29,230 bases of DNA, taken from a virus. Numbering within the stretch: the stretch's first letter is position 1; every line of letters starts with the position of its first letter. Of the stretch, positions 1 to 29,230 are shown piece after piece. A program made the translations under genes and the position numbers. Under the pieces are notes generated by a model. It ran no database searches, had not been told where the DNA came from, and saw only the letters and a program-made list of their open reading frames with translations. Location of the stretch: positions 1 to 29,230 of IMG/VR virus record IMGVR_UViG_3300030329_000507; one strand, given 5' to 3'.

Positions 1-98
1 CTTAGATGTAATGAACTCCCATTGATGAGGAAGATAATCCTCTTGATATAAAGTCATTTTAGATTCCATCGAACTCTATCTCATCTATTGGTCTAATG
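1..98. repeat. Terminal direct repeat, left copy
   Basis: Bases 1..98 are identical to 29132..29229; the next base differs (t at 99, a at 29230, the last base). The repeat spans the end of the small terminase gene and the first 23 codons of the large terminase gene, so it is coding DNA and not a special end sequence. This fits an assembly overlap of a circular or circularly permuted (headful-packaged) genome with a unit of about 29,131 bp. A true short terminal repeat cannot be excluded from sequence alone. Confidence 0.9.
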
Positions 99-370
99 TG
101 TTCTACTTCTTGCTTATCTGTTTGATTTAATACCTGTTTACCTAGCCATATAAGCATAGACACATTACCTCGTTCTGCTTGTCGCCATTGTAACTGCCTT
201 AATCGTATTTTACCCTTCTCTCTACCTTTTGTAAGAAATTCGCCATAACTACGCCTAATAGTGTTTTCACTACACCCAAAAAAACTAGCTATTTCTGTAT
301 TAGTGCAACCGAATCCAGCTAACTTTTCTACTTGGTCTGTATCTAAATCATATTTCTTAGGTCGAGCCAT
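59..370 (-). CDS. terS: Terminase small subunit (HTH DNA-binding)
   Basis: A 103-residue protein that probably recognises the phage DNA for packaging and recruits the large subunit. Residues about 10-45 form a helix-turn-helix-like segment (TNTEIASFFGCSENTIRRSY), followed by a basic stretch and the phrase ERGNVSMLIWLGKQ, which is typical of small terminases of the 'AERGNxxMxIWLGKxxLG' kind. Its ATG at 370 overlaps the end of the ParB-methyltransferase gene by 14 bases. Its stop overlaps the large terminase start (position 69 after circularisation) by 11 bases, the usual terS-terL coupling. The call rests on both motif and position. A truncated second copy lies at the far right edge because of the terminal repeat. 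Confidence 0.85.
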   Translation of the reverse strand: MARPKKYDLDTDQVEKLAGFGCTNTEIASFFGCSENTIRRSYGEFLTKGREKGKIRLRQLQWRQAERGNVSMLIWLGKQVLNQTDKQEVEHIRPIDEIEFDGI

Positions 371-1514
371 TTACTAACCTTGCTTTCTTTCCAGTATATT
401 GTTCCCATCTATTAATAATAACATCGCAGTAATGTGGATCAAGTTCCATTCCATAGCATACTCTTTTTGTTTTCTCACACGCTATTAGTGTTGAGCCACT
501 ACCTAAAAATATATCAACTACCTTATTTCCTTTATATCTTTCAAAAAACCATAATACTAAATCTATTGGCTTCTGTGTAGGATGATGTCTTTTTTTATCA
601 AATTCTTTATCTGTTCCAAATATACCTGCCCACTTAATCCTTGCTATATCTCTTTTATGCTTTGTCTTACTCCAACATAATTCAAAACAACTACCATACA
701 TTTTATCTGCACTATCATCTAATCTTTTATCCCACACAACCCAAGAGCTTCCTTTTGGTAGATATTCGGCATAATAATCTCCACCCCACCAAAATTGTTC
801 TTTACAATAATGAAAGTAATTTAAAAAAAATGCTGGATTGAAATCTACATTATCTCCTATTATAGGCTTATGATAATCTGCACCTGTTTTACCTTTAAAC
901 AATTTGCTTTTCATAGAACTATAATCAGTATCTAAATTCATTCCATAAGGAGGATCAGTAAACACCATATCTGCCTTATTACCATCTAACAATAATTCTA
1001 TATTTTCTTTTACAGTAGAATCGCCACATAATAACCTATGATTCCCTAGTTCCCATATATCGCCTAGCTTACATACTGACTCTACATCTTCAGGTATCTC
1101 GTCATCATCTATCTTACCTTCTACTTCTATATCTGCATCAAATCCTACGAGTTCTTCTTCTTTAAATCCCCAGTCGATAAGCTCATCTAAATCAAACATA
1201 TCTGCTAGTATATCATAATCCCAACCACCAGTATTCTTATTCAACCTAACATTTAATTCTCTTTCTTTTTCGTAAGGTAGATTTACAAATACACAAGGTA
1301 CTTCTTCTATTCCTAATTTTTTAGCTACCCTTGTTCGTTGATGACCACCAACTATTATATTTTTTCTATCTTTGTGCTGATTAACTATAATCGGATCAAC
1401 TAAACCGAATCTAGTTATAGAATCTTTTAGCCGTTGATATTGCTCATCTGTGAGTTGTCGTGGATTATATTCTGCGAATATTAACGAATCTATTGTTTTT
1501 TTGACTATTTCCAT
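357..1514 (-). CDS. ParB-domain / DNA methyltransferase fusion
   Basis: A 385-residue two-domain protein. Residues 1-100 are a ParB/Srx-type domain with the GGHQR motif at 56-60. From about 150 on it is an S-adenosylmethionine-dependent amino methyltransferase with DPPY at 187-190 (catalytic motif IV), HPTQKP at 311-316 and the SAM-binding FLGSGS at 336-341. With IV before I, this is the beta-class arrangement, and DPPY favours N6-adenine over N4-cytosine. The fusion is common in phages, where the ParB part is thought to aid DNA binding or to hydrolyse a nucleotide. It lies 21 bases downstream of rusA and overlaps terS. The likely role is protecting phage DNA from host restriction; no cognate restriction enzyme is adjacent. 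Target sequence unknown. Confidence 0.93.
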   Translation of the reverse strand: MEIVKKTIDSLIFAEYNPRQLTDEQYQRLKDSITRFGLVDPIIVNQHKDRKNIIVGGHQRTRVAKKLGIEEVPCVFVNLPYEKERELNVRLNKNTGGWDYDILADMFDLDELIDWGFKEEELVGFDADIEVEGKIDDDEIPEDVESVCKLGDIWELGNHRLLCGDSTVKENIELLLDGNKADMVFTDPPYGMNLDTDYSSMKSKLFKGKTGADYHKPIIGDNVDFNPAFFLNYFHYCKEQFWWGGDYYAEYLPKGSSWVVWDKRLDDSADKMYGSCFELCWSKTKHKRDIARIKWAGIFGTDKEFDKKRHHPTQKPIDLVLWFFERYKGNKVVDIFLGSGSTLIACEKTKRVCYGMELDPHYCDVIINRWEQYTGKKARLVNGST

Positions 1515-1535
1515 ACCCTAAACCTAATAATATTT

Positions 1536-1958
1536 TTATTGTTTTTCTAAGATTTTATTTGTAGGAGATACTTTTACAAACACATAATCCTCTGCTCCCC
1601 ATACTTTTGAAGCATAGATTTGTACTATCTGCGAATCATCTTTGTAGAATATTCCATTAAGAGCATCACATACAAACTTAACTAAATTATCTAAGTCTGC
1701 CTTACTTGATTTATAATATGGAGCATCATCTTTAAGTATTAATTCTTTATTCTTACTTCTAAAGTGGTTTTTAGGTCGCTTGTAGCAAAATGTTATACTT
1801 AGCTCTATATCTTTCGTAATTGGTTTTGCTGGTGCGAACTGCTTTGCTTGTAATAGAAATTTATTTTTATCCTTAGATGATGGATCATATTGGAACCTTC
1901 CATTACTACGGTGCCTTTGCTGTGGCTTTGGTCTAGTTCTAATTAGAAAACTAATCAA
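1536..1958 (-). CDS. rusA: RusA-family Holliday junction resolvase
   Basis: A 140-residue endonuclease expected to cut four-way junctions arising in phage recombination and replication and to clear branches before packaging. The RusA signature is clear: KADLDNLVKFVCDALNG around residues 87-102 supplies the acidic pair D88 and D90, and KDDSQI near 106-111 supplies the third acidic residue. The N-terminus (RTRPKPQQRHR) is the usual basic start of the family. Translation appears to begin at TTG (1958), overlapping the stop of the SpoVG-like gene by four bases (TTGA), which suggests coupling. Length is near the family norm of about 120-140 residues. Confidence 0.92.
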   Translation of the reverse strand: MISFLIRTRPKPQQRHRSNGRFQYDPSSKDKNKFLLQAKQFAPAKPITKDIELSITFCYKRPKNHFRSKNKELILKDDAPYYKSSKADLDNLVKFVCDALNGIFYKDDSQIVQIYASKVWGAEDYVFVKVSPTNKILEKQ

Positions 1959-2191
1959 TTTTCGTCATAATGCTTATTTGCAATATCTTGTAAGTTTACC
2001 ATAACATCTTTATCGATTATCACGATATTATCATAACTATCATCTTCTTTTCTTATTGATGGAACACCTACAAACTTTCCATTAATACCTTCTATTAACT
2101 TAAATCCCTTTATTGTAAATCCATTTACTTTTACATTGAAAAACGCTTTAATCTTTCCCCAACTACCTTTGGTCATTCTTTCTATTTCCAT
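1955..2191 (-). CDS. SpoVG-like nucleic-acid-binding protein
   Basis: A 78-residue protein resembling SpoVG: a short beta-rich domain with the pattern GKIKAFFNVKVNGFTIKGFKLI, then EGINGKFVGVPSIRKEDDSYDNIV, matching SpoVG's 'vrvIdG.nGlFVaMPSkr..dGefrDiv' core. In Firmicutes and Borrelia SpoVG binds nucleic acids and regulates gene expression; the phage role is unknown. The start at 2191 is chosen because AGGAG lies 8 bases upstream; ATG 2176 is an alternative. The gene overlaps the end of the upstream methyltransferase by 29 bases and rusA by four. It could act as a single-strand DNA/RNA-binding accessory in replication or as a regulator of late genes. Confidence 0.7.
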   Translation of the reverse strand: MEIERMTKGSWGKIKAFFNVKVNGFTIKGFKLIEGINGKFVGVPSIRKEDDSYDNIVIIDKDVMVNLQDIANKHYDEN

Positions 2192-2915
2192 TTATTTTCT
2201 CCTCAAATAATGATTCTTGTCTTTTTGTATTTTCAATTCTTTTTTTTGCATTTTCAAAATGTCTTGGATTTATTTCAATTCCAATAAAATCTAAACCAAA
2301 TATTTTTGATTGAACACCTGTCGTTCCACTTCCCATAAAATTATCCAATACTAAATAATCATCTTTTGCAGATGTTTTTAATATTCTATTAACTAATGCT
2401 TCAGGCATTTGTGTTGGGTGTATTCTGCTATTTTTTGGAATATTATGTGGAATATACCAAATTGAAGATAAGGCATCGTGGATTCCATTTTTATCATTTA
2501 AATATATATCATCTCCCTTTGATAAATGGTATATAATTTCATAATCCAAGTGGTATCTTTTTTTTGTAGAATCAAACGATCCAGCATATTTCCATATTAT
2601 GTATGATTTTAATTTAAATTTACCAAAAGATTCTAAATGTTCCAGCCAATGTGGAGTATTTATTGTTTTATTAAATGACTTACTTTTTATATTAAAATAT
2701 ATTTGTCCTGTGTCTTTAAGTATTCTATGATAATTATTAAATATCTTATCCATAAATTCTGAATATAACTTTAAAAACAAAATATCTTTTGAGTTGGCTG
2801 AATATCCTGCTCCGTGAAAATCCTCATAAGGTGGAGATGTTATTATTAAATCAATGCTATTGTTATCAATAGATTTCATCACTTTATTACAATCATCTAG
2901 TATTAATTCTACCAT
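2163..2915 (-). CDS. SPPY-type DNA methyltransferase (probable N4-cytosine)
   Basis: A 250-residue amino methyltransferase with the catalytic SPPY at residues 27-30, HPTQMPEAL near 166-174 and the SAM-binding FMGSGT at 193-198. Motif IV preceding motif I is the beta-type order. SPPY instead of DPPY is the form usual in N4-cytosine enzymes, although some SPPY enzymes act on adenine. There is no fused DNA-recognition domain beyond the central region 80-160. It starts at ATG 2915, overlapping the stop of the zinc-finger gene by 7 bases. It is the second amino methyltransferase in the genome, with probably a different specificity from the ParB fusion at 357..1514. No restriction endonuclease is paired with it. 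Confidence 0.9.
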   Translation of the reverse strand: MVELILDDCNKVMKSIDNNSIDLIITSPPYEDFHGAGYSANSKDILFLKLYSEFMDKIFNNYHRILKDTGQIYFNIKSKSFNKTINTPHWLEHLESFGKFKLKSYIIWKYAGSFDSTKKRYHLDYEIIYHLSKGDDIYLNDKNGIHDALSSIWYIPHNIPKNSRIHPTQMPEALVNRILKTSAKDDYLVLDNFMGSGTTGVQSKIFGLDFIGIEINPRHFENAKKRIENTKRQESLFEEKINGNRKNDQR

Positions 2916-3130
2916 AGTTTATATTTATTCCTTTCATTTCTTTTCCTACCATTCTCGCTACAACATTCCTTGCAATACGATTGATAGCCACCTATTCGAG
3001 TGTGATATTGCGATTTTTTTTTCACCTTATTACATTGATTGCAGATTATTCCACCATCAACAAATCTTTCCTTATATCGTCTTGTAGCTTCTACTGACCT
3101 CTTACTTTTAAATTTATCTATTTTACCCAT
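2909..3130 (-). CDS. Small zinc-finger protein (C-x2-C / C-x2-C)
   Basis: A 73-residue, strongly basic protein with two CxxC pairs, C30-x2-C33 and C53-x2-C56 (followed by C57), spaced about 20 residues apart. This is the pattern of a zinc ribbon or of the zinc-binding half of small HNH/endonuclease VII-like proteins. The catalytic His-Asn-His residues are not evident, so nuclease activity is not claimed. It precedes the SPPY methyltransferase with a 7-base overlap and may be a DNA-binding partner or a regulator. The start ATG (3130) has no Shine-Dalgarno immediately upstream; AGGAG is at 3164..3168 and is separated from the ATG by a perfect hairpin (see separate entry). The frame is open a little further upstream but without ATG, GTG or TTG. 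Confidence 0.7.
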   Translation of the reverse strand: MGKIDKFKSKRSVEATRRYKERFVDGGIICNQCNKVKKKSQYHTRIGGYQSYCKECCSENGRKRNERNKYKLW

Positions 3131-3168
3131 AAGATTGTGGTGGACTGATATTAGCCCACCATTCTCCT
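3131..3168 (-). promoter_or_regulatory. Hairpin-bridged (split) ribosome binding site
   Basis: On the minus strand AGGAG (3168..3164) is followed after two bases by a 9-bp stem, 3153..3161 pairing with 3138..3146 (eight Watson-Crick pairs and one G-U) with a 6-base loop at 3147..3152, then 7 bases to the ATG at 3130. Linearly the Shine-Dalgarno is 33 bases from the ATG, too far. With the hairpin folded, the spacing is about 9 bases, which is optimal. This arrangement is established for phage T4 genes 25 and 38. A three-codon frame, ATG GTG GGC TAA, begins inside the hairpin and could act as a decoy start. Confidence 0.6.
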
Positions 3169-3201
3169 TTTCGACATAGTAAACATCAGTTTACCTAATA
3201 C

Positions 3202-3302
3202 TAAAGCAGCCCTACAAACGGCAAGTAAGTGTGCATTGAGTATGCAAGAACGCCCTAGAAGCTGGTTAGGCATTAGGGCATAGAGAGTGCAAGGCTGCTT
3301 CA
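3202..3302 (-). ncRNA. Predicted structured RNA (three-way junction)
   Basis: This stretch lies in a 177-base gap between the replication initiator and the zinc-finger gene. On the minus strand it folds into P1 of 10 bp (3293..3302 with 3202..3211, one G-U), P2 of 8 bp (3274..3281 with 3250..3257, one G-U, 16-base loop) and P3 of 5 bp (3242..3246 with 3232..3236, 5-base loop). The GCCCTA side of P2 could instead pair with a second TAGGGC whose last bases belong to P1 (TAGGGC at about 3209..3214), so alternative folds exist. No tRNA T-arm or known ribozyme core is visible. It could be an untranslated-region regulator, a stand-alone small RNA or part of a replication origin. Base composition is richer in G+C than the surroundings. 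Confidence 0.5.
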
Positions 3303-3307
3303 TTTTT

Positions 3308-4150
3308 TTATGCTTCTGCATTTATATCCTGAATTTCATTTATATCTCTACTAGGTAGAATCTTATCTTTACAACATTTTGAATCTTGTCTTAGTTCTTC
3401 TTTGCGATAAAAAGCACTCTGCTTACAATTATTACAGAATCCAATATAAAATCTACCAGTAGTATCTAATCTATATTCTACTTCTACTTCTATCTCATCA
3501 GGGAGATCTGCAAATCTCTCTTGAGATAAAAATGTAGTTGGATGTGGTATATACTTCATCTCTGTAAAGCTATTAGTCCAATAATCAACCCACCTCTGAG
3601 TGCCTTTAATAATATCTTCTATAGAGTAGTCCTTTAAGATAGATTCTAATTTAAGTAATGCTTTTGGCTTTCCAATCTTTCTAGGATACAAATCCCAAAA
3701 AACTAAAAAATCTGGATTATCCTTATTCTTCTTTTTCTTTTTATTATTATTCTTATTATTATTCTTATTATTAGGGAGTGAACGTTCATTGAATGTTCCG
3801 TGAATACTCATTGAATGACTACAACCCTCCTCTATAAAATCAAATTTAGATGGATATGGTCTATTGATTTTTTGATGCAACTTCCAATTTTTGATCCTAA
3901 TCAATGTTCTATCATTACCAAACTCAATTAAGCCTAGTTCTTCCATTTTAGTTAGCCCATTTTCAATTACACTAACACTAATACTATCTGCTGGAAATAC
4001 TTTTGCTTTTAAGCCTTTAGCAGAGTATACCTGAATACCCTCATCATCTGCAAAGTTGGTCATTCCTAGAAATAACAATCTTTCTACTGGTGTTAATTCG
4101 ATAACCTTTTCATCGCACCAAAACTCTTTTTTTAATATTCTGTTTCTCAT
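3308..4150 (-). CDS. Phage replication initiator (winged-helix, replisome-organiser type)
   Basis: A 280-residue protein likely to bind the phage origin and recruit the host helicase. Residues 1-105 resemble the winged-helix N-terminus of phage replication proteins (ELTPVERLLFLGMTNFADDEG, then a wing ending IRIKNWKLHQKINRP). A low-complexity Asn/Lys linker follows at about 127-144, encoded by AAT/AAA repeats. A C-terminal part carries FWDLYPRKIGKPKAL (151-165), a phrase common in O/DnaD-type phage initiators. The end has a putative zinc site, C239-x2-C242 with C259-C260. AGGAG lies 13 bases before ATG 4150. The gene is followed immediately by the structured intergenic region, a plausible place for the origin. 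No polymerase, primase or helicase gene is found in the genome. Confidence 0.7.
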   Translation of the reverse strand: MRNRILKKEFWCDEKVIELTPVERLLFLGMTNFADDEGIQVYSAKGLKAKVFPADSISVSVIENGLTKMEELGLIEFGNDRTLIRIKNWKLHQKINRPYPSKFDFIEEGCSHSMSIHGTFNERSLPNNKNNNKNNNKKKKKNKDNPDFLVFWDLYPRKIGKPKALLKLESILKDYSIEDIIKGTQRWVDYWTNSFTEMKYIPHPTTFLSQERFADLPDEIEVEVEYRLDTTGRFYIGFCNNCKQSAFYRKEELRQDSKCCKDKILPSRDINEIQDINAEA

Positions 4151-4174
4151 AACACTTACTTACTCCTTTCTGCC

Positions 4175-4196
4175 GAATTAATAATATAGTTAATTC
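4175..4196. repeat. Perfect 7-bp inverted repeat upstream of the initiator gene
   Basis: GAATTAA at 4175..4181 and TTAATTC at 4190..4196 are perfect inverses separated by 8 bases, in the 52-base gap between the Mom-like gene stop and the initiator ATG. It has no T-run, so it is not a good terminator. It may be an operator or an mRNA hairpin just upstream of the AGGAG site. Its AT-rich composition means chance is a serious alternative. Confidence 0.35.
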
Positions 4197-4202
4197 TGAT
4201 GT

Positions 4203-4844
4203 TTAAAACAACTTCGTTTGTATTGTTGGATTATAACTTGCATCATATCTTTTGTTTTGACCTTTAGGATATGGTTTTATTTCATATTTTAAGTTACTTA
4301 ACATATTTTTCTTTTGTGTCTTACTACCTAAAAATATTGTATACCTATGTTTTGAACTTCTAAATTTTCTATTTTTTTTATAGTCTAAATTTTTATTATA
4401 ATGTCTGCTGTGAGATTTATCATCATTACCTATATCTGTTCTTTCTTGTGTCTTACCAGTATATATCCAGTTAGTAGCTTGATATATATACCCATTGTGA
4501 TTTTGTTGAGTATCTGCATAACTAACTATAATTTTTGGTTTATCAATTAACTTTAAACAACAACCTACAAAATAAGATGTTAAATTCTTTTTTTTATGGT
4601 CATTAATACATAATCTATTTAATTCATAAACATACTTTGTATATTTCTTTCCACATATACCATCGCACAAAGCTGGAGATGCTGGTTTACCCACAGTTAA
4701 AACACCTATTAATATTTTACTTTCAAATAACCCAAAAGCATAAGAAATACTTGGTATTCTTTTAGCATAATGCTTATGCAACAACCATTCATAAGTTTCT
4801 TTAGAATCAATAGATTGTACGCTGTATTTATCTTTTATGCTCAT
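4203..4844 (-). CDS. mom: Mom-like DNA modification protein (GNAT fold)
   Basis: A 213-residue homologue of the Mu Mom family, which converts adenine in phage DNA to a carbamoylmethylated (momylated) form and so blocks many restriction enzymes. Family landmarks visible are HYAKR at 25-29, the FGLFESKILIGVLTVGKPAS segment at 37-56, ELNRL at 74-78, SYAD at 108-111 and GYIYQATNW at 118-126, in the expected order. Its ATG overlaps the end of the C5-methyltransferase gene by four bases (ATGA), suggesting coupled translation. The basic C-terminal 80 residues probably contact DNA. The exact chemical group it adds cannot be read from sequence; momylation is the inference from family. Confidence 0.85.
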   Translation of the reverse strand: MSIKDKYSVQSIDSKETYEWLLHKHYAKRIPSISYAFGLFESKILIGVLTVGKPASPALCDGICGKKYTKYVYELNRLCINDHKKKNLTSYFVGCCLKLIDKPKIIVSYADTQQNHNGYIYQATNWIYTGKTQERTDIGNDDKSHSRHYNKNLDYKKNRKFRSSKHRYTIFLGSKTQKKNMLSNLKYEIKPYPKGQNKRYDASYNPTIQTKLF

Positions 4845-5515
4845 TTAATAATACTTTCTAATATCTCTCTACATAATTGTTCAGGAACAACTGACCTTTC
4901 ATAGCTTCCCTTTAATCCTTGTGTTCCAGTTTTTGATCCTCTTGGTGCTCTTTCGTGATGACAATCAGGATTACCATTTTTGCATACTGGTCTAGGAATC
5001 CAATGTGCATTAGTCCATATATCAGTTGGCTTTGCCCTTGTATCTCCATATTGACAATACCATATAGTTTTTCTCTCTAAATTATATATCTTCATCTCAG
5101 TCATTTTTCTTAGCAATCCTCTTGGATTTTCTATAATAAAATATAAATCAGTATTCAATTTAGTATAATGTGCGATTATTTCTTTCATCTTCCTGATCAT
5201 TCTTAATCCCCACTCTGCATCTTCTGTTTTAGGGATAAACTCCCTGTCTTTATATGATTGATTAAACTCATTTATATATGATTTATCTTTAGTCCAATGT
5301 GTAGAACAACTTGCTATTGAGAATGTCCTACAAGGTGGAGAAGCCCAAATAATATCAGGAATAAATCCAACCTTATCATAATCAAAGTCAAATATATCAC
5401 ACACTTGGTCAATACCCTCAAAGTCCTTATAGTCCGTTGTATGTGTTTCCATTCCCATTTCTTCTGCAACTTTGCTAAATGACCTAGATCCTGCAAATAA
5501 TTCTAATACTTTCAT
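4841..5515 (-). CDS. Small phage-type C5-cytosine DNA methyltransferase
   Basis: A 224-residue enzyme with C5-methyltransferase motifs: motif I LELFAGSRSFSKVA (4-17), motif IV ASPPCRTFS with catalytic Cys62, and a motif VI variant ENPRG at 129-133 (ENP in place of the usual ENV). QYGDTRAKPTDIWTN (155-169) and a C-terminal RSVVPEQL (207-214) follow. A cysteine/histidine cluster (C178, C185, H186, H187) and APRGSKTGTQG (190-200) are typical of the short phage forms, which lack the large target-recognition domain of bacterial Dcm enzymes. It overlaps the nuclease-like gene and mom by four bases each. Expected to methylate cytosine at C5; a related modification of a nucleotide or a different transferred group is possible. 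Confidence 0.85.
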   Translation of the reverse strand: MKVLELFAGSRSFSKVAEEMGMETHTTDYKDFEGIDQVCDIFDFDYDKVGFIPDIIWASPPCRTFSIASCSTHWTKDKSYINEFNQSYKDREFIPKTEDAEWGLRMIRKMKEIIAHYTKLNTDLYFIIENPRGLLRKMTEMKIYNLERKTIWYCQYGDTRAKPTDIWTNAHWIPRPVCKNGNPDCHHERAPRGSKTGTQGLKGSYERSVVPEQLCREILESIIK

Positions 5516-5916
5516 CTTGTATACCTTATAAATGCTTTATGCAATGGAATATAGCCAACATACTTGTATATAAATTCTTTATTACCAAATTCCGTTGTTA
5601 TCGGCATTTTTTTCCATTCCCATAAAAAGTTATGATTATCTTCTACTAACTCTAAAATATCAAAACAAAAAACCTCATCACCAACCCCAACAACATAATA
5701 AAAATACATTTTATTAAGTGTTGCATATTCTTTATTAAATGAATACTTATCAAATTCAATAAGCGTATCATCGTACATCTTTTCTCTATACTTGATCTCT
5801 GCAATTACATTGTTTCCGTGTGCATCAAATCTTGCATATTTATCGCTAGATTCTTTTAATCCAGTACCTAGAACTTCATTGACTGATGATAAGATTTCTC
5901 GTTCTGTTTGTTTCAC
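5512..5916 (-). CDS. PD-(D/E)XK nuclease-like protein
   Basis: A 134-residue protein with a compact nuclease-like core: YARFDAHGNNVIAEIKYR provides D31 followed by E40-x-K42, the D...ExK spacing of PD-(D/E)XK enzymes, after an N-terminal helix (ILSSVNEVLG) of the kind that precedes this motif. The remainder is beta/alpha with many aromatics and no other recognised domain. Translation starts at GTG 5916, overlapping the upstream small membrane protein gene by four bases (GTGA). Its own stop overlaps the C5-methyltransferase ATG. The pairing of nuclease-like and methyltransferase genes hints at a restriction-like or host-DNA-degrading role, but that is inference; a DNA-repair or junction nuclease is equally possible. 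Confidence 0.55.
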   Translation of the reverse strand: MKQTEREILSSVNEVLGTGLKESSDKYARFDAHGNNVIAEIKYREKMYDDTLIEFDKYSFNKEYATLNKMYFYYVVGVGDEVFCFDILELVEDNHNFLWEWKKMPITTEFGNKEFIYKYVGYIPLHKAFIRYTR

Positions 5917-6068
5917 TTTACTATCCTGACATACATTGGATTGTATTTACTTCCTAGTTGAAATGTTGATGTATAAGAATCATTTTCTGCATACACAATC
6001 ATACTATATGCAAATAATAAACCAATCACCATACCAAGAACTAGATGTATTTTATTATTATTATTCAT
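5913..6068 (-). CDS. Small exported or membrane protein
   Basis: A 51-residue open frame in the gap between 5917 and 6076. It starts at ATG 6068 with a good AGGAG 6 bases upstream and ends with a stop overlapping the next gene's GTG by four bases. It begins MNNNNK, followed by a hydrophobic stretch (residues about 7-26) and then a polar tail of about 25 residues with a plausible signal-peptidase site after VYA. There is no lipobox cysteine. It could be a secreted or membrane-anchored early protein, for example one acting on the host envelope or in superinfection exclusion, but no function is recognised. Confidence 0.65.
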   Translation of the reverse strand: MNNNNKIHLVLGMVIGLLFAYSMIVYAENDSYTSTFQLGSKYNPMYVRIVK

Positions 6069-6076
6069 TTTATCTC

Positions 6077-6271
6077 CTAACCTAATCCGTTATCTCGGTT
6101 TAAGAATTTAAGTATTTTACACTTTGTTTTCTCTACAGAGTGTTTTATCGGCTTTTCGACCTTAAAGTAACTCATATTGTCTAGCACAAACTTATCTGCT
6201 TTTGATTTACTAGAAAAATAAGCCGAGTTTTTCTTTGTTTTTTCTGCGAATTTAACTTCCCAAATATTCAT
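6077..6271 (-). CDS. Hypothetical small early protein
   Basis: A 64-residue basic protein (MNIWEVKFAEKTKKN...) with a short beta-like start and a Lys-rich middle; no recognised domain and no membrane segment. Its ATG 6271 lies 9 bases after the stop of the Erf-like gene, behind an AGGAGG-like site, and its stop is 8 bases before the next small gene. Placement in the early run suggests a recombination or host-takeover accessory, but this is not shown by the sequence. Confidence 0.65.
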   Translation of the reverse strand: MNIWEVKFAEKTKKNSAYFSSKSKADKFVLDNMSYFKVEKPIKHSVEKTKCKILKFLNRDNGLG

Positions 6272-6280
6272 TTATTCCTC

Positions 6281-6910
6281 CTAGAATGGTATTGCTTCGT
6301 TATCAGGTGTATCAACTTCTTGTTCTATTGTTTGATTTACAATATTATTATGAGATTCACCATCTATATTTACATACTTTTCACCTAATACTTTATCAGC
6401 ATAATCTTTAACCTCTTGAGCCATTCCTGATTCGTGAACAATCCATTCTAAAGAGCCTTCATCTAACTCAACTAGTGATTTGCCTTTATTCTTGCCCTTT
6501 TTAAACGGAATATAGTCATCATTGACATCTAGCTTAGGTTTTGGATTATCATAGCTAGAATTGCTATTTTGTAGCATTTCATCAGCACTTGCAAACTCTC
6601 CACCATTACTTCCATATGCAGCTAAAGCTCTACCGATAGCGTGAGTTTCTGTTGATTCTAGCACTTTGCCTTTAACTTTAGAACGAAGCGATTGGTCTGA
6701 TATATCGCCCATAGCGTGTCCACTATAGCTATTTGTTCCAACAGTTAATACTGCTTTAATTATAACAACTGGATATTGTGTTATATCGTAGTTTGTTATT
6801 AACGTATAGTCCTTGCTTGTTTGTTCGCCTAAATCAGCGATACGCTTTCCAACAGTATGATATTTTTTACCAAACAAATCTATCACACCTTCATTGTTTT
6901 CCTTACTCAT
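6281..6910 (-). CDS. Erf-like single-strand annealing protein with ExoX-like C-terminus
   Basis: A 209-residue protein. The N-terminal half carries the phrase STETHAIGRALAAYGSNGG...ASADEM (about 86-112), characteristic of Erf/ssDNA-binding recombination proteins of phages. The segment YIPFKKGKNKGKSLVELDEGSLEWIV (133-158) resembles the 'FGKhKGktl..l...YL.W' module found at the C-terminus of ExoX-type exonucleases and in many phage annealing proteins. The acidic tail ending EAIPF recalls ssDNA-binding proteins, whose last residues recruit partners. It probably coats and anneals single strands during recombination-dependent replication, alongside RusA. Translation starts at 6910 behind a very strong AAGGGGGG site, overlapping the upstream membrane peptide gene by four bases. 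Confidence 0.75.
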   Translation of the reverse strand: MSKENNEGVIDLFGKKYHTVGKRIADLGEQTSKDYTLITNYDITQYPVVIIKAVLTVGTNSYSGHAMGDISDQSLRSKVKGKVLESTETHAIGRALAAYGSNGGEFASADEMLQNSNSSYDNPKPKLDVNDDYIPFKKGKNKGKSLVELDEGSLEWIVHESGMAQEVKDYADKVLGEKYVNIDGESHNNIVNQTIEQEVDTPDNEAIPF

Positions 6911-7020
6911 TTGTTATCCCCCCTTGTAGGAATCCATAGTAATAAACATATTACTATTATTGCTTTCATTATTATTGACATTACTAAATCTAATTGATAT
7001 GCTTGATCCAAGAACTCCAT
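6907..7020 (-). CDS. Single-pass membrane peptide, 37 residues
   Basis: A short frame starting at ATG 7020 that shares one base with the stop of the preceding gene (TAATG) and shares ATGA with the start of the Erf-like gene. Residues about 12-30 form one hydrophobic helix (LVMSIIMKAIIVICLLLWI), flanked by an acidic N-terminus and a short basic/acidic tail. The overlaps at both ends and the lack of any other frame in the 109-base gap support it as a real translated gene. Function unknown. Confidence 0.6.
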   Translation of the reverse strand: MEFLDQAYQLDLVMSIIMKAIIVICLLLWIPTRGDNK

Positions 7021-7214
7021 TATTTACCTCTCTTATCTTGATTTTGATATATGTGCATTACTGCGCCATCTTTTTCCATAGTTATAAGCGTTCCATCATC
7101 TAGCTTAACCTTATAAACATTTGTGCATATCATATAGCCTACAATCTTATAACCAGCCCACCCAGCTAGTTTTAACTTATTTTGTATTATTTGGCGATGT
7201 TTATTACCTATCAT
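7020..7214 (-). CDS. Hypothetical first early gene product
   Basis: A 64-residue protein (MIGNKHRQIIQNKLKLAGWAG...) with a predicted helix followed by beta strands (YKVKLDDGTLITMEKDGAVMHIYQ); no family recognised. It starts at ATG 7214 with AAGGAG 8 bases upstream and is the first gene after the terminator and the candidate promoter, so it is probably transcribed first on infection. A small size and leading position are usual for host-takeover proteins, but nothing in the sequence confirms that. Confidence 0.65.
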   Translation of the reverse strand: MIGNKHRQIIQNKLKLAGWAGYKIVGYMICTNVYKVKLDDGTLITMEKDGAVMHIYQNQDKRGK

Positions 7215-7254
7215 CTTACTTGCTCCTTATTTGTTTAATTGCCTAACCAGTCCA

Positions 7255-7284
7255 ATATTAATATTAAAACAATCATATTTACAA
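7255..7284 (-). promoter_or_regulatory. Candidate early promoter
   Basis: On the minus strand TTGTAA (7284..7279) and TAATAT (7260..7255) are separated by 18 bases, a fair sigma-70 match about 40 bases upstream of the first early gene and just downstream of the terminator. The -10 lies in the dyad AATATTAATATT (7254..7265), a possible operator. AT-rich DNA produces such matches by chance, so position is the better argument. Confidence 0.45.
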
Positions 7285-7338
7285 GAAAAAGATTCACTTT
7301 TTATTAAATAATTGAACATTACGAGGAGAAATAATTAT

Positions 7339-7375
7339 AAAAAAAGCCCTATTCAATGAAGAATAAGGCTCTTTT
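7339..7375 (-). terminator. Rho-independent terminator ending the structural operon
   Basis: On the minus strand AGCCTTATTC pairs with GAATAGGGCT (arms 7361..7370 and 7345..7354, nine of ten pairs, 6-base loop) and is followed by an uninterrupted run of T (7345..7339). It lies 45 bases after the stop of the last tail gene and before the early genes. On the plus strand the same stem is followed only by CTTTT, so it may stop both directions weakly. This is the only clear intrinsic terminator I found in the genome. Confidence 0.85.
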
Positions 7376-7419
7376 ATACCTACTAAACGAATATTAATCC
7401 GATTAGTTGGAGGGAAATT

Positions 7420-8469
7420 CTACCATACTTCTGTGAGTTTCATTTTGCAAGTATATAGATTAGGTGCGCTTTGTTGCACAGATATTGACTTCTGATTAAT
7501 TCTTACTTTTGCAAATTCTTGCTTGGTGTTGTCTACTTGTAGAATCATAGGAATTTGACCACCCATAGAGAATGTAGTTAGCCAACCCATAATATTGCCC
7601 TGATGAACACTACCATCAAAGGCATCAAATGCACCATTAGATGTGTCATATATACCAGCCATTGTATCTTCTGATGTTTTAGGGAACGTATCTTCTTTAG
7701 ATAAGAACGACCACGTTAAATCCCACTCTCTGCGACCACCTTGCGATACTGGTCTAAAATCTGTAGCATCTGAAGCATCACCAACTTCTATATTAGTCCA
7801 CGCTGGATAATCTCCCCAATGTGGCTGCTTATAATAATTTATGTTTGATATTGATCTTCCACTAATCGTATTCTTCGTAGTGATACCTTCATAGTTTCTC
7901 TTAACATTCATAGATAAGTTTGCACTATGTGGAAAGTCAAAGTATCGCCCAACAATTAAAGAGCCTAAATTAACCGAATCTCCATTTACAAATCCAGCGT
8001 TCTTTTTTAAATATATATCAAATACACCTATATCATCATTACCATTATAATCATCATCACTTTTTAATTCTTTTATTGTATAGCCTAGACTAGATGCAGA
8101 ACCTACTAAAGAATGACCAGACTTACCACTATAATAACCTAATCTTATTTTAACCTCATCTGCTCCTATATTACCAAAATCGTGTCCTAATGCACCAAAA
8201 TAGTTAATAGTAGACATAAATTGAGAGAACTGCTTATTATTATTTTTAAAATAAACTTTCCACCCTACATAATTATCTGCTTCAGATGTTATGTTTACTT
8301 GATACGTTTGCATATTAGCTGGATTATAATCCCAAGCTGCCTTATCATCTCCATCGATATTCATATTCTGGTAATTGTTTATATAGCCTATACTCTTGCA
8401 ATATTGCATATAATCGACATATAAACGACATATTTTTACTTGACCATAGCTACTTTTGCTTAACGCCAT
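7420..8469 (-). CDS. Putative distal tail / tail-tip structural protein
   Basis: A 349-residue protein, the last of the structural operon, 45 bases before the terminator. It is beta-rich with many aromatic and glycine residues (for example YNPANMQTYQVNITSE, RREWDLTWSFLS) and ends in a regular pattern (MILQVDNTKQEFAKVRINQKSI...LYTCKMKLTEVW) resembling an immunoglobulin-like or distal-tail beta sandwich. It sits downstream of the large tail-tip protein, where receptor-binding or tail-tip components are usual. No signal peptide or enzymatic motif is seen. The start ATG 8469 overlaps the upstream gene's end (stop at 8450). Confidence 0.6.
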   Translation of the reverse strand: MALSKSSYGQVKICRLYVDYMQYCKSIGYINNYQNMNIDGDDKAAWDYNPANMQTYQVNITSEADNYVGWKVYFKNNNKQFSQFMSTINYFGALGHDFGNIGADEVKIRLGYYSGKSGHSLVGSASSLGYTIKELKSDDDYNGNDDIGVFDIYLKKNAGFVNGDSVNLGSLIVGRYFDFPHSANLSMNVKRNYEGITTKNTISGRSISNINYYKQPHWGDYPAWTNIEVGDASDATDFRPVSQGGRREWDLTWSFLSKEDTFPKTSEDTMAGIYDTSNGAFDAFDGSVHQGNIMGWLTTFSMGGQIPMILQVDNTKQEFAKVRINQKSISVQQSAPNLYTCKMKLTEVW

Positions 8470-8950
8470 AATTTCCCCTAATTCTGTTTAACATTGAAGC
8501 CTGATTTGATTTTAATTTATTTTCAGGCATTTCCCCTTTTTTATTTAAATATCTTTTTTTACCATTTAAGGTAGAAGATAATACTGTTTTTACATTACCT
8601 ATATATTTATTTGTTTTATTATAATTCTCATAAGTTGTAGTTGATAGATCCCATTTAGAATTTATACTATTAATATTATCAGAATAAGTATTTCTTGTTA
8701 CTTTTATTGGTTTTGATTCTTTGTCATAAGCAACTACTTTTGTAATATTAAATCTTCCATAGTATGTCATAATCACATCATCAGGCTGTGATAAAAACAA
8801 TATTACTATTTTCTTTCTATTCATTCCACTAATAGTATTACCCAGAATCTCACCCACTAGAGAGCCACTATATGATATTTCAAGTGCTGATAAATTTTCT
8901 GTTTTATCTAATATTAGCGAATCCATTGTTTTTGTTAAAGTTATGTTCAT
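8450..8950 (-). CDS. Hypothetical tail-associated protein
   Basis: A 166-residue protein between the giant tail-tip protein and the last structural gene. I choose ATG 8950, two bases after the stop of the tail-tip gene and with GGGG about 7 bases upstream, over a TTG at 8968 inside that gene. The first two thirds look beta-rich (MNITLTKTMDSLILDKTENLSALEIS), resembling small tail-tip or baseplate accessory proteins. The last third is basic and Asn/Lys-rich (MPENKLKSNQASMLNRIRGNYGVKQK). No known domain is recognised. The basic C-terminus could interact with the tail or with DNA. Confidence 0.6.
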   Translation of the reverse strand: MNITLTKTMDSLILDKTENLSALEISYSGSLVGEILGNTISGMNRKKIVILFLSQPDDVIMTYYGRFNITKVVAYDKESKPIKVTRNTYSDNINSINSKWDLSTTTYENYNKTNKYIGNVKTVLSSTLNGKKRYLNKKGEMPENKLKSNQASMLNRIRGNYGVKQK

Positions 8951-8952
8951 TA

Positions 8953-11900
8953 TCAAACCCCAGTCCAACTTATTGTTTTAGGAGAAGATTGATTACCTTG
9001 CGAATCTGTTACTATTAATGTTATAGAACATTCTCCCTCCCAAGTACCACCAGCAAAAGCAGAAATATGAGAATCTTGCACACTATCAGGCATAGGAACA
9101 CCATTTCTAACTCTAATCCAACGCCATTCAACAATATTATTACCATAAGGGGAATAACTACCACCCCCATCTACTGTTATATAAGTAGTTACTGGGATTG
9201 TATCCCCATCATAAATTTGTTGGTCTGGATAACCCCCAAAATCATAATATAAGCTTAAATTAGCGATAGGATTCGTATCTACATTTATGTTTAGTATGGT
9301 GTTTAACATAATTATAACATCTTGAACAGTAACACTTCCATCTTGGTCTAGGTCTGCTTGAAATTGTTGATTTTCATCTAATCCTTCACCAGTAAAAATA
9401 TGTGGTAGGACTTGTATAACATCAAATATATCTAAATTATCATCCCCTGTTACATCACCAGTAGGAATATCTATCACTTCTTCTTCACTAACTTCTGCTA
9501 TTTCCCAGTCATCATATTCTGAAGGGGCTAACGCGTGTAATTGGACACATTCTATATTTACTTTTGTTAAATCTTTTTTAATACTTGTAATCATAAAATA
9601 AGGATATACTACTTGGTCTATAATAATGTTTTCTATGGTCATATCCATACCATAAGGCTTGGTGTTGCCTATATTTGTCCTGCTTCCTGAATTATCTACA
9701 AAGTCTATAGTATCTCCCACCTCAAGCTCAAGCCCATCGCCTAATGGAATTTGAAATGATAATATCAAATGTTGATTTTTATTTATCTCAAATAAATGCT
9801 TTGCTAAAACTTCTGCTGATAATCTTTCTTGTATGTATGGAGCTTCGTGTTCCAGAACATAAGTATCTTCATCTTTTATATCATATAAATCTATATAGTT
9901 TTGCTTTATTTGTTGATTATGCTCTATATCAGGCGTTGTTTTTGTATATTCTTCTTTAACATAATCAAAGCCATATTTAACTCTGCATTTTATTGCTACA
10001 TCTTCTATCTTTGTTTTTCTGAATTTGTAATTTATAATCTGATTCTCATTTATACTTTTATCAACATCATCATCTGCATAAAAAGGCTTTATACCAACAA
10101 TAGATGGAATCCCATCGCTTATACTTGTCTTATAAAAAAATGGTGAAGATTGAGATATTTTTTGCATAACATCAATACCTTCCTCTTTTTCGTATAATGA
10201 GAAATCAAGAAAATACTTATCATCTTCTACGTTCTTTTTATTAATTTGAGAGTTTTGAGGGAATCCAAATTCTTTTTTAACTATATCATCTGTAACATCT
10301 GATGGCTTTCTAATTAATTGATCTAGCCCACTAGAAGTTTTATCTCCGTGTATTTTGCCTTTTACGAATTTATTATTAGTATTATCATTCTCATACTCTA
10401 ACAAAGCAACATCAACAATATCATTATCACTCATAGCAACAAATGGAGTTAATTCTTCTTCATCTGCAAATGTCCAAGAATCTATTTCTCCTAATGATGT
10501 TAGATTTCTCCTTGCATATCTAAGTTTAAAATTTCTTAATGATGATAAATCATTATAGTTTACCCAATTACTTGTAGTTTGAACTCTAAATATATTAGAA
10601 CTTAAATCAAAACTATATTTAACATTATTTGCATTATCATTATGGAAAACATCAAAATTATTTACATCTATATCAAATAAAATTTGTTGTTCATCTTGGT
10701 ACTCCCAAGATGCGAGAGCTTGAGTGGGATTTGTATCATATCTCCAATTCTGACAATCTATAACAAGTTCATATCTATAACCATTAGCATAATATGTTTT
10801 TAATCTATCATTTGTCAAATAATCTATTAATTGCAATAATGTTTCATCTTCTTGGTGAACTTGTCTATGCTCATTTGCGACATCAACTGAATTTGATGTA
10901 AATTCTATTCTAATATGATCCGAATGATATAACCTATCATTACTATTAGGTGCTTCTATGTATTTACCTTTAGCATTAACAAAGAAGTTTTCATTAAAAC
11001 ATTCTTTCTGATACCAACTACGCTGGTAGAACATTCCAGAAAATAATGCTTTTTGTCTATATCTTAATTCAATGTCATTATAATTATTAGGTAAATTCCA
11101 ATCATCATCGCAATATGTAGTAGGAAAATAAGGGAACATATAAGTTGTAATGATATTCTGATTAACATAATCAATAGAATCTAAAAATTTATAATATGCT
11201 CTCCAAGTATTACTGCCTTGAATATTATCTACATTTTGTTGAGTTGTGTGAAATGTATGTCTATAATCTGTAAACACTTCATCAACGGAATTTTCGGTGC
11301 TTGATTCTTGTGTCCAAATTCTTATAGGACAACCTTTATAAAAATGTGCTGAAATCCAAGCAATATTTCTATTATATTCAGTTATCCAATCACCATATAC
11401 ACTATATGGTTCTTCATCTACTGGATTAATATCGCTTGTTAATGAAGAATAAACATTCCTGACTGCTCCAAGTGGCTGCGATGTTAATTCAACGGAATTA
11501 TTAGAGTTATTCAAATCTTGGTCTATTTTAAATTCTGGATTAACTATAAAGTTTGCTTTTTGTGGAAAAAATCCAAATTCCCAATGTCGTGGAGTACGTT
11601 CTGCACCATCATCGTCAAATACTTGATGATATTTGTTGTTAATTGCCTTAAAAGATGAAATTAGTTTCCCATCTGAACGAGTATCGATTGTTCTTTCTTG
11701 TGATTTACTAATACTTGATTTTAATGGTTCAAATTCAAATTCTACTATAGGCACATCAAAATTCTTATAAGTTTGGTCGCCAATATCAAATTCTTCAGTT
11801 TGATATTCACAATCTACTTCTTGACCATTATTATCATATTTTACTGGATAAACAGATAGCATATCAAAATATTCAGGCTGTGAATTTGATGAATTTATTA

Positions 11901-12939
11901 CATCAGATATATCTGTTTTAACATATACTTCAGCATTATCGTCAGTATCTAAAATAGGTAGAAAATATCTAGCCTTATAAGTTTTATAAGAAATAAGTTT
12001 AGACAATTCTCCACAAAATAAATTACCAGTAGGTATGTTTTCTTGATTCGTTCCATCACCTTGTGTTACTAAATTTATATAATCACCTTCTACTATAAAT
12101 TGAGATTCCCAATCTGTTGGATATTTATAATCAACAACCCAATCACCTTCCACTAATCTCTTATTTAATCTATCAGGTGGCTCTGAATATACATTTGCAG
12201 CGTGGTCGCCTAGCTTTATAAATAATGTATCTTGATTAATTAACTGATTAGTTAAATCGTTTTCTGAAGTTCTAGCATTAATATTCTTAATACCTATAAT
12301 ATCATAATCATCTTTAAATGCTCTATCAGGAACAATTAAAATATTATTATCAGCAAATGGTGCTTCTGTTTCGTGGTCGTCAATATACACTACTGCTGGT
12401 GCCTGTTTCAAATGTCCATATAATACTGGTATTCTTCTTTCGTTATCACCTACAAATGTTTGCTCATCTTGATATAATGTATGCTCAGATAATGGTAACT
12501 CTTTGTGAAATTCATCTATAAACCTATCTTCACATTTTAAATCTATCTTAGATGAATCGTGTGTTACTCCAGTTATTTTTAATGAAGCTATTTTATTACA
12601 GTCATCTAAACTTTCGCAAGATTGTGTTTTTATATAAATATCAATAACACCACCAGTCATTTCGCCTACAATCGTATCTGAGAAGCGTATTCCACTCATT
12701 TCGGCATTATTTATTGTTATTGATGTTCCACTTAGCTTTATTTTTTTATCTCTTAAATTAATGGATTCTTTAAGTCCACCAACTTTCATTATCAAATCGT
12801 CATAATAAATCCCATCTAATGTTTGTGATTGAGTTGATAGGTAATAGGTTTTGGAGCTAGAATTAATTATAAATAGCAAATCAAAATTATTAATGCTAGA
12901 AGATAAATCGTTTTTTATTTTAGGTTTTAATTCTATCAC
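8953..12939 (-). CDS. Giant tail-tip (central hub/fibre) protein with dockerin-like and PKD-like C-terminus
   Basis: A 1328-residue protein expected to form the tail tip and contact the host surface. The first 150 residues (INLRDKKIKLSGTSITINNAEMSG...GGVIDIYI) resemble the start of phage tail-hub proteins. The middle is long, Asn/Tyr/Asp-rich and beta-like. Residues about 940-1140 again look like a hub/baseplate domain (LEVGDTIDFVDNSGS). Residues 1160-1217 contain two calcium-loop repeats, GDVTGDDNLDIFDVIQVL and ADLDQDGSVTVQDVIIML, the signature of type I dockerin. Residues 1222-1328 look like a PKD/Ig-like beta sandwich (GGGSYSPYGNNIVEWRW ... CSITLIVTDSQGN). The ATG at 12939 overlaps the tape measure stop by four bases. 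Confidence 0.8.
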   Translation of the reverse strand: MIELKPKIKNDLSSSINNFDLLFIINSSSKTYYLSTQSQTLDGIYYDDLIMKVGGLKESINLRDKKIKLSGTSITINNAEMSGIRFSDTIVGEMTGGVIDIYIKTQSCESLDDCNKIASLKITGVTHDSSKIDLKCEDRFIDEFHKELPLSEHTLYQDEQTFVGDNERRIPVLYGHLKQAPAVVYIDDHETEAPFADNNILIVPDRAFKDDYDIIGIKNINARTSENDLTNQLINQDTLFIKLGDHAANVYSEPPDRLNKRLVEGDWVVDYKYPTDWESQFIVEGDYINLVTQGDGTNQENIPTGNLFCGELSKLISYKTYKARYFLPILDTDDNAEVYVKTDISDVINSSNSQPEYFDMLSVYPVKYDNNGQEVDCEYQTEEFDIGDQTYKNFDVPIVEFEFEPLKSSISKSQERTIDTRSDGKLISSFKAINNKYHQVFDDDGAERTPRHWEFGFFPQKANFIVNPEFKIDQDLNNSNNSVELTSQPLGAVRNVYSSLTSDINPVDEEPYSVYGDWITEYNRNIAWISAHFYKGCPIRIWTQESSTENSVDEVFTDYRHTFHTTQQNVDNIQGSNTWRAYYKFLDSIDYVNQNIITTYMFPYFPTTYCDDDWNLPNNYNDIELRYRQKALFSGMFYQRSWYQKECFNENFFVNAKGKYIEAPNSNDRLYHSDHIRIEFTSNSVDVANEHRQVHQEDETLLQLIDYLTNDRLKTYYANGYRYELVIDCQNWRYDTNPTQALASWEYQDEQQILFDIDVNNFDVFHNDNANNVKYSFDLSSNIFRVQTTSNWVNYNDLSSLRNFKLRYARRNLTSLGEIDSWTFADEEELTPFVAMSDNDIVDVALLEYENDNTNNKFVKGKIHGDKTSSGLDQLIRKPSDVTDDIVKKEFGFPQNSQINKKNVEDDKYFLDFSLYEKEEGIDVMQKISQSSPFFYKTSISDGIPSIVGIKPFYADDDVDKSINENQIINYKFRKTKIEDVAIKCRVKYGFDYVKEEYTKTTPDIEHNQQIKQNYIDLYDIKDEDTYVLEHEAPYIQERLSAEVLAKHLFEINKNQHLILSFQIPLGDGLELEVGDTIDFVDNSGSRTNIGNTKPYGMDMTIENIIIDQVVYPYFMITSIKKDLTKVNIECVQLHALAPSEYDDWEIAEVSEEEVIDIPTGDVTGDDNLDIFDVIQVLPHIFTGEGLDENQQFQADLDQDGSVTVQDVIIMLNTILNINVDTNPIANLSLYYDFGGYPDQQIYDGDTIPVTTYITVDGGGSYSPYGNNIVEWRWIRVRNGVPMPDSVQDSHISAFAGGTWEGECSITLIVTDSQGNQSSPKTISWTGV

Positions 12940-14519
12940 GACATACCAAAGGAAGTTCCACGTCTAACTGCATCTGCTATCCTATCTGCAAGTTCGCCTT
13001 CTACAAATTCATCAGTCATTACATTGCCTTGTATATTAACTGTTACCCCAGTTCCAGCACCACTATTATCAACACCTTCCATAGGAGTTACAGATACAAA
13101 TTCTGCTTGACCACCCTCACCAACTGTGAATTGTGTTGGCTCATCTACAACGCCTTCAAATCCATATTGAGCACCTTCTTTTTTCTTATATGCTTGATTG
13201 ATTGACCTTACATTAGCTAAACCTGATGCGATAATTGCTGCCCCAGTTATATATCCCAATGTTCCACCTTGTGCAAATGCTTTATTCGCACCAGCATAAG
13301 TATCTGCTATCGCTTGTGCTATAGTAAGTGCTTCCATTGTTTTTGCATCTGCACCTACTGCTTCGCCTAAATCTTTAATAGCTCCTACACCAATAGCAGT
13401 CATATCTAAATTAAGTTGTTTTTTTGCTATTGCAAATTTTTGTTGATTCTCTACACTTTGTTCTTCTATCTTTCCAGCTTTAAGTAGTTTTTTCATATAA
13501 GCATCTAAAGATTGTGTAGATGCAATATGTAATGGAGGTATTTTTTCTTGTTCTTCTTCTAATTCAACTAATACCTCTTTTTCTTCTTTTAATGCTTCTG
13601 TATATCTTATTGTAGCATCAATAATAGATTGTCTTACTTCTTGTTCTGTTTTTCCTCTTGCCGACATTTGTTCAGATATAAATTGTTCATCTAATAATAA
13701 AGCATTATTTTCTTTAATTCTAAGCACTCTTGCTTCAATAGCTTCTTTTTGATTATTTATTTTTTCTGTAAACTCATCAGTTGATGTATCTGATTTAACA
13801 GTTCCGAAGAAGAAATTAAACGCTTCATCTGCTTCTTTAGCCCAACTAACTAAACCACTTAAAACACCATTATCTACAAGTAATCCACCTATTGTTTCTC
13901 CTATATCTCCTAAAGCATTTTGTAATTGTGCTACTTGACCAGTAAATGTTTTTGTTTCAGCTTGAGCAGCACCACCAAATAAACCAGCCATAACTTCTAC
14001 TGCTTCTCCAGCCATCATTTGTTCTGATGTTAGGTTTCTTAATTGTGGAACAAGCTCTCCAAGTTCTCCAGCTAGTCCACTAAAAGTCTTTGCAGTATTC
14101 CTGACTGCTGATTCTAATGTCATTCCAGTAGCTGCTGCTAGATCTGCTGCAACTGGTAATATATCTTTAATTTGTTGTTCTGTAAAATCAAGTTCAGCTA
14201 GAAATGCTTGTTGTGCTATAATTGCTTCATCACCAAATATACTTACATTCTGTAAAGCAGATGCTTGATTTAATAATGCTTGTGATGTCCTACCTAGTGC
14301 TTGTTCTAGCTTTTTTTCTGCTAATTCTTGTTCTGCAAATGCTTCTATAGATGCTCTTATTCCACCAATTAATGCTTGGCTACCAAAGTATGCACCAGCA
14401 ACTCCCATTGCAGCTGTTTTTAAACCACCAAGAGATTGCTTTAATCCCTTTACTTGTGTATCAGATTGTTTAAAACCTTTTGTCTTTGCTTGTATTTCGT
14501 ATGTGGTTTTATTAGCCAT
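12936..14519 (-). CDS. Tail tape measure protein
   Basis: A 527-residue protein that sets tail length and probably helps DNA enter the cell. It begins with a typical tape measure N-terminus (TTYEIQAKTKGFKQSDTQVKGLK). Next come hydrophobic, alanine/glycine-rich segments (about 34-56), long helices, a second hydrophobic region near 405-440 (ITGAAIIASGLANVRSI), and a C-terminus (VTVNIQGNVMTDEFVEGELADRIADAVRRGTSFG) common to tape measure and tail-tip assembly proteins. At about 1.5 angstrom per residue it predicts a tail of roughly 80 nm. Its start overlaps the end of the tail chaperone frame by 8 bases, as in lambda-like tails. It is short for a siphovirus tape measure. Confidence 0.9.
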   Translation of the reverse strand: MANKTTYEIQAKTKGFKQSDTQVKGLKQSLGGLKTAAMGVAGAYFGSQALIGGIRASIEAFAEQELAEKKLEQALGRTSQALLNQASALQNVSIFGDEAIIAQQAFLAELDFTEQQIKDILPVAADLAAATGMTLESAVRNTAKTFSGLAGELGELVPQLRNLTSEQMMAGEAVEVMAGLFGGAAQAETKTFTGQVAQLQNALGDIGETIGGLLVDNGVLSGLVSWAKEADEAFNFFFGTVKSDTSTDEFTEKINNQKEAIEARVLRIKENNALLLDEQFISEQMSARGKTEQEVRQSIIDATIRYTEALKEEKEVLVELEEEQEKIPPLHIASTQSLDAYMKKLLKAGKIEEQSVENQQKFAIAKKQLNLDMTAIGVGAIKDLGEAVGADAKTMEALTIAQAIADTYAGANKAFAQGGTLGYITGAAIIASGLANVRSINQAYKKKEGAQYGFEGVVDEPTQFTVGEGGQAEFVSVTPMEGVDNSGAGTGVTVNIQGNVMTDEFVEGELADRIADAVRRGTSFGMS

Positions 14520-15176
14520 TTTTACCCTTTGTGCTGAATTGTATCATTTCTTCTTGTATTATAGTAAACTCATCAACAACTTCTGCTGGAGTTTCTTTTA
14601 GTGATGGATATGGAGGACAATTAAAGTCTTTACAGAATTGATATTCCCTTATTCTCATTTGGCTGTTTTCGTCTATTAACTTATCCATATTAACAAACAT
14701 AAGAGCCTGTTCGTATAATGCTTCTCCCACTCTGTCAAATCCCTTTTGTTTACATTCATTATAACATTCAAATATAACTCGATATACGTCATCGATACTA
14801 TCAAATGTTACATCGTTACCAGTATATGGGCTTAACGCTACATAAGGAAATTCATTTGGAAATGTGTTTACCTTCTGTATTCCGTGTAGAGATATTTGTA
14901 CATTGATCCTTAACTTGATTTCTTCAATTTTTTTTTATTCACAATGAAGTAACATTCTTTAGCAATCAATATAATGTCAATATCTGTAAACTCGTTAAGC
15001 TCATCTTCAGTAAATTTTGTTGCTATTAAACAACATTCTGCAAATGATGTCCAATCCAATGGCTCAGATAACTCTGCTTTATGGTATAAATTGTTAAATT
15101 TACCCCTATCTCGTAAGTTTAACTCTTTTATATCAAATTGTATATCTTTCTTATTTTCGCTTGTTATTTTAGCCAT
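14512..15176 (-). CDS. Tail assembly chaperone fusion gpGT (made by -1 frameshift)
   Basis: A frame open from 14934 to 14512 has no ATG, GTG or TTG until GTG 14730. Read upstream it is in the -1 register relative to the gene at 14910..15176 and joins it exactly at a run of nine A. Slippage there would give a protein of about 221 residues: the first 83 residues of the short product, then IEEIKLRINVQISLHGIQKV... to ...EMIQFSTKGKNG. The location, between tail tube and tape measure, and the short-plus-extended pair match lambda gpG/gpGT, whose extended form guides tail tube assembly around the tape measure. The T part alone (GTG 14730, 72 residues) lacks a convincing Shine-Dalgarno. Confidence 0.8.
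14910..15176 (-). CDS. Tail assembly chaperone gpG (short product)
   Basis: An 88-residue acidic protein (MAKITSENKKDIQFDIKELNLRDRGKFNN...) just after the tail tube gene, ending NKKKLKKSS at a TAA (14912..14910). It is the zero-frame product that stops shortly after the slippery run. In lambda and many siphoviruses the short product is made in large excess over the frameshifted one, and both are needed for tail assembly but absent from the virion. Sequence similarity is not obvious, as is usual for this family; position and the frameshift arrangement carry the call. Confidence 0.8.
   Translation of the reverse strand: MAKITSENKKDIQFDIKELNLRDRGKFNNLYHKAELSEPLDWTSFAECCLIATKFTEDELNEFTDIDIILIAKECYFIVNKKKLKKSS
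14928..14937 (-). promoter_or_regulatory. Programmed -1 frameshift slippery site
   Basis: On the minus strand a T (14937) is followed by nine A (14936..14928), read in the zero frame as AAA AAA AAA (Lys-Lys-Lys). Tandem slippage by one base gives the frame that continues to 14512. A-rich heptamers of the form A AAA AAA are the strongest bacterial -1 slippery sequences. No Shine-Dalgarno-like stimulator stands out just upstream, and the zero-frame stop comes five codons after the run. Confidence 0.75.
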
Positions 15177-15192
15177 TTAGTTTATCCTTATT

Positions 15193-16293
15193 TTACCACG
15201 CTGATTGTGATTCACCATTAAATACTGACAACTGCAACGCTTCGTTGGTATCTGAAGCACCAGTCGTAACACCTTCAAATGCTAAAGAATGGAATATTCC
15301 GTTCTCAGATATATCTTGTGCTGGATCACCAGTATATTGAACATTCATCGCAATATTTGCTTCACCTACAGAAGATACAGTTCCATCACCAATATTTAGT
15401 GCTATTGCAAGTGTATCTCCATCAAGGAAATCTTGAATAACATTTTCACCAGCACCATAGTCTGCATTTGCATCATATTTAATAGTCATACTTCCAGTTA
15501 CTGTTAATTCAGGTATAGAATATGCTTCTGCATCACCATTTGAATTAAAACCAACTCTATTTACTCCATTAGATATACTTACACTAAAGTTCTTTAATAC
15601 TACGTCCATATTAGCACCATCAACAGTTAGTGTCTTTGTAGATAAATCACCCACATTGTAATAACCAGTAGTTTCAGGAGCTACCCAAGAGCCATCAAAA
15701 GTCTGCTCTAATACACTTCCAGTAGATACTGGATTTGAGAAGCCACTAAAATAGTTACCACTCATAGTCATAAAGCCACCATTAGTTCCATAATCCATCG
15801 ATAATGTAAGATCAGAACACATTACTCCAGTTACTTTAATTCCTTCTGCAGCTGCTGGATAATAAGCTAGATTTACTGTATGTGGAATATTGTTAGTTAA
15901 TCCACCACCTATAGATGATATGTGAGTTCCTTGACCACCAATTTCTGTTAAGTGAACATAACTTCCTGATTCACTATGTTCTTGTGCTACAAGAGCAAGA
16001 TGTTGTGCTAATAACTTTGGAGTAGCAATCATCTCAAAAGGCATTGTTATTGTTCCACCTCTTGTATTAAGAATTGTATCGTTAGCGTGTTTTACTAATC
16101 CTCTACCTGATAATAACCTAGATTCCCTTGTTACATTAAATGTTGGTTTAGTTGGCTGAACGATTGGTAGCTGTCTATAAGCAGTTCCATCTGCTCCACT
16201 ACTATCTAATCCAACTCCGAAGTTCCCATCTGTTTCTGCTTTTATACCAACTTTTACATTACTTATGGGAAGGTTTGTTGTGCTAATAGCCAT
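15193..16293 (-). CDS. Major tail tube protein
   Basis: A 366-residue protein immediately before the tail assembly chaperones, the usual place for the tube subunit. It is beta-rich with Ser/Thr/Gly-rich strands (MAISTTNLPISNVKVGIKAETDGNFG, TPKLLAQHLALVAQEHSESGSYVHL, LTLSMDYGTNGGFMTMSGNYFSGF). The phrase 'FNVTRESRLLSGRGLV...GGTITMPFEMI' is of a type seen in tail tube proteins of marine siphoviruses. A C-terminal extension beyond the tube core may be an exposed Ig-like domain (LTVTGSMTIKYDAN). ATG 16293 overlaps the end of the preceding small gene by one base. Hundreds of copies per virion are expected. Confidence 0.8.
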   Translation of the reverse strand: MAISTTNLPISNVKVGIKAETDGNFGVGLDSSGADGTAYRQLPIVQPTKPTFNVTRESRLLSGRGLVKHANDTILNTRGGTITMPFEMIATPKLLAQHLALVAQEHSESGSYVHLTEIGGQGTHISSIGGGLTNNIPHTVNLAYYPAAAEGIKVTGVMCSDLTLSMDYGTNGGFMTMSGNYFSGFSNPVSTGSVLEQTFDGSWVAPETTGYYNVGDLSTKTLTVDGANMDVVLKNFSVSISNGVNRVGFNSNGDAEAYSIPELTVTGSMTIKYDANADYGAGENVIQDFLDGDTLAIALNIGDGTVSSVGEANIAMNVQYTGDPAQDISENGIFHSLAFEGVTTGASDTNEALQLSVFNGESQSAW

Positions 16294-16475
16294 TATTTAT
16301 CTCCCTTTTTTTTATCTATTGTTGTTACCAATCCCATAGATTGCATCTCTAATGCAACTTCTTTCGGCAACGCTATTGTTTTACCATCTTTTAAATCATC
16401 AAATTCTTTTGATGTGCAAGGCATACCAACTGAACTGAATTTTTGTAATTTATCTACTAAAGGTTTTACATTCAT
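16293..16475 (-). CDS. Small tail-region protein
   Basis: A 60-residue protein (MNVKPLVDKLQKFSSVGMPCTSK...). I choose ATG 16475 because AGGAG lies 6 bases upstream; the longer frame to 16511 lies inside the preceding gene and has no such site. The protein is mostly helical with a Lys-rich tail ending DKKKGDK. It lies between the tail terminator-like gene and the tail tube gene. No family recognised; it is a candidate minor tail or completion factor. Confidence 0.6.
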   Translation of the reverse strand: MNVKPLVDKLQKFSSVGMPCTSKEFDDLKDGKTIALPKEVALEMQSMGLVTTIDKKKGDK

Positions 16476-16483
16476 ACTTTCTC

Positions 16484-16921
16484 CTAAGCTACATTTCCTA
16501 AATGTTTGCAATTAAAACTCATTGTTACTACATACTTTTCTTCTTCTTCCTCTGTATTATATTCTGTTGTTTCTATCTTACAATCATAGGCTTTGGAAGA
16601 ATCTGATAACTCCATTGTGATATTATCGTGAATAAGTGCTTCTATTCTAGCTACAACGCGAAGAACATTATCAAGAGCTACTTTTTCTATATCTTTTTTA
16701 CCACTATAATACAAGAAATTAATGTTATACTCTCTAGTTTCAGAGAAAGAAGCATATTCAAGCAATGAATTTCTTATCGGATCTAATCGTAGATACTGAC
16801 TACTAACATTTTTAGTATCGTGTCCAACGTATATTGGTAATGTGTTCCCAAACTCTGTTCTTAATATATTCTTTAATTTATCGAGTATATTCTTAAAATT
16901 ATTTTTAGGAGTTATCGGCAT
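16484..16921 (-). CDS. Putative tail terminator / tail completion protein
   Basis: A 145-residue protein (MPITPKNNFKNILDKLKNILRTEFG...) with an N-terminal helix, then alternating beta/alpha (LPIYVGHDTKNVSSQYLRLDP, REYNINFLYYSGKK, KIETTEYNTEEEEEKYVVTMSFNCKHLG). This fold pattern and the position between the head-tail adaptor and the tail tube gene are those of tail terminator proteins (lambda gpU type), which cap the tube at the head end. The call is by position and predicted fold, not by a diagnostic motif. It shares one base with the stop codon of the adaptor gene. Confidence 0.6.
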   Translation of the reverse strand: MPITPKNNFKNILDKLKNILRTEFGNTLPIYVGHDTKNVSSQYLRLDPIRNSLLEYASFSETREYNINFLYYSGKKDIEKVALDNVLRVVARIEALIHDNITMELSDSSKAYDCKIETTEYNTEEEEEKYVVTMSFNCKHLGNVA

Positions 16922-17919
16922 TAGTAGCTATATCCTCGTCTAGTTAAATCAATAGCACTTGATTGTGCATTTGTTATTTCTCTACTAGCACTTGCTACTT
17001 CAATTTCCCAATAGTCATTCTGTGTCATTGATGCACCTTGAAACCTTACCATTAATCCACCTAATCCATTTAACTCTTGTAGTCCACCAGTAACCAGTTC
17101 TGCATCAGATTCTTGACCGAATATCTTATCATTACCATAATACTCTACTTTTACTTCTGCAACACCATAAGCACCAGTCGTTGTGCAAGTTATTTTTAAT
17201 AAATCATATGCTTCACCTACATATTGTCCATCAGTTTCCACTATATCCATACTTCCTGAAACACTTTTATTATTAATTGCACCTTGTCTATCTTTTGCAT
17301 CAACCTCATAAGATAACTTAAATTCACCAGCATTTAGCCTATCTACTATTCCAGTTCTTTCTGCATTTGTTACTTGTGAATAGTAATAATCAGCTTCTTC
17401 TGTTTGACCTTCAGCTCTTAATATGTTTGCGACACAAATGTACGATGTCATCTTAATTACGATTGCATCATATTCTTTAGCTTGGGTATTTGACGCTGTA
17501 TTTTGGTCTATTTGAGCAACTTTAGGTAATGGGGTAGCATATCTACCATCTAGTAAATTATTTAGCTCCATTGAAGCGTTTACTAGCATTTGGTCAAAAT
17601 AAGTAGCATTGTCAATACCACCTTCCATTAATAAATCTATTGGATTAGAAGCATCGTTAAAATAATAAATAGTATCTAAAGCACTATCATAATACCATTC
17701 ACCATTAACATTTACTACACCACTATTAGCTTCTGCATCTCCTAAATCCTCTCCATTAACGAATAATTGAGTAACTAGGCCTGAATTTCTTGCTAGATAT
17801 AGATTAGATGTTCCAGTCGTTTCCCAACCTAGAATCTGTCTTTTCGCATCGTAAGATGAGAAGTTAGGATAATACATCTCAAGATCACTTTGACTTGCAT
17901 ATTTAAAATCAGTAGCCAT
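16921..17919 (-). CDS. Head-tail connector/adaptor protein
   Basis: A 332-residue protein beginning ATDFKYASQSDLEMYYPNFSSYD, the 'Y.(t/s)..DL...y' start of adaptor proteins such as Mu gp36 (DUF1320) and gp6-type connectors. The helical core follows, with an insert (about 30-100) rich in Asn, Gly and Tyr (VNGEDLGDAEANSGVVNVNGEWYY) that ordinary adaptors lack. Another beta-rich insert (about 205-310) precedes a return to the helical end (TNAQSSAIDLTRRGYSY). The family members are about 110-150 residues, so this one is expanded by two beta domains, possibly exposed on the neck. It should dock between portal and tail terminator. Confidence 0.65.
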   Translation of the reverse strand: MATDFKYASQSDLEMYYPNFSSYDAKRQILGWETTGTSNLYLARNSGLVTQLFVNGEDLGDAEANSGVVNVNGEWYYDSALDTIYYFNDASNPIDLLMEGGIDNATYFDQMLVNASMELNNLLDGRYATPLPKVAQIDQNTASNTQAKEYDAIVIKMTSYICVANILRAEGQTEEADYYYSQVTNAERTGIVDRLNAGEFKLSYEVDAKDRQGAINNKSVSGSMDIVETDGQYVGEAYDLLKITCTTTGAYGVAEVKVEYYGNDKIFGQESDAELVTGGLQELNGLGGLMVRFQGASMTQNDYWEIEVASASREITNAQSSAIDLTRRGYSY

Positions 17920-17922
17920 TTA

Positions 17923-18024
17923 TTATTTCCTTTTTCTTCTAGTCATTCTTTTTCTTTTAATTTTACCTAGTTTTAGTTTAGGTCTACCAACTTTTCTTCC
18001 GTATGTTCCTTTACCTTTAGGCAT
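17923..18024 (-). CDS. Arg/Lys-rich 33-residue peptide with AT-hook-like motif
   Basis: A short frame in the 114-base gap between the 522-residue structural gene and the connector gene, starting at ATG 18024 with AAGGAG about 7 bases upstream and ending 3 bases before the next start. It reads MPKGKGTYGRKVGRPKLKLG followed by KIKRKRMTRRKRK: 17 of 33 residues are Lys or Arg. GRP flanked by basic residues resembles the AT-hook that inserts into the minor groove of AT-rich DNA. Similar 'MPKGKGTYG.KVGRP' peptides are, from memory, frequent in marine siphovirus structural modules. It could bind DNA in the capsid or during packaging. Confidence 0.7.
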   Translation of the reverse strand: MPKGKGTYGRKVGRPKLKLGKIKRKRMTRRKRK

Positions 18025-18033
18025 ATATTCTCC

Positions 18034-19602
18034 TTAATAAGTTGTTACTGTTAATACTGCTTCACATTTTTGTTGTGGTGTATTACCAAATACTTGTTTC
18101 AATGAATTAGCTCTATCAGAATCTGATGAATTTAATTTACCACTAAATGGACTTGTATGTAATACACTAACCACAAACTCTGCATTAGGTCTTTCTGGTA
18201 TAGTCCAAGAATGCGCTCCAGTTTCATAATTAATCTCTCCGACTACTCTATCATTTCTCCAGATTAAATTACCTCTACCATCATCTCTGATGAATATATT
18301 TTTATATGATGAGGCATTTGTAACTGGATCATATACTAAGTCTGTTTCTAATTGAGCATCATAAGATGTAAATGCTGATGGGATTCTACCAGTACCTAGA
18401 AATTCTGCTGTTCCACTACTACCAGCTCCAATCGCTATTGCAGATGTAGATAAATAAGAGCCACTCCTAAACACTATATCTCCATTCTCTAATCCTACCG
18501 TAACTTTCTTTTCAAATAAATTACCAGATGTGTAATATTGAGTATCTAGCGCATCTTGTATCTTTGCGATAATTCCAGTAGAGCCACCAAACTTAGTATT
18601 ACTTGAATCCACTGTAAATGTTAGATTATCAAATGTTGTTCCACCATCTACAGTAATATCAAACTCGTATGCAGTAGAAGCAGTAAGCCCACTCTCTGTA
18701 TTTGCAGTTATGTCTGATAACCCAGCTACTGCATATCCAGCATCATAGAATTGAATTGCTACACTACCAGCAGTTATTCCTGATTTAGCAATAAGAGCTC
18801 TACCATATCCAAAAAAATTCATTGCTTTCCATCTACCTTGAGAATCTGACTGAGCAGTTGAGTATTTATCGTATTTATGATGTGCATTGAAAAATGGGAA
18901 TCTTACTGGATCATCATCATCAGTATTTGAGGTAGCTGTTGAGCCATAAAGACCTCGTTTTACAGTTAAAGTATTATTGGCTAAATCTGATTTATTTCCA
19001 ATAGCAGTCACTTCCATTATTTCATCTCTAATCCGTATTAAATCACCAACTCTAAATAAATTAGCTGTATTACTGACTTCATCAGTATATGGCTCTAAAT
19101 ATACTGTTGTATTTGTTGCACTACCATCAACATTATCAGTAGCTGTGGTATCATCTGTATCTGCTGTGCTATCTGTATATTCATTTGAATTAGGTGCTAC
19201 CCCTGTTACAGCAGTTCCATCATATTGTGCATTATCTGCTGTAATTATCGCTCTTGTCGCTGGAATAATAATTTCCTCATCAGGATTTAATAAATATTGA
19301 ACATATTGAACTGCCTCATCTACCTGATCTTCTCCATCATACATTGTGTATGCAAAAATAGCATTAGCTGATACATTACCATCATTCTTAACACTAACTG
19401 CATTAATTTGGCTTGTTGATGTTGCCGATTCACTAGCTGCTGCTATATCTAATAACAAGGTATTATCATCAGCACTATATGTAACTGATGTTCTTTTTTT
19501 ATCTACTGGTTTCGCATAATCAACTTTTTTTGTCCTTTGCCCTTCAAAGCCACCTGATGCTCCGTAAGTTGTTGTTGCGCCTGAATCTGCTCCTACTCCC
19601 AT
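18034..19602 (-). CDS. Large structural protein (neck/whisker or fibre candidate)
   Basis: A 522-residue, Asp/Ser/Thr-rich protein (MGVGADSGATTTYGASGGFEGQRTKK...) made of beta-rich segments. A Thr/Asp-rich linker lies near 145-165, and a domain near 175-215 has RVGDLIRIRDEIMEVTAIG...LTVKRGLYGST, a phrase seen in phage structural proteins that bind other virion parts. Its C-terminal portion (ELETDLVYDPVTNASSYKNIFIRDDGRG...NAEFVVSVLHTSPFSGKL) is again beta-rich. It lies between two fibre-like genes and the connector module. It is probably a virion component at the neck or an external fibre. AGGAG precedes ATG 19602. Confidence 0.6.
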   Translation of the reverse strand: MGVGADSGATTTYGASGGFEGQRTKKVDYAKPVDKKRTSVTYSADDNTLLLDIAAASESATSTSQINAVSVKNDGNVSANAIFAYTMYDGEDQVDEAVQYVQYLLNPDEEIIIPATRAIITADNAQYDGTAVTGVAPNSNEYTDSTADTDDTTATDNVDGSATNTTVYLEPYTDEVSNTANLFRVGDLIRIRDEIMEVTAIGNKSDLANNTLTVKRGLYGSTATSNTDDDDPVRFPFFNAHHKYDKYSTAQSDSQGRWKAMNFFGYGRALIAKSGITAGSVAIQFYDAGYAVAGLSDITANTESGLTASTAYEFDITVDGGTTFDNLTFTVDSSNTKFGGSTGIIAKIQDALDTQYYTSGNLFEKKVTVGLENGDIVFRSGSYLSTSAIAIGAGSSGTAEFLGTGRIPSAFTSYDAQLETDLVYDPVTNASSYKNIFIRDDGRGNLIWRNDRVVGEINYETGAHSWTIPERPNAEFVVSVLHTSPFSGKLNSSDSDRANSLKQVFGNTPQQKCEAVLTVTTY

Positions 19603-19612
19603 AATTTTACTC

Positions 19613-20401
19613 CTAAGTTAAATGATATTTTACTGTTATACTGATTGAATAGTCTGAATTAATACTATCCGACCTAAAAAATGCTAATATTACTTTCCCT
19701 GATGCGACTGCTGCACTATCTACTGTCCAGCTACTTAAATACGCTTGTTCACTTCCAGCGTTAGTAACATCGCTGTTATGTGCTAATAATGTTCCGTTTG
19801 TTAATGCAGATGTAGAGCCACTTGTAAAGTCGTAACTAAATAAGTGCATACGAGTTGTATCTCCAGTCGCAGCATCTGCACCCTCAATAGATGTAACTGA
19901 ATCAATGCTTATTGCATCTGGAATATACCACAACAAAGAAACTAAGTCCGATGCTCTTTCTCTAGTAGAATCTGATGTTGTAAAAGATGTATCTGGATCT
20001 GTTGAAGTTCCACATCTAGGTATTGTTGTTGCATTAGCATAATTTGCAGAGCCAAATGGTAGTGGGTGATGTGTATTAGCTACAAATACTCCAGATTCTA
20101 CATTCCCTATTGCAAATGTTGCATATTGTGTATTTACATTATTTCCTGATGCAACTACTAATTGATTTGTAGTATCTACTGCAAGTACAGCAGTTCCATC
20201 AACTGCTCTTACTCTTAAGGCTGTTGTAGTATCATCGTTCTGTGGTCTAACCACTAAGCTGTCATCTGATAAAAAAGCACAAGACGGAGTGCCTTCTCCA
20301 TCTTTAATATTTCTTGTTGTTGTATCTACACCATTATTTGAATTATCTACTTGCAGTAAATCTTTATATGTATTTGCTAATGTTTTTCCAGTTAAACTCA
20401 T
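19613..20401 (-). CDS. Fibre-like structural protein
   Basis: A 262-residue protein starting MSLTGKTLANTYKDLLQVDN, followed by DGEGTPSCAFLSDDSLVVRPQNDDTTTALRV. This is an N-terminal pattern that recurs in fibre or decoration proteins of uncultured marine phages and resembles repeats that trimerise through beta structure. The second half is a Ser/Thr/Asp-rich beta domain ending SISITVKYHLT. The neighbouring upstream gene also ends in a strand of the same kind (VTVVIKWDLT). No chaperone or peptidase domain is seen. It is expected on the virion surface, perhaps for receptor contact. The Shine-Dalgarno AGGAG precedes ATG 20401 by 5 bases. Confidence 0.6.
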   Translation of the reverse strand: MSLTGKTLANTYKDLLQVDNSNNGVDTTTRNIKDGEGTPSCAFLSDDSLVVRPQNDDTTTALRVRAVDGTAVLAVDTTNQLVVASGNNVNTQYATFAIGNVESGVFVANTHHPLPFGSANYANATTIPRCGTSTDPDTSFTTSDSTRERASDLVSLLWYIPDAISIDSVTSIEGADAATGDTTRMHLFSYDFTSGSTSALTNGTLLAHNSDVTNAGSEQAYLSSWTVDSAAVASGKVILAFFRSDSINSDYSISITVKYHLT

Positions 20402-20408
20402 TGTTCTC

Positions 20409-21038
20409 CTAAGTTAAATCCCATTTAATCACTACTGTTACATTTGTATCGTATGGTGCTGATGGGTGAGTTATTTTAAAAGCATATATTTTACCTTTAG
20501 TAAGCGTATTTGACGATAAGTTGTTTATGTCAAAAGTATGAGTAGTATCATCTGCTATATCTACTGCTTCTGTTAAAGAGGTAGCTGCACTTGAATTTGG
20601 TACTTCTGTTCCATCTGCTGATTCGTGTATTCCGAATATAGTATCACCATTTTGTGCTATCTCAGTTCTCCACATAACCTTATGTACGCTACCATTATAT
20701 GGTGCAACAAAAGCAACAAACTCATTAGATGAAGATGTAGAAGTTTTCTCTATAACATAGCCATTAATAGGAATAAAATTACCAGTTGCACTACCATAAT
20801 ACCCACAATTAATAAATTGATATGTAAACGAATCTACATACTTTTTATTGGCGATATGATCTTCTTGTGTTGGAGATTTTTCTACAAATACTTCATTATC
20901 TGATAACAATAATCCTGTAACATCATCACCAATCTTAACTGGTTTTTTATCAGAAGATAATCTATTGTCTAATCGTAGATTACTACTATCTTGATAAATA
21001 CGAGCATTACTAGTTGTTCTATTACTACTATAAGCCAT
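20409..21038 (-). CDS. Fibre-like structural protein
   Basis: A 209-residue protein. Residues about 1-70 (SSNRTTSNARIYQDSSNLRLDNRLSS ... IANKKYVDSF) look like the N-terminal part of phage fibre proteins in which 'ANKKYVD' marks the end of a repeated beta-triple helix. The remainder is a globular beta domain (VAFVAPYNGSVHKVMWRTE ... NVTVVIKWDLT). Its ATG 21038 shares one base with the stop of the coiled-coil gene upstream. It lies next to the lysis genes and is followed by a second fibre-like gene. A trimeric head fibre, neck whisker or side tail fibre are all possible. Confidence 0.6.
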   Translation of the reverse strand: MAYSSNRTTSNARIYQDSSNLRLDNRLSSDKKPVKIGDDVTGLLLSDNEVFVEKSPTQEDHIANKKYVDSFTYQFINCGYYGSATGNFIPINGYVIEKTSTSSSNEFVAFVAPYNGSVHKVMWRTEIAQNGDTIFGIHESADGTEVPNSSAATSLTEAVDIADDTTHTFDINNLSSNTLTKGKIYAFKITHPSAPYDTNVTVVIKWDLT

Positions 21039-21274
21039 TAATCGTCATACCATTTCTTGTCTTTCTTTCTATTAGCTTTACTATCCATCTGTTTAATCTT
21101 ATTCTTCATAAAAATAAGTTCATCTTTAATCTTATCAATAGCAATGTTATTCTCATTAGGTTCTTCTACATACTTTTTAAGAGGTATAATATCGTTTTTT
21201 ACGCTAGATAATTTCTTAGTAACCTCTTTAATTACTAATGGTAATAACTTTGATAAAATCTTATTTATTATCAC
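21038..21274 (-). CDS. Small coiled-coil protein
   Basis: A 78-residue protein starting at GTG 21274 (14 bases inside the end of the upstream gene), with an amphipathic N-terminal helix (NKILSKLLPLVIKEVTKKLSS) followed by a long charged helix (DKIKDELIFMKNKIKQMDSKANRKKDKK). It may associate with a membrane through the first helix. It lies in the lysis region, so an accessory to the holin or endolysin is possible, but there is no diagnostic motif. Confidence 0.55.
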   Translation of the reverse strand: MIINKILSKLLPLVIKEVTKKLSSVKNDIIPLKKYVEEPNENNIAIDKIKDELIFMKNKIKQMDSKANRKKDKKWYDD

Positions 21275-21539
21275 TTCTTAAGCCTTTAATCAAACCTCTT
21301 ACAACTGATCCGAATACATTGTCAATCATATCTATTAGCCACGTTTCTACAACTCCCCAATGCTTCTTTGACCAACTCCATCTTGATAGATTCAATGTGC
21401 ATATTCTACCTAATGATTCAAAAGTCTTTTCTACTACTGCACAAATCTTTTCATTTGGAATCATTTTTAAAATAGTCAATGCTACGCCACCAGTTCCTAC
21501 TGTTGCTATAGTTGTTATATTATTTAATAAAAAATCCAT
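21261..21539 (-). CDS. Candidate holin-like membrane protein
   Basis: A 92-residue protein with an N-terminal moderately hydrophobic segment (ITTIATVGTGGVALTILKMI, residues 8-27) and a later amphipathic stretch (WLIDMIDNVFGSVVRGLIKGL, 67-87). It lies two genes after the endolysin. Size, one or two membrane-prone helices and location fit a holin or an antiholin, but holins lack conserved motifs. The adjacent 130-residue MscS-like protein is a competing candidate. It starts at ATG 21539, two bases after the preceding stop. Confidence 0.5.
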   Translation of the reverse strand: MDFLLNNITTIATVGTGGVALTILKMIPNEKICAVVEKTFESLGRICTLNLSRWSWSKKHWGVVETWLIDMIDNVFGSVVRGLIKGLRSDNK

Positions 21540-21541
21540 TC

Positions 21542-21934
21542 TTACTCCTTATATCCATTTTTTTTAAACCCACTTATATCAATATTTTCCATAGGTCTTG
21601 TCATTGTATAATCTTTAATCTTACTATTTTGTATTTCTAAATCCTCGCCACCACTAATATATGGTGTTCCATCTTCATTGTGAGATACGTTATAAACCAC
21701 GATAGAACACTTGAACAAACCAACTCTTACAATGCGACCAGCATATTTCTTTCCCTCGATCCAAATATAAATCACATCGCCAACGTTGATTGCATTTCCC
21801 CAGAATATCTTTACAGATTCTACTAAACCTTCTAACGTACTCCTGAATAGCATCGCTACGAATCCTACCAAGAATAGCCACCCATAACTTCCAATTAAGT
21901 TCGTTCCAATCTCTTTTAATTGTTCTTCTCCCAT
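21542..21934 (-). CDS. Short MscS-like membrane protein
   Basis: A 130-residue protein with one membrane helix (about 13-32, IGSYGWLFLVGFVAMLFRST) followed by ESVKIFWGNAINVGDVIYIWIEGKKYAGRIVRVGL and ending the domain with ISGGEDLEIQNSKIKDYT. This resembles the pore-helix to beta-domain part of mechanosensitive channels of the MscS family (a 'vGD.i.i.g..G.V..i' strand pattern, then 'v.ipNskl'). MscS itself is about 286 residues with three helices; here only the last helix and beta domain remain. Its position beside the M15 endolysin suggests a pore role in lysis, or osmotic protection of the infected cell. Function is inferred. Confidence 0.55.
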   Translation of the reverse strand: MGEEQLKEIGTNLIGSYGWLFLVGFVAMLFRSTLEGLVESVKIFWGNAINVGDVIYIWIEGKKYAGRIVRVGLFKCSIVVYNVSHNEDGTPYISGGEDLEIQNSKIKDYTMTRPMENIDISGFKKNGYKE

Positions 21935-21939
21935 TCACT

Positions 21940-22182
21940 CTACATTTCCATTATCAAAGATTCTAGCTTATCAAAGCGTTCTTCCATCATTGTTTCTATC
22001 TTACCTACGCTTATTTCTAAGTCTTGAATATCTTCCTGATTCTTATTTATTTTCTTTTGGCTCTGTATTATGTCTTTTTCAAAAGATTCCATCTTATTTG
22101 ATGTTACACCTTGAGTATAAATAAAAGTGCCTAGAATCGTTAATATTGTTAATGCAGTTCCAATTAAGTTCTTATCAATCAT
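21940..22182 (-). CDS. Membrane-anchored coiled-coil protein (spanin/holin-accessory candidate)
   Basis: An 80-residue protein with an N-terminal membrane helix (LIGTALTILTILGTFIYTQ, residues about 6-24) and a long coiled coil to the end (MESFEKDIIQSQKKINKNQEDIQDLEISVGK...). I choose ATG 22182 because GAGG lies 8 bases upstream; the longer frame from 22212 would lie inside the endolysin gene. The topology is that of an inner-membrane spanin subunit or a small lysis regulator. No lipoprotein partner (o-spanin) was found nested in it or nearby. It overlaps the endolysin stop by 8 bases. Confidence 0.6.
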   Translation of the reverse strand: MIDKNLIGTALTILTILGTFIYTQGVTSNKMESFEKDIIQSQKKINKNQEDIQDLEISVGKIETMMEERFDKLESLIMEM

Positions 22183-22570
22183 CTCTAACCTCAAAATGTG
22201 GGAAGTCATCAAAACGATTATCCATTACTTGAAAGTCCATATCCCAATCGCCACCCCATCTTAACTTGATGCCTTTAGCTTGTGCGATACCAAGAACAAA
22301 ACCAGCAAATAGTGTTTGTCTTTCTCTATCTTCCCAGTCTACTGGATAAGGTGTAACATCAACAGCCCTACTAGGACTACTATTATGACGACCATTAGGG
22401 AATTTAACCTTTGTCTTGCCTTCGTCATAGAGCTTATCTTGTCTTTCTTGGGAACGATGCCCCTCGAGAACTGAGCAATCCACGAATTGAATAACTTCAT
22501 TGAACACCTCTTGTAGTCTTTCATCACAAGTAGCTAATCTTTCTTTTGATCTCTTACCAAATCTAGGCAT
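22175..22570 (-). CDS. Endolysin, M15-family peptidoglycan peptidase
   Basis: A 131-residue L-alanyl-D-glutamate/D-Ala peptidase-type endolysin. Zinc ligands are visible in the expected order and spacing: His62 (GRHNSSPSRAVD), Asp71 and His125 (DFPHFEV). The characteristic 'VLEGHRSQERQDKLYDEGKTKVKFPNG' and 'IKLRWGGDWDMD' phrases of the short phage M15 enzymes are also present. It cleaves the peptide stem of peptidoglycan to release progeny. There is no signal peptide, so it needs a holin. Downstream small membrane proteins are the candidates. ATG 22570 shares one base with the stop of the preceding gene (TAATG). Confidence 0.93.
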   Translation of the reverse strand: MPRFGKRSKERLATCDERLQEVFNEVIQFVDCSVLEGHRSQERQDKLYDEGKTKVKFPNGRHNSSPSRAVDVTPYPVDWEDRERQTLFAGFVLGIAQAKGIKLRWGGDWDMDFQVMDNRFDDFPHFEVRDD

Positions 22571-23079
22571 TATTTCTTTTGTATATGAAATATCAATGTC
22601 AATGAATCAGCAGCATAAGTTGGCGTTCCATCTGCAACTATCCCCTGAACATATACAGAAGTTGAGCCAGAAGCAGCTTGTAGTAGCATCGTTGTATCTG
22701 AATCTTCTGCAACTCCACTAGCTGGTAATACTTGATGGATTTGAGCATTATCTAAAGTACTAGCTGTCCCAGCTTGGTCATCATCTAATTTAGCGAAACC
22801 TAATATATTATTCGCAACTATATCCCCATCTGCTATATTTGCTGTAGCATTTATAGTTCCAAGTGCAGTATTACCTTCTGAAAACACAAACCTCATATCG
22901 GCTGTTTGATTAGCTGTATCCAGAACGTACATACCTACTAACTTTGAACAACCACCATTTCCAATAACTGCATTTGGTATTGCTGTAGCAGTAAATAAAA
23001 CATCACCAATAGCATAAGCATTAGTGTCTAGTGTTGGTGTTACTCTTATTACTTCAAAATTGCTATAACTATTCGGCAT
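22570..23079 (-). CDS. Putative capsid decoration / head structural protein
   Basis: A 169-residue beta-rich protein (MPNSYSNFEVIRVTPTLDTNAYAIGDVLFTATAIPNAV...) with few charged residues and a C-terminal strand pattern ending LTLIFHIQKK. It is two genes after the major capsid gene. The alternation of short strands and Thr/Ala/Asn-rich loops (AIGDVLFTATAIPN, DTANQTADMRFVFSEGN) resembles head decoration or fibre proteins of marine phages. Its ATG 23079 overlaps the preceding small basic gene by 11 bases. The family is not recognised, so the call is positional. Confidence 0.55.
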   Translation of the reverse strand: MPNSYSNFEVIRVTPTLDTNAYAIGDVLFTATAIPNAVIGNGGCSKLVGMYVLDTANQTADMRFVFSEGNTALGTINATANIADGDIVANNILGFAKLDDDQAGTASTLDNAQIHQVLPASGVAEDSDTTMLLQAASGSTSVYVQGIVADGTPTYAADSLTLIFHIQKK

Positions 23080-23236
23080 CTTTCACCTTCGCTTTCTTTT
23101 TAGATTTTTTAGCCACTTTTTTTACTTCCTTACCATTTTTATCACATTCAACAAATCTTTCTTCTAATGACTTGATATCGTGTGATGGTATCACTTGAAT
23201 AACTACGCCATTTGGTTTTTTAAAAAATCTTTCCAT
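23069..23236 (-). CDS. Small basic protein following the capsid gene
   Basis: A 55-residue frame in the gap between the major capsid gene and the decoration-like gene. It starts at ATG 23236 with AAGGAG about 6 bases upstream and overlaps the next start by 11 bases. The first 30 residues (MERFFKKPNGVVIQVIPSHD ...) look like a small beta/helix module and the last 20 are Lys-rich (KKVAKKSKKKAKVK). Small proteins with this 'KPNG..i.v.p.hd' start occur next to capsid genes of other siphoviruses, from memory. A role as a head minor protein or DNA-interacting factor is possible. Confidence 0.65.
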   Translation of the reverse strand: MERFFKKPNGVVIQVIPSHDIKSLEERFVECDKNGKEVKKVAKKSKKKAKVKDAE

Positions 23237-23253
23237 TTTTTCTCCTTGTAAGA

Positions 23254-23279
23254 TAAGGGGAGCTTTTACACTCCCCTTA
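23254..23279 (-). terminator. GC-rich hairpin after the capsid gene
   Basis: A perfect 9-bp stem (23254..23262 with 23271..23279, 8-base loop) lies 12 bases after the major capsid stop. It has no run of T on the minus strand, so it is probably not an efficient intrinsic terminator. It may instead stabilise the 3' end of capsid mRNA or be a processing site that lets the capsid message be made in excess over the genes downstream. Confidence 0.5.
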
Positions 23280-23291
23280 ATTAATCAGTTA

Positions 23292-24233
23292 TTATGAAAC
23301 ATCTGATAAGATATAAACACCAAAACCATCGTGTATCTCTATCTCACCCCAGAATCCAGTCGCAACATATTCTGTTGTTCTGAATGAAGCGTTACGTTCT
23401 GTTTCTATTCTCATTAATCCTTCTGGCCCAATCGCTAATCCAAGTGCACCTTTACTAAATGCAAATCCTGCTGCATCGCCACCTGAGCCAACATCTTCAT
23501 TGATTTGATCTGACCAATAAACATCAAAACCAGCAATAGTTCCTACAACACCATTAGCTAATTTAGTTTGTGCTAGTGGATTATCTGCTTGAACTCCAGC
23601 TGATGGGTCTATTAATAATCCTGATAATCCTTTAGCACCCCAAACTTGTTTAGGTGATAACACTAGATTATAAGGCATTGGAGCACCAGCAGCTCTTAAT
23701 TGTCGCATAGAGCCGAAAATATGGTCTAGGCTTAAAGCTGTTCCAGCACCACATTCTGTTTGTGAAAAAGATTCACCAAGAGTAACAAGGTCATCATCAA
23801 GTTTAGCTGCAACTGCATTACCTAATACAGCACCAACATTACCAGTATAATCTTCTGCACTACCCATAGCTGCAAGATCAGATACATCTGTTCTAATAAC
23901 GTGCTCTGATACTGTTACACTTCTAGCAGCAGTATCAATAGATGTCATTGTTGTATAATCTGCTCCATCAGTAGCTGCTCCAACATCTCCTGAGCCTATC
24001 TTTGTGTAATCAACAAATTGAACTGTGATAGCCCCTTTAACAGCTTGTTTTGAAGTAACAAGTGGAAGCATTACGTTAGAGTGATTGAAAGCAATAGTAG
24101 CATCACCAATAATCTTACCTAGCCCACCAACTACTCTACCAGCTCCAGTATCCGATACTGCATCAGCCATAAGATGGTTACCAGCATAACCATTCTGAGC
24201 CCAACCTTGTATATTATTTAATAAATTGTTCAT
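23292..24233 (-). CDS. Major capsid protein (HK97-fold)
   Basis: A 313-residue shell protein. It has a helical N-terminus (NNIQGWAQNGYAGNHLMADAV), then the central HK97-type core (ITVQFVDYTKIGSGDVGAATDGADYTTMTSIDTAARSVTVSEHVIRTDVSDLAAMGSAED). Next come LVLSPKQVWGAKGLSGLLIDP and VGTIAGFDVYWSDQINEDVG ('G..G.pV..sd.i'), ending FRTTEYVATGFWGEIEIHDGFGVYIL. These are the usual landmarks of this capsid type in phages with a separate scaffold. No N-terminal delta domain or protease gene is seen; scaffolding is supplied by the gene at 24498..25079. Hundreds of copies per head are expected, and the upstream promoter at 25127..25155 may raise its level. Confidence 0.9.
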   Translation of the reverse strand: MNNLLNNIQGWAQNGYAGNHLMADAVSDTGAGRVVGGLGKIIGDATIAFNHSNVMLPLVTSKQAVKGAITVQFVDYTKIGSGDVGAATDGADYTTMTSIDTAARSVTVSEHVIRTDVSDLAAMGSAEDYTGNVGAVLGNAVAAKLDDDLVTLGESFSQTECGAGTALSLDHIFGSMRQLRAAGAPMPYNLVLSPKQVWGAKGLSGLLIDPSAGVQADNPLAQTKLANGVVGTIAGFDVYWSDQINEDVGSGGDAAGFAFSKGALGLAIGPEGLMRIETERNASFRTTEYVATGFWGEIEIHDGFGVYILSDVS

Positions 24234-24256
24234 TCTATTTAACCTACCTTTTTAAT

Positions 24257-24505
24257 TTAATTTTTAATTATTTTACCATTCTTATCAAAATTAACACCAC
24301 CAAATAATCCTATTGAGTTGCTTGTAAGTGATTTACCTTGTTGTTGCCTATTGGCTCTTTCTTCAAGTTCATCTATATAAGTATCAAAATTCATATCTTG
24401 ACCTTTATATTTAACATCACAATCTCCATCAGGCTTCTTGTCTAATGTTATATCATTTTTTGGATCAAGGTCTACACCGAAAATCTTGCTATGCTTTTTA
24501 CTCAT
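24257..24505 (-). CDS. Small capsid-region protein
   Basis: An 82-residue protein (MSKKHSKIFGVDLDPKNDIT...). I choose ATG 24505, which overlaps the scaffold stop by 8 bases, over an earlier frame start at 24601 inside the scaffold. AAGGAA lies about 13 bases upstream. Acidic and Lys-rich, with a Gln/Arg-rich helix (YIDELEERANRQQQGKS) and a C-terminal LFGGVNFDKNGKIIKN; no recognised domain. Located between scaffold and capsid, it could be an assembly cofactor or a small head protein. Confidence 0.6.
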   Translation of the reverse strand: MSKKHSKIFGVDLDPKNDITLDKKPDGDCDVKYKGQDMNFDTYIDELEERANRQQQGKSLTSNSIGLFGGVNFDKNGKIIKN

Positions 24506-25079
24506 ATGCAATCTTAATTCCTTGACCTTTGACTGTGTTAGCTTCTTGATAACCTTTCGGATCTTTTGTAGCCCATTCTTGATAAGAACTATATCCACCA
24601 AATTCGCCCACTCCTTTTGTAGAGTTAGCTGGTCTTTGGTTTGGAGTTCCTAACGTGTTAGTTTGCGACACCCTACCTACAAACTTTTCCAACTTATCGA
24701 GTGATAAATCTTCTGCAATTAGTTTATCATCGTCATTAGTGATATTTTCCATTAATGATGCTCTTTTGTTGGTTTTATATACATTATATTCCTCTGCTAC
24801 ACTTGATAGCTTCTCAATCTTAGCATTAGCTTCATCAAGTAACGTCTTATATTCGCCTTGCTTTTCAAGTTCCTTCTTTCTAGCAGCTTCTTGCTTTGCT
24901 TTAAGTTCCTCTAACTGCGACTTATAAGAATTAGCTTCATCAACTGCTTTATGCTTCTGAGCAACTACTTCATCTAATCTAGCTTTTGGAATACTATTAT
25001 CATTTGTTGCAGCTTTTGTGCTGTCGTTTTTTACGCTGTTGTCATCAGCTATAGGTGTGTTTGTGTTTTCTTCTGACAT
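24498..25079 (-). CDS. Capsid scaffolding protein
   Basis: A 193-residue protein with a disordered Asn/Asp/Ser N-terminus (MSEENTNTPIADDNSVKN...). A long coiled coil follows (about 30-100, RLDEVVAQKHKAVDEANSYK, LEELKAKQEAARKKELEKQG, LLDEANAKIEKLSSVAEEYN), then a short flexible C-terminus. This is the typical layout of phage scaffolds (DUF4355-like), and it lies directly before the major capsid gene. It directs assembly of the shell and is lost before DNA entry. AGAGGAA lies about 7 bases before ATG 25079, and the strong promoter at 25127..25155 lies just upstream, making this the first gene of the capsid transcript. Confidence 0.85.
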   Translation of the reverse strand: MSEENTNTPIADDNSVKNDSTKAATNDNSIPKARLDEVVAQKHKAVDEANSYKSQLEELKAKQEAARKKELEKQGEYKTLLDEANAKIEKLSSVAEEYNVYKTNKRASLMENITNDDDKLIAEDLSLDKLEKFVGRVSQTNTLGTPNQRPANSTKGVGEFGGYSSYQEWATKDPKGYQEANTVKGQGIKIAYE

Positions 25080-25126
25080 TTTTATTTCCTCTTTTGTGAG
25101 TTAAGTAACAAAATTACTACTAAATC

Positions 25127-25155
25127 GTTATACATATAATAGTTATAAAAGTCAA
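25127..25155 (-). promoter_or_regulatory. Strong sigma-70-type promoter for scaffold and capsid genes
   Basis: On the minus strand TTGACT (25155..25150) and TATAAC (25132..25127) are separated by exactly 17 bases, close to consensus at both hexamers. It lies in the 89-base gap between the stop at 25169 and the scaffold ATG at 25079, predicting a start near 25120 and a leader of about 40 bases. It would boost scaffold, capsid and downstream structural genes relative to terminase and portal. Confidence 0.75.
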
Positions 25156-25168
25156 TATAAAAAAATAC

Positions 25169-25597
25169 TTATTTTTGAATTTTGATAACAACTTTCTTAT
25201 TCTTTGGAAATTGTTTCTTAATTTCTTTATCAACTCTACTGTCTATCATTCTAATTATATTCTTGGGAAAAGGCTGTCTATCATCAGTAACCTTTCTTCC
25301 CATTTTATCTAATTGCTTTACTCTAGCACCAAAAGAAGCCCACTTAACAGAAGCAGATGCACTTGTACTAGATGGTTTACAATCATTCATAAAATCACCA
25401 GTTAATACTGGAGATGTTTTATTTTTAAAAGCTGTAGATTGCCTTCTAAACTCATTGGCTCTCTTTTTTTGACCATAATCTTGAGTATAGCCTTTAAACT
25501 TTCTACCAAATATATCTTTACCATTATCAAATATGTGTTTGACGTAATCTTTCCTGATTGCATTAGATAAACTTCTAAAGAACTTTTTATCAAGCAT
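25169..25597 (-). CDS. Putative virion morphogenesis protein (Mu G-like)
   Basis: A 142-residue, basic protein (DKKFFRSLSNAIRKDYVKHIFDNGKDIFGRKFKGYTQDYGQKKR...) resembling the phage virion morphogenesis / tail completion family: an N-terminal helix, the phrase DIFGRKFKGYT, then SPVLTGDFMNDCKPSS followed by a beta-hairpin and a conserved 'RQPFPKNIIRMIDSRVDKEIKKQF' helix. It follows the MuF-like gene (8-base overlap) as in Mu-type head modules. It may help join head and tail. The gene ends just before the capsid promoter. Confidence 0.7.
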   Translation of the reverse strand: MLDKKFFRSLSNAIRKDYVKHIFDNGKDIFGRKFKGYTQDYGQKKRANEFRRQSTAFKNKTSPVLTGDFMNDCKPSSTSASASVKWASFGARVKQLDKMGRKVTDDRQPFPKNIIRMIDSRVDKEIKKQFPKNKKVVIKIQK

Positions 25598-26306
25598 CTT
25601 TTCTCACATCTTTACTTTCATCTGATGCTTCTACTGGAAACCATTGATGTCTACAATTATATCCACCTCTTTCTACTAATACTTCTGATCCAAACTTGGC
25701 TTTGATTTCTTTCTTAGTCATCGCACCAGCTTCCCATATCTTAATACATAGTGGTCGTGTCTTATCATCTATAGCACCTACATATCTAAACTTTTCATTC
25801 TTAGGAGATTCATCAATCATTATTTTACCTACTGATGCACTATAATCATTAAGTCCAGTCGTTACTAATGTTCTCATTTGTGCATTTGATAGCCCAGCTT
25901 GTTGTTGTATTGCTTGTAGAATACCTTGTTCTGTAGCTTCACCTAATGCACCTTTAACAATCTCAGTCTTAATAACACCACCCATCTTGCCTAAACTATC
26001 TGCAAATGATGATGTAGAGAAGTTTGTTAATGCTCGTAGTGTATCTTCTGTAATCTCTCCAAATAACGTCATATCGGCAAGAATCTGTGTATGTGCAGCA
26101 GTATATCCATTAACTATGTTTTGTGCTTTTAATCGCACAATTTGCTCTATATCTAACTGGTCTATAGCTAATAAGAACTCATCAATGGACTTGAATCGCC
26201 TATCTTTAGATAATTTAAGCAAATCTCTTACCATCTCTTGTTGTAATACGCCAACTTGATTAGCAATAGTATCTGCTACATTGTCTATATAATTTTGATT
26301 AGCCAC
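25590..26306 (-). CDS. MuF-like minor head protein
   Basis: A 238-residue protein with the MuF C-terminal domain: 'VGAIDDKTRPLCIKIWEAG' (about 171-189) followed by a downstream 'RGGYNCRHQWFPV' (about 214-226), the signature 'D..TR..C ... RGG..CRH.w'. The first 150 residues are helical (VADTIANQVGVLQQEMVRDLLKLS...), consistent with a portal-associated protein. Several copies are expected inside the capsid next to the portal, and it may be ejected with DNA. Translation starts at GTG 26306, overlapping the previous stop by 8 bases. Confidence 0.85.
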   Translation of the reverse strand: MANQNYIDNVADTIANQVGVLQQEMVRDLLKLSKDRRFKSIDEFLLAIDQLDIEQIVRLKAQNIVNGYTAAHTQILADMTLFGEITEDTLRALTNFSTSSFADSLGKMGGVIKTEIVKGALGEATEQGILQAIQQQAGLSNAQMRTLVTTGLNDYSASVGKIMIDESPKNEKFRYVGAIDDKTRPLCIKIWEAGAMTKKEIKAKFGSEVLVERGGYNCRHQWFPVEASDESKDVRKDA

Positions 26307-26598
26307 CTAGCAACTCCGTTACTGTTCTTCTTGATTCCCAGAATCTGCAACTCCAATATCTAGCTTTGGTTTTATCTGTAGGTCTATTAGAATCGCATTT
26401 GTGCCTTGCTCTAAAACTTCTTCTTCTTTCATCAGAATATCGTTTAATAGTTAGATTCGGATCACCAAACATTACTTTCTTTACCTTGTCGCCATCTTTA
26501 ACGTATACTTTGAACTTCTTGCGACCATAACCAGCTTCACCTTTTGTGATTCTGCTTGGCTTATCTAGTCTTACTTCTTTTCCTTGATACTCAGCCAT
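26299..26598 (-). CDS. Small protein with RARH..C...YWSCRFW motif
   Basis: A 99-residue protein (MAEYQGKEVRLDKPSRITKG...) with a conserved-looking segment FKVYVKDGDKVKKVMFGDPNLTIKRYSDERRRSFRARHKCDS followed by YWSCRFW. From memory this segment recurs in the capsid region of many marine phages and podoviruses; its His and two Cys suggest a metal site. The function in those phages is not established. It lies between portal and MuF genes and starts at ATG 26598, sharing one base with the portal stop (TAATG). Confidence 0.65.
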   Translation of the reverse strand: MAEYQGKEVRLDKPSRITKGEAGYGRKKFKVYVKDGDKVKKVMFGDPNLTIKRYSDERRRSFRARHKCDSNRPTDKTKARYWSCRFWESRRTVTELLGG

Positions 26599-27941
26599 TA
26601 TTCTACTGGTTTGGTTAGTGCTTCTAGTAATGAGCCTTGTGGAGTTGGTTCTTCGTCATCTTCAGCGAGGTCTTGGCTGCTTCTTTCGAATAGATAGTCC
26701 TGTGCTGTTTCCCTATCTGGAAATCTGTCTGGATCTTTTTGTAATAATATATCAGCGACATCGATGATTCCGTGTGAGAGTTCCCAATCCCACTTGGCTC
26801 GTCTTTCTTCATCGGATAGTATCTCCTCTTGTTCCTCGTAATCAATCTTTAATAATTCACCAGCGTTTACATTTGCTTCAACGCCTATGATGATTGATTC
26901 TAATTGAAATAATTTATTCTCAACATCTTTCCACCGAATAATATCACTAATGCGCGATTCGGTAAGCTCCTGATTTCTCAGTTTGATTGCTACACCAGAT
27001 TGAGCTGCCGTTCCGTCTACGAATGAGATATTTAGATGATAGTTCTGCGCGAGTAACTTGTAACTATGCTCTATGGAGGATGCTAGAGCTTCTACTGTAT
27101 TCGGTGGAGATACGATGTTCATTGTTCCATCAATACCTAAGAAAGATATTTTATCTTGACCAACTTCGAGAGTTTCTTTCTCTACTTGGCTACCATTAAC
27201 ATACATATAGCCAAATGATTGGAACATTGTATTTGCATTGGAGTTTGTTTCTGATACATTCACCTCTAAGTTCGTAGCTATACAATCCATAGCTGGAGAT
27301 GTATCGATATAGGAATACTCTGGACGACCATTTTTAAAACATTCAATGAAAGGTAACACACCGTAAGGATTAATGTGTTCTGGATTCTCTGGGTCATCCA
27401 GAATCTTCCCATTATTGTCAAATATAAATGTATGTTCACTATCCCAGTATGCACTTAACTCTGGAGTATCATCTAATACAGATGCCTTAATAGAGAGAGG
27501 ATATGTAATAGACGTAGGTCTTAATGGATCATCACCGAACTGTGCTTCAAAATCCATTATAATATCATAATCAAGAGCACCATTACGCCAAGTAGGCTTT
27601 ATCAAGATATGCTCAAGCAGATTCGTCATACGTTCTGCTCTTTGCATTTTTAAATCTTTTTCATTAAACATCATAGGAACATTCTCATTAGAGTATTCAC
27701 GTTTAGGTGGCTTCATATATACTAAACTGACACGGTCAATAATACGCCTTGTAATATTCACATTCGCTACTGGAATCTTATTAAGTAAACTACCACTAAA
27801 ATAATTTTCAGTATAATGTTCTGTATTTCCGTTATAATAATCCCTAGCGATAAGTCTTTTCTTACGCCATTGATTCTTTGCATTTTGTTGTGCTGTTGCT
27901 TGTGATTCTCTTAATAGCATTTTGCCTACGTTCGGTATCAT
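26598..27941 (-). CDS. Portal protein
   Basis: A 447-residue protein that forms the dodecameric ring through which DNA enters and leaves the head. It begins with an amphipathic helix region (AKNQWRKKRLIARDYYNGNTEHYTENYF), then PVANVNITRRIIDRVSLVYMKPPKRE, a common portal segment in SPP1/HK97-type portals. Features of a portal core (VLPFIECFKNGRPEYSYID, KLLAQNYHLNISFVDGTAAQSGVAIK near 290-315) follow, then an acidic C-terminal tail ending DEEPTPQGSLLEALTKPVE. Its ATG overlaps the large terminase stop by four bases. Length is typical. Confidence 0.88.
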   Translation of the reverse strand: MIPNVGKMLLRESQATAQQNAKNQWRKKRLIARDYYNGNTEHYTENYFSGSLLNKIPVANVNITRRIIDRVSLVYMKPPKREYSNENVPMMFNEKDLKMQRAERMTNLLEHILIKPTWRNGALDYDIIMDFEAQFGDDPLRPTSITYPLSIKASVLDDTPELSAYWDSEHTFIFDNNGKILDDPENPEHINPYGVLPFIECFKNGRPEYSYIDTSPAMDCIATNLEVNVSETNSNANTMFQSFGYMYVNGSQVEKETLEVGQDKISFLGIDGTMNIVSPPNTVEALASSIEHSYKLLAQNYHLNISFVDGTAAQSGVAIKLRNQELTESRISDIIRWKDVENKLFQLESIIIGVEANVNAGELLKIDYEEQEEILSDEERRAKWDWELSHGIIDVADILLQKDPDRFPDRETAQDYLFERSSQDLAEDDEEPTPQGSLLEALTKPVE

Positions 27942-29200
27942 CTCTCTATTGCTCCTAATGTTGGTTTAATTATTGGAAATTCCCATTCTATCGCATAACC
28001 GAGTGCATCTGTCATATGTGTTAATAACTTATTACTCTTGTCAATATCCCTAGTTCCTTGTTTGTTAGTAACCTTCTCTAGGTCTTGTATTAACGCTTTG
28101 CATCTCGGATCAATAATGATGTTTCCCTCCAACATTTTGTTTACCGAATTAACTCTATTTGTAACTGGTGGATTGCTCTTACGAACATTCACTTTAAACC
28201 CAGCTTGTTTTAATAAATCTATATCACTAAACATAGCTGATGTATGTCTTTGAAATCCACTCGCATCAGGATAAGCTATATACTGATGATTAGGATATTT
28301 ATCTTTGATTACTGCACACATTCTAGCACTTAATAAATCCCCTTGACCTTGATGTGATAATGATATGCAGTCGAAGATTCTGACTTTTGGCTCTGTCTTG
28401 TATGTGTGGAATAGAACTGCACACATCGGATCGACGTTCCAGTCGATACCCACCCTGACTGGCTGACTTCTGTCGTATTCACATTTTTGGACATTCTTAC
28501 TCCTCTCAAATGAATGATATGTTGATAGTGCTGATATGTTTACAAACTCACCATCACGATACGCTTGTAACATACTTTTATCATAGTTTTCTTCTAATAA
28601 GTCTACATAAGTATCTGGAAGATAAACATTGTCGGTAGTCTTTCCGTGTATCAATGCTTTGCTATCATTAAAATTCTCTACAAATTGATGATGTGTGTAA
28701 TGAAATCCCTCTGGCGATGTTACAATATATATCTCACAATCACTACTACCTCTCATACGACCAATAGCTTTCTTGTATGCTATATCGCAATTCTTCCAGC
28801 TTTCTACATCAAACTCATCAAACCCAATAAAAGTAAGCTCTGCACCAATAATTCTTTGTGGCTTTTGTAACTGGTATATCTTCATTATTCCATATGGCGT
28901 AGTGAACTTATGTTTCTGAACATTGTATTTGTAATTGATACCATTACGTTCAAATATATCTTTCATTGGCTCTACAAACAATTCTTCTGCTAATTCGTAT
29001 GTAGGATATATAATCCAACCATTAGACATATCTTTATCGTTTCTTTTCTTTATATGATTGATAAATGTCTTGTGTAAAAAAGCGTATGTTTTACCAGATC
29101 CAAATCCACCGACTAAAGCGTTAATCTTTTTCTTAGATGTAATGAACTCCCATTGATGAGGAAGATAATCCTCTTGATATAAAGTCATTTTAGATTCCAT
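27938..29200 (-). CDS. terL: Terminase large subunit
   Basis: A 420-residue packaging motor and nuclease. Walker A is GGFGSGKT at 31-38, Walker B LTFIGFDEFD at about 122-131 (D128-E129), and a coupling-type TSPEG at 161-165 follows. The C-terminal RNase H-like nuclease carries acidic residues in GIDWNVDP (D253), PDASG (D312) and HMTDALGYA (D398). ATG 29200 overlaps the small terminase stop by 11 bases when the genome is circularised (69 in left coordinates); the first 23 codons are therefore also present at 1..69. It is a compact member. Overlap with portal by four bases indicates a packaging-head operon. Confidence 0.97.
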   Translation of the reverse strand: MESKMTLYQEDYLPHQWEFITSKKKINALVGGFGSGKTYAFLHKTFINHIKKRNDKDMSNGWIIYPTYELAEELFVEPMKDIFERNGINYKYNVQKHKFTTPYGIMKIYQLQKPQRIIGAELTFIGFDEFDVESWKNCDIAYKKAIGRMRGSSDCEIYIVTSPEGFHYTHHQFVENFNDSKALIHGKTTDNVYLPDTYVDLLEENYDKSMLQAYRDGEFVNISALSTYHSFERSKNVQKCEYDRSQPVRVGIDWNVDPMCAVLFHTYKTEPKVRIFDCISLSHQGQGDLLSARMCAVIKDKYPNHQYIAYPDASGFQRHTSAMFSDIDLLKQAGFKVNVRKSNPPVTNRVNSVNKMLEGNIIIDPRCKALIQDLEKVTNKQGTRDIDKSNKLLTHMTDALGYAIEWEFPIIKPTLGAIER

Positions 29201-29229
29201 CGAACTCTATCTCATCTATTGGTCTAATG
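29132..29229. repeat. Terminal direct repeat, right copy
   Basis: Exact copy of bases 1..98. It holds the intact start of the large terminase gene and a fragment of the small terminase gene (29190..29230) cut off by the window edge; the complete small terminase is at 59..370. Treat this copy as redundant when the genome is circularised. Confidence 0.9.
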
Positions 29230-29230
29230 A

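Follow-up and report, generated by a model that had tools for sequence, protein, structure and literature searches.

Mom of phage Mu, a phage-encoded DNA modification protein with a solved structure (PF25680; PDB 8bv8), is among the closest known relatives of one of the proteins considered here; according to one account (PMC6483171), translation of its gene is activated by Com. Mom domains have also been found fused to restriction endonuclease (REase)-fold nucleases in jumbo phages, an arrangement interpreted as a device that protects the phage itself and attacks the host (PMC7824862). For the neighbouring genes the nearest comparisons are the short C5-cytosine methyltransferase (C5-MTase)-like proteins grouped in phrog_757, the Hjc resolvases (PDB 2wiw, 2wcw and 1gef) and, at the level of gene arrangement, the hotspots of P2/P4 at which variable genes lie between conserved ones (PMC9122126).

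We compared with these systems a string of four genes in the IMG/VR virus record IMGVR_UViG_3300030329_000507, all 29,230 bases of which (positions 1 to 29,230) were analysed and are referred to as the window. Its GC content is ~33% and the minus strand holds nearly all of its genes. The two ends (1-99 and 29132-29230) form a 99-base direct repeat with a single mismatch, at the last base, and the record is therefore probably a complete genome of ~29.1 kb, circularly permuted or circular.

The original prediction read the four genes as a translationally coupled restriction-modification or host-DNA-destruction module in which modification protects the phage DNA, and as a combination not known from a described system. 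In view of the published jumbo-phage fusions, the last of these statements was too strong. As set out below, the identities assigned to the genes (nuclease-like, C5-MTase-like and Mom) stood up to analysis, but the placing of the nuclease in a restriction or host-destruction module with both modifiers did not.

A four-gene stretch of a longer operon

The four genes (51, 134, 224 and 213 aa, in the order in which the minus strand is read) do overlap by exactly 4 nt each, through GTGA, ATGA and ATGA. They are listed here with their surroundings. L002, a 28,255-base contig, is the nearest relative and the sole close relative of the whole region compared; L089 is a more distant one.

3308..4150, minus strand: replication initiation protein (phrog_270, 9e-27), conserved, the downstream bound of a variable slot
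4195..5511, minus strand: exchanged segment with the C5 and Mom genes (blastn breakpoints and ORFs)
4203..4844, minus strand: Mom-family DNA modification protein, 213 aa (PF25680, phrog_1384, PDB 8bv8)
4841-4844, minus strand: ATGA overlap of the C5 and Mom genes
4841..5515, minus strand: short C5-cytosine methyltransferase-like protein, 224 aa (phrog_757, motifs, fold)
5512-5515, minus strand: ATGA overlap of the nuclease and C5 genes, and breakpoint from conserved to exchanged sequence (window against L002)
5512..5916, minus strand: predicted PD-(D/E)XK nuclease-fold protein, 134 aa, GTG start (AF2 model, PDB fold matches)
5913-5916, minus strand: GTGA overlap of the 51-aa ORF and the nuclease gene
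5913..6068, minus strand: 51-aa ORF with a hydrophobic N-terminus (sequence inspection)
6077..6271, minus strand: conserved 64-aa ORF, the upstream bound of the slot in L002 and L089

Genome-wide, 6 of the 41 gene junctions are of the exact 4-nt type and 24 of 41 overlap in some form, and the probability of three successive 4-nt junctions, estimated by shuffling, is ~0.07. Since no other short overlap configuration is nearly as common in prokaryotes as that of 4 nt (PMC10666635), such overlaps do not mark a special unit. Translational coupling across them is plausible yet ordinary, because, besides the frequency of this configuration, 13 of 14 overlapping pairs tested in another study were found to be coupled (PMC6728339); the fixed ratios of synthesis that the original prediction read into the overlaps go beyond this evidence. 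The two genes next upstream continue at spacings of 8-9 nt, and the four genes are thus a stretch of a longer operon, not a discrete block. A promoter of their own was considered and rejected, the promoter-like matches observed (19) being fewer than those in shuffled sequences (26.1).

Upstream of the early genes, a strong terminator-like hairpin on the minus strand (7375-7340; 15 pairs followed by a T-run) lies between the structural genes and the operon that includes the four genes. The structural gene region includes a 1328-aa protein (8953-12939), the C-terminal part of which contains, by inspection only, dockerin-like repeats (GDVTGDDNLDIFDV... and DLDQDGSVTVQDV...).

Properties of the encoded proteins

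By sequence, the 213-aa protein is a clear member of the Mom family. It matched PF25680 over positions 2-202 of 202 (E 2.1e-37; 129.2 bits, against a cut-off of 27.1), phrog_1384 at 4.6e-64, and PDB 8bv8 ('Methylcarbamoylase mom') at 4e-9 as a single sequence and 1e-14 as a profile. The motifs KHY.+R, ELNR and S[YF]AD are common to the window protein and the Mu Mom structure, aligning as KHYAKR/KHYSRR, ELNR and SYAD/SFAD. The window gene therefore resembles that of Mu in its full-length profile match, its motifs and its residence in a phage; unlike the Mu gene, it is the last of an overlapping string and lies ahead of a replication initiator. Relatives of Mom are frequent, with 269 phage records matched at E 1e-5 and at least 565 stretches in IMG/VR. 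The genes upstream of them are very different between loci, and the overlap with the upstream gene is of exactly 4 nt in 24 of the 69 loci that have such a gene on the same strand.

The call of the 134-aa protein as nuclease-like was borne out. D31, E40 and K42 occupy the positions given in the original prediction and are invariant, together with R44, Y48, E54, K57 and Y58, in an alignment of 20 diverse homologues. An AF2 model, for which the alignment was made of window and viral-contig sequences only, was of high confidence (pLDDT 92.3, pTM 0.85) and predicts a PD-(D/E)XK core fold bearing the D and ExK residues, and not, as had been named as grounds for abandoning the call, a protein without a nuclease fold. 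The best PDB fold match was archaeal Hjc (Foldseek and VIA-align; Z 11.3 over 105 residues, 2.6 A). Hjc chains top the fold list, most of them with Z scores of 8.7-11.3 and one of 8.0; the others, at 8.4 or less, were D212 nuclease, alkaline exonuclease (LHK), SPARDA nuclease domains and RecU, with PvuII lower. The small PD-(D/E)XK fold predicted for the window protein is thus common to Hjc over nearly the whole length, the likeness being one of fold, at 9-18% sequence identity. Hjc was absent from profile searches of PDB sequences with two profiles, and we therefore call the protein Hjc-like in fold and do not class it as Hjc. No convincing Pfam or PHROG family was found for it; named families gave sub-threshold matches only (e.g. 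TnsA N-terminal at 0.013), and its structural neighbours in BFVD are mostly unnamed phage proteins. Its homologues are encoded by short ORFs (~124-170 aa) that include no Mom domain.

The breadth of this fold family, with matches extending to D212 nuclease, LHK exonuclease and the SPARDA nuclease domain, raises the alternative that the protein is some other phage DNA-processing enzyme (a flap, nicking or host-DNA-recycling nuclease), with C5 and Mom as independent anti-restriction cargo. The genome already encodes a RusA resolvase (1536-1958), which would make another resolvase-like enzyme redundant and speaks for this alternative; however, Hjc chains lead the fold list and the small size of the protein is Hjc-like, and we regard it as unlikely.

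For the 224-aa protein, the assignment as C5-MTase-like holds, although the score against Pfam DNA_methylase (14.3 bits) falls below the cut-off of 22. The protein matches phrog_757 at 1.6e-24, and its model (pLDDT 76.5) has a Rossmann-type MTase fold for which Foldseek returned DNMT3B, M.HaeIII and M.HhaI at 1.8e-6 to 1e-4. A 62%-identical homologue in L002 passes the Pfam cut-off (25.5 bits). Motifs I (ELFAGSRS), IV (SPPC) and VI (ENP, with P replacing V) are invariant in seven homologues, barring one PDC for PPC and one ELYAGSRS for ELFAGSRS; the catalytic C62, along with E129 and N130, is invariant in all of them. Identity is 51-62% to other viral copies and ~26-48% to copies in Bacillus, Lactococcus, Haloferax and gut phages. 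The motifs are those of the other short phage proteins of phrog_757, from which there is no essential difference and whose neighbours vary between phages.

Its short length, the ENP in place of ENV, a score below the Pfam cut-off and a likely target-recognition region (residues 179-206) that is small and modelled with low confidence mean that it may be something other than an ordinary DNA C5-MTase. The same features could be taken to mean that the protein is not a protective DNA C5-MTase and either acts on a different target (host DNA, RNA or a nucleotide) or produces a base for further modification together with Mom. In keeping with this, a different short C5-like family, in which motif VI is again ENP, is found directly or a short way upstream of Mom in several phages (L003:3088-3753, L121:118-771, L124:1206-1835 and L137:3358-4023). 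We nevertheless consider such a role quite unlikely, given the invariance of the catalytic Cys62 and of Glu129, a fold that matches DNA C5-MTases, a 62%-identical homologue above the Pfam cut-off, and the fact that Mom mostly occurs without C5-like neighbours. Indeed, when three types of C5-like gene were counted, only 11 of 79 Mom loci had one within four genes, and a special Mom-C5 link was rejected.

The product of the 51-aa ORF is likely to be a signal peptide or membrane anchor, as judged by inspection only. It had no significant family match in Pfam or PHROGs, and the sole copy elsewhere is in L002 (98% identical).

The nuclease and modification genes in other phages

Homologues of the nuclease are widespread in phages and are generally without modification neighbours. 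Of 74 IMG/VR nuclease loci, L012 (the L002 contig) and L019 were the only two with a C5 gene of the phrog_757 type close by, and none had Mom near the nuclease. Among 85 neighbours of diverse homologues, Pfam and PHROGs identified Toprim/primase, sigma-70 region 4, DUF1599, DnaA C-terminal, NinG and replication initiation genes; DNA methylase is absent from the complete Pfam list, and the nuclease was rejected as a methyltransferase partner. A whole-record search of 17 other nuclease-bearing virus records, many of which may be fragments, did not find Mom in any of them; the search recovered Mom in five of five positive controls and also covered L089. Conversely, the nuclease was present in just two of 15 further Mom-bearing records, many again possibly fragments, where it lies ~4 kb from Mom, and divergent homologues lie 2.5-3.2 kb from Mom on three short contigs (L102, L130 and L136). 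No homologue of the nuclease was found in bacterial genomes in two scans whose narrow patterns make them weak evidence of absence, nor in plasmids in one search. In many relatives (L021, L025, L032, L034, L062 and L064) the nuclease gene has a 4-nt overlap with a downstream gene of 214-229 aa, and genes of this type among the nuclease neighbours match sigma factors.

The nuclease is thus not consistently paired with a cognate modification enzyme, as a restriction-modification system requires, and its occurrence without modification genes in all three surveys argues against the nuclease-modifier module that had been proposed. Neither is the gene order conserved: in L002 the peptide and nuclease genes are retained, 93-98% identical, and Mom was not found on its contig.

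These results bear directly on the analogy with the jumbo-phage fusions, which likewise combine Mom and a REase-fold nuclease in one phage. By this analogy, C5 and Mom would mark phage DNA and the coupled nuclease would degrade unmodified DNA of the host or of rival phages. Such a device would be consistent with the REase-like fold and intact D-ExK site, with the precedent of Mom fused to REase-fold domains, and with the tight overlaps that put all three genes in one translated unit. We judge it very unlikely here, however, as L002 keeps the nuclease without Mom, Mom is missing from all 17 of the other nuclease-bearing records searched for it, the neighbours of the nuclease are replication genes, and junction resolvases are the nearest structural matches, restriction enzymes such as PvuII ranking below them. 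Moreover, in contrast to the fused proteins, in the window Mom and the nuclease are separate ORFs on either side of the C5 gene, the nuclease is most like junction resolvases in its predicted fold, and the nuclease-Mom linkage is not conserved. A split, double-marked version of the Mom-REase system, in which C5 and Mom mark phage DNA and a co-translated Hjc-like nuclease cuts whatever is unmarked, seems to us more improbable still. Since the nuclease-modifier linkage that it requires is not seen, the idea of a device that tells self from host is unsupported at this locus despite its precedent.

An exchangeable slot ahead of the replication initiator

Over the peptide and nuclease genes L002 is 94.4% identical to the window, up to the ATGA at 5512-5515, beyond which the two diverge (blastn); identity resumes, at 96.4%, from position 4194, ~10 nt past the Mom stop. 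Between these points L002 has ORFs of 63, 49, 49, 66 and 51 aa and the 62%-identical C5 gene. Both bounds are well conserved, the replication initiation protein being 98.6% identical in L002, and the 64-aa ORF 98% identical there and 89% in L089. In L089 the slot before the same replication gene is filled by other ORFs along with a different, canonical C5-MTase; the nuclease, the 51-aa ORF and Mom are all absent. In another pair, L018 and L019, with flanks that are 97-98% identical, the C5 gene is cleanly present only in L019. There it lies between two ATGA junctions (L019:4077-4714); L018 has one ATGA (L018:4306-4309).

Taken together, the exchanged contents of L002, L018/L019 and L089 establish the slot as a place where modification genes are exchanged. 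Because the content of the slot differs in L002 and the C5 gene is present or absent within the L018/L019 pair, the C5 and Mom genes of the window appear to be interchangeable cargo for anti-restriction, placed in a variable slot that precedes the replication initiator gene. A conserved four-gene system was rejected, as L002 is without Mom and the next relatives are without the nuclease or have other slot genes. The arrangement is reminiscent of the P2/P4 hotspots in having a fixed slot with varying genes; whereas those hotspots carry antiviral systems, the slot here carries DNA-modification genes as presumed anti-restriction cargo.

Other modification genes of the window show the same pattern of exchange. 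An N6/N4 methyltransferase gene (2163-2915; N6_N4_Mtase 1.5e-35) has an unrelated 180-aa ORF in its place in L002. A fusion of a ParB domain with an N6/N4 methyltransferase (357-1514) adjoins the terminase small subunit gene; it was not found on the L002 and L089 contigs, which may be fragments, in a search that had no positive control. In L087 and L088, RusA leads directly into the terminase small subunit.

Each part of the four-gene block is of a known kind, and we think it probable that they belong to an ordinary replication/recombination operon, in which a recombination or replication nuclease is followed by an exchangeable slot with protective C5 and Mom genes. The nuclease, whose gene is overlapped at its upstream end by a tiny ORF, is predicted to be a metal-dependent PD-(D/E)XK enzyme of phage recombination or replication, and its substrate would most likely be branched DNA, as for Hjc or RecU. 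The slot would begin directly after it and end just before the replication initiator, genes joining or leaving at the ATGA stop/start junctions, so that an incoming gene could be translated by reinitiation and would not need a promoter of its own. In this way the replication genes would be co-expressed with the modification genes that happen to be in the slot at the time. The C5-like protein and Mom would modify phage DNA during replication, Mom probably by adding a bulky group to adenine N6, and DNA so modified would resist cutting by host restriction enzymes. The proposal that modification protects the phage DNA is thus supported as an idea, with protection itself presumed.

More generally, this case cautions that a functional system is only weakly indicated by four-base overlaps and operon neighbourhood by themselves. 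Two modest points of interest emerge: the exact exchange at ATGA junctions, and a predicted role, based on fold, for a widespread and unnamed family of phage nucleases with no Pfam or PHROG match here. The first of these suggests how DNA-modification genes with a presumed protective role may be swapped among closely related small phages: an incoming gene replaces whatever follows the ATGA stop/start overlap, and the neighbouring replication genes are left undisturbed.
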